A stretch of DNA of 64,000 nucleotides from Nitrospirota bacterium (GTDB lineage: Bacteria; UBA2233). Each line of letters starts with the position of its first letter. The first letter of the stretch is position 1. The stretch spans positions 194,235 through 258,234 of the forward strand of contig WOZJ01000050.1 in assembly GCA_011620345.1 (NCBI GenBank). The letters run 5' to 3'. The notes under the pieces are model-generated. The model searched no databases. It was not told the origin of the DNA and worked only from the letters and a program-made list of their open reading frames with translations. Positions 1 to 64,000 of the stretch are shown here, piece after piece. Made by a program: the position numbers and the translations under genes.

Positions 1-1
1 G

Positions 2-454
2 GCGCTTACGTTTGTTTTGGGCAAGCCGAATGATGTGCGCATAACCGGGCTACTCGAAGCGACCGAAGCGGCTCTATGGAAAGGAATCGAGAAAGCCAGG
101 CCTGGAGGCAGAATTGGGGACATTTCTGCCGCTATCCAGAGGACGATCGAAGCGCAAGGTTTTTCTGTTGTCCGGGAGTTCGTTGGCCATGGCCTTGGAA
201 AGCATCTGCATGAAGAGCCCCAGATTCCAGGATATGGACAAGAAGGAACTGGCCTTAGAATTCAGCCAGGTATGGTGTTTGCGATTGAACCCATGGCCAA
301 TCTTGGCGCCTGCAACGTAGAAATTTTGAAAGATGGCTGGACAGCGGTCACAAAAGATAGGTCCGTATCGGCTCATTATGAGCATACCCTTGCCGTAACG
401 GATGGGGGAAATCAAGTTCTAACGCTTATTTCAGCTTCAGGTATAGGGTCTTAG
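2..454 (+). CDS. map: Methionine aminopeptidase, type I (C-terminal part; cut by window start)
   Basis: Removes the initiator methionine from nascent proteins in the cytoplasm with a two-metal site. The reading frame is open to the left edge, so roughly the first 100 residues of a normal 250-residue enzyme lie outside the window. What remains shows the family's metal and substrate motifs in order: [17 protein letters not shown] with the histidines near the active site, GMVFAIEPM with a metal-binding Glu, and [11 protein letters not shown] with the last metal Glu. It precedes infA by 10 bases, the usual secY-map-infA arrangement of the alpha/spc operons. No damage is visible in the part present. 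Confidence 0.95.
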
Positions 455-464
455 GGAGCATAGG

Positions 465-689
465 GTGCCAAAAGAAGAGTCGATAGAGGTTGAAGGCGTC
501 GTTGTAGAAGCCCTTCCAAACGCGATGTTTCGAGTCGAGCTTAAGAACGGGCATAAAATTTTGGCTACCATTTCAGGGAAGATGCGAATGCATTACATCA
601 AGATCCTGGCCGGCGATACCGTTGTGGTGGAGCTTTCGCCGTACGATCTAGCAAGGGGTAGGATCACCTACAGGGAGAGGGACAGGTAA
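465..689 (+). CDS. infA: Translation initiation factor IF-1
   Basis: Small S1/OB-fold factor that binds the ribosomal A site on the 30S subunit during initiation. The 74-residue length and the sequence ([18 protein letters not shown] at the N terminus, then [21 protein letters not shown] and [12 protein letters not shown]) match IF-1 along its whole length. The start is GTG, since no in-frame ATG precedes the conserved N terminus. The stop codon TAA shares its last base with the ATG of rpmJ, so the two are probably translationally coupled. It lies in the map-infA-rpmJ-rpsM block and needs no promoter of its own. Confidence 0.97.
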
Positions 690-802
690 TGAAGGTTCGA
701 GCCTCCGTCAAGCGGATTTGTGGGAAATGTAAGGTGATTAAGCGTCATGGCATCATACGGATTGTCTGCGAAAATCCGAAACACAAGCAACGCCAAGGAT
801 AA
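689..802 (+). CDS. rpmJ: 50S ribosomal protein L36 (bL36), zinc-binding form
   Basis: A 37-residue protein of the large ribosomal subunit, found by reading between infA and rpsM. It begins [20 protein letters not shown] and ends PKHKQRQG. The zinc ligands of the cysteine-containing (C+) form are all present: Cys11, Cys14, Cys27 and His32. The ATG overlaps the infA stop by one base, and rpsM starts 8 bases after the stop. Known of the family: bacteria often replace C+ L36 with a zinc-free paralogue under zinc limitation. No such paralogue is seen in this window. Confidence 0.96.
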
Positions 803-810
803 GGTTAGAG

Positions 811-1185
811 ATGGCAAGAATTGTTGGGGTTGACCTTCCGGAACACAAGCGTCTTTTTATCGCTCTCACTGCGATCTACGGAATAGGCCGGAGTAGGGCG
901 ATGAAAGCCTTGGAAGACTGTGGAATCGATTCGTTCAGAAAAGTTGCGGACCTCTCTGATGTCGAGCTCAACCTTCTCAGGAAGCATATTGAAGATACCT
1001 ACCGGGTTGAAGGCGAGCTCCGCAGAGAGGTTATGATGAACATCAAAAGACTCATGGATCTTGGTTGCTATAGGGGGTTACGTCACAGGAGAGGTTTGCC
1101 GGTCCGTGGTCAACGGACCCGAACCAACTCTAGGACTCGTAAGGGGCCGAGAAGGCAGATCGGCGGTAGAAAGAAAAAAGCCTAG
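811..1185 (+). CDS. rpsM: 30S ribosomal protein S13 (uS13)
   Basis: Head protein of the small subunit that contacts the P-site tRNA and 23S rRNA bridges. The 124 residues show the expected start [14 protein letters not shown], a helix-two-turn-helix core, and the basic C-terminal tail with [19 protein letters not shown] and a lysine run. The length is normal (about 120). It sits 8 bases after rpmJ and 8 bases before rpsK in the alpha operon. Nothing is unusual. Confidence 0.97.
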
Positions 1186-1193
1186 GAGCGTTC

Positions 1194-1580
1194 ATGGCAA
1201 AGGTTCAAAGAAAAGTCAAGAAGGTTAAAAGAGCAGTTCAAAGTGGGATTGCACATGTCCATGCCTCCTTCAACAACACGATCATCTCTTTGACAGACGT
1301 GGAGGGGAACGTCTTGGCATGGACGAGCGCGGGTATAGCGGGGTTTAAGGGCTCAAGTAAAAGCACTCCTTACGCCGCTCAACAGGCGACCGAGGATGTC
1401 TCCAAGAAAGCGCAAGCCTATGGCCTTAAGAACCTCCAAGTATACGTCAAAGGTCCGGGACCAGGAAGAGAGGCCACCATTCGGACCCTTCAGGCGTGCG
1501 GGTTTAATGTTACCCTTATTAGGGACGTTACTCCTATTCCCCACAACGGTTGTAAACCGCCTAAAAGACGGCGGGTCTAA
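1194..1580 (+). CDS. rpsK: 30S ribosomal protein S11 (uS11)
   Basis: Platform protein of the small subunit near the mRNA exit. The 128 residues carry the diagnostic sequence [17 protein letters not shown], the [14 protein letters not shown] segment, [16 protein letters not shown], and the conserved C terminus [19 protein letters not shown]. The length is standard. It lies between rpsM and rpsD as in most bacteria. The start ATG is preceded by a GAGCG sequence at a short distance. Confidence 0.97.
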
Positions 1581-1619
1581 GAACCCTCACCATCGGAACT
1601 CTTGAGGAGGTAAGGCTCT

Positions 1620-2246
1620 GTGGCAAGATATTCGGATTCTGTGTGTAGACTGTGTAGGCGGGAAGGGACAAAGCTCTTCTTGAAGGGCACGCGTTGCGTC
1701 TCTGACAAATGCGCCATTGACAGGCGCGCTTATCCACCCGGGCTTCATGGTAAAGCGCGCGGCAAGCTGACAGACTACGGCATGCAGCTTCGAGAGAAAC
1801 AAAAAATCAAGCGTTTGTACCGCATGATGGAGGACCAGTTTCGGATTTTCTTCGAACGGGCATCGCGGAAAAGGGGGAACGCGGGCGAGAATTTGCTTAC
1901 CTTGCTCGAGCGGCGGTTGGATACCGTTACGCACAGGCTTGGTTTTGCCAGGTCTCAGGCGGAAGCAAGACAGTCGGTTCTACATGGCCATATCCTCGTC
2001 AATGGCCGAGCGGTTGATATCCCGTCTTATATAGTTCGGGAAAGCGACGTCATTGAAGTAAGGTCCAAGGACAAGGAGAAAGAGTTTATTCAGGAGCGTA
2101 CCGAGGCGTTAGCCCGGCATAGCGCCCCTTCATGGCTCTCTCTCGACCCTGGACAGCTGAAAGCTCAGGTAATGCGCCTTCCTTCGAGGGAAGACATTCC
2201 TTTCGAAGTTAAAGAGCAACTGGTGGTCGAGCTTTACTCGAAATAA
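1620..2246 (+). CDS. rpsD: 30S ribosomal protein S4 (uS4), zinc-binding form
   Basis: Primary rRNA-binding assembly protein of the small subunit. In many bacteria it is also a translational repressor of the alpha operon. It has 208 residues with an S4 RNA-binding domain (about 98-160) containing RRLDTVTHRLGFARS and HGHILVNGRAVDIPSY. The start is GTG at 1620, preceded by a strong GAGGAGG ribosome binding site. The N terminus holds Cys9, Cys12, Cys26 and Cys31, the zinc-knuckle pattern of C+ S4 proteins. The 14 bases to rpoA keep it in the operon. Confidence 0.97.
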   Translation: MARYSDSVCRLCRREGTKLFLKGTRCVSDKCAIDRRAYPPGLHGKARGKLTDYGMQLREKQKIKRLYRMMEDQFRIFFERASRKRGNAGENLLTLLERRLDTVTHRLGFARSQAEARQSVLHGHILVNGRAVDIPSYIVRESDVIEVRSKDKEKEFIQERTEALARHSAPSWLSLDPGQLKAQVMRLPSREDIPFEVKEQLVVELYSK

Positions 2247-2260
2247 TACAAGGACGGTTT

Positions 2261-3313
2261 ATGAGCATGGATGCGAAGGTTTGGCAAGGGCTGATCAAGC
2301 CGAGCAAGTACCGAAAGCACGAGGGGTCGAGCACTTCTTACGGCAAGTTCAGCTGGGAACCGCTAGAGACTGGGTTTGGAATAACCCTTGGAAACGCGCT
2401 TCGACGTGTTCTCCTTTCATCCATCGAGGGGGCTGCTATTACGAGCGTGCGCGTGGACAATGTATATCACGAGTTCTCAACGATTCCCGGCGTTGTCGAG
2501 GATTTCCTCAATATTATCCTGAACCTTAAGCAAGTTCGGCTTCGAGTGTATAGCGAAGAGACCCAAACCATGTACCTAAAGGCCACAGGTCCAAAGGTCG
2601 TGCGGGCCGGGGATATTGAAGTTTCGCATAACGTGACCATTGTGAACCCAGAAAAGGAGATTTGTACGCTTGATTCCGACGCGAGTCTCCACATGGAAGT
2701 AACGGCCGCGAAGGGACGAGGCTACGAGCAAGCCAAAACTACCAGGGATGTCGAAGGGCCGATCGGGTATATACCGATCGATGCCATTTACTCGCCGGTT
2801 ACAAAGGTGACCTTTGCAGTAACCCCTGCACGCGTAGAACATCGTACCGATTATGATCGCCTTACGCTTGAGGTATGGACCGACGGAACCCTAACGCCCG
2901 AAGAGGCCGTTACGATCAGTGCCAAAATCCTGCAGGATCAGCTTAACGTCTTCGTGTTCCCTGAAATCCAAGGAGATGCCCAGCCCGCTCACCGGGAGGC
3001 GATTGAAGCTGCTCCCCTAAAAGAGGTGCTTCTATCCAAAATCGAAGAGCTGGAAGTTTCCCACAGGACGATCAATACTCTCAGGAGTACCAACGTTTAC
3101 TATATCGGCGAGCTGGTCCAAAAGAGCGAGGAGGAGCTCCTTCAAGCGAAGAACTTGGGAAAAAAGTCTGTAGGTGAGCTCAAAGAGGCCTTGGCGCGGC
3201 TTGGGCTGACGCTTGGCATGCAGGTTGATCAAGAGGCATTCCTCGAACACCTTAAAACCCGCCTCCGGGAGGGGGAATATGAAACACAGGATCGCACATC
3301 GCAAGCTGGGTAG
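2261..3313 (+). CDS. rpoA: DNA-directed RNA polymerase, alpha subunit
   Basis: Assembly platform of RNA polymerase and contact for UP elements and activators. At 350 residues it is slightly longer than the usual 330. The N-terminal dimerisation domain (about 20-240) includes FGITLGNALRRVLLSS and PGVVEDFLNIILNLK. The C-terminal domain (about 265-330) includes RSTNVYYIGELVQKSEEELL and LGKKSVGELKEAL, the helix-hairpin-helix DNA-binding region. The last 35 bases overlap rplQ, whose start lies inside the rpoA tail, implying coupled translation. Confidence 0.98.
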   Translation: MSMDAKVWQGLIKPSKYRKHEGSSTSYGKFSWEPLETGFGITLGNALRRVLLSSIEGAAITSVRVDNVYHEFSTIPGVVEDFLNIILNLKQVRLRVYSEETQTMYLKATGPKVVRAGDIEVSHNVTIVNPEKEICTLDSDASLHMEVTAAKGRGYEQAKTTRDVEGPIGYIPIDAIYSPVTKVTFAVTPARVEHRTDYDRLTLEVWTDGTLTPEEAVTISAKILQDQLNVFVFPEIQGDAQPAHREAIEAAPLKEVLLSKIEELEVSHRTINTLRSTNVYYIGELVQKSEEELLQAKNLGKKSVGELKEALARLGLTLGMQVDQEAFLEHLKTRLREGEYETQDRTSQAG

Positions 3314-3632
3314 GAACACGTCTCACAGGTTGGCTCTTCTGCGCAACCTTTTGAGATCATTGATCCTTCATGGAAAAATTCAAACGACCCATGAGAAGGC
3401 CAAAGAAGCCGGCCGCCTTTTTGATCGCATGGTTGGCCGGGCGAAAAAGGGCGATCTTGCCAGCGTTCGGCTGATCGCACGCGTCCTCGTCGAAAGGGAC
3501 ATCGTCAGAAGGCTTGTCGCGGAGATTGCCCCGAAAATGCAAACGCGATCGTCCGGATTTACGCGGATCATAAAAATAGGGTTTCGACGGGGAGATGGCG
3601 CAGGTGTCAGCATCCTGGAAATCGTGGAGTAG
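3279..3632 (+). CDS. rplQ: 50S ribosomal protein L17 (bL17)
   Basis: Large-subunit protein near the peptide exit tunnel. I place the start at the ATG at 3279 because the conserved N terminus MKHRIAHRKLGRNTSHR begins there and a GGGAGGGGG ribosome binding site lies just upstream, inside the end of rpoA. The product is 117 residues, the normal size, and ends in [17 protein letters not shown]. It overlaps rpoA by 35 bases and the following lipoprotein gene by 38 bases, so three reading frames are chained here. Confidence 0.96.
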   Translation: MKHRIAHRKLGRNTSHRLALLRNLLRSLILHGKIQTTHEKAKEAGRLFDRMVGRAKKGDLASVRLIARVLVERDIVRRLVAEIAPKMQTRSSGFTRIIKIGFRRGDGAGVSILEIVE

Positions 3633-4371
3633 GGCCTTTGGTTTCATCGCCCTGTTCGGGGCTATAGCGTTAGGTTGTACCTATTCAGGGTATCTTGGCA
3701 ACGAAAACAGAGAAGGGGGCGCCGCGCTTACGCTCCCTTCTCGCGTACTTCGTGTAACCCACAAGTCCGATAGGCTTGCAGGGGTAAAAACGCTTCTGCT
3801 CGTCCCCTTCGTTTCCTACCCAAACAAGGAGGGGGAAATCCTGAAAGATCCGCTTGTAGGTGCGGTCTTTTCCAAAGGGCTTTGTCCTGTACAGTCTGGG
3901 TATACTCTTTACCGAATGCTCGAAGATGCGCTTCGGCCTATGCCTGAGCCGAAAATTATTTATACCGATGAGCCTGAAGGGGTTCAGGCTACGGTATGGG
4001 AGTATGCTAAGAAACGTGGAGAATTTGGAGAAGCCTTGAGCTCGTACCTTATCGACCGCGTAAAGGAAACAGGTGCGGATGCGGTTTTGAGTGGGGTTGT
4101 ATATCGCTATAAGGAAAGGGTTGGGGAAGCGCTTGGTGCGGAAGAGCCCGCTAGTATCGCCTTTAGCGTATTCGTGCTTTCTAGGGACGGGGGGCTTCTT
4201 TTTGGTGGGGCTGTGGATAAAACCCAAAAAGAGCTGCTGGGCAACATTACAGATGTGGGCTATTACGTCAAAGGCGGGTTAAGTTGGTGGCCCGTGGGGC
4301 GCCTTGCGCGTTTCGGCATCGATGAAGTTGCAAGCACCCTACGAAGCGCGTTTTCTGCGCCTAAAGAATAG
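3595..4371 (+). CDS. Predicted lipoprotein of unknown function
   Basis: Not recognised as a named family. The 258-residue product has a basic N terminus, a hydrophobic stretch and a lipobox (AIALGC, Cys28 lipidated by inference), so it should be an envelope lipoprotein. The mature part shows a beta-strand segment [12 protein letters not shown] and a [18 protein letters not shown] segment, reminiscent of nucleotide-free, LpoB- or CsgG-like lipoprotein folds; that resemblance is only suggestive. The start overlaps rplQ by 38 bases and the end lies 7 bases before glyQ. It is therefore probably expressed with translation genes although its job must be at the envelope. Confidence 0.8.
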
Positions 4372-4378
4372 CGATGCG

Positions 4379-5239
4379 ATGATTAGCCTTCAAGATCTTA
4401 TTCTTAGGCTACTTTCGTTCTGGGGTTCTCGGGGGTGCGTGGTTGGACAGCCTTACGGCCTGGAGGTTGGGGCAGGGACGTTTAATCCGCTGACTTTTTT
4501 GCGTGTGCTTGGACCGGATCCATGGAACGTGGCATACGTGGAGCCCTGTCGAAGGCCAGCCGATGGACGCTATGCCGAAAACCCCAATCGTCTTCAACGC
4601 TACTACCAACTCCAGGTGATTTTGAAGCCTTCGCCGAAGAATTGCCAGGAGCTCTATCTGGATAGCCTTGCCTTTCTTGGTCTTGATCTTGGGCGCCACG
4701 ATGTCCGCTTTGTAGAAGACGACTGGGAGTCTCCTACGCTTGGAGCGAGCGGGCTTGGCTGGGAGGTTTGGCTGGACGGGATGGAGATTACTCAGTTTAC
4801 CTATATGCAGCAAATGGGCGGGATTGAACTTTTTCCCGTATCGCTCGAAATTACTTACGGCCTTGAGCGAATTGCAATGTATCTCCAAGGTGTGGAATCT
4901 ATTTTTGATATCCTTTGGAACGATACTGCAACCTACGGCGATATTCACAGGCTTGAAGAGTATCAATTCTGCAAGTACAACTTCGAACAATCTGACCCGG
5001 ATATGCTCCGGGAAATGTTCAATACATTCGAGAAAGAGAGCAATAGGCTTCTTGGCCTGAGGCTGATATACCCAGGGTATGATGCCTGCTTAAAATGCTC
5101 ACACATTTTTAACTTGCTCGATGCTAGAGGGGCCTTAGCTCACACTCAAAGGGTTGCCTATATAGGCCGGGTACGCATGCTTGCAAAACGGGCCGCTCAA
5201 GCTTATATGGAGCAAATCCAGGGGGAAGATCTTGCCTGA
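4379..5239 (+). CDS. glyQ: Glycyl-tRNA synthetase, alpha subunit
   Basis: Catalytic subunit of the bacterial alpha2beta2 glycyl-tRNA synthetase, which charges tRNA-Gly. The start is set at the ATG at 4379, giving [15 protein letters not shown], which aligns with the usual N terminus; the frame is open further upstream but that part is inside the lipoprotein gene. The 286 residues include the class II motifs [50 protein letters not shown] and [12 protein letters not shown]. It overlaps glyS by 8 bases. Confidence 0.96.
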
Positions 5240-7331
5240 TTTGCTTTTTGAGCTTGGTGTAGAAGAAATGCCGGCGAAAGCGATTGAGCCTGCGATCGAA
5301 AAGCTTCGGTTGTCGGTGAACGAGGGGTTTGCTCGCTATGGACTTAAAGTAGCGAACGGACGATCTTTTGGGACTCCAAGGAGGCTTGGTCTGCTTCTAA
5401 CTGACGTTCCTGAAGGAACGGCAGACCGCCTTGAGCGTGTTTTTGGCCCTCCTGCACGTGTCGCGATGGAGAATGCAGATGCTCTTTCGCCAAAAGGCAT
5501 CGCATTTGTAGAGAGCCAAGGGCCTAACGTGATTCGGTGGTTCGTTGAATCCACTAAGCGAGGAGAAGCGCTTTGCGTTGAAAGGCGTATTCCTGGGACT
5601 CCTTTGTATGACCTTGCCCCAAAGGTATTTCTTGAGGCCCTAGCTGCGCTCTCGTTTCCTAAAGTGATGCGCTGGGGCTCCTCGCGGGAAACGTTTGTAC
5701 GTCCTGTACGGTGGATTCTTGCCCTTTTGAACGAGAAAATCCTCCCTATCGAACGCTATGGTCTAAAAAGCGGAGGCATCAGCTACCCTCATCGCCATAA
5801 GGGGTTTGCCCCCGTACGCATTCCGCATCCGCAGGATTACGTTTCCCTTATGGAAGAAGGGTTTGTCTCGGTTTTTTCGGAGGATCGCAAGACAAATATC
5901 CTGAAGCAGATCCAAGAACTTTTGCTCGATTCCGAACATCTAGGAGAGCTCAAAGAGCGGGCGATTGAAGAGGTCGTCCAGCTTACCGAGTGGCCAAGGG
6001 CGTTGATCGGAAGCTTCGATGAACGCTTCATGGCTCTTCCTGGGTTTGCGATAGAGCATGTGATTTTCAGGCATCAGAAATGTCTGGCCGTGTACCAAAA
6101 GAGCTCCAAGAATATCCTCCCTAAGTTTGTCGCCGTCGCTAACCTTCCAGAAAGCGACCTATGTCTTGTAAGGCAGGGGTTTGAGCGTGTTGTTCGGGCA
6201 AGGCTTGAGGATGCCCTTTTTTACTTTAACCAGGATCTTAAGCGGCCACTCCTCGAGCGCTTCGAAGCGCTTGGCGGAATTCTCGAGCATGAAAAGCTTG
6301 GGACTCTTGCGGACAAAGCTGGACGGCTTGAGGCAATTTGCTCATCTTTAAGCCTGCCTTTTTTGGAGGGGGTTGCACACGAAAAGCTATCTTTAATAAT
6401 AAAGTTGATGAAATGCGATCTAGCTACCCAGATGGTCGGGGAGTTTCCGGAACTCCAAGGACGCATAGGGGAAGAATATGCCCGCCATTTTGGCTACGGA
6501 GAGGAAGCGGCTCGTGCGATTCATGAATCAACGCTCCCGTTGCCAAATCGAGCCGAGCTTCCTGAGTCGCCGATAGGAATATCCTTGAGTATACTGGAGA
6601 AGCTCGATACGCTCTCCGGGTTTGCCTTGATCGGGTTGCTCCCGACAGCCGCGCAAGATCCCTACGCCTTACGAAGAAAGGCGCTCGCGCTCGTGCGGGT
6701 CATCTTAGGGCGAGATCTTCCCCTTGATGTAGGGGCCCTTTTTGATGCCGCATTCGCAGCATACGAGAGCCGTATGGGCATGAAGGTACCACCGGGCGCG
6801 CGGGCGTCAGCGCTATCGTTCGTGACGGCCCGCTTGGAATCGTTCCTCGAATCCAATGGGTACGCAAAGGATGCTCTACAGGCGGTTCTTGCTCGCAGCC
6901 GTGGGGTCTTCTTAGGGGACCTAAGGAAGCTGGATGCCCTTGCAAGCGCACGCCAAAGGGGTGCTTTCGGAGCAATAGGGCTGAACATAAAACGGATTCG
7001 GAACATTCTCCCTGAGAACGATCCCTACCTTACGCACGCGGAACGCCTTTCCAAATCTGTCTATGAACTCGAGGAAGAGAGGGCACTGCTCGAGGCCTTT
7101 CAAAAGCTTGAAAGTGCCATTGATAAGGCCGGGTCCTCGCTTGCCTATGATGGCGCTATGAATGCCTTGGAAGACCTCAAAGATCCGCTCGAGCGTTTTT
7201 TTGCCCGCGTTATGGTCAACGTCGAAGACCGCCATGTTCGCGCAAAGCGCATCGCCCTGCTGGCTTATGGTTACAATCTCGTGGACACGATCCTGGACTT
7301 TTCGAGGTTATCCCTAGAGAAGTCTTCCTAA
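5232..7331 (+). CDS. glyS: Glycyl-tRNA synthetase, beta subunit
   Basis: tRNA-binding partner of GlyQ. The conserved N terminus [14 protein letters not shown] begins at a TTG codon at 5232, inside the end of glyQ, with an AGGGGGAAG ribosome binding site just before it; this decides the start. The 699-residue product is of normal length. It contains the [10 protein letters not shown] and [21 protein letters not shown]-like core and a C-terminal DALR-type anticodon-binding region ([15 protein letters not shown] near residue 660). It ends 20 bases before ppdK. Confidence 0.96.
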
Positions 7332-7351
7332 TTTGAACTGGGGAGGTTCGC

Positions 7352-10036
7352 ATGAAACAAGCCAAGAAGTACGTCTATTTTTTTGGACACGGGCAAGCCG
7401 AAGGCCATGCAGGCATGAAGGATCTCCTGGGGGGAAAAGGTGCCGGCCTGTGTGAAATGACGAACCTAGGAGTTCCTGTCCCCTGCGGGTTTATTGTAAC
7501 TACGGAAGCGTGCATTCTCTACTACAAGCAAGGCAAGAGCCTGCCTGAAGGATTATATGAAGAGGTCCAAGCGCATCTTTCTCGTCTGGAAGAATCTGTA
7601 GGAAAGCGTTTTGGGGACAAAGAAAATCCTCTTTTGGTTTCGATCCGTTCGGGTGCACGTGTGAGCATGCCGGGAATGATGGATACCGTGCTAAACGTGG
7701 GGCTTAACGATATAACCGTACAAGGGCTTGCCCAGAAAACGAACAATCCGAGGTTCGCCTACGACAGTTACAGGCGTTTTATCGCCATGTTTAGCAGTGT
7801 TGTCCTAGGAATTCCGTATGAACATTTTGAAGTCGCGCTTGACGACCTAAAGAAATCTATGGGGGTGAACCACGATACCGACTTGGACGCTGATGCGCTG
7901 AGGGAGCTTGTGAAGCACTACAAAGGGATTGTCGAGTCGACAAAAGGGGCACCATTTCCTTCCGAGCCTAATGATCAGCTCTGGGCTACAATCAAGGCCG
8001 TGTTCGAGTCATGGAACAGCCAGAGGGCTACGACATACAGAAAAATCCACAAGATTTCCGACGACTGGGGAACCGCAGTCAGTGTGGTAAGCATGGTATT
8101 TGGTAACATGGGGGAAGATTCGGGTACCGGAGTTTTATTCACCAGGAACCCTGCAACCGGCGAGAAGGCTCTTTACGGAGAATACCTACCTAATGCGCAG
8201 GGAGAAGACGTCGTTGCCGGCATTCGTACCCCTTATCCCATCTCGAAAGACCAAGACGCCAACGGTGCCAAGAATACGCTCGAGGAGCGTATGCCCGCTG
8301 TTTATCGAGAAATTAAACAGGTGGCGGCAAAGCTCGAGGCGCATTATAAAGACATGCAAGACATTGAATTCACCATCGAGAAGGGCAATCTCTGGATCTT
8401 GCAGACCCGGTCTGGCAAGCGTACTGCTAGGGCAGCCATGAAGGCCGCCGTCGATATGGTTCAAGAAAATCTTATTGATAAAGAAACGGCGATCCTTCGT
8501 ATCTCACCCGACCAACTCAACCAGCTCCTTCATCCCGTGATCGACCCAAGGGCAAAAAAAGAAGTGCTATGCAAGGGACTGCCAGCCTCCCCTGGTGCCG
8601 TAAACGGCATGCTGGTGTTTACGGCAGACGAAGCAGTTAAGCGGGCCAATATGGGCGACCGCGTCATTCTTGTGCGTCCCGAGACATCACCGGAGGATAT
8701 CCATGGGATGTATGCCGCCCAGGGAATTTTGACTGCCCGTGGTGGCATGACCTCGCATGCGGCTGTTGTCGCGAGAGGCATGGGGAAGTGCTGTATCGTG
8801 GGCTGTTCTGAGATCCGTGTTTCAACAGAAAAGAAGGTAGCCCATGTAGGAGGCCTTGTTCTCAAAGAAGGAGATTGGGTTACGCTCAATGGATCAACCG
8901 GAGAGGTCATGAGAGGCATCGTCCCTACGATCGATGCTGTAATGAGCGACGATTTTGCGATTTTTATGGAATGGGTCGATGCGGTAAGACGTCTTCGTGT
9001 TCGGGCAAACGCTGATACTTCGACGGATTGCGAGGTTGCCCTCCGATTTGGGGCGGAAGGGGTAGGCCTTTGCAGGACTGAACACATGTTCTTTGCGCCC
9101 GACAGGATCCTTGCGGTAAGAGAGATGATTCTTTCTAATGAACACGAAGGCCGAAAGAAGGCGCTCGCAAAAATTAAGCCGATGCAAAAGGGGGACTTCG
9201 CTGAAATTTTCCGAACGATGGGCGAAAGGCCCGTAATCATCAGGCTATTGGATCCGCCTTTGCATGAGTTCTTGCCCAAAACAGCCGAAGAAGTCGCCGA
9301 GGTAGCTCGAGAGATGCGTCTTGGTCCGGAGGCAATCAAGGCCCAACGGGCGAAAATGGAAGAGTTCAACCCCATGCTCGGCCATAGAGGTTGCAGGCTA
9401 GGGATCACTACGCCTGAAATTTACGAGATGCAGATTGAAGCAATCCTTGAGGCCGCGTGTGAACTCAAGGCGGAAGGGCTCGATGTACACCCTGAGATCA
9501 TGGTTCCGCTTGTTGGTACTGAAGAAGAGATTGTCTTCGTCAAGGACTGCATTGACAAGACTGCCAAGGAGGTAATGGACGCCAAGGGTATTCGCGTGTC
9601 CTATAAAGTAGGCACAATGATCGAACTTCCGAGGGCCTGCATCGTAGCCGACGATATTGCAAAGGTTGCGGAATTCTTTTCGTTTGGGACTAACGACCTA
9701 ACCCAGATGACCTTCGGGTTTTCTAGAGACGATGTCGGCATTTTCTTACCGGTCTACTTAGAGAAAAAAATTCTCAAGGTAGACCCCTTTGAGTCGATAG
9801 ATACGCAAGGCGTCGGCCAACTGATCCAGCTTGCCGTAGAGAAGGGGCGTAAGGCCAGGGCAGGCTTGAGCGTTGGAATCTGCGGGGAGCATGGAGGCGA
9901 CCCTGATTCTGTGAAGTTCTGCCACAAAGCCGGGTTAGACTATGTCAGTTGCTCTCCTTTTCGTGTGCCCATCGCCAAACTTGCCGCCGCTCAAGCGGTC
10001 CTGGAAGATAGGATGGCAGCGCAACCTTTGGAATGA
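7352..10036 (+). CDS. ppdK: Pyruvate, phosphate dikinase
   Basis: Interconverts pyruvate + ATP + phosphate and phosphoenolpyruvate + AMP + pyrophosphate. The 894 residues hold an N-terminal ATP-grasp domain (GGKGAGLCEMTNLGVPVPCG near 27-45, RSGARVSMPGMMDTVLN near 99-115), a swivelling phosphohistidine domain with GGMTSHAAVVARGMG (His469 phosphorylated, Thr467 the usual regulatory site), and a C-terminal TIM-barrel with FGTNDLTQMTFGFSRDD and ICGEHGGDP carrying the catalytic Cys. A GGGGAGG ribosome binding site precedes the ATG. With malic enzyme in this window it suggests reversible glycolytic/gluconeogenic flux. No PPDK regulatory kinase is seen nearby. Confidence 0.98.
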   Translation: MKQAKKYVYFFGHGQAEGHAGMKDLLGGKGAGLCEMTNLGVPVPCGFIVTTEACILYYKQGKSLPEGLYEEVQAHLSRLEESVGKRFGDKENPLLVSIRSGARVSMPGMMDTVLNVGLNDITVQGLAQKTNNPRFAYDSYRRFIAMFSSVVLGIPYEHFEVALDDLKKSMGVNHDTDLDADALRELVKHYKGIVESTKGAPFPSEPNDQLWATIKAVFESWNSQRATTYRKIHKISDDWGTAVSVVSMVFGNMGEDSGTGVLFTRNPATGEKALYGEYLPNAQGEDVVAGIRTPYPISKDQDANGAKNTLEERMPAVYREIKQVAAKLEAHYKDMQDIEFTIEKGNLWILQTRSGKRTARAAMKAAVDMVQENLIDKETAILRISPDQLNQLLHPVIDPRAKKEVLCKGLPASPGAVNGMLVFTADEAVKRANMGDRVILVRPETSPEDIHGMYAAQGILTARGGMTSHAAVVARGMGKCCIVGCSEIRVSTEKKVAHVGGLVLKEGDWVTLNGSTGEVMRGIVPTIDAVMSDDFAIFMEWVDAVRRLRVRANADTSTDCEVALRFGAEGVGLCRTEHMFFAPDRILAVREMILSNEHEGRKKALAKIKPMQKGDFAEIFRTMGERPVIIRLLDPPLHEFLPKTAEEVAEVAREMRLGPEAIKAQRAKMEEFNPMLGHRGCRLGITTPEIYEMQIEAILEAACELKAEGLDVHPEIMVPLVGTEEEIVFVKDCIDKTAKEVMDAKGIRVSYKVGTMIELPRACIVADDIAKVAEFFSFGTNDLTQMTFGFSRDDVGIFLPVYLEKKILKVDPFESIDTQGVGQLIQLAVEKGRKARAGLSVGICGEHGGDPDSVKFCHKAGLDYVSCSPFRVPIAKLAAAQAVLEDRMAAQPLE

Positions 10037-10048
10037 AAACTTCTCTAT

Positions 10049-10076
10049 CCCGTGGGGGGCGCTTTCCCCCTACGGG
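10049..10076. terminator. Hairpin between ppdK and the converging miaB cluster
   Basis: Inverted repeat with CCCGT/ACGGG outer arms and GGGGG/CCCCC inner arms around a short loop, 13 bases after the ppdK stop. No immediate T-run follows on the + strand, though T-rich sequence begins about 12 bases later. On the - strand AGTTTTC follows. Its position between converging genes fits a bidirectional terminator. Confidence 0.55.
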
Positions 10077-10104
10077 CTTACCTCCCGTTTTGATTTTTAA
10101 GGTC

Positions 10105-10251
10105 TCACAGGCCGTCTTTAACCTTCAATGCTTCTTCCTGGTCTAGACCGGATACGCCTAGGCTCTCATGGGCCCGTTTTTGCTCGCAGGTGTTGCAGAT
10201 GTTATCGTCCGAGAGGCCGCAGATAAGCTCGTTTTTTTGAGTAGTTAACAT
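10105..10251 (-). CDS. Possible 48-residue cysteine-containing small protein
   Basis: A short ORF translated from the intergenic sequence. The product starts MLTTQKNELICGLSDDNICN and has Cys11, Cys19 and Cys22 (C-x7-C-x2-C), followed by a charged segment ending in ALKVKDGL. It lies 35 bases downstream of the preceding gene on the same strand and just before the terminator at 10049, so it could be the last gene of the miaB cluster. Three cysteines and two acidic clusters in so short a frame are not typical of random sequence, but the ribosome binding site is weak (AAGAAC). I recognise no family. It may be a metal-binding small protein or a chance ORF. Confidence 0.45.
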   Translation of the reverse strand: MLTTQKNELICGLSDDNICNTCEQKRAHESLGVSGLDQEEALKVKDGL

Positions 10252-10286
10252 AATAGTTCTTATGCGCATTACAATGACTTGCTTCT

Positions 10287-10904
10287 TTAGGGTGTCTCTG
10301 CCTCCAAATAGGCTGCAACGCGGATAAGGAAATCCGGGCTGTCCGGACTCAACGAAGCTTCGAGTTTTTTAGGGCTGTTTTCCGATAGCGCCTCTATAAA
10401 AGCGGCAGCCTCCTTAAAAACTTCGTAGGAGACATTGTCCTTTTTTGTAATCAGCAGATTTTCGCTTACAGCCTTTGGGTCGCGTTGCCACAGAGCGATC
10501 CTTGCCCTAGAGTATCCCCGGATACCTCTAAGGAAAGGATCCTTTGGCATCTCTGTTTTAGGGAGGCCGTTTAAGTTGTTGGGACCGTCAGTCTTTTTAA
10601 GAAAAGCGCTTTCGGCTAGTACTTCTGCCAAGCCTGCCATATTAGGGTGTCCAAATTCTGGGAGCTTCTGAAGATGCTCCGAGGGCTCAATTTTCGAATC
10701 TTGGAGTTGCGATATATAAGTATACAATGATGCAACATCATGCTCTGTCTGACTATTTAAACGAAACCTGTATCCGAGCACCGCCAAAGCAAAAAGAAGT
10801 GCAATAACAATAGAAGCGGCAATGTGACGCCCATACCTATGCCATATGCGGAGCACGGCGTGCTCCTTAGGTAAGCTATACTCATGCCTTGTACGTTTAT
10901 CCAT
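10287..10904 (-). CDS. Single-pass membrane protein with periplasmic TPR-like region
   Basis: 205 residues: a short basic cytoplasmic N terminus, one transmembrane helix (about 28-46, HIAASIVIALLFALAVLGY) and a soluble C-terminal part. The latter contains helical segments such as PNMAGLAEVLAESAFL and GYSRARIALWQRDPKAVSENL, which resemble the TPR_21/YfgM type of tetratricopeptide proteins that assist periplasmic folding at the Sec translocon. That assignment is inferred from architecture. The start overlaps the miaB stop by 8 bases, so it is translated from the miaB message. Confidence 0.7.
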   Translation of the reverse strand: MDKRTRHEYSLPKEHAVLRIWHRYGRHIAASIVIALLFALAVLGYRFRLNSQTEHDVASLYTYISQLQDSKIEPSEHLQKLPEFGHPNMAGLAEVLAESAFLKKTDGPNNLNGLPKTEMPKDPFLRGIRGYSRARIALWQRDPKAVSENLLITKKDNVSYEVFKEAAAFIEALSENSPKKLEASLSPDSPDFLIRVAAYLEAETP

Positions 10905-12231
10905 TGTATTGACCTTTCAGCGTGTGGCGAAGCGCTTCAAGAATCAACACAGGAACTATCTTTCCAACCAGCGATGGTTTGCCAGGAAAAACCACCGTTT
11001 TGTTGTCCAATGTCCGACCCATAAGTTCTTCCTTGCTCATTTTACTCAGCTTTTCGACCAGAACCTCTTGGGAAGATCCGACGACCTTAAGGAGGCTTTT
11101 TTGAGCGATGCGTTGTGTTACGTCTTGAAGCATGGCAAGCCTTTCTTTTTTCACTTCTTTTGAAACATGGCCTTCCATCTTTCCAGCCTCCGTAAAGGGG
11201 CGTCTTGAATATTTAAACGAGAATGAAGAATCAAACCCAACCTCTTCTACAAGCCGAAGTGTGGATTGGAAGTCTTCGTTGGTTTCCGTGGGAAATCCAA
11301 CAATCAGGTCGGTAGTCAGTGAGATGTCGGGGCGTGCCCGCCTGAGTCTCTCGACGGTCGCGAGGTAATCCTTGCGGGTATAGCCTCGACGCATCAAGCC
11401 GAGGATCCTGTCTGACCCCGACTGAACGGGCAAATGGAGGTGTGGACAGACCGTTCGAAGTGAAGCGAAACATTCAACTAGCGAACCGTCGACATCTGTC
11501 GGGTTTGAGGTAGTAAACCGTATCCGTTCGAGCCCAGGGATGCGATCAAGCTCATGAAGGAGCTCGGGAAACGCGATGTCTTGTGTATGTTTGCCGTATC
11601 GGTTTACGTTTTGGCCTAAGAGTACAAGCTCACGGACGCCTTGTCCTATGAGCCTTTTAGCATGCATAAGGACAGCTCTACTCGAGCGCGATACTTCCGG
11701 ACCCCGCACATGTGGCACGATGCAAAATGAGCACTTGTGGTCGCAGCCTTGCATAATCGTCAAGAATGCTGTAGGCCCATGGGTTTTATTGTTGCATGGG
11801 AATAGCGATTCTTCGAAGCCTTCGGGTTGGTCCATAAGCATTGTCTTTGGTGTGACGAGAGGGCTTAGTTCCCGAAGGGCCCTTAAATGCTCCGGGATTT
11901 TGTGGAGGCTGTAAGAATTGAAGAGAAAATCGACGCCCCAAAAACGCTCGAGAAGCGCCCTTCCCTCTTGCTTGGCGACGCAGCCGCCTATTCCAAGAAC
12001 AAGCCCGGGGTTTTTCCGCTTGAGCCGCTGCACCCTGCTGGCGAAGGTATACACCTTTTGCTCCGGTTTTTCACGGACACTACAAGTGTGCAACAAGACG
12101 ACATCAGCGAGCTCTGGGGATTCAGCAAGCATACAGCCGCCCTCTTCGAGAATCGTTGCGAGACGGCTCGCATCGTCCTCGTTCATTTGGCAACCGTATA
12201 CCTCAAGGTAAACACGCACCAACGCGTCCAC
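10897..12231 (-). CDS. miaB: tRNA-2-methylthio-N6-dimethylallyladenosine synthase
   Basis: Radical-SAM methylthiotransferase that adds a methylthio group to isopentenyl-adenosine 37 of tRNAs reading UNN codons. The 444-residue product has the UPF0004 domain with Cys14, Cys50 and Cys84 for one iron-sulfur cluster, and the radical SAM motif CDHKCSFC (Cys163, Cys167, Cys170) for the other, followed by a TRAM domain. The given start is GTG at 12231. A GGGG ribosome binding site lies so close to it that a TTG or GTG three to four codons downstream is an equally good start. A TATAAT sequence at 12272-12277 (- strand) may be its -10 box. Confidence 0.95.
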   Translation of the reverse strand: MDALVRVYLEVYGCQMNEDDASRLATILEEGGCMLAESPELADVVLLHTCSVREKPEQKVYTFASRVQRLKRKNPGLVLGIGGCVAKQEGRALLERFWGVDFLFNSYSLHKIPEHLRALRELSPLVTPKTMLMDQPEGFEESLFPCNNKTHGPTAFLTIMQGCDHKCSFCIVPHVRGPEVSRSSRAVLMHAKRLIGQGVRELVLLGQNVNRYGKHTQDIAFPELLHELDRIPGLERIRFTTSNPTDVDGSLVECFASLRTVCPHLHLPVQSGSDRILGLMRRGYTRKDYLATVERLRRARPDISLTTDLIVGFPTETNEDFQSTLRLVEEVGFDSSFSFKYSRRPFTEAGKMEGHVSKEVKKERLAMLQDVTQRIAQKSLLKVVGSSQEVLVEKLSKMSKEELMGRTLDNKTVVFPGKPSLVGKIVPVLILEALRHTLKGQYNG

Positions 12232-12334
12232 TACCCCTAGACAAAAGGAATAGGAATGGTTATACTGGAATATTATACGGCTTTATCTTTCAACCAACGC
12301 GGGGCGCCTTTTTATTCCCGGCCTAAACCAAGGG

Positions 12335-12364
12335 TTGTGTTGGTCCATCCGTGCGCTCTAGGAT
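12335..12364 (+). promoter_or_regulatory. Candidate rpoD promoter
   Basis: TTGTGT (12335-12340), an 18-base spacer and TAGGAT (12359-12364). The match to sigma-70 consensus is moderate. The position, about 135 bases upstream of the rpoD ATG, leaves a long leader containing the hairpin at 12411-12439. Confidence 0.3.
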
Positions 12365-12410
12365 TCAAAAATTCTCGCGTTTATCCCGTAGTACTCGTAG
12401 CTTAACACAA

Positions 12411-12439
12411 CCTCTCGGCGAAGGGAAACGTCGGAGAGG
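12411..12439 (+). other. Hairpin in the rpoD leader
   Basis: CCTCTC and GGCG pair with CGTC and GAGAGG (one bulged G), leaving an 8-base AAGGGAAA loop, about 60 bases before the rpoD start codon. It is too far from the ribosome binding site to block it directly. The sequence shows structure only; any regulatory function is inference. Confidence 0.35.
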
Positions 12440-12497
12440 GTACTTTCTCGTCAACCCGTCGATGTTTTTGTTTATTACCTGCGAGGAGGAGCTACGT

Positions 12498-14147
12498 ATG
12501 AAGCAAAGTGACAGGGAGATGCAAGGAACTGGCCCTACAAAAGACACCCGTAGGGCAGGCTCTCGGCAATCCCTGAACCTTGAAAAGCTCACAAAGGTCC
12601 TTCCCAGCGACTTCTTGCTCGATGAGCACCTTGAAGATGAAGCGAAAAGCTCTGGAAGGTCTTCTATAAAACGCCATAAGGCCCTTTCGCACGGCGATAG
12701 TGGCGAAAGAGAGGATGCCAACGATGATCCTTTGGCCCGAAGCAACGACCCGGTCAAACTTTACCTTCAGGACATGGGGGAAATCAGCCTTTTAAGCAAA
12801 CACGAAGAGGTAGAGATTGCAAAAAGGTTTGAGCACGGCAAGCAGCAGGTTTTTGCCCTTTTGTTCCAGCCACCCTATACGTTGCGTAAGCTCTTGAGCC
12901 ATCTTGAAGGGATTCGCGAGGGGAGGATATCTGCGCGCTACATACTAGATGATCCGACGGACCTTGCGGGCGACCAAGATGCCGATGAGGACGAAAGGGA
13001 GGATGCCGCCCCACGTCTCCCTATGAAGACGCTCGAAGAGGCCATCGCTTCAGTTAGGCAAATCCTAGAGGACATGGAAGACAAAGACGCGCGCTCCTCC
13101 TTGGTTGTATCCCTAGGATCCTTGAAGCTCCATAAAGCCTGCACAGACAGGCTTACCCGTAGGCTTGAGCTCTTCTTGAGAATTATGCATAAGAAGCAAA
13201 GAAAAATTGAGGAGTTCGAAAGACTTTCGATTGGGAATCGTATGGTGTTTGACTTGCATACAGGCTCAAGGGTGGAGGTTTCCGACTACGAGAAAAGGCG
13301 AAATGAAGCCGAGGAAAGTCTTGAGCGTCTGGAAAAACGCGTTGGGATAAAGTATGAAGCCTTAAAGGTGCTGTTAAAAGAGCTTCGGGAAACCCAAATT
13401 CAGGTGCAAGAAGTAAAGAACGAAATGGTTCGGGCTAACCTGCGGCTTGTGGTCAGCATCGCCAAAAAGTACGTAAACCAGGGGCTTTCCTTCTTGGACC
13501 TCATTCAGGAGGGGAATATAGGCCTCATGAAGGCGGTCGACAAGTTTGATTACGGGAAGGGGTATAAATTCTCCACCTACGCTACGTGGTGGATTCGACA
13601 ATCGGTAACTCGGGCGATTGCAGATCAGGCTCGTACCATACGCATCCCCGTTCATATGACTGAATCAATCAACAGGCTTACGCGAATCAAGCGGACGTTT
13701 ATCAGAGAAAACGAGCGCGAACCGACGGTCTACGAACTCGCCGATCGAATGGATATGCCCCCAAAAAAGGTGCAAATGATTTTAAAGGCCATCAAAAAGA
13801 CTGTGTCGCTCGAAAGCCCGGTAGGAGATAACAACGACTCTGAGCTTGGCGATTTCCTGGAGAACGAGGAGTCTGTCAACCCCTTCGAGGTCGTTCAGGA
13901 AAAAAACCTTTCGGCGGTCGTCCGGAAAGTCCTTGCGACGCTTACGCCCAGGGAGGAGAAGATCATTCGGATGCGCTACGGGATTGGAGACCGCATCCCA
14001 CGCACCCTAGAAGAAGTCGGAGAGATTTTTCATGTAACGCGCGAACGAATCCGTCAAATCGAGGCCAAAGCGCTCAATAGGCTGCGCCACCCATCAAAAA
14101 ATTACACACTCCAGGAGTTTATCGGCGAAAGCCAAGGCCAAGGGTAA
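12498..14147 (+). CDS. rpoD: RNA polymerase primary sigma factor (sigma-70)
   Basis: Housekeeping sigma factor. The start is the ATG at 12498, preceded by a strong GAGGAGGAG ribosome binding site; the frame is open upstream but lacks such a signal. The 549 residues hold region 1.2 ([20 protein letters not shown]), a non-conserved acidic insert (about 135-300), region 2 ([55 protein letters not shown]), region 3 and region 4.2 ([20 protein letters not shown]). Region 1.1 is reduced. Its 3' end overlaps the converging lipoprotein gene by 54 bases. Confidence 0.97.
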
Positions 14148-14552
14148 AGATGAGGTAGTCGCGCTTGGGATGGGGGTCTGGATAACCCAGCCCCCCTCTT
14201 CTTTCTTCCAGCGCTCTTTTATGATCTCTTCTCTGTACCTGTTGTCTGGATAGAGGATGTAACGCTTACGAACCTCTACCGTTGCAGCACGGCGGTTTTT
14301 GTCCCAGACTACATTCAAGATTTCAAACTCTATCAGGTCTAGGCGCTTTTCTAGCGTGTCTTTGTTGGCAAGCAACCTGCCCTTGTTACTTTTTTCCAAG
14401 AAAGAAGCGGCCTTTTCGTAGTCTCGCCATTTTAGCGCTTGATTGTACGTATAGGAGGCCCTTTTGGCCGAGAGAGTCTTTTGATAGGAACATCCAGCTG
14501 CAAATACCATTATTGCAAGGCACGGCAATAGGATTCGAAGAGGTTGTTTCAT
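14094..14552 (-). CDS. Predicted lipoprotein, small, unknown function
   Basis: Start taken at the ATG at 14552, where an AGGAG ribosome binding site and a signal peptide begin ([21 protein letters not shown], lipidated Cys21 by the lipobox FAAGC). The 152-residue product continues with [20 protein letters not shown], a segment resembling the first helices of an NTF2-like or TPR-like lipoprotein domain, and a strand-rich part [19 protein letters not shown]. No family is recognised with confidence. It is the last gene behind meaB (11 bases apart), so it is transcribed with the methylmalonyl-CoA genes, and its end runs 54 bases into the end of rpoD on the other strand. Confidence 0.8.
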
Positions 14553-14562
14553 GGTAGGGCTC

Positions 14563-15519
14563 CTATGTCTCGTCAACAACTTGCTGTTTGAATCTCTCGA
14601 AAAGTTTGTTCGACATGGTGTAAGGGTTAAGGATTTCATCCTTCCAGGCACCTTCAAGAAGATGGTTCAGCTTCGTCTCCAGAAGATGAAGGATCTTGTC
14701 TTGCATCCTTCCTATAACAAGCTGCTTTGCAATTTGCTCTTCTTTGAGTCTTCGTCGTCCTGCTTTATTCAAATACGTCCAATGCGCCTTGATCGCCTCC
14801 TGCAGCTCTTTAAGCCCTTGATCGTACGCAGGGCTTGTCAAGATTACCCGTGGCTGCCAATCCTCCGGGGCGTAGGCCTTCATGCCGATCAGGTCCTCGA
14901 TCTCGGACTGGAGCGTGCGGGCTGAATCTTTATCCGCCTTATTGACGACGTAAATGTCTGCAATTTCCATGATCCCAGCCTTTAGGCTCTGGATGGAATC
15001 TCCAAGCCCTGGCGCAAGCACGACGAGCGTGGTGTGGGAAACTCGCAAGACCTCCACTTCGTCCTGTCCGGTACCCACCGTTTCAACGAAGATCGGACTA
15101 TACCCCATTGCTTGCATGACGACGAGAGAATCCTGGAGAGAGGCCGAGAGCCCCCCCATCCTCCCACGGCTTGCAAGGCTTCGGATAAACACGTCAGGGT
15201 CCGACGCGTGACGGGACATTCGAATTCTGTCGCCCAACAAAGCGCCTCCGGTAAAAGGACTCGAAGGGTCGATCGCCAAGACCCCAACGCATGCCCCTCC
15301 TTCCCTCTCCTTGGCCACCAGCGCATCGATAAGCGTACTCTTGCCCACGCCGGGAGGGCCCGTAAGCCCGATCACCTGGGATGGCTTTCGTTCGGGGTAG
15401 ATCTTTTCCAAAATTTCTATGGTCTTCGGGTCTTGATCATCTACGGCCCGCAGAAGGCGGGATGCGGTAAGGGCATCCTTCTTGAGGATGCCCTCGAGGA
15501 TGGCTTGTACCTTCGGCAA
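14563..15519 (-). CDS. meaB: MeaB/ArgK-type G-protein chaperone of methylmalonyl-CoA mutase
   Basis: GTPase that loads adenosylcobalamin into methylmalonyl-CoA mutase and protects it from inactivation. The start is TTG. The 318 residues show the P-loop GPPGVGKST (54-62), the IDPSSPFTGGALLGDRIRM segment typical of MeaB, the switch region ETVGTGQDEVEV and the base-recognition motif NKAD. It directly follows the cobalamin-binding mutase subunit with 12 bases between them, which fixes its role by context. The family was once misnamed an arginine/ornithine kinase; there is no reason to assume that here. Confidence 0.95.
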   Translation of the reverse strand: MPKVQAILEGILKKDALTASRLLRAVDDQDPKTIEILEKIYPERKPSQVIGLTGPPGVGKSTLIDALVAKEREGGACVGVLAIDPSSPFTGGALLGDRIRMSRHASDPDVFIRSLASRGRMGGLSASLQDSLVVMQAMGYSPIFVETVGTGQDEVEVLRVSHTTLVVLAPGLGDSIQSLKAGIMEIADIYVVNKADKDSARTLQSEIEDLIGMKAYAPEDWQPRVILTSPAYDQGLKELQEAIKAHWTYLNKAGRRRLKEEQIAKQLVIGRMQDKILHLLETKLNHLLEGAWKDEILNPYTMSNKLFERFKQQVVDET

Positions 15520-15531
15520 GGGGAACCTTTC

Positions 15532-15933
15532 TTACAGGCTTTGAGGAACGATATTATCTTCTATCCACTTTACGATCTGATCTGTGAGGGCTCCTGGTGT
15601 GAAGGTCTCCTTAACCCCCATCTTCTTCAAGGCGACGATGTCTTCGGGGGGGATAATCCCGCCTCCAAAAACGGGAATGGTCGCCCCCTTCTCTTTTAGA
15701 AGGCAAAGAACCCTCTCGAACAGCTCAAGGTGGGCTCCGGACAGGATGCTAAGCCCTATTGCATCCACGCCCTCTTGGATTGCCATATTCACGATCGCTT
15801 CAGGTGTTTGGTGGAGCCCGGTGTAAACCACCTCAAACCCGGCATCTCGAAGCGCGCGCGCGACGATCTTGACTCCCCTGTCATGGCCGTCAAGGCCAAC
15901 TTTCCCGATTAAAAGACGAACCTTCTTTTCCAT
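15532..15933 (-). CDS. Methylmalonyl-CoA mutase, small (cobalamin-binding) subunit
   Basis: B12-binding subunit of the two-gene mutase. The ATG at 15933 is chosen; a TTG two codons upstream is possible. The 133 residues carry the base-off/His-on motif D15-G16-H17-D18-R19-G20 (His17 is the lower ligand of cobalt), then the SILSGAH and GGGIIP segments that close the cobalamin pocket. Length is typical of stand-alone B12-binding subunits. It lies 18 bases after the catalytic subunit and before meaB. A separate small subunit is common in archaea and some bacteria, in place of the fused alpha chain. Confidence 0.95.
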
Positions 15934-15951
15934 ACTCAAGCGCTCTTTTCT

Positions 15952-17550
15952 TTAGATATAAGAAACTTCTCGGTATTTGCCGTAGACCTCCTGAAGGGCC
16001 TTTGCGACCTCTCCTAGAGTTGCAAGGCTCTCAACGGCCGAAACGAGGGCTGGAATAAGGTTCTCGCCCTGTTCAGCCGCTTGCTTGAGCGCGTCCAAGC
16101 CCTTTTGAGCGGTAGCGTTGGATCGCCTGGCCCTTAACTCTCGTACCTTTCGGATTTGCTCCTCTTGTTGCTTCCTGCCGACACGAAGAAGCGGGATTGA
16201 TTCGTCCTCATCGGAGGCAAACGCGTTGACCCCGACAATCGTCCGCTTCCCTTGATTAAGCTCCTTTTGATAGAGGCACGCAGCCTCTTGGATCTCTTTT
16301 TGTGGAAAACCCGCCTCGATCGCCGGAACCATTCCGCCATACTCATCAATTCGGCGGATATAATCCATTGCCCTTCCTTCGATTTCGTCCGTAAGGCTCT
16401 CGATGAAATAACTTCCTCCAAGAGGATCGCCTGTTGAAGGTACACCCGTCTCGTAGGCCAAAACTTGCTGTGTCCTTAATGCCAGGGTTGCAGCAAATTC
16501 CGTGGGCAACGCGTACGTCTCGTCCAGCGAATTCGTATGGAGAGACTGGGTTCCCCCCAAAACAGCCGCGAGAGCCTCGATTGCCGTCCGCACGATGTTG
16601 TTGTGCGGCTGTTGGGCCGTAAGCGAGCATCCTGCCGTCTGCGTGTGGAAGCGCATCCAAAGGCTTCTTTCGTCCTGCACGCCGTAACGCTCCTTCATTT
16701 CGCGCGCCCAAATTCTCCTTGCCGCCCTATATTTGGCGATCTCTTCAAAAAAATCAATATGAGCGTTAAAAAAGAACGAGTAGCGCCTTGCAAACTGGTC
16801 GACCCCCAGCCCTCTGCCTATGGCCCGCTTGACGTATTCCAGCCCGTCTGAGAGCGTAAAAGCAAGCTCCTGAACGGCCGTTGATCCCGCCTCGCGGATA
16901 TGGTATCCGGAAATGGAGATTGTATTCCAAAGGGGAACGTGATTCGTACAAAATTCAACGATGTCAATCGTCAGCTTAAGCGATGGCTCAATCGGGTAGA
17001 TCCACTCCTTTTGGGCGATAAACTCCTTGAGCATGTCGTTTTGGAGTGTCCCTTTTAGGCTTGAAAGGGGGACCCCCCTACGCTTTGCAAGCGCTAGGTA
17101 CATGGCAAAGACGATGGGGGCCGTGCAATTGATCGTCATGGAGGTCGAGACCTCGCCAACGGGAATTTCCGCAAAAAGCTCGTCCATGTCCTCGATAGAA
17201 TCGACCGCCACGCCGCACTTCCCGACTTCTCCCAAGGAAGACGGATGGTCGGAGTCGAAGCCCATAAGCGTAGGCATGTCAAAAGCAACGCTAAGTCCGG
17301 TTTGGCCCTGAGAAAGGAGGTATCGAAATCTTGCGTTCGTATCGCTGGCCGTTCCAAACCCAGCAAACTGGCGCATTGTCCAGAGCCTTCCCCTGTACAT
17401 ATCGGCATGAATACCCCGAGTGAAAGGGAAGGTGCCTGGATCTCCCAGCTTTGCTTGGTAGTCAAACCCTTCTATGTCTCTTTCGTTATAAAACGTCTCA
17501 AACGGAATTCCTGAAAGAGACGTCATATTCAGCGTAGGCGATGTTCCCAT
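15952..17550 (-). CDS. Methylmalonyl-CoA mutase, large (catalytic) subunit
   Basis: TIM-barrel subunit that interconverts (R)-methylmalonyl-CoA and succinyl-CoA by a radical mechanism. The 532 residues start GIPFETFYNERDIEGFDY and contain TMRQFAGFGTASDTNARFRY, GLSVAFDMPTLMGFDSDHP, FTLSDGLEYVKRAI and HTNSLDETYALPTEFA, all characteristic of the mutase large subunit. The phrase FDMPTLMGFDSD and the tyrosine-bearing N-terminal region favour methylmalonyl-CoA over isobutyryl-CoA as substrate, though this is inferred. It lacks a B12-binding domain, which is supplied by the next gene. It lies 12 bases after the acyl-CoA dehydrogenase. Confidence 0.95.
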   Translation of the reverse strand: MGTSPTLNMTSLSGIPFETFYNERDIEGFDYQAKLGDPGTFPFTRGIHADMYRGRLWTMRQFAGFGTASDTNARFRYLLSQGQTGLSVAFDMPTLMGFDSDHPSSLGEVGKCGVAVDSIEDMDELFAEIPVGEVSTSMTINCTAPIVFAMYLALAKRRGVPLSSLKGTLQNDMLKEFIAQKEWIYPIEPSLKLTIDIVEFCTNHVPLWNTISISGYHIREAGSTAVQELAFTLSDGLEYVKRAIGRGLGVDQFARRYSFFFNAHIDFFEEIAKYRAARRIWAREMKERYGVQDERSLWMRFHTQTAGCSLTAQQPHNNIVRTAIEALAAVLGGTQSLHTNSLDETYALPTEFAATLALRTQQVLAYETGVPSTGDPLGGSYFIESLTDEIEGRAMDYIRRIDEYGGMVPAIEAGFPQKEIQEAACLYQKELNQGKRTIVGVNAFASDEDESIPLLRVGRKQQEEQIRKVRELRARRSNATAQKGLDALKQAAEQGENLIPALVSAVESLATLGEVAKALQEVYGKYREVSYI

Positions 17551-17562
17551 CGGGGTTCCCCT

Positions 17563-18714
17563 TTAAAGCGCAAAATCCTCTTTTTTGAGCTCGTTGGCGA
17601 GGACCAACCTTTGAATCTCCGAGCTTCCCTCGTAGATCTCGGTGATCTTGGCGTCCCTGAAAAACCGTTCAAGCTCGTAGTCTTTGATGTAACCATAGCC
17701 TCCAAGAACCTGTACTGCCTTTGTGGCCGTTTCCATGGCCGTCTCTGCGGCAAAAAGTTTGGCCATGGAAGAGTAAAGCGTAGAACGACCCCCCGAATCC
17801 TTGAGCTCTGCGGCCCTTAGGACAAGCATACGCGAGGCCTCAATTTTGGTTAGCATGTCGGCAAGCATCCATCCGATCGCCTGGAACTCAATAATTGGCT
17901 TGCCAAACTGTGTCCTGGTCCTGGCGTAGGCCGCTGCACGCTCGAACGCTCCTTTTGCGATCCCCACAGCCTGGGCGGCAATCCCGATCCTTCCGCCATC
18001 AAGGGTCGCCATCGCGATCCTAAACCCATCTCCCTCTTTGCCGAGCAAGCATTCTTTGGGGACAAAAACTTCGTCGAAATCTACAGGACAGGAATCTGCG
18101 CCGTGGATTCCGAGCTTCTTCTCTGGCTTACCTACTAGAACGCCTGATGTCTCCATGTCTAGCAGGAACGTCGAAATTCCCCTGTGCCTAAGTGAACGAT
18201 CCTTTGTGGCGAACACGATGCCAGTTTTTGCCCGGGAGGCGTTCGTGATGAACGCCTTCGCCCCGCTTATGGTGTAACCATCCGAAGCATGCCTGTAGGA
18301 GGTTTTCAAATTGGCCGCATCAGACCCCGCCTCTGGTTCTGTTAAGCAGAAACAACCAATGGCCTCTCCTTTTGCCATGGGAGGGAGAAAGCGCTTTTTT
18401 TGGGCATCGGTACCGAACTTGAGGATTGGCCAAACCGCGAGCGAACTGTGAGCAGACACAATCGTACCGACGGCGGCGGAAGCGCTCGAAATCTCTTCAA
18501 TGGCAAGTGCGTACAGGTAATGACTAAGCCCTGCCCCTTCCCATTCGTTGGGAACGAACATCCCCATCAACCCGAGCTCTCCGAGCTTGCGAACAGTTTC
18601 TAGGGGGAATATGTCGTCCTCATCGATTTTCTTGGCCATAGGTGCAAGCTCATTCTTGACAAACGACCGAACCGTTTGAATGGCTAGCTGCTCTTCTTGC
18701 GTCAATTCTTTCAT
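17563..18714 (-). CDS. Acyl-CoA dehydrogenase (short/medium-chain type)
   Basis: FAD enzyme making trans-2-enoyl-CoA and passing electrons to electron-transfer flavoprotein. The 383 residues show the family signature CFCLTEPEAGSDAANL, the FAD-binding TRTQFGKPIIEFQAI and the C-terminal GGYGYIKDYELERFFRDA followed by IYEGSSEIQ with the catalytic Glu362. That pattern matches butyryl-CoA dehydrogenase-like members. It lies 21 bases after a crotonase and 12 before the mutase, so it and its neighbours probably handle short or branched acyl-CoA esters. Exact chain length cannot be read from sequence. Confidence 0.93.
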   Translation of the reverse strand: MKELTQEEQLAIQTVRSFVKNELAPMAKKIDEDDIFPLETVRKLGELGLMGMFVPNEWEGAGLSHYLYALAIEEISSASAAVGTIVSAHSSLAVWPILKFGTDAQKKRFLPPMAKGEAIGCFCLTEPEAGSDAANLKTSYRHASDGYTISGAKAFITNASRAKTGIVFATKDRSLRHRGISTFLLDMETSGVLVGKPEKKLGIHGADSCPVDFDEVFVPKECLLGKEGDGFRIAMATLDGGRIGIAAQAVGIAKGAFERAAAYARTRTQFGKPIIEFQAIGWMLADMLTKIEASRMLVLRAAELKDSGGRSTLYSSMAKLFAAETAMETATKAVQVLGGYGYIKDYELERFFRDAKITEIYEGSSEIQRLVLANELKKEDFAL

Positions 18715-18735
18715 CTTGTTATGGTTTCCTTATTT

Positions 18736-19527
18736 TTATCGAGGGCCTAGCACGAATTGAGGCTTGCGTTTTCCGAGGAATGCGGCAATCCCCTCTTCTT
18801 TGTCCTGGTGGGCAAAGCAATTACCGAAGGCGAGCCTCTCAACAAGCAGGGCCTCGCGGACGCCCAAGCCCCAACCTGCTTGGATGGCAGCCTTCGCTTG
18901 AGCGATCGCATGGGGGCTTTGGGAGAGCATCGGCTCTAAAAAGGCCTCGGCCTTCTTGATGGGGTCCTCCCCCTCCCCCGCCAATGCATCACAAAGCCCC
19001 ATATCGAGTGCTTCCTTTGCCGCCATGCTTTTTCCGGAAAAAATCAGCATTTTTGCCTTTGCCATCCCGATGCGCCTTGCCAAGCGAACGCATCCTCCAA
19101 ACCCTGGGATGATCCCTAGACGAACCTCCGGCTGGCCGAACTGTGCCTTGGGCGATGCCACGATGAAATCGCAAGCGAGTGCCAACTCAAGCCCTCCACC
19201 GAGTGCAAACCCGTTGACACAGGCAACGGTCATGATCGGCAGCGATTCGAGCTTCAAAAAGACTTCTTGCCCATACCTGGCGAATTCTATGGCCTCCGTG
19301 GGCGTTTTCTTTGCCATCGCACGAATGTCCGCCCCGGCGACAAACGCTTTATCGCCCGCCCCTGTTATCCTAAGGGCTTGCAGAACGCTTACGTCCAACC
19401 TCTCGAGCGCTTCATCTACCTCTTTGATTGTGGCCTCATCCAGCGCGTTGAGCTGTTCTGGCCTGTTGATCGTGAGTGTTGCAAAAGGAGTCGATTGTTC
19501 GAGTGTGATATTCACAACAATCTCCAT
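18736..19527 (-). CDS. Enoyl-CoA hydratase (crotonase family)
   Basis: Adds water across the double bond of enoyl-CoA. The 263 residues contain the oxyanion-hole sequences AFVAGADIRAM and NGFALGGGLELALACDF and the catalytic glutamates in GGGLELA and QPEVRLGIIPGFGG. Both glutamates needed for hydration are present, so a true hydratase is more likely than a decarboxylase or isomerase. It lies 6 bases after malic enzyme and 21 before the acyl-CoA dehydrogenase in the same operon. Confidence 0.92.
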   Translation of the reverse strand: MEIVVNITLEQSTPFATLTINRPEQLNALDEATIKEVDEALERLDVSVLQALRITGAGDKAFVAGADIRAMAKKTPTEAIEFARYGQEVFLKLESLPIMTVACVNGFALGGGLELALACDFIVASPKAQFGQPEVRLGIIPGFGGCVRLARRIGMAKAKMLIFSGKSMAAKEALDMGLCDALAGEGEDPIKKAEAFLEPMLSQSPHAIAQAKAAIQAGWGLGVREALLVERLAFGNCFAHQDKEEGIAAFLGKRKPQFVLGPR

Positions 19528-19533
19528 TTTTTT

Positions 19534-21000
19534 CTAAAGCAGGTCCATCACCGTGTGCTTACGCGCTCTTCTGGCCACTCCTGTTTGCGCTGCCGCCTTC
19601 ATCACGGCGGTGGCCACAAGCTTGGCAACACGTTTGTTAAACACGCTCGGAATGATATAATCCTCGCTCAATTCGTTTTTTGGGATGATGTTGGCAAGTG
19701 CAAGCGCTGCGGCCTTCTTCATTTCCTCGTTGATCGAGCGGGCCCTGCAGTCCAAGGCCCCACGGAATACCCCCGGAAAGGCAAGTACGTTATTAATCTG
19801 GTTTGGATAATCCGACCTTCCCGTGGCCATAATCCGGACATAAGGCTGGGCTACTTCTGGACGAATCTCCGGCTCAGGATTGGCCATGGCGAACACGATC
19901 GGGTCTCTGGCCATTTTTTTGAGCATTTCAACGGTCAATACGCCAGGCCCAGAAAGCCCTACGAACACGTCTGCGCCCTCTAGCGCGTCGGCAAGCGTTC
20001 CTTTTAGGCCTTCCGGGTTCGTATGTTCTGCAAACCAATCCTTCATAAAGTTCATATTCTCCATGCGCCCTCGATATACGGTCCCCGTTTTATCGCATCC
20101 TATGATATGCCGAACGCCAGAGGCCATCAGGATCTTTGAGACAGCGATTCCTGCAGCACCAACCCCGCTGAACACCACACGGATGTTTTCGAAATCTTTC
20201 TTTACGATCCGGAGTGCGTTGGTAAGGGCGGCGACCGTTACAATAGCCGTACCGTGCTGGTCGTCGTGAAATACGGGAATGTCGAGCTCTTCTCGAAGCC
20301 TTTCTTCGATCGAAAAACATCTAGGAGCCGAAATATCTTCAAGGTTAATCCCGCCGAAAGAAGGCGCGATCGCCTTTACGATCTCGACTATTCTGTCCTC
20401 ATCCTTTGTGTCAAGGCACACGGGAAAGGCATCTACACCGCCAAACTCCTTGAATAGTACCGCTTTTCCCTCCATGACGGGTAAGGCTGCCCTTGGCCCG
20501 ATATCGCCTAGACCCAAGACGGCCGTCCCATCCGTCACCACGGCCACCATGTTTTTCTTGCAGGTAAGGGTAAACGCCTTTTCCTCATTTTCTTTAATTG
20601 CCATGCAGACACGTGCGACACCGGGGGTGTAGGCAATCGAAAGGTCATCTCTGGTTTTGAGCGGAACCCTGCTTTTAACCTCGATCTTGCCGCCAAGGTG
20701 GGCGAGAAAAACCTTATCCGATACGTTGATCACCCTCACCCCTTCGATACCCTTTAGGGCCTTAACGATCTCTTGGACCTTCCCCACTTCTCGAAGCATG
20801 ACCGTGATATCGCGGAGGATCTTTCCCTTGCCTACATCGACGATGTCAAGCGCTCCTATGTTGCCTCCAAACTCTCCGATCGTTGAGGTGATTTTCCCTA
20901 ACGTTCCCGGCCGGTTTTGCGCCTCTACCCGGAGGGTCAGCGTGTAGCCCAAGGGTTCGGTAGGTTCTACGGATGCTCTTCGATAATCAACTGCCCGCAT
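19534..21000 (-). CDS. Malic enzyme with N-terminal ACT domain
   Basis: Oxidative decarboxylation of malate to pyruvate. Of the 488 residues, about 18-95 form an ACT domain (LRVEAQNRPGTLGKITSTIG, then DITVMLREVGKVQEI), usually a small-ligand sensor. The catalytic part contains SIAYTPGVARVCMAI, VVTDGTAVLGLGDIGPRAAL, the metal-binding FHDDQHGTAIV and the Rossmann motif FSGVGAAGIAVSKIL. The domain order suggests allosteric control, perhaps by an amino acid; the ligand is unknown. It is the first gene behind a strong promoter (21040-21067) and probably leads the acyl-CoA/methylmalonyl-CoA operon. Confidence 0.95.
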   Translation of the reverse strand: MRAVDYRRASVEPTEPLGYTLTLRVEAQNRPGTLGKITSTIGEFGGNIGALDIVDVGKGKILRDITVMLREVGKVQEIVKALKGIEGVRVINVSDKVFLAHLGGKIEVKSRVPLKTRDDLSIAYTPGVARVCMAIKENEEKAFTLTCKKNMVAVVTDGTAVLGLGDIGPRAALPVMEGKAVLFKEFGGVDAFPVCLDTKDEDRIVEIVKAIAPSFGGINLEDISAPRCFSIEERLREELDIPVFHDDQHGTAIVTVAALTNALRIVKKDFENIRVVFSGVGAAGIAVSKILMASGVRHIIGCDKTGTVYRGRMENMNFMKDWFAEHTNPEGLKGTLADALEGADVFVGLSGPGVLTVEMLKKMARDPIVFAMANPEPEIRPEVAQPYVRIMATGRSDYPNQINNVLAFPGVFRGALDCRARSINEEMKKAAALALANIIPKNELSEDYIIPSVFNKRVAKLVATAVMKAAAQTGVARRARKHTVMDLL

Positions 21001-21039
21001 GAATACCCCTTTCTAAAAAATAGAATTTCGCTTTATTAT

Positions 21040-21067
21040 ATTATAGCGTTTGCCTAGAACTTTTCAA
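21040..21067 (-). promoter_or_regulatory. Promoter of the malic enzyme-methylmalonyl-CoA operon
   Basis: On the - strand TTGAAA (21067-21062), 16-base spacer and TATAAT (21045-21040), a near-consensus sigma-70 promoter starting inside the last codons of dgt and placing the transcript start about 30 bases before the malic enzyme ATG. It makes the seven-gene operon at least partly independent of dgt. Confidence 0.65.
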
Positions 21068-22184
21068 AAGGGTCAAACAGCTTCGCATATTCTTCCAAGA
21101 CAAACCTATCGGTCATAGATGCGATATAATCGGCGATCTTTCGTGTATCACTCTGGCTTTTCATCTTTTGTTGCACTTCGATAGGCAAAAGCTGAGGAGA
21201 ATCCTGGTAAGCAGAAAACAAGGACTCTAGGACTCTAGCCGCCTTTTTGCCCATACGAAGCACCTTGGGATGACGGTAGAGATTGTTCATCAAAAACGCA
21301 TTAAGTGCCTTGTTTTTAGGGGCCATCTCTACGGATAGGCCTACCAGATAAAAGGTTTTACTGCGTGCAGCCTCTGGATTCTCGATATGTTCGGCGTTCA
21401 AGCGCTCGGCGGTATGCACAATGACATCGCTGACCAAGTTATTGATCAGTTTCCGAACAAAAGCCTTGATCAAGATGGGCAACGCAACGTCAGGACCCAT
21501 TTCCTTCTCGATCTCGCCCACACAATCCCGAGCGAGCGGAACCTCTACCAGGCCCTGAAACCCGATAAGGCCAGAAGCCAGCCCATCGTCGATGTCATGC
21601 GAAGAATAGGCGATTTCATCCGCCATGTCTACAACCTGAGCCTCAAGCGTCGGAGCGGCATTCCCGCGGAACATTTCGGGAATTTCTACATTGCGGTTGG
21701 GCTTGTATTTCAGAATCCCTTCTCTCACTTCGTACGTGAGGTTTAGGCCTGGGAACTTACCGTAGAGCTCTTCGAGCTCGTCCACAATTCGTAAGCCTTG
21801 GAGGTTGTGCTCAAACCCTCCACAGTCTTGTGTCAGCCGGTTCATCGTAGCCTCCCCCGTATGTCCGAACGGGGGGTGTCCAATATCGTGACCGAGCGCA
21901 ATCGCCTCGGTTAAATCCTCGTTCAACCCTAACGCCCTGGAGATAGTCCTTGCGATTTGCATGACCTCTAACGTATGGGTTAGCCGAGTTCTGTAGTTGC
22001 CGTCCTCGTGATTTACGAACACCTGGGTCTTGTATTCAAGCCGGCGAAATGCTTTAGAGTGGATAATTCTGTCCCTATCCCTTTGGTATTTTGTCCTGTA
22101 GGGGTGCTCTTCTTCGGGATAGACCCGCCCCCTAGATAGATCGTCGGGCGATGCAAAAGGCCCTAAAGGATTTCCTGAATGCAT
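21054..22184 (-). CDS. dgt: Deoxyguanosinetriphosphate triphosphohydrolase-like protein
   Basis: HD-domain enzyme predicted to cleave dNTPs to nucleoside and triphosphate, balancing DNA precursor pools. The 376 residues include RDRIIHSKAFRRLEYKTQVF, NYRTRLTHTLEVMQIAR and the metal motif ALGHDIGHPPFGHTGE (His-Asp pair), then DEIAYSSHDIDDGL. The size and pattern match the dGTPase type 2 group rather than the longer E. coli Dgt. It starts divergently from the tRNA-Arg gene. The malic enzyme operon follows 53 bases downstream with its own promoter. Confidence 0.93.
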   Translation of the reverse strand: MHSGNPLGPFASPDDLSRGRVYPEEEHPYRTKYQRDRDRIIHSKAFRRLEYKTQVFVNHEDGNYRTRLTHTLEVMQIARTISRALGLNEDLTEAIALGHDIGHPPFGHTGEATMNRLTQDCGGFEHNLQGLRIVDELEELYGKFPGLNLTYEVREGILKYKPNRNVEIPEMFRGNAAPTLEAQVVDMADEIAYSSHDIDDGLASGLIGFQGLVEVPLARDCVGEIEKEMGPDVALPILIKAFVRKLINNLVSDVIVHTAERLNAEHIENPEAARSKTFYLVGLSVEMAPKNKALNAFLMNNLYRHPKVLRMGKKAARVLESLFSAYQDSPQLLPIEVQQKMKSQSDTRKIADYIASMTDRFVLEEYAKLFDPFEKF

Positions 22185-22250
22185 CTATTGGCTTCTCTTC
22201 CGGTATGTGATAGCATAATCTCTCTTCGAGCCGCAAAGCGTCTCCCTTTG

Positions 22251-22326
22251 GCCCCTGTAGCTCAGTGGATAGAGCAAGGGATTCCTAATCCCTGTGCCGC
22301 AGGTTCGATTCCTGCCAGGGGCACCA
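22251..22326 (+). tRNA. tRNA-Arg (anticodon CCT)
   Basis: Cloverleaf with acceptor arms GCCCCTG/CAGGGGC, D arm with AGCTCAGTGGATAGAGC, anticodon stem AGGGA/TCCCT and loop TTCCTAA (CCT at 22284-22286, reading AGG), T arm GCAGG/CCTGC with GGTTCGATT. The discriminator is A at 22323 and CCA is encoded at 22324-22326. A T-rich stretch follows, suitable as terminator. Confidence 0.97.
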
Positions 22327-22348
22327 TTTTTTTGCTTTTTGTAACTTT

Positions 22349-23311
22349 TTATAATGTGATCGCTCCGTTTAACCTGCGTACAGCCTCCTCCATTTGTCGC
22401 TTCAAGCCATCGAACAGTTCGTCAACGCTTAGAATTTGCTCAATAAGCCCGACAGCCTGCGAAGCCCAAACAAACCCTTCATCCAGCTTTCCTTCAAGCG
22501 CGGCGCGCTGGTTTGCAGCGCCAGAAATGAGAGGAAGAAGCGCATCAAAACCGGCCCCCTTCTGTTCTCGCTCAAGGATATCCAGCGCATAGGGGATTTT
22601 AAGCGCTCTCCCCGGACGCTGAAGGGACCGCTCGATCACGACCGTATCATGAACACCGGCAGAAACGAGCATTTTTTTGTATGCTTCGTGTGCCACGCAC
22701 TCTTTAGTTGCTACAAAGCGGGTTCCCATCTCGACTCCTTGTGCTCCCATAGCCAACGCAGCCACGATTTGCGAGCCTGTCATAAACCCGCCGGAGGCCA
22801 CGACAGGGATTGTGATTGCCCTTACAACCTCTGGAACCAGCACGGTTGATCCGATGTCGTCTCGGCCGATGTGTCCTCCCCCTTCCATGCCGACGGCAAT
22901 CACCGCATCGACACCGAGCGTTTCCGCTTTCTTGGCCTGCTTTGGAGAAGAAACCAGGACAAGGACCTTAACGAGAGTTCCTTCAAGCTTTGACAGGACA
23001 TGCTCAGGGTTGCCTGCCGTCAACGTTACGGCAGGAACCTCTTCTTCGATGACGGCTTCGATAAACGGAGAAACATCAAGCCTACCAAGGGCAATGTTCA
23101 CCGCAAAGGGCTTCTCGCTTAGTCGACGAAACTCTCTAATCTCCTCAACGAGCGCTTCTTTGGTGCCGAGCGTTACGGCCGTTATTTGGCCAAGCCCTCC
23201 GGCGTTGGAAACGGCAGCAGCCAGCCTTGCTCTTGCAAGGTAGGCGAGCCCCCCTTGAATCAACGGGAAAGAAATTCCCAGCATTTCCGTGAGGCGTGTT
23301 CGAATGTACAA
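22349..23311 (-). CDS. FMN-dependent nitronate monooxygenase / FabK-like flavoprotein
   Basis: TIM-barrel flavoprotein of the 2-nitropropane dioxygenase family. The 320 residues start MYIRTRLTEMLGISFPLIQGG and contain AAAVSNAGGLGQI, the phosphate-binding GMEGGGHIGRDDIGS and VASGGFMTGSQIVAALAMGAQGVEMGTRF. The same family includes nitronate monooxygenases and the enoyl-ACP reductase FabK; sequence reading alone does not separate them. The TTG start is fixed by a GGAGGAGGG ribosome binding site immediately upstream. It follows the aldehyde dehydrogenase by 18 bases. Confidence 0.85.
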   Translation of the reverse strand: MYIRTRLTEMLGISFPLIQGGLAYLARARLAAAVSNAGGLGQITAVTLGTKEALVEEIREFRRLSEKPFAVNIALGRLDVSPFIEAVIEEEVPAVTLTAGNPEHVLSKLEGTLVKVLVLVSSPKQAKKAETLGVDAVIAVGMEGGGHIGRDDIGSTVLVPEVVRAITIPVVASGGFMTGSQIVAALAMGAQGVEMGTRFVATKECVAHEAYKKMLVSAGVHDTVVIERSLQRPGRALKIPYALDILEREQKGAGFDALLPLISGAANQRAALEGKLDEGFVWASQAVGLIEQILSVDELFDGLKRQMEEAVRRLNGAITL

Positions 23312-23329
23312 GGCAGCCCTCCTCCGGAG

Positions 23330-24820
23330 CTAAAAACGGGAACGGTAGAGCCAAGCAAGCCCGCGCTCGATCATTCTGGCAACCGACTTCGAATAAGGGT
23401 ACCAAACGACCTCTCGATTTGGCGCAAAACGAGGCAATAGTACGCTCTGTGATCTTACAAAACGGCGAATTCCCTCCTTGCCGTGCCGTGTTCCGTAGCC
23501 GCTCTGTTTTATGCCTCCAAAAGGTAACTCGGGCACCATAAAATTTGTCAATGCCTCATTGATGCATACGCTTCCCGATTCTAGTCTACGGCTAAGCAGA
23601 AGGGCCTTTTTTTGGTTACCCCATACGCTTGCAGACAATCCATATGTCGATTGGTTTGCGGCAGCCAGAGCCTCCTCGCCGTCCTTCACTTTCTGGATAG
23701 CAACGATTGGTCCAAAGCTCTCTTCGTCCATGATGGCCATGCCCGGCCTTACGTCGACAACGACGGTAGGCTCAAAAAAATATCCACCAAGCGATGAAAT
23801 TCGTTTTCCACCCGCTAAAACTTTAGCCCCTTTGGCCAACGCATCCTCAATATGGCGCTCGACGGTTTGCAGCTGGGCATGGGTGGTCATAGAACCCATG
23901 TCTACCGAAAACTTTTCATCTATTCCCATTCTCAAGCCTTTAACTTCTTTTAGCACTAGGCTTACAAACGCCTCGTACACAGCTTCTGTAGCATAGATGC
24001 GCTCAATCGAAACGCAAGTTTGGCCAGCATTGAACAAGGACCCCCACACAATCCCCTTGGCGATCCTCTTGAGATCCCCTCCTTCCAAGACGATGGCGGG
24101 ATCTTTGCCGCCAAGCTCAAGGCTAAAAGGCTTGAGCACACGGGCGCAAGCTTCGGCAATCTTGAGTCCGGTACTGTGGCTACCCGTAAAAGCCACCATG
24201 TCCGAGTGGCGTACGACGTGCTCGCCCGTTTTGCCGTTGCCCGTGGCGGTTTGGTATACCCCTTCCGGCAGTTCCGCCCTGCGAAAGATATCCTGAATCA
24301 GGAGTGCGGTAAGGGGCGTAAATTCTGAGGGCTTAAGGATAACGCAATTTCCGGCGATAAGCGCGGGGCCTGCATCGCAAAGAGGGAGGAGAAATGGGTA
24401 ATTCCAAGGGGAAATTACGCCAACAACACCCCTTGGAAAATACCGAATAAACACCTTTTTGAGAAATCGCATCGGCCCATGGGGTGTTCTACTTTCGTCT
24501 TTGAGGAAAGATTTGGCGTGTTTTCTGTAGAATGTGAGGATATTGATGGCTCCGAATAGCTCATACAGCGCTTCCGTCCTCGTTTTGCCCGTTTCGAGGC
24601 ATATCGTATCCAAGATTCTTTCTTTTTCATCAATGAAGGCGTCTATGGCACGCCTGATTCGTTGAGCTCTCTGTTTGACCTCCAAATCTTTCCAACCGAT
24701 AAAGGCCTCTTTTGCCCGCTTCACCAAAAAGACAATATCCTCCTCGCCCATCAAGGGTACTTGACCCAACTTCTCGAGCGTTGCCGGAGACTCAACCTGG
24801 AGAAAGCGGCCGGTATCCAT
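23330..24820 (-). CDS. NAD(P)-dependent aldehyde dehydrogenase
   Basis: Oxidises an aldehyde to the acid. All catalytic elements are present in the 496 residues: Asn140 in SPWNYPF, Lys163 in LKPSEF, the general base Glu235 in LELGGKDP and nucleophile Cys269 in NAGQTCVSIER. The sequence is closest in feel to succinate-semialdehyde and broad-range ALDH enzymes; the substrate is not evident. A basic, aromatic C terminus (ERGLAWLYRSRF) could touch the membrane, as in some long-chain aldehyde dehydrogenases, which is speculative. It forms a pair with the downstream flavoprotein. Confidence 0.92.
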   Translation of the reverse strand: MDTGRFLQVESPATLEKLGQVPLMGEEDIVFLVKRAKEAFIGWKDLEVKQRAQRIRRAIDAFIDEKERILDTICLETGKTRTEALYELFGAINILTFYRKHAKSFLKDESRTPHGPMRFLKKVFIRYFPRGVVGVISPWNYPFLLPLCDAGPALIAGNCVILKPSEFTPLTALLIQDIFRRAELPEGVYQTATGNGKTGEHVVRHSDMVAFTGSHSTGLKIAEACARVLKPFSLELGGKDPAIVLEGGDLKRIAKGIVWGSLFNAGQTCVSIERIYATEAVYEAFVSLVLKEVKGLRMGIDEKFSVDMGSMTTHAQLQTVERHIEDALAKGAKVLAGGKRISSLGGYFFEPTVVVDVRPGMAIMDEESFGPIVAIQKVKDGEEALAAANQSTYGLSASVWGNQKKALLLSRRLESGSVCINEALTNFMVPELPFGGIKQSGYGTRHGKEGIRRFVRSQSVLLPRFAPNREVVWYPYSKSVARMIERGLAWLYRSRF

Positions 24821-24904
24821 TAGTAACCCCTATAGAATGCTACGTTACGTGCGTATCTCGGTAAACTATCGTACCATCTGGTGATTTCTGGGGCCAACCT
24901 CCGC

Positions 24905-24932
24905 AAAAAAGGCGGGGCCTTCTTTGGTCCCC
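24905..24932 (-). terminator. Rho-independent terminator after the bd-like operon
   Basis: Read on the - strand: GGGG-A-CC, a 6-base loop AAAGAA, GG-CCCC, then GCC and six T. It lies 26 bases beyond the stop of the gene at 24959 and separates that operon from the aldehyde dehydrogenase. Confidence 0.7.
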
Positions 24933-24958
24933 CTAGAGATCAAGCCTTTCCCTTCTGC

Positions 24959-26068
24959 CTAGGATGACGCAGGTCGCTCCGGCCGAAAGAAGCGCCCAAA
25001 CATGTAAGCTACAAAAGCCAGCCCAAGGATAAACAACGCAAAAAAGATGGCCATGGGGCCAACCTGGTAGCGGACGCTAAGGGGCGCTGCGTGAAAGTAT
25101 GGCGCAATAAAGGCATCTCGAAGGCGGTCCCGTACAATCGCCATAAAAACGACCCCAAGGGCCGAGAGAATCAGCGCTGCCCATGCCAACCTACGGGGAT
25201 CTTTAGCCTGGAACGCCGAAGATATCGCGAAAATCGCGGCAAGGCCAAGCATAATTCCTAAAAGCAACGAAATCGTCCCAAAGGCGCTTTGTCCTAGAAA
25301 AAGCTGCCTAAAAGGTGCGGAAAGGCTAAAAAGAAACCCAAAACCCGCCACCATGGCAAGACCCGTGATATAGATGAACCACCTGCCGCCATGCTCGATC
25401 AAAAACCTGCCATAATCAGGCTCTTTCTTAAAATGAAACAGGCCTAATGCAACCACAAAGAGTGAGCCAACCCCGAAAGCCGCCAAAAGCATGTGGGCGT
25501 ACCGGAAAATAAGCGTTGGCTCGCTTAAGTTCAGCCGCATTCCTGTTGGGTCCGCTATATACATGGCAAACCATTTTTCCGGCGTGATGAGCAATGTCAT
25601 GTTGTTGACGAAGAGAAAGGCGATAAGCAGAAAAAAAACGAGGGCCAGGAATACGCTCAGGTCAATTAATTTTGAAGCGCGGTTCTTCCACCAACTCCCG
25701 ATGTACAAGCTATAGTAGGCAACGAGCAGTAGAGCAATGACCATAAGCCACGGCCATGCAATCAGCACGGACGATGTGAAAAAAAAGTTGCCGAAGAGCA
25801 CCTGGATAAAAAGCAAGGGGACAATTCCAAACGTGATTGCCGGAGAAAGGAGAGAGGTTGTCGAATGCATAAGGCTATCAGAAAGGCGCCTGTGTTCGGG
25901 AGTTTCCCCGAACCAACGCGTCCAAAGGCCGATGAGTGTCGCGCCGAGCACGCCATTGATTGCAAGGATATGAAGGACAAACCCCAATACCAGCAGTACC
26001 TCAAGAAGCCAGACGGCTGCCGGAAGGGGCGTAGGGTCAGCGTAAGGCACAACGGCTTGCGCGTTCAT
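24959..26068 (-). CDS. Integral membrane partner subunit of the bd-like complex
   Basis: 369 residues with about eight to nine predicted membrane helices, beginning after a short PYADPTPLPAAVWLLE segment. Helix 1 contains GFVLHILAINGVLGATLIG with a histidine that could bind heme, and the third to fourth helix region reads ITFGIVPLLFIQVLFGNFFF then SSVLIAWPWLM. A cytoplasmic loop carries WKNRASK. It lies 19 bases after the CydA-like gene and has its own GGAGG ribosome binding site, so the two should form one complex in the inner membrane. It does not look like an ordinary CydB. The assignment as a subunit rests on context. Confidence 0.75.
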   Translation of the reverse strand: MNAQAVVPYADPTPLPAAVWLLEVLLVLGFVLHILAINGVLGATLIGLWTRWFGETPEHRRLSDSLMHSTTSLLSPAITFGIVPLLFIQVLFGNFFFTSSVLIAWPWLMVIALLLVAYYSLYIGSWWKNRASKLIDLSVFLALVFFLLIAFLFVNNMTLLITPEKWFAMYIADPTGMRLNLSEPTLIFRYAHMLLAAFGVGSLFVVALGLFHFKKEPDYGRFLIEHGGRWFIYITGLAMVAGFGFLFSLSAPFRQLFLGQSAFGTISLLLGIMLGLAAIFAISSAFQAKDPRRLAWAALILSALGVVFMAIVRDRLRDAFIAPYFHAAPLSVRYQVGPMAIFFALFILGLAFVAYMFGRFFRPERPASS

Positions 26069-26087
26069 GTCTCATTCCTCCAGGCGT

Positions 26088-27407
26088 TCACGAATTTGAT
26101 TGCACCACGGATGTCAAGAAGTGCGAAAGGGCCTCCTTTTCTTTTGCGGTCCCCGCAAAAGGCGGCATGACGCTTGAAGTCGGGATTTTGTCCAGTACGC
26201 CAAGGATTGCAAGAATTGCCGGCTGGCCTGTGAGCTGTTTGCGCCGCAACAGCCAGCCGATATCCCTGTAGCCTCCTAACGAATGACAGGCCTGGCATTC
26301 GAGACGAAAGATCTCCCGACCGGCCTGGATCATGTTGTCTTCATGAATTTCGCGTGTTTGGACCCAATTTGCCGTCCGAAGGACTCCTCTCTCGTTCAAA
26401 GTAGGAAGGTTGAGTCCTCTATCCCCATCCAATGGGACGCTGTAGATAGAGTTGCCGTACATGTACCCAAAAATTACGTAAGGTTTTCGAAGGATTTCTC
26501 GAAGGAGTTCGAACGAGGCAACCGTAGAGAAGGCTGCAAGGAACACGAGCAAAGAAAGGACAAGGGGCGTTCTCTTAGCCAAAAGCCAGGCAATGAACGC
26601 GAACACGAAGGCAAGAAAGGCGCTTAAGCCAATAAGCATGGCAGAGTGCGTCGCTGCAGGCAGCGTGCCCTTTGCGAAAGCCCAAACTGCCGGGGGGATG
26701 CTCTGGGTATACCAGTACGCAGCCGGTATGGCAAGAATGGCGTTGAGGAGCACCCAGATGGAGCTCCATCTTACAACCTTGGCCTTCAGAGCTGGATCTT
26801 TTTGCCAAGCCGCCGTGATGAGCGCGTAGACGCCTGCAAGCGCAAAGCTTAAAAATGAGCGAAAGAATAGGGAGGGGAAGTAGGTCGGGTTAAAAAAACC
26901 GTTCCATACCTGAAAGTCTTCGAGCCACTTGCCAGGAGTCAACATGAAATCGATGATACCGTTGATGGTAAACAGGCTCATCCATGCGGCAATGAAGTAA
27001 ACCCAGCCAAACCAAAGATGGGTCCTTCGGTCGAGCTTTTCCCAGCCGTAGTAGTACATCAAGGCCGCGACAATCTCGATCAAGAAAAACACCCACTCGA
27101 TCCCGAAAAACCAGACAAAAATATGTATGAGAGCGCTCGTTCCTTGCGGGTGAACAAGTGCAATCGTCCACCAGATGCCGACCCCGGTTACGGCCCCCCA
27201 TACTACCGTCACCAGCACAAAAAACGCGGAGTGAAGCTTGAGCCAGGAAAGGAGCCCGGAGTCATTTTCGCGGTAAGCTTTTCTCTCCGTAAGGACAAGG
27301 AACAGTCCTCCGCCCACTGCAAAGTGAGAAACGAACACGTGGACAACGGCTACGATGGCGATCAAAATACCCGATCCAAACCAAACGTCCCATACAGGAA
27401 AGTTCAT
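26088..27407 (-). CDS. Cytochrome bd-like (CydA-related) subunit with C-terminal cytochrome c domain
   Basis: 439 residues. The N-terminal half resembles CydA helices I-IV: VVHVFVSHFAVGGG with His23/His28 as candidate heme ligands, WGAVTGVGIWW, FGIEWVFFLIEIVAAL with Glu104 and Glu111, and YYYGWEKLDRRTH. The quinol-binding Q-loop of ordinary CydA is absent. About nine helices are followed by a periplasmic cytochrome c domain with CQACH (371-375) and a candidate axial Met414 in SSVMPPFAG. This architecture fits the cytochrome bd superfamily branch with heme c that lacks the quinol site, so electrons may enter or leave through the heme c. Whether it reduces oxygen is not known. Confidence 0.8.
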   Translation of the reverse strand: MNFPVWDVWFGSGILIAIVAVVHVFVSHFAVGGGLFLVLTERKAYRENDSGLLSWLKLHSAFFVLVTVVWGAVTGVGIWWTIALVHPQGTSALIHIFVWFFGIEWVFFLIEIVAALMYYYGWEKLDRRTHLWFGWVYFIAAWMSLFTINGIIDFMLTPGKWLEDFQVWNGFFNPTYFPSLFFRSFLSFALAGVYALITAAWQKDPALKAKVVRWSSIWVLLNAILAIPAAYWYTQSIPPAVWAFAKGTLPAATHSAMLIGLSAFLAFVFAFIAWLLAKRTPLVLSLLVFLAAFSTVASFELLREILRKPYVIFGYMYGNSIYSVPLDGDRGLNLPTLNERGVLRTANWVQTREIHEDNMIQAGREIFRLECQACHSLGGYRDIGWLLRRKQLTGQPAILAILGVLDKIPTSSVMPPFAGTAKEKEALSHFLTSVVQSNS

Positions 27408-27575
27408 CCCTCTTCCCCCTTTTTGCCCTCATAAATCGCAACACAAAGCAGGGTTGCTAGCTCGAGTATTTATCGAACGCAATGTAGATAAAAAACCTCC
27501 AAGCCGTTGGTTAGGGTATAGCGTACACCAGCAAAATTGGGATTAAAAGACGACGTATAAGACAAAAAAGGGAGG

Positions 27576-27669
27576 TGGCGGAGAGAGTGGGATTCGAACC
27601 CACGGTACCCCTTTTTGGGGTACAGTCGCTTAGCAGGCGACCGCCTTCGACCTACTCGGCCATCTCTCC
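27576..27669 (-). tRNA. tRNA-Ser (anticodon GCT)
   Basis: Acceptor arms GGAGAGA/TCTCTCC, discriminator G (27579), CCA encoded (27576-27578 on the opposite strand). The anticodon stem GTCGC/GCGAC encloses loop CTGCTAA, giving GCT, which reads AGC/AGU. The long variable arm (GTACCCC/GGGGTAC pairing) confirms class II serine tRNA. It follows tRNA-Ser(TGA) by 16 bases. Confidence 0.97.
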
Positions 27670-27685
27670 GAAAAAACGCTCGACC

Positions 27686-27774
27686 TGGCGGAGGAGGTAG
27701 GATTTGAACCTACGGTGCGGAAAACGCACAACGGTTTTCAAGACCGCCGCCTTAAGCCGCTCGGCCACTCCTCC
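27686..27774 (-). tRNA. tRNA-Ser (anticodon TGA)
   Basis: Acceptor arms GGAGGAG/CTCCTCC, discriminator G, CCA encoded. The anticodon stem GCGGT/ACCGT encloses loop CTTGAAA, giving TGA, which reads UCA and wobble UCN codons. The variable arm TGCG/CGCA extended by TTTTCC makes it class II. It begins 34 bases after the serS stop. Confidence 0.96.
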
Positions 27775-27783
27775 ACGACCTTT

Positions 27784-27812
27784 ACTTTAGTAGTTTTACC
27801 GTCAGCGATCAA
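27784..27812 (-). promoter_or_regulatory. Candidate promoter for the tRNA-Ser pair
   Basis: On the - strand TTGATC (27812-27807), 17-base spacer, TAAAGT (27789-27784), ending 9 bases before the tRNA 5' end. It overlaps the serS stop. The match is moderate, and the tRNAs may equally be cut from the serS transcript. Confidence 0.35.
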
Positions 27813-29101
27813 CCATCAACCCTCAAAACTTCCTGGCCGTTCATAAAGGGTCTCAGCGCCTTCGGTAGGATAACCGACCCGTCTTCAGCCTGCCCGTTCT
27901 CTAAGATTGCCGCAAGGGTTCTGCCAACGGCCAGGCCTGACCCGTTGAGCGTGTGGACAAAGCGGTTTTTGCCAGTGGCTTTTTCTTTGTATCGAATCGC
28001 ACCCCGTCTTGCCTGAAAATCGCCAAAATTACTGCAGGAGGATATCTCCCTGTAGGTATACTGGGAAGGAAACCATACTTCGATATCGTACGTCTTTCTG
28101 GCTGCAAACCCAAGATCCCCAGTGCATAAGACAACCACTCGGTATGGAAGCTCCAGCTCTTGCAAAACCCTTTCTGCATGGCAAAGGAGTTCTTCAAGAG
28201 CCGCTTCGGAGCCTTCCGGATTGACAAAGCGAACCAACTCAACCTTGTCGAACTGGTGCTGACGGATCAGCCCTCGAACGTCCTTGCCGTGAGATCCAGC
28301 CTCCCTTCTGAAGCAGGGCGTATAGGCCGTATAGCATAAAGGCAGCACGTCTTCGTCAAGGATTTCCCCCCTATGAATATTTGTAACGGGCACCTCGGCG
28401 GTAGGGATCAAGTAGAGCTCATCAAGGCCGATGGAGTAGAGGTCATTCTGAAACTTTGGAAGCTGCCCTGTGCAGAGCATGCTTTGGGCATTTACAAGAA
28501 GAGGCGGGGAGACTTCTTTGTAGGCGTGCTTAGAAGTGTGCAGATCCAGCATGAACGCGATCAAGGCACGCACGAGCCTGGCACCCTGGCCGATGAACAA
28601 AGGAAAGCGTGCCCCCGCGATCTTGCTCGCCCGGTCGAGGTCCAGAATGCCTAACGATTGAGCAATCTCGACATGCCCTCTTACAGGAGAACGAAACGCC
28701 CTCGGTTCAAGGTAGCGCCGAACCTCAAGATTGTGCGCTTCGTCTAGGCCGATAGGTATGGATTCATCGGGCAAGTTTGGCAGTCCCAGGAGGATGTCCT
28801 GAAGCTCTTGCTCTACTATGGATAAGTCTTTCTCGAGTTTCGCGATGGTCTCGGAGACCACCTGCAACCCCTCCATAAGGTAGCTTGGATCTTGGCCATC
28901 GAGCTTTGTCCTGGCAACTTGTTTGGAGCCCGCGTTGCGCTTTTTCTTCAGGTCTTCTACGCGCTGAATGAGTTCGCGCCGTTGTTTATCGAGCTCGAGA
29001 AAGCGTTTGAGCTGGTCTTCTAGAAAGGGGTCTTCCCCCCTTGTCTTGAGACGCTCGACGACGAATTCTGGATTTTCACGAATGAACTTTGAGTCGAGCA
29101 T
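27809..29101 (-). CDS. serS: Seryl-tRNA synthetase
   Basis: Class II synthetase charging tRNA-Ser. The start is the ATG at 29101 ([22 protein letters not shown]), preceded by GAGGA. The 430 residues have the N-terminal coiled-coil tRNA-binding arm (about 25-105, [20 protein letters not shown]) and the catalytic core with motif 2 [23 protein letters not shown] and motif 3 [18 protein letters not shown]. The ATG lies one base beyond the end of the upstream helicase gene, and two serine tRNAs follow immediately, so substrate and enzyme genes form one transcription unit. Confidence 0.97.
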
Positions 29102-29102
29102 T

Positions 29103-31109
29103 CTATCCTCTGTATGTTTGCCTAGAAAATTGGCTGCTCCCAACGAGGGATGAAAGCCATCCCTCGTTGGGAGATGGAGCTCGCTCCATCAATTCACGAG
29201 GAATGTCTTCCAAGAACGGCGAGGGTTCTCTCGGCTCTTTGCCCATTGGGCCGAAACGATACCTGCATAAGGACAGAAAGAGTCGCTCTTTGGCACGCGT
29301 AACGCCGACATAAAACAACCTTCTTTCCTCCTCGATCTGGTTGGGAAGATCCCTGCAAAGACTGTGCGGCAAAAGGCTGTCCTCGAGTCCGACAAGGAAT
29401 ACGAACGGGAACTCCAGCCCTTTTGCTTGATGAAGCGTCATTAAGAGCACCTGACCGGTGCGCGACCCTGCCTGATCGAGGTCTGTCATCAGTGAGACAT
29501 GGTCGAGATAGTCCTGAAGTTCCATTGTTCCTTGGGTTGCCTCAAGGGAGCGCGCCAGCGCGACCATTTCGTAGAGATTCTCTACGCGTTCTTTCGCTTC
29601 GCGCTCTGGTTTTGAAAGGAGCGCCGCTTCAAGGCCGCTTTCATTGATGACGCAAAGAAGCCCATCGGAAAGCGACGATGCGTTTTTTATTCCCTCATCC
29701 ATCTCTTGCAACTTCTTTCCGAGCGCAAGAAGCTTTTTTGCCTGGGATTTTAGCGGGGCTGGCAACATTTCGGTCGTCAGCAGGGTTAGGTAGTCATGGC
29801 TAAGCTGTTCTTTGAGGTCCGAAAGCTTTTGAAGCGTGACCTCGCCAATTCCTTTTGGGGGGTTCTGCGCCAGCCTATAAAGGCTTAACGTATCGCATGG
29901 GTTGGCTAAAAACTTCAGGTAGGCAAGGAGGTCTTTAATCTCCCTTCTTTGGTAAAATTTTACGCCGCCTAGGATCAAATAAGGAATTCCAAGGCCTAAA
30001 AGTGCCTCTTCAAGCGCCCGAGATTGCGCGTTGGTCCTGTAGAGGATGGCGATTTCGCCGGGATTTTTACCATCGTTGATTAGCCTTTTAATGGCCTCGG
30101 CAGCCATCCTTCCTTCTTCAAACTCGTTCGATGCCTCGATAAGTTGGATCGGAGACCCTTTGGCGTTTTCCGTCCAAAGCGTTTTGCCTCGCCTAAAGTT
30201 ATTTTTTTTGATGACGCCGTTCGCCGCCTCTAGAATGACCCGGGTGCTCCGGTAGTTCTGCTCAAGCCGAAACACTTGAGGCTCGGAGAAATCCTCTTCA
30301 AACCGAAGGATAGAGGCTAGGTTGGCCCCCCTCCAGCCGTAGATTGACTGATCGTCATCCCCAACGGCAAATAGAGGCCTGTTGGGCTGGCATAAGAGCT
30401 TCAAGAGGCGGTACTGGGTAAAATTGATGTCTTGGAATTCGTCGACGAATACATGGCTGAAGCGTCGTCGCGCCTCCTCAAAGATTCCTGGATCCTGCTC
30501 GAGCAGTCTTACGGGCCTAAGCAAGAGATCGCCGAAATCAGCCAAGTTCTCCTTTTTCAAGTAGGCTTCGTAGGCTTTTAGGATCTCAAACAGGGCAAGC
30601 CCGCGCGTCTTGGCCAAGAAAGGGTTTATGGACTCTATCGCCTGCTCGAAGGTCAACATGCTGTCCTTCATTTTTGCCAGCACTTGGGCGATCAACCCGG
30701 AATCTATGCGTTTGTCCTGAACGTTGGCCGCTCCTATGAGCCTCTTGAGAAGCCTTGTTTGGTCTGCATCGTCCAAAATACCGGGTCGGAATCCTGCAAA
30801 CGAACGTAGAAACCAAAGCCCGAAGCTGTGGAAGGTTGAGGCCATAACTTCTCCCCCTACCCCAATTCCCAACATATCGGTAAGACGCTCGCGCATCTCT
30901 CTGGCGGCCTTGTTCGTAAAGGTTATGGCCAGTACGCTCCTTGGATTGACGCCCTTGGCGGTAAGATAAGCAATCCTTGTCGTGAGTACCCTCGTCTTTC
31001 CAGATCCCGCACCCGCCAAGACGAGCGTAGGACGCTCCGGCGCCATGACGATTTCTTTCTGAGCTGGGTTTAGTGTCTGGATCAGCCGGTTAATATCAAA
31101 ACAGTCCAT
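29103..31109 (-). CDS. UvrD/Rep/PcrA-family 3'-5' DNA helicase
   Basis: Superfamily 1A helicase for DNA repair or replication restart. The 668 residues show motif I GAGSGKT (33-39), motif Ia [14 protein letters not shown], motif II DEFQD in place of the more usual DEYQD, motif [16 protein letters not shown], motif IV EQNYRST, motif [18 protein letters not shown] and motif [13 protein letters not shown]. It is about 50-70 residues shorter than PcrA or UvrD at the C terminus, closer to Rep. Its last 30 codons contain two adjoining perfect inverted repeats (29137-29190). It is followed by serS. Confidence 0.93.
29137..29173. repeat. Perfect 16-bp inverted repeat, 5-base loop
   Basis: Left arm 29137-29152, loop AAAGC, right arm 29158-29173 (arms CTCCCAACGAGGGATG and its exact complement). 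It lies inside the last codons of the helicase gene and 36 bases upstream of the serS ATG, so the shared transcript would carry a very stable stem-loop. No T-run follows directly on the - strand (CAGCCAATTTTC), so it is not a classical terminator. Confidence 0.9.
29173..29190. repeat. Second, adjoining 8-bp inverted repeat
   Basis: GATGGAGC-TC-GCTCCATC, directly next to the 16-bp repeat and sharing one base with it. Together they make two stacked hairpins in the helicase-serS message. Confidence 0.85.
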
Positions 31110-31186
31110 CCCTTGGCCTTACCGTTTCTTTTTAGTGTCCCATACGAAGCCATCGAAAAAAAAGCGTGCAGAATGGGGGAAGTTCC

Positions 31187-33052
31187 CTAGCCCGCTGGTC
31201 TTTGGCCGGTATACATGGGCCGGGCGAAAGGTTCCGATTTCGGAAGGGTTCCTTTGGCCTTAAACGCCTCAACCCTCTGGTTGTAAAAAAGGATAATGTC
31301 CCTTCGATCGAGCATTCCGAGCAGCCTTTTCGAATTCTTTTCTTCGACGACCGGTATTTGACGCAAGTTGCGTACGGTTACCTTCTTGAGAACTTCGTTT
31401 AGATCTTCTGTGGGGTTTGTGACTACGACTTTTGTTTGCGCGAGGTCTTTCATGGTGACGGGGTCGGAAATATCCGATTCAAACAAGACGCCCCGGAAGT
31501 CTTTGATCGAGAAGATCCCACTTAGCTCTCCTTTATCGTTCGTGACGGGAAAGTACTGCTGGTTCGTGCGGGCAAAGACCTGTTTAAACTCTCCAAAACG
31601 CATACCCTCTGGAACGGTCGTTACCTGCTTGAGTGAGTCAAGCAGGTCTTGGACCTTGATTGCCTCCAGCACGTCGATAAAGAATTCTCCTTGGTGGGCC
31701 GGAGATGCAAGCCTGTTTTTCACCTGCTTCGAGTAAATCGAGGACGTACCCGTTAAGGCATAGCAAATGGTGCATACGAGCATGGAAGGAAGAAGGAGAA
31801 GATAGGAACCGGTCATCTCGCTTACCATGATAATAGTAGAAATAGGCGCCTTGGAAACGCCGGCGAAGAAACCTGCCATGCCGACGATGACGAATGCCTC
31901 GGGGTGAACGACGATACCCGGCACGAGTGCATGAAAGGCTTTGCCAAGACAGGCGCCTAGAGCTCCGCCGATCACGACGGACGGACCGAACACGCCTCCG
32001 CTCCCCCCTGACCCGATCGAGAACGCGGTCGTTAGGATCTTACCGAAAGCCAAAGGGAGAAGCATGCCGAAGCCTGCCTGCCCGTAAATAGCCTGCTGGA
32101 GAAACCCGTAGCCAAACGCAAGCGTCTGAGGATAAAAAAAGCCGATCAAGCCGGTTATCAGGCCCCCTAAGGCAGGCTTAAGGATTTTTGGCAGCTTCAA
32201 GCTTTGGAACCAGCCGTGGATGCCGTAAAAAGTATGGACATAAATAACGCCTACACCGGCAAGCACGAGTGCAAGGATGATGTAGAACAAAAGCGTGGCC
32301 GGGTTATGGAAGGCAAGACTCGGACCGTTGAAGAGCGATCCAAAACCAAACAGCGAGCAAAAAACGCAATAGGAAACAACAGCGGAGATCACTGCGGGGA
32401 TGATTAACTCGGCCTCGAACTCAGGCTGGCTGTAGAGCACCTCCGAAGCGAACAGCGCGCCTGCCAAAGGAGCCCGAAAGATTGCGCCGATACCCGCACC
32501 CATGCCAGCCGCCAGCATGATACGACGCTCCCTGTCAGAGAGCCTAAAGCGGTCCGCAAGGAACGAGCCAAAGCCAGCTCCAATCTGGGCGATTGGCCCT
32601 TCCCTCCCCCCTGACCCGCCGGTTGTGAGTGTAAGTACCGAGGCGATCGTCTTGACAAACGGGATACGCGCCCGAACATACCCTTGCTTGTGATGGTAGG
32701 CTTCGATAACTGCGTCAGTTCCGTGGCCTTCAGCCTCCGGGGCGAGGGTGTAGACTATAAGTCCGCTCAAAAGCCCGCCTAGGGCAGGAAGCCAGATGAG
32801 CCAGGCGCGATGAAAAGGTGTGGTCGTTGCTGTAAACAGGCTTTGCTCTCCAAAGGGTGCCGGCGGACGATAGCCCGCAATCCCGCCCAGGAAAACATGC
32901 ATGCCGACATCGCAAAGGACTTGAAAAATGATGGCCCCTAGGCCTGCAACGATGCCGATCGCGACGTAGGCCGCTATCCAGCGGCCTGCCGATTTGATGA
33001 TTCCGTTGAGCATAAAGACTAGACCGTAAGGCTCGTTTGATGAAGATGGCAA
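31187..33052 (-). CDS. ClC-family chloride channel/transporter with CBS pair
   Basis: Homodimeric membrane protein; the 621 residues have the ClC core (about 20-450) and two C-terminal CBS domains (about 460-600). Seen: the gating Glu151 in GSGGREGPIAQIG, GSGGVFGPSVVIGGALG, and the central tyrosine in SSIYSKQ. The usual GSGIP selectivity motif is GHGTD here (109-113). The position of the internal proton glutamate of ClC antiporters is Val205 (in ASEVLYS), as in ClC channels. The TTG start at 33052 is uncertain; the ATG at 33013 (MLNGIIKSAGRW) is a good alternative. It starts divergently from thiM. Confidence 0.92.
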   Translation of the reverse strand: MPSSSNEPYGLVFMLNGIIKSAGRWIAAYVAIGIVAGLGAIIFQVLCDVGMHVFLGGIAGYRPPAPFGEQSLFTATTTPFHRAWLIWLPALGGLLSGLIVYTLAPEAEGHGTDAVIEAYHHKQGYVRARIPFVKTIASVLTLTTGGSGGREGPIAQIGAGFGSFLADRFRLSDRERRIMLAAGMGAGIGAIFRAPLAGALFASEVLYSQPEFEAELIIPAVISAVVSYCVFCSLFGFGSLFNGPSLAFHNPATLLFYIILALVLAGVGVIYVHTFYGIHGWFQSLKLPKILKPALGGLITGLIGFFYPQTLAFGYGFLQQAIYGQAGFGMLLPLAFGKILTTAFSIGSGGSGGVFGPSVVIGGALGACLGKAFHALVPGIVVHPEAFVIVGMAGFFAGVSKAPISTIIMVSEMTGSYLLLLPSMLVCTICYALTGTSSIYSKQVKNRLASPAHQGEFFIDVLEAIKVQDLLDSLKQVTTVPEGMRFGEFKQVFARTNQQYFPVTNDKGELSGIFSIKDFRGVLFESDISDPVTMKDLAQTKVVVTNPTEDLNEVLKKVTVRNLRQIPVVEEKNSKRLLGMLDRRDIILFYNQRVEAFKAKGTLPKSEPFARPMYTGQRPAG

Positions 33053-33142
33053 GCAACCGCTTCTTTATGTGTTTTATGCTAGGCCTTTTTGTGTAGAATG
33101 ACAATAGAGGCCGATTAGATAAGAAGGAGTATAAGGAGTATC

Positions 33143-33913
33143 TTGTTGCAAAACGCATACTTGAGCGCAGCCTTGGAACGAATTGCTTCCACCCGACCGC
33201 TCATCCACCACATGACGAACCTGGTTGTTGCGAGCGTAACGGCCAATCTTACGCTTGCAATGGGGGGACTTCCCATCATGGCGTCCGCCAAAGAGGAAGT
33301 TGAGGAGATCGTCTCCAAGTCGAGCGTCCTTTTGCTCAACATTGGTACGCCTACAAGCGAGCAGCTTGAGGCCATGGAACGGGCCGGTTCCATGGCCAAG
33401 GAGCTCAAGATTCCGATCGTCTTCGACCCGGTCGGGGCAGGGGCGAGCCGCTTCCGGACGAAAGCGGCGATTGATCTCATCCGAGAGCTTCAGCCATCTG
33501 TAGTCCGAAGTAACCTTGCCGAGGCTCTTTCGCTGATTCAAGAAGATGCGCGCATCCTCGGCGTCGAGAGCCTCGAGGACGACGAGGAGACCGCCAAACG
33601 GGCCGCTAGGGGGCTTGCTGCACGCTTTGGCTGCGTGGCGGCCATTACGGGCAAAGTAGATATCGTCTCGGACGGCGAAAATGTAGGGCGCATAACAGGC
33701 GGAAACCCTTTGCTCAAAAGCATTACAGGGTCGGGCTGCATGGCAACTACGGCTGTGGCTTGCTTTCTTGCCAAGGATACCCCTATCAAAGCCGCAGTAC
33801 TTGGACTCTCTCTTATAAAAACGGCAAGCGAACTCGCTTTGGAGGTCAAAGGGCCTGGATCCTTCCAGGTCTCCCTTCTGGATGCCGTTTACCGCCTTAG
33901 AGAAGGGCTTTAG
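33143..33913 (+). CDS. thiM: Hydroxyethylthiazole kinase
   Basis: Phosphorylates 4-methyl-5-(2-hydroxyethyl)thiazole, a salvage step of thiamine biosynthesis. The 256 residues contain IHHMTNLVVASVTANLTLA, PIVFDPVGAGASRFR and the anion-hole motif ITGSGCMATTAVACF with the catalytic Cys199. The start is one of two consecutive TTG codons (33143 or 33146) after an AAGGAGT ribosome binding site. It is followed by thiE after 3 bases. No TPP riboswitch (thi box) is visible in the 90-base leader. Confidence 0.95.
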   Translation: MLQNAYLSAALERIASTRPLIHHMTNLVVASVTANLTLAMGGLPIMASAKEEVEEIVSKSSVLLLNIGTPTSEQLEAMERAGSMAKELKIPIVFDPVGAGASRFRTKAAIDLIRELQPSVVRSNLAEALSLIQEDARILGVESLEDDEETAKRAARGLAARFGCVAAITGKVDIVSDGENVGRITGGNPLLKSITGSGCMATTAVACFLAKDTPIKAAVLGLSLIKTASELALEVKGPGSFQVSLLDAVYRLREGL

Positions 33914-33916
33914 TCC

Positions 33917-34540
33917 ATGTTCAAGAGGCCTATTCTTTGCGCGATTACGGCTAGCAACGCTCAGCTCAGTCATGCCGATATCGCGAATGCAGCGGTCCGG
34001 GCCAACGTGCCGATGGTCCAGCTACGCATGAAGGGTGCTTTCAGTACCGAGATGTACGAAACGGCCCGAACCCTTCGAGCGATCACCGAGGGAAAGGCTC
34101 TTTTGATCGTCAATGACAGCCTCGAGGTGGCGCTGACGGTTGGAGCGGACGGCGTTCATTTGGGAAAAGAAGACTTGCCCATTGATGCCGCGAGACGGAT
34201 CTCCCCGAAAGGGTTTTTGATCGGGGCGTCCGTCTCGAATGCCTACGAGGCAAAAAAAGCCGCAACGCTCGGGGCGGACTACATTGGCGCTGGCCCCGTG
34301 TTTGCTACGAAGAATAAGCTGGATAAACCTCCAATCGGGCTTGCTCGGCTATCCGAGGTATGCGGTGTCGTCTCGATCCCCGTCCTTGCGATCGGGGGCA
34401 TAACGCTCGAGAATGCCCCGCAAGTCATGCAGGCTGGAGCTTCCGGCGTGGCCGTAATTTCAGCCATCTTGGATGCAAAGCACCCCCTTGAGGCTATCCG
34501 CAGCTTGATGGTAAGCCTCAAGGGGGTCTCTTTCCCATAG
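33917..34540 (+). CDS. thiE: Thiamine-phosphate synthase
   Basis: Joins the thiazole phosphate and pyrimidine pyrophosphate moieties to give thiamine phosphate. The 207 residues form a TIM barrel with VPMVQLRMKGA, LLIVNDSLEVALTVGADGVHLGKEDLP, the phosphate-binding IGASVSNAYEA, ADYIGAGPVFATKNKLDKPP and IPVLAIGGITLENAPQVMQAGASGVAVIS. All match ThiE. It lies 3 bases after thiM, a common thiazole/thiamine salvage pair, and converges on the acyl-CoA dehydrogenase gene. Confidence 0.95.
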   Translation: MFKRPILCAITASNAQLSHADIANAAVRANVPMVQLRMKGAFSTEMYETARTLRAITEGKALLIVNDSLEVALTVGADGVHLGKEDLPIDAARRISPKGFLIGASVSNAYEAKKAATLGADYIGAGPVFATKNKLDKPPIGLARLSEVCGVVSIPVLAIGGITLENAPQVMQAGASGVAVISAILDAKHPLEAIRSLMVSLKGVSFP

Positions 34541-34662
34541 CCGGAGAGGGCGCGCCTAGGGTTGGCCTTGAAAAGCTTTCCGCTGCACGGCCTAAAATTG
34601 CCCCACCTTCACGAAGGCATCGCCTCCTAGCGCTAAAGCCCTTTCTGAGAGGATACTCGGCA

Positions 34663-35865
34663 TCAGTAGGACTTAGGCAACCCAAGAACATGCTCGGAGA
34701 TGAAGTTCATCACCATCTCGTTGTTTATCGGGGCGGTTTTTAAGAGCCTTGCCGGCGCCCACATCTGGATGAGCTGGTAGTCGGTCACGAACCCGTTCCC
34801 CCCGTGCGTCTGGATTGCCCGATCGATAGCATCGACGGCCAGCTCGGACGCCAAGAGCTTGGCCATGTTGGCGTAACCCCCTGTCTGGGCGGGGGGGAGG
34901 CCATTGTCGAACGCCCAGGCCGCCTTGTAGGTCAAGAGCCTTACCGCTTCCTGCGTCGCCTTAATGTGGGCCAGGGGATGTTGGACGCCTTGGTAGGCCC
35001 CGATCGGAGTATCTGACCAAACCTTTCGCTCTAAGGCGTAGGCCACCGCTTTCCTTAGGGCGAACTCGGACATACCGACGGCCCCAGCGGCAAGAAGGAT
35101 GCGCTCGGGGTTGAGTGCATGGAATAAGACCATCGCTCCCATGTGCTCTTCACCCACGCGGTTTTCCAAGGGGACTTCGACGTCGTCGAAGTAAATATGA
35201 AACTGCTTGAACCCTTCGATCCCCATCGTGTTCATCGCGTTCATCGTGATCCCTTTGGCCTTCGTATCGACGATGAACAACCCCATGCCATAGCTCTTGG
35301 GCAGGCCTTGAGCTTTCAGCTCGTCGAGTGTCATCGTGCGCGCGACGATAATCGCGTAATCGGCCACGTCGAACCCGGTGATCCAGGCCTTTTGGCCGTT
35401 TATCCGGTAGATGTCGCCTTCGCGCTTAGCGAGCGTTCTCATTCGGAACGCATTGGTCCCGGCGTCCGGCTCGGTGATCGCAAAGGCCATCTTCATGTCG
35501 CCGTTTGCAATCTTTGGCAACCAGGTGCGCTTTTGTTCTTCGGAGCCGCCACGCAAGATGGCCATCGTATCCATTGTGGTCAACACGGAAAATAGAGAGG
35601 CCCCTACTCCCTCGGTCGCAAGCGTCTCCAAAGCCAACACCATCCCAAGAAGGCCAACCCCAGTCCCACCGTAGCTTTCGGGAATCATTGCGCCTAGGAT
35701 GCCCGCATTGGCCATTTCCTTCCAGATTTCCTCCGGAAAGCGCTGCTCTTCAAAAATCATTTTGTTAAACAAGTCCATTTTTGGTCCAAGCTTTTTGGCG
35801 ACCCCCTTTGCCGCCTCTATCACCATAAGGTGCTCTTGCGTGAGCCCAAATTGCCCCTGTTCCAT
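34663..35865 (-). CDS. Acyl-CoA dehydrogenase with the catalytic base in the isovaleryl-type position
   Basis: The start is the ATG at 35865 behind a GGAGGCG ribosome binding site; upstream frame is not supported. The 400 residues have MAFAITEPDAGTNAF, the substrate-binding FKQFHIYFDDVEVP and GGNGFVTDYQLIQMW. The usual C-terminal base (YEG-S/T-x-E) is replaced by KTAPINNEM, so no Glu is at that position. Instead Glu254 occurs in NPERILLAA, the helix-G position used by isovaleryl- and long-chain acyl-CoA dehydrogenases. Substrate is unknown. It faces a divergent VOC gene across an AT-rich control region. Confidence 0.9.
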   Translation of the reverse strand: MEQGQFGLTQEHLMVIEAAKGVAKKLGPKMDLFNKMIFEEQRFPEEIWKEMANAGILGAMIPESYGGTGVGLLGMVLALETLATEGVGASLFSVLTTMDTMAILRGGSEEQKRTWLPKIANGDMKMAFAITEPDAGTNAFRMRTLAKREGDIYRINGQKAWITGFDVADYAIIVARTMTLDELKAQGLPKSYGMGLFIVDTKAKGITMNAMNTMGIEGFKQFHIYFDDVEVPLENRVGEEHMGAMVLFHALNPERILLAAGAVGMSEFALRKAVAYALERKVWSDTPIGAYQGVQHPLAHIKATQEAVRLLTYKAAWAFDNGLPPAQTGGYANMAKLLASELAVDAIDRAIQTHGGNGFVTDYQLIQMWAPARLLKTAPINNEMVMNFISEHVLGLPKSY

Positions 35866-35912
35866 GAACGCCTCCTTAAAAAACATTAGAAAATCATCGA
35901 GTCCATCTATTA

Positions 35913-35942
35913 AAAATATCAAAAAACTGGTATATTGATCAA
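35913..35942 (-). promoter_or_regulatory. Promoter and palindrome between acyl-CoA dehydrogenase and VOC gene
   Basis: On the - strand TTGATC (35942-35937), 18-base spacer, TATTTT (35918-35913). The -35 region overlaps the perfect palindrome TTGATCAA (35935-35942), and an AGTTGAT sequence complementary to ATCAACT lies about 20 bases further on. This may be an operator for a regulator encoded elsewhere. Confidence 0.4.
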
Positions 35943-36001
35943 CTAATGTTACCAAATGGGAGTTGATTGCGTTATCAACAAAAAAACAGGCTGGGGATGG
36001 C

Positions 36002-36394
36002 ATGGAAATTCTAGAAACTTGCCTCTATGCAGAGGACCTAGTGGAGGTTCGAAGGTTCTACGAAGGGATCCTTGGGCTTAAATGCCTTCAGTTCAAGTTG
36101 GGCCAGTTCGCCTTCTTTAGGGCTGCAAGAGGCGTCCTTCTCGTCTTTAACCCGGCCTATTCGCTAAACCTCCAAAAACTCCCACCTCATGGGGCGGCCG
36201 GGTCCATACACGTTGCCTTTCGAGCGGACGAACAAGAAATCCCTAAATTGAAGAAACGCTTCCAGGAGGGCGGCTTTGTAGTCTATGACGCACTTTGGTG
36301 GAACGGACAATCGAGCTTTTACGTGTACGACCCCGCGGGTAACCTGATCGAATTTGCCCCTGCTGGTATCTGGGAGCTTCCTAAAGAGGCCTAA
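36002..36394 (+). CDS. VOC-superfamily (glyoxalase/bleomycin-resistance fold) protein
   Basis: 130 residues from the ATG at 36002, which follows a GGGGA ribosome binding site. Two beta-alpha-beta-beta-beta modules are visible: MEILETCLYAEDLVEVRRFY with GILGLKC, and IHVAFRADEQEIPKLKKRF with the closing YVYDPAGNLIEFAP. The candidate metal ligands are His in SIHVAF and Glu in LIEF. The substrate cannot be inferred. It lacks the typical methylmalonyl-CoA epimerase opening (IDHIGIAV-like), so I do not call it that. Its end overlaps the znuB end by 4 bases. Confidence 0.85.
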   Translation: MEILETCLYAEDLVEVRRFYEGILGLKCLQFKLGQFAFFRAARGVLLVFNPAYSLNLQKLPPHGAAGSIHVAFRADEQEIPKLKKRFQEGGFVVYDALWWNGQSSFYVYDPAGNLIEFAPAGIWELPKEA

Positions 36395-37212
36395 GCCCTA
36401 CCCGCCCTTGCCTTGAATCCGATGGTGACAAGGTATACGGCTCCAGCTAGGACCGCAATACTCGAACCTGTAGGCAAATCCAAGAAATAGCTCGCAATGA
36501 TCCCGGCCCACGAAAGGAGCAGGCAAAGAACGCCTGCGACGATCATGGCCTTCCAGAGTTTCATCGGGAATACGCAGGCAATAGCGGCCGGGAGCGTAAG
36601 CAGCGCGATCACGAGGATGAGGCCTACAAGCCGAAGCATGGCAACGGTCGCAAGCGCCACTAACAACAGCATGCACAAAGAAAGTATCTCGGTTTTGATG
36701 TTTCGTACCTTGGCAAACGACTCATCGAAGCACAATGCAAGGATTTCCCTGTAAAAGGGTGCAACTACACCAAGGACGGCCATATCTAAAAAGACGGTCA
36801 AGAAAAGGTCCGTATCGGAAACCAGCAGGATGTTCCCGAACAGGTAACTCATGGGATCTGCATACCCAGGTGTCTTCGAGAGAAAAAGGAGGCCAATCGC
36901 CATTCCCACGGCCCAGATCCCTCCGATGACCGTATCCTCGCGCTGCTGAAAGCGAAGGCTTACCCAAGAAATGCCAAGCGCGGATACCAAGGCGGCAAGA
37001 ATAGCACCAGGAAGGGGCCCGCTCCAGGGAATGCCAAGCGCACGTTCGCAAAATAAGCCAATCCCGATACCGCCCAATACGCTGTGGGAGATCGCTCCTG
37101 CGGCAGAACTGATACGCCGTACAACAACGAGCGTCCCAAGGATACCGAACGAAACGCTCGAAAGGAGCGTGATCAAAAAGGCGTTGGCTAAAATACCGAG
37201 CCCTAGATTCAT
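36391..37212 (-). CDS. znuB: Zinc/manganese-type ABC transporter permease
   Basis: ABC-3 family membrane permease, 273 residues and about eight to nine helices. Typical features are VRRISSAAGAISHSVLGGIGIGL, a cytoplasmic SFGILGTLVVVRR segment near the start, and the conserved region LLLVALATVAMLRLVGLILVIALLTLPAA. It is 6 bases downstream of the ATPase gene. Family members transport zinc, manganese or iron; zinc is inferred from the regulator and binding protein. Confidence 0.92.
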   Translation of the reverse strand: MNLGLGILANAFLITLLSSVSFGILGTLVVVRRISSAAGAISHSVLGGIGIGLFCERALGIPWSGPLPGAILAALVSALGISWVSLRFQQREDTVIGGIWAVGMAIGLLFLSKTPGYADPMSYLFGNILLVSDTDLFLTVFLDMAVLGVVAPFYREILALCFDESFAKVRNIKTEILSLCMLLLVALATVAMLRLVGLILVIALLTLPAAIACVFPMKLWKAMIVAGVLCLLLSWAGIIASYFLDLPTGSSIAVLAGAVYLVTIGFKARAGRA

Positions 37213-37218
37213 TCGAGC

Positions 37219-37965
37219 CTATCTTTCTTCATTGCCTAAGACAAGGTCATGCCGGACGAGCCGCATTGGCTCGTTGTAAAGGTCATGCAGCGAGAGGGAG
37301 TCGAGCTCAGAGGTTGGATGCTCAACGACTCTTCGGTTGACGCAAAACACGCGGTCCACATGCTTCGAGACAAAGCTCAGGTCGTGTGTAACGAGAAGCA
37401 AGGCAATTTTGCCCTTGAGTTCGGCCAAAAATTCGGCCAAAAGCTTGCCCCCTTCCGGGTCAACGTTCGCCGTCGGTTCGTCTAAAAGGAGCACCTCCGG
37501 GTCACAGGCAAGGGCGCGCGCAAGCAACGTCCTTTGCCTTTGGCCTCCAGAGAGCTCACCAAAAAAACGATCTTTCATCGGCTCAAGCCCAAGGAATGCT
37601 AAGACCTCTTCTGCCTTTTTAAGGTCAGACCTTGAGTAGCGCCAGCCCCCTCCCCCACCAAGCCTGCCCATGAGCACGACCTCTTTTAGGGTAACGGGAA
37701 CTTGAAGGTCAGATTGGATCGCTTGGGGCATGTATCCGGCCCTCATTCTCGCTTGTTCCGGACGTTGCCCAAGCAGAGATACTCTACCGCTTTGCGGCAT
37801 TGTAAGGCCTAAAATAATCTTAAGAAGCGTGGTTTTCCCTCCCCCGTTCGGGCCCAAAATGCAGACATATTCCCCTCGCGCAACGAGGAGGCTTACCTCT
37901 TCTAGGACGGGCCAGGAGGCATACGCAAAGTTTACCCCTTCCAAACATACGGCCTCATGTCCCAC
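37219..37965 (-). CDS. znuC: Zinc/manganese-type ABC transporter ATP-binding protein
   Basis: 248 residues with Walker A GPNGGGKTTLLK, signature LSGGQRQRTLLARAL, Walker B VLLLDEPTANVD and the switch histidine in LLVTHDLSFV. GTG start after AGGAG; the first bases overlap the end of znuA by 11. The C terminus is short and carries no added sensory domain. It energises the znuB permease for metal import across the inner membrane. Confidence 0.94.
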   Translation of the reverse strand: MGHEAVCLEGVNFAYASWPVLEEVSLLVARGEYVCILGPNGGGKTTLLKIILGLTMPQSGRVSLLGQRPEQARMRAGYMPQAIQSDLQVPVTLKEVVLMGRLGGGGGWRYSRSDLKKAEEVLAFLGLEPMKDRFFGELSGGQRQRTLLARALACDPEVLLLDEPTANVDPEGGKLLAEFLAELKGKIALLLVTHDLSFVSKHVDRVFCVNRRVVEHPTSELDSLSLHDLYNEPMRLVRHDLVLGNEER

Positions 37966-38830
37966 GGCAATCTCCTAGTGCCCCGGAAAGAATCCTTCCA
38001 AGCTTCCGGATGGTATCGAACACGTCGTAGTCCAAGTCGTTCACTACGGCGAGCTTGGCATCCAACGCTTGGGCGACGAGCCTAGCTTCCCTAAAATCAA
38101 ACTGGGGTTGAACAATCACGATGCGGACATGCTCTTTTTTTGCTTGGACAACCACCGCCTGAAGCCTCCTTGGCGTGGGCTCCTTCCCCTCTTCTTCGAT
38201 GTAAAGCTGGCGCAGCCCAAAGTTTGCGGCAAAATGGCCAAACGCCGGGTGGTGCACAAGGAAGGCCCTTCCTTTGTAGGGCGCAAGCATGCTTTTAACT
38301 TCGCCCTCGAGGGATTCGGCCTCCGTCAGAAAAAGGGAGAGTCTCTTATAAACCTCTTGCTCCTTGCTTGGAAACATCTGGATCAGGGCCGATGCAATGG
38401 CCTTGGCGATCCCCTTCAAGCGCTGCGGCGAAAGCCAAACGTGGGGGTCTTGGCCCTCTTGGATGTCTTGGGCAAGGTCTACAACCTTGAGGTTGGGATA
38501 GCGTTGCTGCAGGCGTTTTGCCAATGCCCTCTCAAAAGGGAGCCCTACGATAAAGAAGGCCCTAGCCTTTCCTAGCGCCAAGACTTGCCTTGGTGTCGGC
38601 TCGAACGTGTGGGGATCCTTGGAAGCACCCGCAATCGTCCTTACGCGCACGAAGGATCCGCCAAGGCGTTCGGCCAGAAAGGCGATCGGCGGAATGCCGG
38701 CATACAGCTCGACAACGTCGCTTGCATGCGAGCTTCGCACCAAAATGGATGAGGCTCCTAAGGTCCAACAGCCCACCATTAGGAGCGCGACGAAATCAAG
38801 CCTTCGCAGAACAAACCGGAAACGAGCCAT
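37955..38830 (-). CDS. znuA: Zinc/manganese-type periplasmic solute-binding protein
   Basis: Start at the ATG at 38830 with an AAGGAG ribosome binding site. 291 residues with an N-terminal membrane/signal segment (to about residue 36), then the cluster 9 (TroA/ZnuA) fold. The expected metal ligands are seen in order: His74 in DPHTFEPTP, His130 in DPHVWLSP, His194 in HHPAFGHFA and an acidic residue in NDLDYDV (265-269). The flexible His-rich loop found in many zinc-specific ZnuA proteins is missing. It is first in the transporter operon and overlaps the upstream regulator gene by 35 bases. Confidence 0.92.
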   Translation of the reverse strand: MARFRFVLRRLDFVALLMVGCWTLGASSILVRSSHASDVVELYAGIPPIAFLAERLGGSFVRVRTIAGASKDPHTFEPTPRQVLALGKARAFFIVGLPFERALAKRLQQRYPNLKVVDLAQDIQEGQDPHVWLSPQRLKGIAKAIASALIQMFPSKEQEVYKRLSLFLTEAESLEGEVKSMLAPYKGRAFLVHHPAFGHFAANFGLRQLYIEEEGKEPTPRRLQAVVVQAKKEHVRIVIVQPQFDFREARLVAQALDAKLAVVNDLDYDVFDTIRKLGRILSGALGDCRGT

Positions 38831-39056
38831 GGCACTCCTTGCATTCTTTGATCGCATGGTTTTTTAAGAATTCCTTCCAATGCAGCTTGAGATGAGGCGA
38901 CAGGACGCCCGTTCCGTTACACAAGGGGCATATCCCGGAAAGGTACGCAAGGAGCGCCGTGCGTATGAATTCCGAACGGTTGGGAATACGCTCAAGCGCC
39001 TTTGCCAGGTCTTCGTCTACCTTGAAGGTGATAATTTCCTGCTTCTTCGTCGGCAT
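38796..39056 (-). CDS. Ribbon-helix-helix regulator with C-terminal cysteine/histidine metal site
   Basis: 86 residues. Residues 7-40 (EIITFKVDEDLAKAL, RIPNRSEFIRTALLAYL) form a CopG-type ribbon-helix-helix DNA-binding domain. The C-terminal half has Cys43-x2-Cys46, His55, His59, His67, Cys72-x2-Cys75, His76 and Cys82, a likely metal site. It is the first gene before znuABC, overlaps znuA by 35 bases, and its own upstream region holds two TATTACA half-sites at 10-bp spacing. I infer a zinc (or related metal) responsive repressor that controls its own operon. No described system with this name is known to me. Confidence 0.85.
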   Translation of the reverse strand: MPTKKQEIITFKVDEDLAKALERIPNRSEFIRTALLAYLSGICPLCNGTGVLSPHLKLHWKEFLKNHAIKECKECHGSFPVCSAKA

Positions 39057-39072
39057 TTATCGAACCCCTTAT

Positions 39073-39089
39073 TATTACAGCGTATTACA
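39073..39089. promoter_or_regulatory. Tandem operator half-sites upstream of the RHH-znuABC operon
   Basis: Two direct copies of TATTACA (39073-39079 and 39083-39089), spaced exactly one helical turn apart, 17-33 bases before the ATG of the regulator. Tandem half-sites of this spacing are typical for ribbon-helix-helix repressors, and the AT-rich repeat overlaps any -10 box. Confidence 0.55.
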
Positions 39090-39174
39090 AGCGGGCCCGA
39101 TCCATCAAGGCCTTTTGAGAAACGAACGGTACAATAAGCCTATCATCGTACGATGTACCAGGTGTTTGGAGGCG

Positions 39175-39903
39175 ATGAGAGTAAGGATAGGGACTTCGGG
39201 TTTTTACTATCCCCACTGGAGAGGGGTTTTTTATCCGCGCGAGCTCCATCGGGCCCACTGGCTTCAGTATTACCAAGAAAGGTTCGATACGCTGGAAATT
39301 AACTCCACGTTCTACCAATTGCCAAAGCCCGAAACCTTCCTAAAATGGAAGCAAAGCGTGAGGCCTGGCTTCATGTTCGCCCTCAAGGCTAGCCGGCTGA
39401 TCACCCATCTCAAGCGGTTAAAGGATGCCGAAGGCACGCTTGCGCTCTTCTTGAATAGGGCAGAGATTTTAGGAGATCTGCTTGGTCCCGTCCTCTACCA
39501 ACTTCCTCCTTCGTTTGAGCTCGACATCGGACGCCTGAGTGCATTCTTGGCGCTTCTTCCTGAGTGCTTATGCCATGCGTTTGAGTTTCGTCACCCGAGC
39601 TGGTTTATCAATGATGTTCGAAGCCTCCTCATCCGACAGGGCGTTTCGTTCTGCATCGCGGATGGGCCGGATGCACACCAGAGTCCGCAATGGATTACTT
39701 CGGAAACTGTCTACATCCGTTTCCACGGGCCGGCATGGCAGCACCAGGCGCAGTACCCCATAGAGCAACTTGCAGAATGGGCCGCAAGAATCGATGGATA
39801 TCTTAAGGAAGGGCTGCACGTTTTCGCGTTTTTCAATAACGACGCTCATGGGTTTGCCTTAAAGAACGCCGAACAGCTCAAGGGTCTGCTCGGCGTTCTT
39901 TAA
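39175..39903 (+). CDS. DUF72 family protein (YecE-like)
   Basis: Start at the ATG at 39175 behind GGAGG. 242 residues of a TIM-barrel family: RIGTSGFYYPHWRGVFYP at the N terminus, YQERFDTLEINSTFYQLP, VRPGFMFALKASRLITHLKRL, LYQLPPSFELD, FEFRHPSW and VYIRFHGP. All are DUF72 signatures. The catalytic function of the family is unestablished. It points away from the zinc operon and may use the same intergenic region. An inverted repeat covers its stop codon. Confidence 0.93.
   Translation: MRVRIGTSGFYYPHWRGVFYPRELHRAHWLQYYQERFDTLEINSTFYQLPKPETFLKWKQSVRPGFMFALKASRLITHLKRLKDAEGTLALFLNRAEILGDLLGPVLYQLPPSFELDIGRLSAFLALLPECLCHAFEFRHPSWFINDVRSLLIRQGVSFCIADGPDAHQSPQWITSETVYIRFHGPAWQHQAQYPIEQLAEWAARIDGYLKEGLHVFAFFNNDAHGFALKNAEQLKGLLGVL
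39861..39901. terminator. Bidirectional terminator overlapping the DUF72 stop codon
   Basis: 12-base arms AAAGAACGCCGA (39861-39872) and TCGGCGTTCTTT (39890-39901) with an inner CAG/CTG pairing. The arms end in A- and T-runs on both strands, so it can serve DUF72 from the left and, further away, the HPr operon from the right. Confidence 0.55.
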
Positions 39904-39988
39904 GGCCGGTCAAGACAGCTCAAGATAGCCTGGAATTTTCAGAAAAACGCGGGACAAAAATGCCTGCCTATCGAAATTTCGGTATTTC

Positions 39989-40261
39989 TTAGGGCTCTTC
40001 GTCAAACTTCCTGTCAATAAGACCCTTTAAGGCATTGATGGCAAGCTCAGCATCCTCGCCTTCTGCGAGAATTTCTACTCTGGACCCTTTTGTTGCAGCA
40101 AGCGTGAGCAAATCAAGGATGCTTTTCGCATTTGCGGTATTGCCGTTCTTTTTGAGAGAAACGCTCGAGTGGAACGTCTTTGCCTCTTGGGCAAGCTTTG
40201 CGGCCGCCCTGGCATGGAGCCCGAGCGTATTCACAATCTCGACCTCTTGCCTACAGCGCAT
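39989..40261 (-). CDS. HPr-family phosphocarrier protein
   Basis: 90 residues from the ATG at 40261, whose ribosome binding site lies in the end of phoR. It has the active-site His in LGLHARAAAKL and the HPr serine region NTANAKSILDLLTLAA (Ser46-like), so both phosphorylation sites of HPr appear intact. It overlaps phoR by 11 bases. No enzyme I or sugar permease is present in the window, which suggests regulatory rather than transport use. NPr of the nitrogen PTS is an alternative. Confidence 0.9.
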   Translation of the reverse strand: MRCRQEVEIVNTLGLHARAAAKLAQEAKTFHSSVSLKKNGNTANAKSILDLLTLAATKGSRVEILAEGEDAELAINALKGLIDRKFDEEP

Positions 40262-41498
40262 GCCCTCCGCCACCATCACGCGAGTCAGCCTGAGACAGGC
40301 AGAACGCAACTCGAGTACCCTTTCCCACATGGCTTTCAATGATAAGCTCCCCGTTGTGAAGTTGCAAGAGATGCTTTACGATCGCTAGCCCAAGGCCTGT
40401 TCCTCCAAGTGCGCGGGAACGAGCCTTATCTACTCTGTAGAACCGCTCTGTGATCCTTGAAAGGTCCGAACGTGGAATTCCAATGCCCGTATCTTCTACG
40501 GATACCCAAACCTTTCCTTGTCCTTGCCGACATTCCGCTCCGACGGTAACGCCCCCTTCGTTGGTATACTTAATGGCGTTTTCAACCACGTTGATGAGGA
40601 CCTGGAGGATCTTGTCGCGGTCACAGGCAACCCAGATGTCGGATGCACAACGAACTTCGAGCCTAAGGCCCTTTTCTTGAACCATCGGAAGAAGGATTTC
40701 AAGCGTTTCTTGGATAAGCTCCAGAAGGTTATGGTCCCCAACCGTCATGTTTACGTTTCCGAGCTCGAGGTTTGAAAGGAGGAATAGCTCGTTAATGAGC
40801 CTATCCATCCGGTCCGTGTGCCGCTTGGCGATCCCTAGGAACCGCTTGCTCGCGCTCTGGTCTTCCAGTGCGCTGTCGAGCAAGGTTTCCAAAAACCCGT
40901 TGATTGTCGTGATCGGCGTCTTCAGCTCGTGCGCCACGTTTGCGATAAAATCCGACCGAACCGCCTCAAGGCGCTTCCATTCTGTCAAATCCTGTATAAG
41001 AACAACCCAAAGATCCTCCTCAAGACAAGAGGCACGAAGGCCAAGATAGCGGCCTTGCGCTAAAAGTTCTCCTCCGGTACGGACTTCTCGCCGCCTTCCA
41101 TGATTTGCGTCTAGAATGAGCGCCTCAATGGCTTCAATCAGCCGAAAATCCCTTATCTCATATTTTAGGTGCTTGTTTACAGCGTCTCCTTTGAGCCCTA
41201 AAAGGCGAACTGCACTTTGATTGGCATGAACGACTCTAAGCTCGCCCGTTAATATGATTACGCCTTCCTCAATGGAGTCGAGCACGGCCAACAAAACCCC
41301 GAGCCGCCCCTTTAACTCTAACGCCAATCCTTTTGTATTCAGAAGAGCCTCCCTAGTCTTCCAAAAAGGGGCCGATATTAGCCGCAAAAACCTTGAAGGG
41401 GGTGTCGCAAGGGATAGAGATGTGAGCACCACGCGAAACAGCGCAAGCCCTAACAAGGCTCCAAGGAGAATACCGCCTCCTAAGGCGACAAAAAGCAC
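40251..41498 (-). CDS. PhoR-type sensor histidine kinase
   Basis: 415 residues, GTG start overlapping the phoB stop. Order: one membrane region (about 4-30), linker, PAS domain (about 70-170, VLDSIEEGVIILTGELRVVHANQSA), dimerisation/phosphoacceptor domain with His190 in FIANVAHELKTPI, and ATPase domain with NVVENAIKYT (N box), DTGIGIP (G1) and GGTGLGLAI (G2). The absence of a large periplasmic domain matches PhoR. The name phoR follows from architecture and the PhoB-like neighbour; no pst or phoU genes are here. Confidence 0.9.
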   Translation of the reverse strand: MLFVALGGGILLGALLGLALFRVVLTSLSLATPPSRFLRLISAPFWKTREALLNTKGLALELKGRLGVLLAVLDSIEEGVIILTGELRVVHANQSAVRLLGLKGDAVNKHLKYEIRDFRLIEAIEALILDANHGRRREVRTGGELLAQGRYLGLRASCLEEDLWVVLIQDLTEWKRLEAVRSDFIANVAHELKTPITTINGFLETLLDSALEDQSASKRFLGIAKRHTDRMDRLINELFLLSNLELGNVNMTVGDHNLLELIQETLEILLPMVQEKGLRLEVRCASDIWVACDRDKILQVLINVVENAIKYTNEGGVTVGAECRQGQGKVWVSVEDTGIGIPRSDLSRITERFYRVDKARSRALGGTGLGLAIVKHLLQLHNGELIIESHVGKGTRVAFCLSQADSRDGGGGHAL

Positions 41499-42202
41499 TA
41501 AGAATCCTTAAGTTTTTGCTGGAACTTGTAACCCGTTCCACGAACGGTCACGATATGGGCAGGGTTTGCAGGATCATTCTCAAGCTGGGCGCGTAGACGG
41601 CTTACGTGAACATCTACCGTGCGGGGCTCGATAAAAATGTCCTGTCCCCAAACTTTTTCAAGTAGCTGTTCTCGAGAGAAAACCCGGTTTGGATGGGTGA
41701 CCAATAGCTTTAGGAGCCTGAATTCCGTCGGAGTGAGTTGCAGGGGTGACCCATCCTTGAGGACGTCGTGAGTTGCGAAGTTCACATAAAGCCTCCCGAA
41801 ACGTACCTCGCCTTCGCCAGTATCTGGGGATCTTACACGCTTCAACACGGCCTTAACGCGGGCGATCAACTCCCGAACGCTGAAAGGCTTCGTCACATAA
41901 TCGTCGATGCCTAAATCAAACCCTCTTATCTTGCTTTCTTCTTCCGTCCTTGCCGTAAGGACGATGATCGGAAGCCCTTTTGTCGCAGGCCTCGATTTTA
42001 AGATTCTGCAAAGCTCGATCCCATCAATACCAGGAAGCATTAGATCTACAAGAAGCAATGCAGGTGGGTCTTTCTGAACCTGCTCGAGCGCCTGAAGCCC
42101 GCTTCCCGCACACCTGGCCTCAAACCCGGCCCTGGTTAAGTTGTAAACAAGCAACTCTACAATGTCTTCTTCGTCTTCGACGATCAGAATATGGTCAGAC
42201 AC
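41498..42202 (-). CDS. PhoB-type response regulator
   Basis: Starts at GTG 42202 (MSDHILIVEDEED); the frame continues upstream only into a tRNA gene. 234 residues: receiver domain with Asp10, phosphoacceptor Asp53 in LLLVDLMLPGIDG, Thr in VLTARTEEE and Lys in DDYVTKPFS; then an OmpR/PhoB winged helix with LTPTEFRLLKLLVTHPNRVFSREQLL and the recognition helix region RTVDVHVSRLRAQLE. Cognate to the overlapping histidine kinase. The start is less certain than the rest. Confidence 0.92.
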   Translation of the reverse strand: MSDHILIVEDEEDIVELLVYNLTRAGFEARCAGSGLQALEQVQKDPPALLLVDLMLPGIDGIELCRILKSRPATKGLPIIVLTARTEEESKIRGFDLGIDDYVTKPFSVRELIARVKAVLKRVRSPDTGEGEVRFGRLYVNFATHDVLKDGSPLQLTPTEFRLLKLLVTHPNRVFSREQLLEKVWGQDIFIEPRTVDVHVSRLRAQLENDPANPAHIVTVRGTGYKFQQKLKDS

Positions 42203-42229
42203 TGCGAGCACACGCCCTTGCAGAAGCGA

Positions 42230-42304
42230 TGGAGGCGGCACCCGGATTCGAACCGGGGTATAGAGGTTTTGCAGACCTCTGCCTTGCCACTTGGCTATGC
42301 CGCC
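42230..42304 (-). tRNA. tRNA-Cys (anticodon GCA)
   Basis: Acceptor GGCGGCA/TGCCGCC with discriminator T and encoded CCA, anticodon stem GAGGT/ACCTC with loop CTGCAAA (GCA, reads UGC/UGU), T arm CCCGG/CCGGG with GTTCGAATC. It lies 27 bases upstream of the phoB start on the same strand. Confidence 0.97.
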
Positions 42305-42338
42305 AGATTTTGTGGAATTTATGCATGTGCAAAAAAAA

Positions 42339-42413
42339 TGGAGCGGGAAACGGGATTTGAACCCGCGACCCTCGCCTTGGCAAGGCGATGCTCTACCTCT
42401 GAGCTATTCCCGC
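42339..42413 (-). tRNA. tRNA-Gly (anticodon GCC)
   Basis: Acceptor GCGGGAA/TTCCCGC with discriminator T and encoded CCA; anticodon stem TCGCC/GGCGA with loop TTGCCAA (GCC, reads GGC/GGU); T arm GCGGG/CCCGT with TTCAAATC. First gene behind the promoter at 42425-42453; tRNA-Cys follows after 34 bases. Confidence 0.97.
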
Positions 42414-42424
42414 GATCTTTCATT

Positions 42425-42453
42425 ATTGTAACCGCGTACAGAGCGTGCGTCAA
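42425..42453 (-). promoter_or_regulatory. Strong promoter for tRNA-Gly/tRNA-Cys (and possibly phoBR)
   Basis: On the - strand TTGACG (42453-42448), 17-base spacer, TACAAT (42430-42425), 11 bases before the tRNA-Gly 5' end. It is the clearest sigma-70 promoter in the window. Confidence 0.7.
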
Positions 42454-42477
42454 ATCAGAAAAGCGCTTCGATTAGGC

Positions 42478-43425
42478 CTAAAAGACCGCCCCAACCGTCG
42501 CGCCGATTGCGCTGATTGGGCCTTGATCCTCCATGCCTTTGGTCGCACGATCGACGTTGGCAAGCGACTCTTCGGCTTTTTTGTAGAGCGAATCGTCCGT
42601 AACCAGCTTGCCTAGCGTTCCCTCGCCCCGGTTCACCTTCTGGGCTACTTCGGTCAAATCTTTGAGCGCACGATCGAGCCTGTCCATCATGGCCGTCGTT
42701 TTTTTGTAGAGCGAATCGTCCTTAACCAGCTTGCCCAGTGTCCCCTTCCCCTCTTCTAGGCTCTTGACGGAGCCCTGGAGGCTGGACATAGTCGAGGAAA
42801 GTTGGCTGTAGAGCGTATCGTCTTCTAAGAGCTTGCCTAGTGTCCCCTCGCCCTTGGCGAGCTTCTCCGAGAAAACGCTGAAGTTGTGAACCATATCGCC
42901 CATCTCTTTTTCGTGCTTTTCAAAAAACGTATTGAGCTTTGCGAGCGGCCCCTCTTTGCCGGCACCGAAAGATTCAGCGGCATCCTGAAGCGAAGCGACG
43001 GCCTTGTTGACGTTGTCTAGCACTTCAGCAACACTAGGCGACTCTTTCACGTTCAAGTAATCCCCGTTTTTCAGCGCGGCATTGGCCGAAGAGCCGGGCG
43101 CAATGTTCAAGGCTGACGTCGACGTAGCCCCCATAATCGAGGCCTCGAGCGTCGCCGTTGCGTCTTTGTATAGCCGCACCTCTTCTGGCACAGCGATGGC
43201 CACCTTGACTTTGCCGTCTTTAAAGGCAAGATCACGGACCTTTGCGACGTTCATGCCGGATACGCTGACATCGGTCCCCTCTTGAATCCCTCGAACGTTT
43301 CGAAAAAGCCCGTAAACGGTATACGTTTTTCTAAAAGGCATAAACCCGGTTGTTAGTTCAAGGAACACGATAAAAATTGCCAGTGCCAGAAGGACAAATA
43401 AGCCTACGCGTTGCTCTCGATTCAT
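42478..43425 (-). CDS. mlaD: MlaD-type MCE protein with three C-terminal repeats
   Basis: Periplasmic lipid-carrying component of the Mla ABC system. The 315 residues have an N-terminal anchor helix (about 7-28), an MCE domain (about 34-128; YTVYGLFRNVRGIQEGTDVSVSGMNVAKV) and a helical tail (about 130-300) containing three copies of GxGTLGKLxxDDxLY at 192-206, 226-240 and 267-281. Such tails form the central needle or tunnel in longer MCE proteins. The name follows the adjacent MlaF and MlaE; the organisation also resembles Ttg2/MlaFED systems. It ends 65 bases before the tRNA-Gly gene. Confidence 0.9.
   Translation of the reverse strand: MNREQRVGLFVLLALAIFIVFLELTTGFMPFRKTYTVYGLFRNVRGIQEGTDVSVSGMNVAKVRDLAFKDGKVKVAIAVPEEVRLYKDATATLEASIMGATSTSALNIAPGSSANAALKNGDYLNVKESPSVAEVLDNVNKAVASLQDAAESFGAGKEGPLAKLNTFFEKHEKEMGDMVHNFSVFSEKLAKGEGTLGKLLEDDTLYSQLSSTMSSLQGSVKSLEEGKGTLGKLVKDDSLYKKTTAMMDRLDRALKDLTEVAQKVNRGEGTLGKLVTDDSLYKKAEESLANVDRATKGMEDQGPISAIGATVGAVF
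42583..42852 (-). repeat. Three tandem-like repeats in mlaD
   Basis: Repeat units at 42808-42852, 42706-42750 and 42583-42627 encode the GxGTLGKLxxDDxLY motif. The last two are almost identical over about 37 bases (from TTTTTTGTAGAGCGAATCGT onward), which points to recent duplication. Confidence 0.85.
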
Positions 43426-43452
43426 AGAAACCTCATATGCTTGCCTAGTTGC

Positions 43453-44205
43453 TCATGCAAGGGCCGCCGCTTCGATAAATGCCCGAAGGGGGGGATACTC
43501 AGCATTAAGAAGCTCGCCCACTTTTACGCTGCAGGCGATCCTTCCGTCCTCCAAAAGAGCGATCCTATCCGCTACCTGCCTTGCAAACACAAGGTTGTGA
43601 GTGACAACTACAATCGTCATCTTATGGGCAGATTGAATCTTCTGGATAACCTCAGCTAACTCGGCGCTCAAAAGAGGGTCCAGCTCTGCCGTCGGCTCGT
43701 CGAACAAAAGGACGTCCGGCCTCGTTGCCAGTGCGCGTGCAATGGCCGCACGCTTGCGCATGCCCCCCGAAAGCTCCGTCGGATAGAGGTCCCTGGCATG
43801 CTCAAGCTCGACGCTTGTTAGGGCATCCATGACGAGCCTGTCTAAGTTGTCCCCTTTGGCCATTCCATGCTCTTTAAGGTAGAGCGCTACGTTTTCGAAC
43901 ACGCTAAGAGAGTTGAGCAAAGCAGACCCTTGGAACACCATGGCCATACGAAAAGGCTTTTTTTGGGCCGAAATGTTGCGATAAGTGTCTGCCGGAATTC
44001 CGTTCAGCAACACCTCCCCCGAGTCGGGACGCTCTAGCCCTGCGCTAAGCCGAAGGAGCACGCTTTTTCCCTGTCCAGACTTACCGATCACGACGAGCGT
44101 TTCGCCGGCCTCTACCCCAAGGTTCAGCCCTTTGAGGACGGGCTTGTCCCCGTAGGCCTTAGTCACGTGTTTTAGCTCTATCCTCACGCCTTCTTTAAGC
44201 TGCAT
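43453..44205 (-). CDS. mlaF: MlaF-type ABC transporter ATP-binding protein
   Basis: 250 residues: Walker A GKSGQGKSVLLRLSAGL, signature LSGGMRKRAAIARAL (the GMRKR form is typical of MCE transporters), Walker B VLLFDEPTAELDPLLS and switch His in VVVTHNLVF. It lies between mlaE (upstream, 23 bases) and mlaD (27 bases). A GGGGAGGG ribosome binding site precedes the start. It powers phospholipid transport between the membranes. Confidence 0.94.
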   Translation of the reverse strand: MQLKEGVRIELKHVTKAYGDKPVLKGLNLGVEAGETLVVIGKSGQGKSVLLRLSAGLERPDSGEVLLNGIPADTYRNISAQKKPFRMAMVFQGSALLNSLSVFENVALYLKEHGMAKGDNLDRLVMDALTSVELEHARDLYPTELSGGMRKRAAIARALATRPDVLLFDEPTAELDPLLSAELAEVIQKIQSAHKMTIVVVTHNLVFARQVADRIALLEDGRIACSVKVGELLNAEYPPLRAFIEAAALA

Positions 44206-44228
44206 CGTCCCTCCCCTTGTCTGGCCGG

Positions 44229-45041
44229 TTAAAAAATTAGGACGACCCTAGCAATGATGTAATCGAAGACGGTCACCGTAATAAAGCTCCACACTACGGC
44301 AGAAGTTGTGGCGCTTGAGATTTCTTCTGTCCCTCTTCGGGCGCGGAGGCCGATCGTACAGCTAAGGATGGCCGTAACGGCGCCAAAAACGAGTCCTTTG
44401 GCCATACCTATAATGATATCGCTGAATTTCAAGTAGGCTTGGAGGTTATGGAAGTATGCGTTGACGGAAACGTGGATGGCAGGGTCGATAGCCACTGCGA
44501 AGGCTCCGGCAAGGATGCCGATGATGTCGGCATAAAGGATTAACAAAGGCAAGGTTAGCGCCGTGGCAATAAACTTCGGCAGGATGAGGTAGGATTCTAC
44601 GCTGACGTCGAGCGTTCGCAGCGCCGCGATCTCCTCGTAGACCTGCATCGTGGCCAACTCGGCCGCCATGGCAGACCCTGCCCTCCCTGCGAGTAAAAAG
44701 GCCATTAACACAGGGCCGAGCTCTTTTGTCATGGCAAGCCCAACGATCGAGCCTAGAACTTCTTGAGAGTATCCTTCGAGCTGGTCTGCCGTCTGGACGA
44801 CAAGGACCATGCCTATAAAAAAAGCAAGGAAGGAGGAAATGAACAAGCTCGAGGTGCCGATGCGTACCATCTCGTCAAGAATCAGCCCCGCCCTCTTGGG
44901 GATCTCTCTAAAGCTTCCAAGCGTACGAAGTGCCCAATCCACGCTCTGGCCCAAGATCTCAAGCCCGTAGAGAACGCTCCTCCCAATACTTGTAAGTAGC
45001 CCCTGGGAATTTTTGACCTCGAGGCGCTCTGTGGCCTGCAT
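44229..45041 (-). CDS. mlaE: MlaE-type ABC transporter permease
   Basis: Start at the ATG at 45041, two bases after the stop of the preceding gene; the longer upstream frame lies inside that gene. 270 residues: an N-terminal amphipathic interface helix, then five to six membrane helices with MTKELGPVLMAFLLAGRAGSAMAAELATMQVYEEI, the MlaE/DUF140 signature. It forms the inner-membrane core with MlaF and MlaD. No MlaB (STAS) or MlaC gene is adjacent. Confidence 0.93.
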   Translation of the reverse strand: MQATERLEVKNSQGLLTSIGRSVLYGLEILGQSVDWALRTLGSFREIPKRAGLILDEMVRIGTSSLFISSFLAFFIGMVLVVQTADQLEGYSQEVLGSIVGLAMTKELGPVLMAFLLAGRAGSAMAAELATMQVYEEIAALRTLDVSVESYLILPKFIATALTLPLLILYADIIGILAGAFAVAIDPAIHVSVNAYFHNLQAYLKFSDIIIGMAKGLVFGAVTAILSCTIGLRARRGTEEISSATTSAVVWSFITVTVFDYIIARVVLIF

Positions 45042-45043
45042 CT

Positions 45044-46282
45044 CTATCGGCCGCCGAAATGGATTAAATCGTACAGCACGCTTATCCCCCATTCGTTTCG
45101 CTCGAACACGCCCCATAAAGGGGCCCATGTTTTCTCGATTCCTTCGTTATACGGGAAGACCTGCTCCAAAAGAGAAAATACGCGAATTTTTCTGCCGAAC
45201 GATGCGTCGCGAACATGGACCAAGGGCATTAGGCCGTGAAACTCAACTTCTCTTCTTTGGTTATCCAAAGATATCTTACGCTCGTTTCGGTAAAGAAAAA
45301 ACACGCTGTCGTCTCGAAGGTAGAGGTGTTCACCTTTACTGACGCCGTGGAAGCGCCACAGCGGCCAAAGCAAGAATTCGGCCTTATAGTTGTCGTATTC
45401 CTGTCTTTGAAAGAAGGGAAAAAGGCGAAGCGTCCTTCGGGCCCCGGTCTTCGTGTCGTGAGAGTTGACCATGAACGGCCACGGAAACCCCTTACTTTCA
45501 TAGTTGTCAGCCTTAGAGACGGTCTTGTTATAGAGCCCATACATTTGGGTTTCGAACTGAGGGTTGGAAAGGTGCGCCCAAACAGGAAAATTGACCTTCG
45601 AAATCCAGGGCCCATCCTCTCGAATGTCCGTCCGGCGAATATGAAACGGCCAGAGGACGAACGACTCGGTACGCTTGCCAGGGTCTTCCTCGCTGCCGTA
45701 AAAGGGGAACAGATCCCACCCTTTCGCGCCCTCGCCCGACAACGAGGCAAAGAATGGAAAAGGCCGGAACGTCTTGCTTACCCCTCTGTTTGTGACCCGG
45801 AGGTATGCAGGAAAAAACCTGACGAATATTTCGTCCTGCCCCATGAAGCGATTGACAGTCCCCCAAAAAGGGAAGAACATCCACCTCGTTCCGTACGTTT
45901 GATCCCGCTCGTAGAAATACAAAGGAAAAATCCGGAAGCGCTTCTCTCCATCCGGTTCACGTTTGTGGACATAGCTCAGCACAAGCAGGCTAGAGATCGA
46001 CGTCTCCCGCTCGGAGCTTCGCACCTGAAGCAAGGGGTAGAGCGCATATAGCGTTTTCTCATCCTTCTTCAAACTTCGCTCTTTTAAGAAAAAAGGAAGG
46101 ATGCCGTACCGGACAGCGTCCTTGGTGCGCTCGTAGAGGCCAAACGGCGGAAGAATGCGAACCTGCACAGAACCGTTTTCGAGTTCCTTACGCACATAGA
46201 ATGGCCAAAGCGACAGGCTAAAGGCGTGGCCTACGTCCAAAAAAAAGAGCCATACGGCGAAGAGTCCTACCAAGCGGATCAT
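45044..46282 (-). CDS. Secreted protein with repeated aromatic-proline motifs, next to mlaE
   Basis: 412 residues beginning with a signal peptide (LVGLFAVWLFFLDVGHAFS). The mature part repeats short beta-strand-like units with [LFI]-[FWY]-P-[FLY]-[FWY]: LSLWPFYVRKE, ILPPFGLYER, ILPFFLKER, IFPLYFYERD, FFPFWG, LFPFYGSEED, LWPFHIRR, FPWPFMV, LFPFFQRQE and LWPLWRFHG, about every 25-35 residues. This suggests a regular beta-rich fold, perhaps periplasmic or outer-membrane associated. No named family is recognised. Its start overlaps the metH stop by 4 bases and mlaE starts 2 bases after its end, so it probably works with the lipid transporter. Confidence 0.8.
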   Translation of the reverse strand: MIRLVGLFAVWLFFLDVGHAFSLSLWPFYVRKELENGSVQVRILPPFGLYERTKDAVRYGILPFFLKERSLKKDEKTLYALYPLLQVRSSERETSISSLLVLSYVHKREPDGEKRFRIFPLYFYERDQTYGTRWMFFPFWGTVNRFMGQDEIFVRFFPAYLRVTNRGVSKTFRPFPFFASLSGEGAKGWDLFPFYGSEEDPGKRTESFVLWPFHIRRTDIREDGPWISKVNFPVWAHLSNPQFETQMYGLYNKTVSKADNYESKGFPWPFMVNSHDTKTGARRTLRLFPFFQRQEYDNYKAEFLLWPLWRFHGVSKGEHLYLRDDSVFFLYRNERKISLDNQRREVEFHGLMPLVHVRDASFGRKIRVFSLLEQVFPYNEGIEKTWAPLWGVFERNEWGISVLYDLIHFGGR

Positions 46283-48705
46283 GCGCCCTCCCTTTTGAGC
46301 CGGCCAAGGAGGGTTTCGGTCAGGGATACCACCTCGCTTACGTCCTTTCCATAGCCGTCTGCATGAATCTCCTCGGCAAACTGCCTAGTAACCGCGGCGC
46401 CGCCAACCATGACCTTGTCGGAAAGCCCTCTTTTTTTTACCTCTTCGATGACCGTTTTCATCTCCAGCATGGTTGTCGTCATCAGCGCGCTTAGCCCGAT
46501 TACCTCCGCGTTGTGCTCGATAGCGGCATCGAGGATCTTCAGCATTGGGACGTTTCTGCCCAGATCGATCACTTCGAACCCAAAGTTGCGGAGCATCAGG
46601 CAGCAAAGGTTCTTTCCGATGTCGTGGATGTCGCCCTTTACGGTGGCAAACACAACCCGACCCTTGGTCCTGGCGGTTTTTTGTCCTTTTTGAAGAACGG
46701 GCTCAAGCACCTCGACGCCTCTTCGCATCGCATCGGCCGCAAGAATCAGGTGTGGGAGGAATTTCTTTCCCATGCCGAACAAGTCGCCCAGCGCCTTTAG
46801 CGCCGGTGTCATTACCTCGGTCAAGACCCAAAGGGGGTCTAGCCCCTCTTGAAGCCCTTGCTCTACAAGCCCGGCGATCCGTTCCTTATCCCCGTCGAAC
46901 ACGGCCTTGTAAATCTTGTCCTTCGTGTCTTGGGGCTCTTTGTCCGAAGGCTTGCCTTCTGCCAAGCCTGCGGAGGCCGCCTGAACTGTCGAAAGATACA
47001 CCTTGCACCCCGGGTCTCTCCCGGAAAAGAGGGATGCTGCGAGAATGGCCTGCTGGATGTCTTTGTCGGTAGGGTCAAGAATGGCCGCGTCCAACCCGTA
47101 GCCCATGGCCATGGCAAGGAATGTACGGTTGACAAGCCTTCTTTCGGGAAGGCCAAACGATACGTTGCTCAGGCCGATAGTCGTAGGAAGCCCGAAGTGC
47201 TCCCTGACGCCCTGGATCGTGCGGAGGGTTTCCCTGGACGCCTGTTGCATGGCCGAAACCGTGAGGCATAAACAATCGACGAGGATCTGGCTTCGTTGTA
47301 TCCCTAAAGCCTCTGCATGTTTTAGGATAACCTCCAGGACAGCCAGCCTTTCCTTGGCCGTTTCCGGGATTCTGTCCTCGCTTAGAAGGCAAATAACGCT
47401 CGCGCCGAAGCGCTTGATGAGCGGGAGGATCGCTTCAAGGCGCTCGGGTTCTGCGTTTACGCTGTTGACAAGCGCCCTGCCTGGGTAGGCCTCAAGCCCC
47501 GCTTTGAGCGCGGCCGGAAACGAGCTGTCCAGAACTAGCGGCACCTCGACAACCTGGGAGGCTCGTATCACGGCCTCCCTCATCAATGCGGACTCGTCCG
47601 ATAATGGAACACCAACGTTGATGTCGAGCGCCAAAGCGCCCGATCGTACCTGGGAGAGCGCAAGCTCGATCACTCTTTGAAAGTTTTGCTCTTGAAGCTC
47701 TTTTTGAAAGGCCCTTTTTCCTGTCGGGTTAATTTTTTCGCCAATCAGGACGAAAGGTTCCCCCTCCCCAAGCATTACTCTGTCCGACCTCGAGGCAAGA
47801 GAGGTTTTCAATCGCACGCTCCTCGGCGTGCAGGGCCTTCCTTTGAGGGCTTGGCTAATCCGCCGGATATACCCCGGCGTCGTGCCACAGCATCCGCCCA
47901 AGATTGCAACCCCTTTCTCGACAAAAGTTTGTGCGAACTCGGCAAGCTCCTTCTCGTCCAAGGGGTAGGTTGTACGCCCGTCCCTGTAAACAGGAAGGCC
48001 GGCGTTTGGCTTGACTAGCACGGGAACGGGAGTAGCGGTCAACAAAGACTCGATGATCGGGAGCATCTCCTTTGGCCCGAGCGAACAGTTGATTCCGAAC
48101 GCTTGTATGCCGAACCCATCAAGGATGGCTGAAGCGACCTCAGGCGGTGTCCCCGTGTCGAGCGTGCCTTTTGGCCCGTAAGTCAGGCTTACAAAGAGGG
48201 GCATGGCCGGGGCCGCCTCTTTCACGCCGACCACGGCCGCCCTTGCTTCTTGGATGTCGAAAAACGTCTCGATCAAGATGAGGTCCGCTCCGCCCTCCTT
48301 GAACAACCTTGCCTGGTCGTAAAAATACCCGGCAGCATCTTCAAAGCTCAGCTCTCCCAAGGGTGAGACGAGCAGGCCCAAGGGGCCGATGTCGCCTGCG
48401 ACCAGCGCCTTGTCTTGGGCGATTCCCCTTGCGATTTCCAGGCCCCGAAGGACAATATCTTTTTGGCGGGGCTCGAGCCCGTATTCTTTGAGCCTAGGAA
48501 CGCTCGAGCCAAAGGTGTTGGTTGTCAAGATTTGTGCGCCGGCATCCAGGTAGGCATGGTGGACGTGCGCCACCGCTTCAGGGTGTTCCAGGTTCCAGAT
48601 GTCCGGGGCAACCCCCTGGCCGAGCCCCATTGCCTGGAGCATCGTTCCCATCGCACCGTCAAGAATTAGCACCTCTTTGCCGAGGCCCAGAAGGCTTGGT
48701 CTCAT
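46279..48705 (-). CDS. metH: Methionine synthase (cobalamin-dependent), short form
   Basis: Transfers a methyl group from methyltetrahydrofolate via cobalamin to homocysteine. The start is the ATG at 48705. 808 residues in order: homocysteine/zinc domain with the ligands in GINCS (about 204-208) and GGCCG (271-275), pterin-binding domain (about 315-560, with IGEKINPTGKRAF and LDINVGVPLSDESALM), B12 cap and Rossmann domain with the lower-ligand motif GDIHDIGKN. The C-terminal AdoMet-dependent reactivation domain of 1,200-residue MetH is absent. Divergent promoters (48750-48809) separate it from the next operon. Confidence 0.94.
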   Translation of the reverse strand: MRPSLLGLGKEVLILDGAMGTMLQAMGLGQGVAPDIWNLEHPEAVAHVHHAYLDAGAQILTTNTFGSSVPRLKEYGLEPRQKDIVLRGLEIARGIAQDKALVAGDIGPLGLLVSPLGELSFEDAAGYFYDQARLFKEGGADLILIETFFDIQEARAAVVGVKEAAPAMPLFVSLTYGPKGTLDTGTPPEVASAILDGFGIQAFGINCSLGPKEMLPIIESLLTATPVPVLVKPNAGLPVYRDGRTTYPLDEKELAEFAQTFVEKGVAILGGCCGTTPGYIRRISQALKGRPCTPRSVRLKTSLASRSDRVMLGEGEPFVLIGEKINPTGKRAFQKELQEQNFQRVIELALSQVRSGALALDINVGVPLSDESALMREAVIRASQVVEVPLVLDSSFPAALKAGLEAYPGRALVNSVNAEPERLEAILPLIKRFGASVICLLSEDRIPETAKERLAVLEVILKHAEALGIQRSQILVDCLCLTVSAMQQASRETLRTIQGVREHFGLPTTIGLSNVSFGLPERRLVNRTFLAMAMGYGLDAAILDPTDKDIQQAILAASLFSGRDPGCKVYLSTVQAASAGLAEGKPSDKEPQDTKDKIYKAVFDGDKERIAGLVEQGLQEGLDPLWVLTEVMTPALKALGDLFGMGKKFLPHLILAADAMRRGVEVLEPVLQKGQKTARTKGRVVFATVKGDIHDIGKNLCCLMLRNFGFEVIDLGRNVPMLKILDAAIEHNAEVIGLSALMTTTMLEMKTVIEEVKKRGLSDKVMVGGAAVTRQFAEEIHADGYGKDVSEVVSLTETLLGRLKREGA

Positions 48706-48749
48706 CAAACGGAACTCCCGATAGGACTGAACGTTTAAGGCCGCTCTCC

Positions 48750-48778
48750 ATTATAAGCGAGCAAACCTCGCGACACAA
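48750..48778 (-). promoter_or_regulatory. metH promoter
   Basis: On the - strand TTGTGT (48778-48773), 17-base spacer, TATAAT (48755-48750), 45 bases before the metH ATG. No cobalamin or SAM riboswitch is seen in the short leader. Confidence 0.6.
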
Positions 48779-48781
48779 CGC

Positions 48782-48809
48782 TTGGTAAGGCCGATTGTTG
48801 AGGTATACT
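48782..48809 (+). promoter_or_regulatory. Promoter of the glycosyltransferase operon
   Basis: TTGGTA (48782-48787), 16-base spacer, TATACT (48804-48809), 55 bases before the first start codon. It lies only 4 bases from the metH promoter on the other strand, so the two operons fire divergently. Confidence 0.55.
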
Positions 48810-48864
48810 ACACCATTAGGCCCGACAAAACATAGGCGGTTTTACGAAGCTCGCGAGTACAACA

Positions 48865-50442
48865 ATGAAAGAGTGTCTCCAGCCAAGGAGGGGATTTGCC
48901 ATTCTCATGGCAATCGGTCTATGGCTTAGCATTGTGGGTATTTGGAGTTACCCCTTGCTCGAGCCGGACGAGGCTAAGCATGCCCTTATTGTCCGTGCCA
49001 TGCTCGAAGGATCGTTTTGGATGCCCTACTTAAACGGGGAGCCTTTCTTCGATAAGCCCATTCTTCCTTTTGCGTTGATGGCCGTCTTTGCGAAGTTTCT
49101 TGGGATGAACGAGGTCGCCCTACGCCTTCCTGGGGCACTCCTTGGGTTTGCGAGTGTCATCGTGCTCTATCGGTTCGTCCTCAGGCTTCGTGGCGACGCG
49201 GAGGCTTTTTGGGCGGGGTTTATATGGACTACCAGCCCGCTGTTTCTCGCTGCAAGCCATATACCGACCCATGACATCTACCTCGCGTTCTTTAGTACGC
49301 TATCAGCGTTCGCGGGTTTTAGACTACTTACGGAACAGGGCACTCCTACGGAAAGCCGCTTCTTGGGCATCGGATTCTGGCTTGGTTTGGCGGGCGGCGT
49401 TCTTTCCAAGGGGCTTCTTGGCATCGTCCTTCCGGGGATTGCACTGCTAGGGCCTGCCTTGGTTGAGCGTCAATCTTTGAAGGCCGCCGCAAAAAGGTTC
49501 CTTCGTATCGAGGGAATTGCTTGTTTTTTGCTGCTCGTCCTCCCTTGGTATGCATACGTCCTTGTTCGCTACCCAGAGTTCGGCCCAAGCTTTCTCGTGC
49601 GTCAGCATCTGGGTAATTTTTTGGGGTCTTTGCCAAGGCACCCAGAGCCTTTCTGGTATTACCTTCCGCTTTTGTTTGGGGTCTTCTTCCCATGGGCATT
49701 CTTTTTGCCCTTTATTCCCTTTGCGTGGCGTCCAGAGCGCAAAGACAGAGCATTCGTAGCGCTTTGCGCCTCTCAAAGCCTTGGAATTTTCTTGTTCTTC
49801 TCCGTTGCCGCTTCAAAGCTTCCTTTGTACATCTTGCCGGCACTGCCAGGTTTTTGCATGGCGCTTGCACCCTTTTTAGTCAAACACGCCCCCGCCAGGG
49901 AGAGGCATTTAAAAATCCTTCTGGGCTTCGTTGCGGTCGTTTTTTTGGCGGCTATTCCTTACGGGTTGGTGTTCGCCAAAAGCGCCTACCCCGGCTTCTT
50001 TAGGCCTGCCGCTGTTCTCAGCGTCTTGATGACTCCCGTTCTTTTGGTAGCGCTTTTGTTTTCCTGGAGGGGCACGGTCGGCTGGCTCAAAGGCTATATC
50101 GTGTTCGGCCTTGTCTTCTTGTATACTCTCGCGTTTCTTTGCGTAACTCCCCTCGTGGGAAGTTACAGCTCGAGCAAGGCTGCCGTCCAACGGCTTAAAC
50201 AAAACGCCTCCGAAGATGCGGTAGTCGTCTGTTACAGGAGGAATTGCTTATCCGCTCAATTCTACCTAGGGCGCCCGGTAAAACGGATCGAGCACTTGGA
50301 CCGAAACATGCTTGTGTCTTCAAGGCCTCTTTACGTGCTCGTTAAGAAAAAACACCTCATCCCCTTCCTTGCAGAGGCGAGACCGCTCGGCATAAAAGTT
50401 GAATTCCGTTCCGAGGGGTTCTGGCTGATCCGGGTGGGATAA
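48865..50442 (+). CDS. ArnT/PMT-like lipid-linked glycosyltransferase (membrane)
   Basis: 525 residues with about 12 predicted membrane helices. The first periplasmic loop has EPDEAKHALIVRAML with the acidic catalytic-type residues and FDKPILPFALMAVFAK, both typical of the ArnT/PMT_2 (GT83) group. Members move sugars from polyprenyl phosphates onto lipid A, proteins or other glycans on the periplasmic face. Which sugar or acceptor is used here is unknown. It is followed after 3 bases by a heptosyltransferase and then a GT2 enzyme that could make the polyprenyl-phosphate sugar donor. Confidence 0.88.
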   Translation: MKECLQPRRGFAILMAIGLWLSIVGIWSYPLLEPDEAKHALIVRAMLEGSFWMPYLNGEPFFDKPILPFALMAVFAKFLGMNEVALRLPGALLGFASVIVLYRFVLRLRGDAEAFWAGFIWTTSPLFLAASHIPTHDIYLAFFSTLSAFAGFRLLTEQGTPTESRFLGIGFWLGLAGGVLSKGLLGIVLPGIALLGPALVERQSLKAAAKRFLRIEGIACFLLLVLPWYAYVLVRYPEFGPSFLVRQHLGNFLGSLPRHPEPFWYYLPLLFGVFFPWAFFLPFIPFAWRPERKDRAFVALCASQSLGIFLFFSVAASKLPLYILPALPGFCMALAPFLVKHAPARERHLKILLGFVAVVFLAAIPYGLVFAKSAYPGFFRPAAVLSVLMTPVLLVALLFSWRGTVGWLKGYIVFGLVFLYTLAFLCVTPLVGSYSSSKAAVQRLKQNASEDAVVVCYRRNCLSAQFYLGRPVKRIEHLDRNMLVSSRPLYVLVKKKHLIPFLAEARPLGIKVEFRSEGFWLIRVG

Positions 50443-50445
50443 CGT

Positions 50446-51600
50446 ATGACATTCCGAACCGATTGCCTGGAGTTCCTAGGGGACAGGCCCTGCAAGCCTC
50501 ACAAATTAAGGGGCCGTACGTGCGATACCTGTCCTGAATACATACGGGAACGAGGAAGGCTTCTCCTTGTCAAGCTGGGCGCTTTGGGAGATGTCGTAAG
50601 GACGTTGCCATTGCTGGAAGCGCTTGCCAAAGCCTATGTCGGCTGCAGTATTTGGGTAGTTACGCAAAAGCCATCTCTTCCGTTCTTTTCGGCAAACCCA
50701 TTTGTCAGACGGGTGGTCTTGCTTGAACACGCCCCGCTTTTCCTTTCTCAGGTAGGCTTCCAAATCGCCGCAAACCTAGACCTCGACCCGTTGGCCTGCG
50801 CGGTGATCGGACTTGCCCAGGCCGATCAAAAGCTTGGGTTCGGGCTCGATGCCTCGGGTAACGTCATCCCCTTGAATGAGCGGGCAAGCACTTGGTATAC
50901 GATGAGCCTCGATGACGCCACCAAACGGGCCAACCGCGAAACCTACCAGCAGCACATGGCTAGAATCCTCGGGGTCCCCTTCAAGAACGAGTCAATCCGA
51001 ATCGAGCCTGGCCAAAAGCGAGTGGAACTGGCGAAAAAGCTTCTGCAGCAGGCTGGGCTCAACCCTTCCCAACGGCCGCTCATCGGGCTGAACACGGGTT
51101 CCTCCGGGCGGTGGCCGCTTAAGGCCCCTCCTGTCGCTCATTTTGTGGAGCTTATCCGCCTTTTGGACGCTCAGGGTCTTACGCCCGTCAGCCTGCTAGG
51201 CGGTCGTGAGCAGCTCCCCAAGAATCAAGCCATTGCAAGCGCTGCCCGGAATAAGGCGGTCGTTTTGGATGTTCGCCAAGACGTTCTCGAGTTTGCGGCA
51301 CTCGTCGCTTGGCATAACCTTATCGTTACGGGGGATACCTTAGCCCTTCACCTGGCGCTTGCCTTCAAAGTGAGGGTCGTTGCAATGTTTGGGCCTACCT
51401 CCGCCCAAGAGATCGAGCTTTACGGATTCGGCACAAAGCTCGTCGGCGACGTCCCCTGCATCGGATGCTATACGAGCGCTTGCGACAAACAACCCACGTG
51501 CATGGATACGATCACACCCAAGGAGATTTTCGGTGCCATCCTCAACGAGCTTTCCTTTGGCCATCGTCCTACCCACCTACAACGAGGCCCCGAACGTTGA
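50446..51600 (+). CDS. Heptosyltransferase-family glycosyltransferase (GT9)
   Basis: 384 residues. The N terminus has cysteines (CLEF, PCKPHKLRGRTCDTCPEY) that are unusual for the family and may bind metal. Then the GT9 core: LLLVKLGALGDVVRTLPLLEAL, IGLNTGSSGRWPLKAPP, and the nucleotide-sugar motif VAWHNLIVTGDTLALHLALAFKVRVVAMFGPT. A Cys-rich C terminus (CIGCYTSACDKQPTCMDTI) follows, as in several heptosyltransferases. The predicted role is lipopolysaccharide inner-core or related glycan assembly on the cytoplasmic face. Its end overlaps the next gene by 68 bases. Confidence 0.9.
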   Translation: MTFRTDCLEFLGDRPCKPHKLRGRTCDTCPEYIRERGRLLLVKLGALGDVVRTLPLLEALAKAYVGCSIWVVTQKPSLPFFSANPFVRRVVLLEHAPLFLSQVGFQIAANLDLDPLACAVIGLAQADQKLGFGLDASGNVIPLNERASTWYTMSLDDATKRANRETYQQHMARILGVPFKNESIRIEPGQKRVELAKKLLQQAGLNPSQRPLIGLNTGSSGRWPLKAPPVAHFVELIRLLDAQGLTPVSLLGGREQLPKNQAIASAARNKAVVLDVRQDVLEFAALVAWHNLIVTGDTLALHLALAFKVRVVAMFGPTSAQEIELYGFGTKLVGDVPCIGCYTSACDKQPTCMDTITPKEIFGAILNELSFGHRPTHLQRGPER

Positions 51601-52264
51601 TGGAATTTTAAGGGAACTCCACGGCCTGTTTCCCGACGCTGCCCTCGTCGTCGTGGACGACAACTCCCCAGATGGAACGGCGAAGATCGTCGAAGGGCTC
51701 AATCAAACCATCCCAGGGGTTGTGCTCATTGTTCGCCAAAACGAGCGTGGCCGGGGTACCGCAGGGAAGGCAGGCTTCCAGAAAGCCCTTGGTTTGGGTG
51801 CTCGGGTAATCGCCGAAATGGACGCCGACGGCTCTCATAGCCCAGGCGACCTCCCTTTGCTTGTCAAGGCGCTTGATTCTTGTGATGTCGCCGTAGGGTC
51901 GCGGTATACATCGGAAGGGGGAGATTTTCGAGGCTCATGGGGCAGAAGGTCGCTGTCGCGGGCATCCATTCTCTTCGTCCGGGCCCTTTTAGGCGTGCCG
52001 GTTCGAGACCCAAACTCGGGATTTCGAGCGTTCAAGCGAGAGGTACTCGAGGGAATCTCGCTAGAAACGCTCAAGGCCAAAGGGCCGGAGATCGTCCATG
52101 AGGTGCTGATGAGGGCCTACAGGCAAGGCTTTCGAATTAAGGAAGTACCGATTCGTTTCCATGACAGGCGAGCGGGTACCTCGAAACTCACGCTCGGCCA
52201 GCTTCTCAAGAGCTTCCTGTTTGCGTTGTACTTAAGGCTCACTACGATATTTTATAGGTCATAA
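51533..52264 (+). CDS. Family 2 glycosyltransferase, dolichyl/polyprenyl-phosphate mannose synthase-like
   Basis: Starts at GTG 51533, chosen because AAGGAG precedes it by 7 bases. 243 residues: PLAIVLPTYNEAPNVDGIL, VDDNSPDGTA, RGRGTAGKAGFQKALG, the DxD-like EMDADGSHSPGDLPLL and DPNSGFRAFKREVLEGI, then a C-terminal helix SFLFALYLRLTTIFY that could attach to the membrane. It is similar to DPM1. It likely supplies a polyprenyl-phosphate sugar for the ArnT-like enzyme, which is an inference from gene order. The end overlaps the thioesterase gene by 23 bases on the other strand. Confidence 0.9.
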   Translation: MPSSTSFPLAIVLPTYNEAPNVDGILRELHGLFPDAALVVVDDNSPDGTAKIVEGLNQTIPGVVLIVRQNERGRGTAGKAGFQKALGLGARVIAEMDADGSHSPGDLPLLVKALDSCDVAVGSRYTSEGGDFRGSWGRRSLSRASILFVRALLGVPVRDPNSGFRAFKREVLEGISLETLKAKGPEIVHEVLMRAYRQGFRIKEVPIRFHDRRAGTSKLTLGQLLKSFLFALYLRLTTIFYRS

Positions 52265-52637
52265 GCGCCTTTCCGAGCGCCTTGCCATGCTCGTCCGTGA
52301 TGTCCACCTCCCCTACGGCGATCGAGCGTCCTTTTTGGACAATCCTAGCCCTTGCAAGCATCGTACCCTGTAAAAAAGGCCGAAAGTAATTTATCTTCAT
52401 CTCTATCGTGGAGATAGCACGCGGTTCTTTCAGAACTCCCATCAAGGCGATGGCAACGGCGGAATCGGCAAGCGTGGCCATTACCCCGCCATGGGCGACG
52501 CCCATCGGCTGCGTTAGCTTTGGGTCAAAATCGACGGCAAGCAGTGCCTCCCCATTTACGGCCGATTCGATCCGTATCCCCAAGAGTTTGTAAGCTCCAG
52601 AGCCTTCAATAGCTTGTTTTAGGCTCGAGTCAAGCAT
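52242..52637 (-). CDS. Hotdog-fold thioesterase (PaaI/YdiI-like)
   Basis: 131 residues with the PaaI-family core PMGVAHGGVMATLADSAVAIAL, including the catalytic Asp and the HGG loop, followed by TIEMKINYFRPFLQGTMLARARIVQKGRSI and a final strand. Members hydrolyse acyl- or aryl-CoA esters. The substrate is unknown. It points toward the glycosyltransferase operon and lies 24 bases after the transporter gene, with which it is co-directional. Confidence 0.88.
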   Translation of the reverse strand: MLDSSLKQAIEGSGAYKLLGIRIESAVNGEALLAVDFDPKLTQPMGVAHGGVMATLADSAVAIALMGVLKEPRAISTIEMKINYFRPFLQGTMLARARIVQKGRSIAVGEVDITDEHGKALGKALMTYKIS

Positions 52638-52661
52638 GCGAAGCCTTCTGAGAAGCGCTTT

Positions 52662-53774
52662 TCATCGAGTCTCCTCCTTGGGAGCCTCTTGGGGCTGTTT
52701 CTCTAGAGTACGCCCCTCAGGATTTTTTGGTTCCAAGGCGATTTCTGTCTCATAGAGGTTCACGACGGCAAGGATAAGCGAGAAGATTAGCGGACCAAGA
52801 ACAATGCCTACCATTCCAAAGGCCTGCAATCCGCCTAGGATGGCAAACATAAGGACCACGGGAGAAATATCTGCCTGCCCCCCTACGAAGTACGGCCGGA
52901 CGAAGTTGTCCGACAGGCTGATCACCACAGACCCCCATAGGCCTAAGAAGATTGCCGCACCCCAGTGCTGTTGGGCAAGCAAGACCAGGACGGCCGGAAC
53001 CCACACGATGCCGGCTCCCACGACTGGAATAAGCGAAAAGAAGGCCATCATCACCCCCCAAAGCACTATCGAGGGAAGGCCTGCGATTGCAAACCCGATT
53101 CCACCGAGCGTTCCTTGGACAATCGCCGTTAAAAGCCCTCCGTAGATGGTGGCCTTGAGGGTTTGGTTGAGTTGGCCGATCACTTTTTTGCGGGAGGCAG
53201 GGGGCATTGGCAAAAGGCTCTCCAAGCGCCCTAGAACCAGCTTGCCGTCCTTAAAAACGAAGAATAGCGTGAACAATACAAGGCCGAGGTTCATTAAAAA
53301 GCTAGAAAAATTGAGGACAATCTGGGAGCTCCCAGAGACCATGACCATCGAGAAGTTCCGGATATTGTCGAGAATGGCCTTTCTGAAGTCAAACGTAGGA
53401 ATTTCCACGTAACGGCCTACAAAATTGAGTACGCTCGCTAGCGGGGGAAAATCGTAAGGGCTGGAAAAATGCCTGCCCTCCAGGGCCTTCTCAAGCGAGC
53501 GATAGGCTGAAATTGCTTCGTTTGCAAGGCTTGCACCGACGATAGCGATCGGAATGGCAAGGCCCAGGATGACCAATACGAGCATCAATAGCGAAGCCAA
53601 GGATTTCCTGCCGCCTAGGCCGCGAAGGAGCCTGTCGTAGATAGGATACGAGACTGCTCCGATGATGATTGCCCAAAGAATGGGGGTCAAGTAAGGGGCA
53701 AGCGTAAGGTAGCCTAAATAGAAAAGCCCAACAAGAAGCGAAAGTGCCAGGAACCCAAGAAAAAAGCGGGTCAT
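52662..53774 (-). CDS. AI-2E (PerM) family membrane transporter
   Basis: Start at ATG 53774 behind AGAGGTG; the upstream frame is not supported. 370 residues and about eight helices, with the family features ILWAIIIGAVSYPIYDRLL, NLGLVLFTLFFVFKDGK, GLLTAIVQGTLGGIGFAIAGLPSIVLWG, FFSLIPVVGAGIVWVPAV and GLQAFGMVGIVLGPLIFSL. Members are exporters of diverse substrates, including AI-2 and Na+/H+ or Na+/Li+ exchange, so no substrate is assigned. A charged C-terminal tail ends in LEKQPQEAPKEETR. Confidence 0.9.
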   Translation of the reverse strand: MTRFFLGFLALSLLVGLFYLGYLTLAPYLTPILWAIIIGAVSYPIYDRLLRGLGGRKSLASLLMLVLVILGLAIPIAIVGASLANEAISAYRSLEKALEGRHFSSPYDFPPLASVLNFVGRYVEIPTFDFRKAILDNIRNFSMVMVSGSSQIVLNFSSFLMNLGLVLFTLFFVFKDGKLVLGRLESLLPMPPASRKKVIGQLNQTLKATIYGGLLTAIVQGTLGGIGFAIAGLPSIVLWGVMMAFFSLIPVVGAGIVWVPAVLVLLAQQHWGAAIFLGLWGSVVISLSDNFVRPYFVGGQADISPVVLMFAILGGLQAFGMVGIVLGPLIFSLILAVVNLYETEIALEPKNPEGRTLEKQPQEAPKEETR

Positions 53775-54111
53775 CGCATGCACCTCTAGATCTTCCTGCT
53801 CCAAGCGTTCCACTTCATTCCAAGAGGCCCGTATGTTAATCTTTGTAAAGTGTAAAGCGAACCTACCAAGTGGCACGGGGTTTTAGTGGGGCATGAGCTT
53901 GTTAGTAATACTTTAGTGAGCCCCCGTGTTTATAGAAGAGCCAATACATTATACAGCGTATTTTGCAGGGTGAATACCCAGCAGGCGCTCACGGTTTCTC
54001 AAAAAGCATCAATCTTAGGATGGTTTTGGCGAGCAACCCTTAGACGTCGAGCACTGCAAGAGTTCTGGAATATTCTAACTGAACCGCCAAGAAACATACG
54101 GAAGGGAAACT
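53775..54111. other. Intergenic region without recognised gene
   Basis: 337 bases between divergent genes. It includes a TGGCACG sequence near 53870 that resembles the -24 half of a sigma-54 promoter, but the -12 half (TTGC) is not at the right distance. A frame from 53886 is open only because it runs antisense/off-frame into the STAS gene. I see no RNA gene or repeat in it. Confidence 0.5.
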
Positions 54112-54993
54112 GTGCAAGCACCTGCAACCCAAAGGCTCAACTTCAATTCGATTGTCGTTATTATTCCAGCATTAATGGTCGTCCTGGCCACGGTTCCGTT
54201 CTGGATCATCGGGCTTTTGGGCGTATGGGCGTTTTTCTCGCTGGGAACTCGTATCAGCGAAATTGCCGCAAGGAGCGAGGCGAGCCAACAATCCGCCCAG
54301 TTTATAGCCGTCTTTCGGAGCCTCCAGGACGCGGTGACCGACGCCGGCTGGGCGTTTTTTATCGAGGCGGTCATTATTGCCATTTTAGGGGCAATCGCCG
54401 TGTTTGGCGTATCTTACTATGTCTACAGGAAAACTAAGCGGATTGCGAATAGCCTTTTGGACGCCGTCCAAGCCATCGAGGAAGGCCAGGAGGAGGTTTC
54501 CCCTGACGGCGGCGGCTACGAGGAAACCGAGCTTCTTGCCAAGAGTATCCAAGAGATGGCAAGGATCATTGCAAGGCAGAACCAGGCGCTCCGCGGAACA
54601 GTAGATGAATTAAGCATTCCTGCCATCGAGATCTGGCGGGGGGTTGTTTTCATGCCCGTCGTGGGCTACGTAGATTCTAGGCGGGCGTTTCAAATCGAGG
54701 AGGCGCTCCTTGAGAGGACGGTTCAAACCAAAGCCCGGTTTGTTATCCTGGATATTTCAGGGATTTCCAGCATCGACACGCAAGTCATGGCGCACATCCT
54801 GAAGATCATCAAGGAAATTGCGTTGTTGGGGGCTAAGGCGATTCTTTCTGGCACTTCCCCCCAAACGGCACGCTCTCTTGTACACCTAGGGGTAGATCTT
54901 GGCACCACGGAGGCGTATGGCGAGCTTGAAGCAGCGCTTAGGCGGATATTTGCAGATTACGGCTTTTTCAAGAAGAAGCCTGCGCAAGTTTAA
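54112..54993 (+). CDS. Membrane-anchored RsbR-like STAS protein
   Basis: 293 residues, GTG start with GGAAGGG upstream. Two membrane helices (about 15-44 and 84-104) flank a short periplasmic part, followed by a HAMP-like linker (about 105-160, VYRKTKRIANSLLDAVQAIEEG) and a STAS domain (about 163-285) with LSIPAIEIWRGVVFMPVVG, VILDISGISSIDTQVMAHIL and TSPQTARSLVHLGVDLG. The residues phosphorylated in Bacillus RsbR (T171, T205) correspond to Thr223 and Ser255. It would act as a stressosome-type signal protein, but no rsbS, rsbT or rsbX is nearby. It meets flgL tail to tail with a 26-base overlap. Confidence 0.85.
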   Translation: MQAPATQRLNFNSIVVIIPALMVVLATVPFWIIGLLGVWAFFSLGTRISEIAARSEASQQSAQFIAVFRSLQDAVTDAGWAFFIEAVIIAILGAIAVFGVSYYVYRKTKRIANSLLDAVQAIEEGQEEVSPDGGGYEETELLAKSIQEMARIIARQNQALRGTVDELSIPAIEIWRGVVFMPVVGYVDSRRAFQIEEALLERTVQTKARFVILDISGISSIDTQVMAHILKIIKEIALLGAKAILSGTSPQTARSLVHLGVDLGTTEAYGELEAALRRIFADYGFFKKKPAQV

Positions 54994-55951
54994 TCACGCT
55001 AGGCTGAAGAACCGTGTTGAGCGAGGCAAAAGTTGCTTCGAGCGCCCTCCTTGACTGGTCAAGCTTTAGAGGGCTTTGCACTTCGACATCGCCGTTTTCG
55101 GTGAGCGAGCGAAGGTTGTTGGTGTTTAAGTTGAGTTCGTCCAGCCATGTCTTTGCGTTCTGAAGGGATTGCGCCCCTACCCCCATCTGGGCCCTGAACG
55201 TGGCAACCTGATTGTAGGCGGTGTTTAGGTATAGTGTTGCGTTTTTGATGCGCTCTTTATTGGAAACACCCGGCCCACCGATGACGCGGCGGTCAGGATA
55301 GGCGATCGCGTTCATAAGGTCTTGCATGAGAGCAAACAGGTTTACACCTTTTTGAGACTCTGCACCCCCGAAAACTGCCGAGCCGGGCAGGCTAATCTCG
55401 GCGTAAATCCCCGGAAGCACCTCTAGCTCCATGCTGTTGCCATCGCCCGCGTATTCCACGGCCCCTTCAAACTGGAGGTACCCTTGCTCGGTACGTACAG
55501 GCTGGACAGTGCTCTTGAAGGGCGGGGACTGGTTTTTGAAGCCCGCAAACACGTACTTTCCGGCAATAGAGGTGTTCGCTGCATCGAGCAGGCCCCTCAT
55601 AATTTCATCGAGCGCGCGAAGGTTGACCTGCGTTCGCCTTGGGTCTTCAACACCCTGGAGCTCTTGGGTCGCGATGTCCCTTGCCTTTAAAATGAGCTGT
55701 TGGACCTGGGCCAGCGACTGATCCATGGCCGTTTGAACGGATATCGCCCTCTCAATCTGCACGCCGGCCTGCTGGTAGAAGTCCATGGACTCTCGGTAGC
55801 CGAGCACCCTTGCGTAGCCTACTGGGTCGTCGGATGGACGGTTGAGCTGCTTGCCCGTCGAGAGCTGTTCTTGGGCGCGCACAAGATCCTCCCGGTCGTT
55901 CTGAACCCAAGAAAGCGTGTTCCTGTATACCGTTGGGTCGGCCACCCGCAT
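54968..55951 (-). CDS. flgL: Flagellar hook-filament junction protein FlgL (HAP3)
   Basis: Second junction protein between hook and filament. 327 residues beginning MRVADPTVYRNTLSWVQNDR; the flagellin-like N-terminal helix contains LVRAQEQLSTGKQLNRPSDDPVGYARVLGYRES and the C-terminal helix VEVQSPLKLDQSRRALEATFASLNTVLQP, both of the HAP3 pattern. Length is normal. GGAGG precedes the ATG. It lies 26 bases after flgK. In many relatives csrA and fliW follow flgL; here the converging STAS gene follows instead. Confidence 0.93.
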   Translation of the reverse strand: MRVADPTVYRNTLSWVQNDREDLVRAQEQLSTGKQLNRPSDDPVGYARVLGYRESMDFYQQAGVQIERAISVQTAMDQSLAQVQQLILKARDIATQELQGVEDPRRTQVNLRALDEIMRGLLDAANTSIAGKYVFAGFKNQSPPFKSTVQPVRTEQGYLQFEGAVEYAGDGNSMELEVLPGIYAEISLPGSAVFGGAESQKGVNLFALMQDLMNAIAYPDRRVIGGPGVSNKERIKNATLYLNTAYNQVATFRAQMGVGAQSLQNAKTWLDELNLNTNNLRSLTENGDVEVQSPLKLDQSRRALEATFASLNTVLQPSVIKLAQASS

Positions 55952-55977
55952 TGTGATGCCTCCTTTTCCAGCTAAGA

Positions 55978-57393
55978 TCAGCGAACGATTCCCAAAAGAG
56001 AATCAAACATAGTTTGCGTTACGATAAGACTTTGACTTGCTGCCTGAAAGGCCCGCTGGTAACGAGTCAGGGTGATCATCTCCTCGTCCAGTGAAACACC
56101 CGAAACAGAATCCCTTTGGGTAGCAAGCTGCTCTAGAGTGCCTTGCGTAGTTTTTAGCTCGGCCTCCAGCCGCTGCATCGTACCACCTACACCCGATACG
56201 ATCCCGCCTAGGTATTCTGAGAACGTCTTTGCATCTTTGGAGCCAGGCTTGACTATGATCTGGTTGTTCCAAAGGCCAGCGATGGCCAATGCCGTACGAT
56301 TATCTCCCGGTAGGCCCTGCTTGGTAGTCGCCGCGGCGATGGCGCTCTCCGAGCGTTTGATGGGCTCTGCAAGCTCGAGGAAGCGGGAGGCATCCTGTTC
56401 AGCCTTTTGGTCTGGCTTTGCCAGCACAAAGAAGGGCTGACCCGTCTGTCCGGCAAGGTCGTAGCCTTGGCGGTGAAGGACGTTCACTTCGCCCCCGAGC
56501 ACAAACGCAAGATGGTCGATCTGGTTTAAATACGAAGGGATGTCCTTTTGTATGACCTCCGTAAGCCCGCCAAGCTTCCCCCCTTGAATCCTGTTTGTAA
56601 TGTCTTCGTAGTAGGCTCCATCCCGGAATGCGATCTGGATGTCGCCAGAGCGACTTCCGCCTTGGTATACGAGCGACTTGGCCGTAGAGCCATCGACAAG
56701 CGCCTTTCCTCCGACGTAGACCGTAAGGTTGTCCCCGTGATCAAGGGTTTCGATGTCAACAAGCTTGGAGAGGTCTCCAAGGAGCGCATCTCGCTGATCC
56801 TTAAGGTCGTTGGCCCTGCCCCCTTTCCCTGAAATCGCCCGGTTTAGCCTTGCAATTTCTTCTGCATAGGCGTTCACCTGTGACACGGTAGCCTCAATGT
56901 CGGCCCTCGCGGAGAAATCGGCCTGGTGTAGGATAAGACTCGTTCGTTTGAAGGTGTCAGTCAACTGGATTGCTTTTTCCCGAACAACCTTTCTCTCCCC
57001 CAAACCTGCCGGGTTTTCTGCCAACGCGCGGTAGGCTCCGAAGAACTCGCTCATTGCTTTCTCTAGTCCAGGAGCGCTCGCTTCGTTTAAGGCGCTTTCG
57101 ATCTGCCTTAGGTAAGTCTGGCGCACTTCAAGCTCGCCAAGGGCGTTTTGCTGTTTTTGGATTTGCGAATCAATGTAGAGGTCTTTTACGCGTCGGACAT
57201 CGGAGGCCTGAACGCCCGTGCCAAGGCCTCCGATAGAGGTGAGGTAAGGCGGGGTTGCTTCCAAAACGACCTCCTGGCGAGTATAGCCAGGCGTGTTGAC
57301 GTTCGCGATATTATGTTCCGAAGTGGAAAGAGCTGTTTGATTCGCCACCAACGCCCTTTTGCCTGTCTCTAGCGATTGAATCAGCCCCGGCAT
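55978..57393 (-). CDS. flgK: Flagellar hook-associated protein FlgK (HAP1)
   Basis: First hook-filament junction protein. Start at ATG 57393 (MPGLIQSLETGKRALVANQT), preceded by GAGGAGAG. 471 residues with the conserved N-terminal STSEHNIANVNTPGYTRQ and C-terminal SLDEEMITLTRYQRAFQAASQSLIVTQ segments that form the coiled coil. FlgN, its chaperone, lies immediately upstream, ending 2 bases before the start. Confidence 0.94.
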   Translation of the reverse strand: MPGLIQSLETGKRALVANQTALSTSEHNIANVNTPGYTRQEVVLEATPPYLTSIGGLGTGVQASDVRRVKDLYIDSQIQKQQNALGELEVRQTYLRQIESALNEASAPGLEKAMSEFFGAYRALAENPAGLGERKVVREKAIQLTDTFKRTSLILHQADFSARADIEATVSQVNAYAEEIARLNRAISGKGGRANDLKDQRDALLGDLSKLVDIETLDHGDNLTVYVGGKALVDGSTAKSLVYQGGSRSGDIQIAFRDGAYYEDITNRIQGGKLGGLTEVIQKDIPSYLNQIDHLAFVLGGEVNVLHRQGYDLAGQTGQPFFVLAKPDQKAEQDASRFLELAEPIKRSESAIAAATTKQGLPGDNRTALAIAGLWNNQIIVKPGSKDAKTFSEYLGGIVSGVGGTMQRLEAELKTTQGTLEQLATQRDSVSGVSLDEEMITLTRYQRAFQAASQSLIVTQTMFDSLLGIVR

Positions 57394-57395
57394 CT

Positions 57396-57860
57396 CTACA
57401 CTCTCCTCGAAACCGTTGGAATTTCCCCCGTTATTTTGATCGTCCCAACGGGGGTGTAGCGTTGGTCGCTCATTCCTATCGTTTGTTTTAGCCTTGAAAA
57501 AAGCCCCTCTATCCAAGCAAGCGAACAAGCGACTAAGTCTTTGAGTTCCCTTGAGGCATGCTGCACGTCCTTAACCCTTTCTTTGAGCAAGGAGGCCTGC
57601 CCTCGAAGCTGCCCTGCGTCTTCCTTCGATATACCAGCGAGAATCTCCTCTATCGAGGCTTCAAGGGGAATCCCGGCTTCCTGAAGACTGGCTTGCCTCA
57701 TCTGCTCGAGCGCTTGTACCCTACGTTGAACCTGCTCTCTTTGTTCAAGGAGCGATTCAAGCTTCTCGGCATCCAGGGCCAACGCCGCCTTTTGCTCTTC
57801 TTGAAGCACCCTGACCAGTTCCTCGAGTTCAACGTTTAAACGCTCAAAGATTTTAAGCAT
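57396..57860 (-). CDS. flgN: FlgN-like flagellar chaperone
   Basis: 154 residues, almost entirely helical with a long coiled coil (about 8-120, e.g. LVRVLQEEQKAALALDAEKLESLLEQ). The FlgN pattern is visible as an acidic helix with regular leucines. Its position between flgM and flgK fits the export chaperone for FlgK and FlgL. It is weakly conserved at sequence level, as usual, so the name rests on helix pattern and position. Confidence 0.85.
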   Translation of the reverse strand: MLKIFERLNVELEELVRVLQEEQKAALALDAEKLESLLEQREQVQRRVQALEQMRQASLQEAGIPLEASIEEILAGISKEDAGQLRGQASLLKERVKDVQHASRELKDLVACSLAWIEGLFSRLKQTIGMSDQRYTPVGTIKITGEIPTVSRRV

Positions 57861-57863
57861 GGG

Positions 57864-58169
57864 CTAAAAAAGCTCCCCCATAATAATCCCCCAGGCCACA
57901 ACGTCTTCGTCCATTTCAAGCGTTCCGCGCTCAATGGCCTCCTTGTGCATAGCAACCACCGCCGGGCGCACCTCTTGGGCAGAGGCGCTTGCGGCAAACT
58001 TTTGAGCCAAACGCCCCGCCTCAGAAACCGTCACGCGGTCTTTTGCGAGAGGCTGCCCTTTTTTCCCTCCAGACGGGCTTTTTTCTCGTACAGAGTCTAA
58101 CCTCCCCAACTGAGATGAAGCAACCTGCTGGCCGAGGCTATCAACCGGAGGATACCCAAAGCTCGCCAT
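57864..58169 (-). CDS. flgM: Negative regulator of flagellin synthesis FlgM (anti-sigma-28)
   Basis: 101 residues from ATG 58169 with AAGGCGAG upstream. The N-terminal half is disordered and Ser/Gly/Lys rich; the C-terminal half RVTVSEAGRLAQKF, VVAMHKEAIERGTLEMDEDVVAWG fits the FlgM sigma-binding helices. It holds FliA inactive until the hook is complete and then is exported. FliA is encoded at the other end of this cluster (63305). Confidence 0.88.
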   Translation of the reverse strand: MASFGYPPVDSLGQQVASSQLGRLDSVREKSPSGGKKGQPLAKDRVTVSEAGRLAQKFAASASAQEVRPAVVAMHKEAIERGTLEMDEDVVAWGIIMGELF

Positions 58170-58194
58170 CAAAACTCGCCTTCTCGCTTAAGCC

Positions 58195-58569
58195 TTAATC
58201 TATACTTAAAGAATCGGTTTTTTTGGAAGAAACTTGACCAGGCCCCTGCCGCTCTTTTGGTAATTGTTCGGTACGCCCTTCGAGGCCTTTTTCGATGAAC
58301 TCTGCCACCCCGAGCGAGCTTGTTTTTGCGATTTCGTCTGCCAAGGCCAAATCGATCAACATCTCGTAAGTATCCTTGCCCGTCATCTCTGGGGCCAGGC
58401 TGTTATGGGGGATTGTTTTTCTCATCTCTTTGAGCAGAGAATACACGAACATGGATTCAAACTGCCCTGCAATCTCGTGAATGTTGGCGCCGGAAGTTCG
58501 ACCAAGACTTCCTGGATTAAGGATAGCCTGTTGCGCATTGAGCTGCCCAATTGGTTCTATTGAATCCAT
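58195..58569 (-). CDS. flgJ: Flagellar rod-binding protein, FlgJ N-terminal domain only
   Basis: 124 residues containing the rod-binding domain (IHEIAGQFESMFVYSLLKEMRKTIP, MTGKDTYEMLIDLALADEIAKTSSLGVAEFIEKGL). The C-terminal glucosaminidase domain of enterobacterial FlgJ is absent, a common arrangement outside the gamma-proteobacteria. It helps cap and assemble the rod; a separate enzyme would be needed to open the peptidoglycan. It follows flgI by 9 bases and has an AAGGAGAGG ribosome binding site. Confidence 0.9.
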   Translation of the reverse strand: MDSIEPIGQLNAQQAILNPGSLGRTSGANIHEIAGQFESMFVYSLLKEMRKTIPHNSLAPEMTGKDTYEMLIDLALADEIAKTSSLGVAEFIEKGLEGRTEQLPKERQGPGQVSSKKTDSLSID

Positions 58570-58578
58570 AGCCTCTCC

Positions 58579-59697
58579 TTATAGAATTTCAAGGTCCGCG
58601 TGTAGCGCTCCAACTTGCTTGATCGCCTGCAAGATGGCGATCAAATCCCTAGGCGACGCGCCTAGGGCATTCAATCCTCTTACGACGTCCTGAATCGTGG
58701 CGCTGCCATCCACAACGGCCACCTTTCGCTGCTGTTCTTGTACCTGGAGCTGCTCTTGTGGAACAACCACTGGTCCCGCCTGGGTAAACGGTGGAGGCTG
58801 GACGACGGCGACCTCCTGTTGGACGGTAACCGTTAGATTCCCGTGAGAGACGGCAACAGGAGAGAGCGTGACGTTGCCCCCCATCACGACGGTTCCCGTA
58901 CGTTCGTCGATGACAACTTTTGCCGGGGCGTCCGGGCGAACATCGAGGTTTTCAAGCGCGGCCATAAAGTATGCGGGGTCGTTTTGGTATTTATCGGGGA
59001 TTTGAACGCGTACATAGCCAGCATCGAGCGCCTTGGCCGGATACCCTGGAATGCTTTCGTTGATGACCGACGCCATCCTAAGCGCTGTCGTAAAGTCCGG
59101 CGTTTGGAGCGCAAGCCCTACCTCTACGAGCGGGCCGGAAGAGGTTTCGCTTGGCGGGTTTTTCAGTATAGCACCGTTTGGAATGCGTCCAGCGGTCAAA
59201 TGGTTCTGGACGACCGCGGCCCCAAGCGCGCCAAACGCCCCAAAGCCGCCTACGGAGAGCGGACCTTGGGCTATGGCGTGGAGTTTTCCATCCGGGCTAC
59301 TCAAGGGCGTCATGATCAACGTCCCGCCAACCAGGGAGCGAGCGTCACCCATCGCCGAAACGACGACGTCGAAACGACTGCCTGCCCTGGCGTAGGGAGG
59401 AACAGTTGCCGTCACCATTACCGCAGCGGTATCGTCGCCCCTAAAACGTTGGATATCTTCAACCTTGATCCCGTTGTTCCGAAGAAGGTTGTAGATCGTG
59501 CGAACCGTGTAGGGGTTGCGTCGGTTGTCCCCTGTGCGGTTAAGACCGGTGATAAGCCCGTACCCAACGAGCTGTTCGGTTTGGCCTGTCGAAAAGTTCG
59601 CGATATCCTTGATCCTTGCTGCCAAAGCCTCTTGAACCGTCGAGCAGGCACACCCAAACAAAAAGACGAAGATTAACACGAAAGACTTCATGTTCAT
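58579..59697 (-). CDS. flgI: Flagellar P-ring protein FlgI
   Basis: Periplasmic P-ring subunit. Start at ATG 59697 with GGGAGG upstream (a second ATG two codons later is possible). 372 residues with a signal peptide (FVLIFVFLFGCACSTVQEALA) and the family sequences ARIKDIANFSTGQTEQLVGYG, NRTGDNRRN, RFRGDDTAAVMVTATVPPYARAGSRFDVVVSAMGDA and VVMGGNVTLSPVAVSHGNLTVT (split across the conserved core). Normal length. It needs FlgA for assembly, whose gene is nearby. Confidence 0.94.
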   Translation of the reverse strand: MNMKSFVLIFVFLFGCACSTVQEALAARIKDIANFSTGQTEQLVGYGLITGLNRTGDNRRNPYTVRTIYNLLRNNGIKVEDIQRFRGDDTAAVMVTATVPPYARAGSRFDVVVSAMGDARSLVGGTLIMTPLSSPDGKLHAIAQGPLSVGGFGAFGALGAAVVQNHLTAGRIPNGAILKNPPSETSSGPLVEVGLALQTPDFTTALRMASVINESIPGYPAKALDAGYVRVQIPDKYQNDPAYFMAALENLDVRPDAPAKVVIDERTGTVVMGGNVTLSPVAVSHGNLTVTVQQEVAVVQPPPFTQAGPVVVPQEQLQVQEQQRKVAVVDGSATIQDVVRGLNALGASPRDLIAILQAIKQVGALHADLEIL

Positions 59698-59707
59698 CCA
59701 GCCTCCC

Positions 59708-60352
59708 TTAAAAAGGCCAGATCTTGTCAAGGACGCCGGCCAAGAATCCAGGCCTTTGCTTGTTCCCAACGAGCCCTTTCCCTTCGTAGCTTATGGCCAG
59801 GTTTGCAATCAGCATCGAAGAAATTTGGTTACTGGATTCGATGTCCTCGGGCCTAACAACCCCCCTTAGCAGCATCACCTGGTCCTCGTCGTTCAGGCGA
59901 ATCCTGCGTCTTCCTTCGATGAAGAGGTTCCCGTTGGGGTACACGTCCCGAACGACGCAGACCACCTGAGTTACGAACGTCCCGCCCCTCTGGGTTGTTC
60001 CCGTACCCGTGTAATCGTGCGTGGCGTTCATGTCGCCCGAATACGTCCTAGCGCCCGGATTTGTGGTAAAGTCTCCGCTTAAACCCGTTTCACGGTTTGT
60101 CGTCGTCCCAGCCTGGTAGGTGGAGGCCGCCTGTTCGGCCACGTTCACTACGACGATGTCGTTGAGCCTAGAAGCTCGCTTGTCGCCAAAGAGGTCTCTG
60201 TAGGCCGGCTCCGGATAGCCCTGCTGCTGCTCGGATGCGCTGGGGACGTAATCTACCATGTCCTTAGACATTTCTCCCAGCATCGGTTGCTTGTAGGCAC
60301 AGCCTAAGGCAAGCAACAAAAGGACAGCGGAGCTATACGAAGGCATTTTCAC
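59708..60352 (-). CDS. flgH: Flagellar L-ring protein FlgH (lipoprotein)
   Basis: Outer-membrane L-ring subunit. GTG start at 60352 overlapping the flgA stop (GTGA). 214 residues with lipobox LALGC (Cys18) and the family sequences LFGDKRASRLNDIVVVNVAEQA, GTFVTQVVCVVRDVYPNGNLFIEGRR (beta barrel) and LRGVVRPEDIESSNQISSMLIANLAISYEGKG. Its presence requires an outer membrane in this organism. Confidence 0.95.
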   Translation of the reverse strand: MKMPSYSSAVLLLLALGCAYKQPMLGEMSKDMVDYVPSASEQQQGYPEPAYRDLFGDKRASRLNDIVVVNVAEQAASTYQAGTTTNRETGLSGDFTTNPGARTYSGDMNATHDYTGTGTTQRGGTFVTQVVCVVRDVYPNGNLFIEGRRRIRLNDEDQVMLLRGVVRPEDIESSNQISSMLIANLAISYEGKGLVGNKQRPGFLAGVLDKIWPF

Positions 60353-61098
60353 GGCGCACTCACCCGAACCTGCTTTAGGCCGACAACCCGGCCTTTGACC
60401 ACTTTTTTCGATGTGGAATTCATCACTTCAACCTCATCTCCAAGGATTCCATTCTGTTTGGCCGTGCCCTTGGCGTGAATTTGGTACCCGGCTCCCTTAA
60501 TGAGCAGATCTACCTCGTCGCCAACGTTCACGGCCACGACATCCTCGAGCGCATGCTTGCCTATTGGGCCGTCCGAGGGAATATCCATCCGAAGCCGTTT
60601 GCCGACAGCTTCCTGGGGATTTTGAAGGACGTTTCGCAATGCAGGGTCGTTCATGTCAGAACGCACCAGGTCAATATCTGCCGGGTCGAGGACATCGCCC
60701 TTGGCCAGCGAACGCCTTGCGACAACGGCCGACTCGTAACGACGGACGGCAGGGCGGACCTTCAGCCGAAGGAGCGTCTCAGAGCCGCTTCGAAAGCAGA
60801 GAGTAAAGCTCGCCCGGTTGTCGAAGGCAAAATCGTCGGAAAATTCCGCGACGACTTCAAGCCCATCCTTAGTGGGCAAAAAGACGTCACGAACCCCGTA
60901 CCAACTTTGGACCTCCACGTCTTTTCCTTCAAGCTTGGCCTTCTGGAACAAGAAATGCTCCGCCAGTTCTCTAATTTTTTCTTCAGGGACACGAAATCGC
61001 CTCGCCTCCCCTTCGGCCAATGACAACCGAACCAAGCCGGCACACAGCATCAACGCGACGCAAATAAAGGAGACAAGGGACGAACGACAGCGTGCCAT
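60349..61098 (-). CDS. flgA: Flagellar P-ring assembly chaperone FlgA
   Basis: Periplasmic chaperone that helps FlgI assemble. 249 residues with a signal peptide (SLVSFICVALMLCAGLVRLSLA), a variable first domain and the C-terminal SAF domain (about 120-245) with VVARRSLAKGDVLDPADIDLVR, QNPQEAVGKRLRMDIPSDGPI and VNVGDEVDLLIKGAGYQI then GDEVEVMNSTSKKVVKGRVVG. It precedes flgH and follows flgG by 8 bases. Confidence 0.92.
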   Translation of the reverse strand: MARCRSSLVSFICVALMLCAGLVRLSLAEGEARRFRVPEEKIRELAEHFLFQKAKLEGKDVEVQSWYGVRDVFLPTKDGLEVVAEFSDDFAFDNRASFTLCFRSGSETLLRLKVRPAVRRYESAVVARRSLAKGDVLDPADIDLVRSDMNDPALRNVLQNPQEAVGKRLRMDIPSDGPIGKHALEDVVAVNVGDEVDLLIKGAGYQIHAKGTAKQNGILGDEVEVMNSTSKKVVKGRVVGLKQVRVSAP

Positions 61099-61106
61099 GT
61101 CAGCTC

Positions 61107-61895
61107 TTAACGCTTCAGGTTGTTTGCCAGCTGGAGCATTTCATCCGATGTTTTTACAGACTGTGAGTTGATCTCGTAGGCGCGTTGGGCCGTGATCATG
61201 TTAACCATTTCCTCTACGACGCTCACGTTGGACGTCTCCAAGTACCCCTGCGCGATTGTTCCCAAGCCTTGCTCGCCTGGGATCCCTGGAATCGCCGCCC
61301 CTGAAGCGTCTGTTTCGAGGAAGAGATTTCGGCCGATGGCTTGAAGGCCGGCCGGGTTCAAAAACTTGACAAGCTCGAGATTCCCTATTTCCTGTGATGC
61401 AGACTGGCCGGCCACCTGGACTGAAACCGTCCCGTCGGTACCCACGGTAACGGCGGTCGTATCGTCGGGGACAGTGACTTGAGGGTCCAGAGGAAAGCCA
61501 TCCGAGGTGACGAACCTGCCGTCCCGATCTAGCTTGAAGTCTCCAGCGCGCGTATACGCAATCAGGCCGTTCGGAAGGAGAACCTGGAAGAACCCGTCCC
61601 CTTCGACCGCCACATCGAATGGGTTCTCTGTATTTCGAAGGTCCCCTTGGAGAAAAATCTTCTGCACGGCTGCCGGCCTCACGCCCGCGCCAAGCTGGAT
61701 GCCCGTAGGGATCATCGTGTCAACGCTCGAAGGCGCCCCGGGAGACCTCAAGATCTGGTAGAGTAAATCTTGAAAGTCTGCCCGCCCCTTTTTGAAGCCC
61801 GTCGTATTCACGTTTGCCAAATTGTTGGCGATGACATCCACGTTGAGTTCCTGGGCTCGCATACCCGTGGAGCCAATCCAAAGCGAGCGCATCAT
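61107..61895 (-). CDS. flgG: Flagellar distal rod protein FlgG
   Basis: 262 residues. The N-terminal motif [35 protein letters not shown] and the C-terminal [34 protein letters not shown] are the rod/hook-family signature and match FlgG closely. It extends the proximal rod toward the hook. The gap to flgF is 46 bases and contains an AAGGAGGGG ribosome binding site. Confidence 0.95.
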
Positions 61896-61941
61896 TTTCT
61901 TTGTCCCCTCCTTGTTATTCTAGCGCATTTTCTTCATGGAT

Positions 61942-62760
61942 TCAGCCAACACGGGCTACCCTCTCAATGGCGGTCCCATCGATGCTGTCAAACGCTTGAA
62001 CGGCTTTTTGGTAAGCCTCGTACCCCCTTAAAAGGTCAATCATCGTGACCATCGTTTGAAAAACATCCACGTTGGAACTCTCAAGGTATCCCTGGCCGAC
62101 TTGGGCCTCCATCGCAGGGCGTATGCCCTCTGGAGCACCCTCGTAGCGAAAGTATGTTCCAGGTTCCTTTACAAGCCTTTGAGGATCGTCAAACCGAACA
62201 AGATTAATCTGGTCTAGTTCGATGAAGGCGTCCTGTTCTTCGGATTCTGCATACACCCGGCCTTCGGGGGAAATTATCAGGTTGCGGAGGTCCATCGAAC
62301 CCAAACTTGGAGTCTCTACGTTAATCTCACCTTGAACGCCTAACACGGGGAACCCTTCCTGGGTGACGATTCTCCCTTGGGTATCTATTGTGAAGTTGCC
62401 AGACTTGGTATAGCGGGGGCCGTTTGGAGTGGCCACGCTAAAAAACCCGTCCCCTAGGAGCGCAAGGTCGAGCGGGTTGTCCGTAGGAATCAGCTTGCCC
62501 GTTTCATAGTCCGTGAAAGGCCTCCCTAGGTCAACATACCGTACTTGGTTCTCATTGTAAGGATAGGGCCATGCACCCGTTGATTCCTTAGTGAAGGATG
62601 GCATGTAACGCTTTGTTGTCAGCGGAAGGAGCGAGGTGAACGCTAGGTCGTCCCGCTTGTACCCTGCCGTCTCCTTGTTGGAGAGGTTGTTCGCTACGAT
62701 ATCGAATTTTCTTTCAGAAGCAACAGCAGCGGACGCCGCGATGTATAGCCCTTTGTTCAC
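61942..62760 (-). CDS. flgF: Flagellar basal-body rod protein FlgF
   Basis: 272 residues, GTG start overlapping the stop of the upstream gene. It has the rod-family N terminus GLYIAASAAVASERKFDIVANNLSNKETAGYK, the mid-region RYTKSGNFTIDTQGRIVTQEGFPVLG and C-terminal GYLESSNVDVFQTMVTMIDLLRGYEAYQKAVQAFD. The deviation from the FlgG sequence and the position directly upstream of flgG support FlgF. Confidence 0.92.
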   Translation of the reverse strand: MNKGLYIAASAAVASERKFDIVANNLSNKETAGYKRDDLAFTSLLPLTTKRYMPSFTKESTGAWPYPYNENQVRYVDLGRPFTDYETGKLIPTDNPLDLALLGDGFFSVATPNGPRYTKSGNFTIDTQGRIVTQEGFPVLGVQGEINVETPSLGSMDLRNLIISPEGRVYAESEEQDAFIELDQINLVRFDDPQRLVKEPGTYFRYEGAPEGIRPAMEAQVGQGYLESSNVDVFQTMVTMIDLLRGYEAYQKAVQAFDSIDGTAIERVARVG

Positions 62761-63107
62761 GTGCTCCTCCGGGGGCGTTTGAGTTGAGCGATCAATCGAA
62801 CCTCCTGCTCAGGGATCTGGGTGACCTCTTTGAGGATCTTCTCTACACTGTATCCTTCTCTTAACAATTCCACTACACGCTCGTAGGCGCTCTCGTGCTC
62901 TCCTTGATCTTCTCCTGGGGGAGCTGCCAACCCGTCTTGGGCGCCCGGTGCAGGTTGGCTCTGAAGGTGTTGAGGACCTTCCGGCTGCACAAGCGCCCGC
63001 TCGAGCGTCTCTTCAAAGCTTGAGCGTTTAGCGCGACGAAGTTCAACAAGAATAACGACCAGCAATAAAACGATCCCAATGTCCAACCCAAGCTCGATCC
63101 ATGCCAT
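62757..63107 (-). CDS. DUF2802-like single-pass membrane protein in the flagellar cluster
   Basis: 116 residues: one N-terminal helix (about 5-23, ELGLDIGIVLLLVVILVEL), a proline/glutamine-rich linker and a C-terminal segment YERVVELLREGYSVEKILKEVTQIPEQEVRLIAQL that resembles DUF2802. Proteins of this kind commonly sit between fliA and rod genes in delta- and gamma-proteobacteria; function is unestablished. It overlaps flgF by 4 bases (GTGA). Confidence 0.75.
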   Translation of the reverse strand: MAWIELGLDIGIVLLLVVILVELRRAKRSSFEETLERALVQPEGPQHLQSQPAPGAQDGLAAPPGEDQGEHESAYERVVELLREGYSVEKILKEVTQIPEQEVRLIAQLKRPRRST

Positions 63108-63110
63108 CCT

Positions 63111-63299
63111 CTACGCCTCGACGTCAAGCCGGCTTTTGTCCCCTTGGCCCTGCCTTCCCTTGCCCTTGTCTGGTATTTCACGTTTTTTTTGCTGCTGCCC
63201 TTTATCCTTGGGCTTCCTTTCTTGCCCCTCCGTCGGGGTAGGGCCGCCTGCTGGAGGACGAACCGGACCCAAGGGGGTTGCCAGAAGAAAAAAATGCAT
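63111..63299 (-). CDS. Small proline/lysine-rich protein of unknown function
   Basis: Start at ATG 63299, 62 residues: MHFFLLATPLGPVRPPAGG, then KPKDKGQQQKKREIPDKGKG and an acidic-basic tail. No conserved domain is recognised; composition suggests disorder. It starts about 6 bases after the fliA stop and ends 3 bases before the DUF2802-like gene, so it is spaced like a real gene. The reading frame also runs upstream into fliA, which weakens the case. Confidence 0.45.
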   Translation of the reverse strand: MHFFLLATPLGPVRPPAGGPTPTEGQERKPKDKGQQQKKREIPDKGKGRQGQGDKSRLDVEA

Positions 63300-63304
63300 A
63301 CCGC

Positions 63305-63994
63305 TCACGTCTTTTCGTACCCTTTGAGTTCTTGCCGAATAAACCCGATGCAATGGCTGTGGATTTGGCAAACCCTCGATTCCGTGACCCCTAGAACCAG
63401 GGCGATCTCCTTCATCGTCAGCCCGGCTTGGTAGTAGAGCGTCAAGACCTGCTGCTCCTTGGCATTCAGCCTGGATAAGCAGGCCTTCACGAGGGTGAGC
63501 AGCTCTGTGGCCTCAAGCCTGGATAGGGCGTCCGGTTGCTCTTTGTCTACCAGCTGTTTCGATTCCTGTTCCATTTCTTGGAGCGATCGAACTTTCATGG
63601 CTCTTGCCCAAAAAAGCCGCGGAGAGGGCTCAAGCCCGTAATCCGCCATCTGGGTTTGGAGCTCGACGGACGAAGGCTTGCGGCCATTTTGCTCGAAAAA
63701 AGCTTCCTCGAGAGCGTCCATCTGCTTTACCTTACGCCGCATTTCCGCGGGAAGCACATCGAGGCTGCGTAAGCCGTCAATCATCGCCCCCTTGACTCTG
63801 CGCCTTGCGTACGCGCTAAACGGGACGCCACGGCCGGCATCGTACCGGCCCGCCGCTTCGATAAGCCCCTGAAGCCCCGCAGCATAGATCTCCTCAATAT
63901 CAATTTCTTCGGGCAATCTCAGCTTTAGCCTGTAGGCCTCTTGCCGAACCAAGGGGAAGTACATCTCGAGCTGACCTTCAACCATCGGTTGCAT
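63305..63994 (-). CDS. fliA: Flagellar sigma factor sigma-28 (FliA); N terminus at the window edge
   Basis: 229 residues: region 2 (EIYAAGLQGLIEAAGRYDAGRGVPFSAYARRRVKGAMIDGLR), region 3 (LPAEMRRKVKQMDALEEAFF) and region 4 (LNAKEQQVLTLYYQAGLTMKEIALVLGVTESRVCQIHSHCIG). All fit the FliA/SigD group. The first ATG in the window is at 63994, 6 bases from the edge; the frame is open beyond it, so a few residues could be missing. FlgM, its inhibitor, is encoded in the same cluster. Confidence 0.93.
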   Translation of the reverse strand: MQPMVEGQLEMYFPLVRQEAYRLKLRLPEEIDIEEIYAAGLQGLIEAAGRYDAGRGVPFSAYARRRVKGAMIDGLRSLDVLPAEMRRKVKQMDALEEAFFEQNGRKPSSVELQTQMADYGLEPSPRLFWARAMKVRSLQEMEQESKQLVDKEQPDALSRLEATELLTLVKACLSRLNAKEQQVLTLYYQAGLTMKEIALVLGVTESRVCQIHSHCIGFIRQELKGYEKT

Positions 63995-64000
63995 GCATCC

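Follow-up and report, generated by a model that had tools for sequence, protein, structure and literature searches.

A small ribbon-helix-helix (RHH) protein with a Cys/His-rich tail very probably represses, in response to zinc, the znuACB operon to which its own gene belongs and, in some genomes, zinc-uptake genes that are unlinked to it. It is encoded in the window, a 64 kb stretch of a Nitrospirota genome, and comparison with related loci shows that the RHH domain and the Cys/His tail are conserved, that a conserved two-box operator lies across the promoter, and that the targets are zinc-uptake genes. Zinc binding and zinc-dependent repression are inferred. Control of bacterial zinc uptake is ascribed to Zur, or to AdcR in streptococci (PMC6103462), and regulators of the Fur, MarR, MerR and ArsR families are listed in a review of zinc (PMC6103462), while a review of nickel presents NikR as the sole metal-regulated RHH protein (PMC7055735). 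In a comparative study from 2004, the znuABC genes of several delta-proteobacteria had neither Zur nor Zur boxes to go with them; D. psychrophila, G. metallireducens and Desulfuromonas are named there as lacking Zur, and the authors put forward either no regulation or “another regulatory mechanism” (PMC545781).

The regulator is the 86 aa product of a minus-strand ORF (38796..39056), MPTKKQEIITFKVDEDLAKALERIPNRSEFIRTALLAYLSGICPLCNGTGVLSPHLKLHWKEFLKNHAIKECKECHGSFPVCSAKA, and the family is represented by 54 non-redundant loci including the window. Its RHH DNA-binding domain occupies residues 9-39 (38940..39032, minus strand), which match Pfam RHH_1 (PF01402) at 23.4 bits, above the gathering score of 20.5. 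Two AF2-predicted helices fall at the expected place (15-22 and 27-39), and CopG-type chains are the best structural matches, with a Z of only about 3 (2.8 for residues 5-50 against CopG in VIA-align). The AF2 model of the whole protein has a pLDDT of 79 and a pTM of 0.43; neither this model nor that of the tail has a significant Foldseek match (best E about 1), and a phmmer search of solved structures with the single window protein sequence returned nothing. The regulator as a whole is not covered above cut-off by any family in Pfam or NCBIfam. A match to PF01475 (Fur family) is absent, so the protein is not Zur or Fur, and the C-terminal nickel-binding and tetramerisation domain of NikR has no Pfam or NCBIfam match among 34 members, the window protein ending at 86 aa. 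The regulator is an RHH protein distinct from NikR, and it would resemble Zur in action without being Zur, with the zinc response itself inferred. Two weaker family assignments were rejected: the aCcr1 family cell-cycle regulator (NF053762) reaches 33.3 bits against a curated cut-off of 60 and covers the RHH part only, and anti-TRAP matches the zinc motif only, at 12.3 against 32 bits for PF15777 and 14.8 against 65 bits for NF058604.

The rest of the protein, residues 40-86 (38796..38939, minus strand), is a metal-binding tail predicted from conservation and AF2, containing CPLCNGTG, H59, H67, C72-x2-C75 and C82. The full set of Cys and His residues in the window tail comprises C43-x2-C46, H55, H59, H67, C72-x2-C75, H76 and C82. 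C43, P44, C46, G48, G50, F63, H67, C72, C75 and C82 are invariant across 49 aligned members, at least 90% of which also keep H59; one relative, L078, lacks C75. Modelled alone by AF2 (pLDDT 89.7), the tail forms a knuckle, a helix and a beta-hairpin, with C72 and C75 in the hairpin loop. This predicted fold is compatible with a zinc-ribbon-like or treble-clef-like domain, a possibility for which no solved structure gives a significant match (Z 2.1 in VIA-align, which is low). In sequence profiles the CPxCNGTG knuckle connects to the anti-TRAP and DnaJ zinc modules (3e-4 for anti-TRAP). Zinc binding by the tail and a zinc-dependent change of DNA affinity remain inferences, with no binding, metal or expression data behind them.

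Downstream of the regulator gene follow znuA (37955..38857), encoding a zinc-type periplasmic binding protein (Pfam ZnuA, 1.5e-50), znuC (37219..37965), encoding the ABC ATPase (Pfam/NCBIfam), and znuB (36391..37212), encoding the ABC-3 permease (Pfam ABC-3, 6e-60). All are on the minus strand, and the genes of the operon overlap head to tail or nearly so. The third metal ligand of ZnuA, His203 in the window, is His in 42/42 aligned operon-linked ZnuA proteins. His at this position characterizes zinc-type ZnuA structures and Glu the manganese-type PsaA. His-rich loops are present in several ZnuA, and the best NCBIfam matches for the binding protein, the ATPase and the permease are to the zinc system AztABC, yet below cut-off. 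A divergent DUF72 gene (window 38959-39903, plus strand) shares the intergenic region with the operator.

The initial annotation had described an 86-residue protein with a CopG-type domain and a Cys/His-rich tail, and this held, given the ORF and the RHH_1 match above cut-off. It counted two CxxC units and three histidines in the tail; the CxxC units stand and the histidines stand in part, the actual number being four, and it missed a fifth conserved cysteine, C82, which belongs to the conserved ligand set. The placement of the regulator as the first gene before the znuABC transporter genes was also borne out, since ZnuA, the ABC ATPase and the ABC-3 permease are confirmed by Pfam. Its 35-base overlap between regulator and znuA is correct if znuA begins at the second Met (38830), and becomes 62 bases for the longest ORF, from 38857.

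Related loci came from two sources. A contig scan of genomes yielded 40 loci, 38 of them true relatives; the two others, L041 (UvrA) and L042 (an RNase E/G-like frame), identified by eye, were dropped as false matches through the CPLCNGTG motif. Profile searching detected the regulator in 21 of 297 Desulfobacterota genomes; 15 of these were treated as new, and the first-scan relatives, these 15 and the window make up the 54 non-redundant loci. All were gathered by similarity to the window protein, and not all are independent. They span several phyla, and carriers include Desulfosediminicola flagellatus (complete genome) and Desulfopila aestuarii, a species with a named type strain; the regulator phylogeny is too weakly supported to separate horizontal transfer from an old origin. 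Homologues of znuA, znuC and/or znuB lie directly downstream on the same strand in 49/54 loci; in L027, L007 and L033, for which blast searches with the window proteins gave only partial results, the znu genes were checked by ORF and Pfam. The five loci without them are L025, where the contig ends right after the gene, L011, L014, L039 and L040.

Two groups among these exceptions have features of their own. In L011 (556-1173) and L014 (717-1331), a membrane protein of about 205 aa, without a Pfam family and 55% identical between the two, follows the RHH gene and operator where znuACB would otherwise stand, and in L014 it is followed by a broken znuB remnant (1340-1490). This protein is a possible candidate for an alternative zinc transporter. 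L039 and L040 belong to a divergent subfamily. Among Planctomycetota the regulator is matched in 16/294 genomes, about half of these matches being to this longer, divergent subfamily, for which the nearby DNA examined holds neither znu genes nor operator. The longer planctomycete RHH proteins (L039, L040, L087-L094) carry additional CxxC units and have no znu genes or operator nearby. On one contig of G049 (C87; L110 and L111), three RHH paralogues have just the first CxxC unit; Fur-family and znuC/znuB-like genes lie nearby.

The operator is the second conserved element. The pattern GTAWTAC-N3-GTAWTAC, with at least 12/14 positions matched, occurs within 200 nt before the start codon in 52/54 loci, and the box separation is 3 bp in 52/54, placing the boxes 10 bp apart. 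In the 37 operator-bearing loci that were shuffled, the score was reached 0-1 times in 200. Counting without a prior pattern gives the same answer, GTAATAC/GTATTAC being the most frequent upstream 7-mer (50/54 regions against 1.8 expected). The core GTAWTA is nearly invariant, at 1.9-2.0 bits for most columns, with A or T about equally frequent at the W of box 1, and boxes are found in either orientation because GTAWTAC is near-palindromic. Near-palindromic half-sites would imply one RHH dimer per box, the two being separated by one helical turn (10 bp). In the window, box 1 is GTAATAC (39082..39088, minus strand) and box 2 is GTAATAA (39072..39078, minus strand), the latter with one mismatch to GTAWTAC. 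The site as a whole (39072-39088) therefore has one mismatch to the family pattern; it is the sole match with two or fewer mismatches in the 64 kb window (0.10 expected) and the sole match with one or none in the whole genome. The TATTACA repeats reported at first reading are indeed present 10 bp apart (39073-39079 and 39083-39089), and the comparison corrects the half-site to the near-palindrome GTAWTAC.

The position of the boxes points to repression. TTGAC occurs within 50 nt upstream in 40/54 loci where 2.4 are expected, its commonest distance from box 1 being 9-12 nt. At that distance the operator falls within the promoter spacer and box 2 overlies the -10 element, with the -10 assignment inferred. 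Operator placement across the promoter is the geometry expected of a repressor, again an inference from sequence comparison. The promoter in the window itself departs from the consensus: a consensus promoter scan found nothing in the window stretch around the weak candidate -35 element TTGATG (39103..39108, minus strand), which is inferred from position only and is conserved in the sister genome G001. In that genome box 2 is degenerate (TTATTAA) though the regulator is 92% identical, so the window genus may rely mainly on box 1.

Does the operator follow the regulator across genomes? Among the 297 Desulfobacterota genomes, a perfect operator is present in 13/21 with the regulator and in 8/276 without (Fisher p=1.9e-12), whereas a reversed-pattern control gives 0/21 and 10/276. 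Unlinked perfect sites follow the same trend (4/21 against 8/276, p=0.006). Sites with one mismatch in whole genomes are mostly at chance level outside the RHH locus, and only perfect unlinked sites were interpreted. Five regulator-bearing genomes have a perfect operator away from the regulator gene. The RHH operons of G049 and G155 contain znuC and znuB but lack znuA, and in both genomes the perfect operator directly precedes an unlinked znuA. In G225, G107 and G249 the gene behind the operator encodes a small His-rich protein, and a TonB-dependent receptor comes next; several bacteria have a TonB receptor under Zur control as well (PMC6103462). All identified unlinked targets thus fit control of zinc uptake in trans, on comparative evidence only.

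The neighbors of these sites merit description. Beside the unlinked znuA in the two unrelated genomes (L101:1-1207 and L053:1795-3015) is a permease with a Cys/His-rich loop, which by eye we take to be YraQ/COG0701-like and which could have a zinc-related function. The small His/Cys-rich protein upstream of the TonB-dependent receptor (L098:2063-2500, L099:1994-2401, L100:2391-2780) is 129-145 aa long and has no Pfam family; together with the receptor it could form an outer-membrane zinc uptake module. Perfect sites in the 8/276 genomes without the regulator mostly lack a zinc context. Two of these sites (L105:2512-3110 and L106:1919-2517, in G177 and G115, which have no zinc RHH protein) place a perfect GTATTAC-N3-GTAWTAC 20-36 bp before a different RHH protein and then a ParE toxin. 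The RHH antitoxin may use the same GTAWTAC box, and the box alone is therefore not zinc-specific. G313, in which no RHH zinc protein is matched at E 1e-12, has a perfect box 67 bp before a DsbD_2-type membrane protein (L103:2557-3268).

A regulator other than Zur is called for in the window genome. No Fur-family protein was found in this genome (G000, 97% complete) or in the sister genome, hence no Zur there, and the annotated claim that control differs from the classical Zur type held. As to MntR control, with which the annotation also drew a contrast, one DtxR/MntR-type protein is encoded in each of the two genomes, so that a further layer of regulation cannot be ruled out. Fur-family proteins occur in 12/16 carrier genomes checked, so that absence of Fur is no general rule and Zur may coexist with the regulator elsewhere.

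These observations can be assembled into a model. When zinc is sufficient, Zn(II) would be held by C43, C46, C72 and C75, at a structural or first site, and H59, H67 and C82 would hold a second Zn(II), likely the sensing site. Zinc would fold the tail and thereby let two RHH dimers bind next to each other, each occupying one of the two near-palindromic GTAWTAC boxes at a distance of one helical turn, and so block RNA polymerase. When zinc is low, the tail would lose its zinc, the dimers would stop binding together, and the uptake genes would be made. The initial prediction of autoregulation by bound metal is mostly supported; that the tail binds metal, and in which direction the response to zinc runs, is still inferred. 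It would have been refuted by homologues not associated with metal transporters, a test that was passed, 49/54 lying with ZnuA-type transporters and 52/54 with the operator.

Could the same repressor sense a metal other than zinc? The ZnuA and ABC-3 families also carry Mn and Fe, low-scoring NCBIfam matches to the binding protein include MntC and SloC, and TonB receptors import other metals too, so manganese, nickel, cobalt or iron might be proposed. This is unlikely in view of the His third ligand in all 42 aligned ZnuA and the His-rich loops of several, a Cys-rich tail that suits Zn and not Mn, and the AztABC zinc system as best NCBIfam match, though below cut-off. It is likewise improbable that tail zinc is only structural and the regulator a plain autorepressor or a redox- or thiol-responsive one. 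Cys4 zinc knuckles of the DnaJ/anti-TRAP type, weakly matched here, are often structural, and cysteines can sense oxidants. However, the targets are zinc-uptake genes wherever identified, and H59, H67 and C82 are conserved beyond the four Cys, enough for a second site. Least likely of all is that the znu operon is mainly under Zur or a DtxR/MntR-type protein, with the RHH protein an accessory. The DtxR-type protein of G000 and G001 and the Fur-family proteins of many other carriers speak for this possibility; the lack of any Fur-family protein in G000 and G001, and the tracking of the RHH gene by the operator (p=1.9e-12), speak against it.

The zinc-responsive RHH repressor favored here has partial counterparts among known systems. 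Like NikR, it combines an RHH DNA-binding domain with a predicted C-terminal metal site and would repress an uptake operon, and the NikR half-box GTGTTAC of delta-proteobacteria (PMC545781) resembles GTATTAC. NikR differs in its C-terminal domain, its metal ligands, its nickel instead of zinc targets and its half-sites, which are 13/14 bp apart in delta-proteobacteria (PMC545781) as against 3 bp in the zinc RHH family. In the manner of Zur, of the Fur family, the regulator would repress znuABC, unlinked znuA and a TonB receptor gene under plentiful zinc, but Zur has an unrelated fold and operator. AdcR, of the MarR family, is likewise a non-Fur repressor of zinc import; it has a winged-helix MarR fold, unlike the RHH regulator, and the Pfam scan shows no sequence relation between the two. 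CopG/ParD-type repressors have the RHH fold predicted here, and they bind neighboring boxes cooperatively and regulate their own genes, as is inferred for the zinc family, but they have no metal tail and serve in plasmid copy control or as part of toxin-antitoxin pairs. The anti-TRAP and DnaJ CxxCxGxG modules share the CPxCNGTG zinc-knuckle motif but are without an RHH domain, and the partner of anti-TRAP is the TRAP protein instead of DNA.

No report of the box, of an RHH protein in zinc uptake or of such a regulator in RegPrecise was found in the open-access literature searched; subscription papers could hold one. Within that limit, the regulator likely represents a previously unnamed family, a metalloregulator in kind. 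A bolder reading, also likely, would make this family the first among RHH repressors to sense zinc and, after NikR, the second to be regulated by a metal; it would add a structural class of zinc-responsive regulator to the Fur, MarR, MerR and ArsR types. It would then supply the zinc-uptake regulator that is missing from parts of several phyla, its regulon comprising znuACB, unlinked znuA and a TonB receptor. The family offers a concrete candidate for the control of Zur-less znuABC, and its defined operator and named ligands make the question directly testable. If this proves true, the regulator takes the place of the textbook Zur before the zinc-import genes of many unrelated bacteria.
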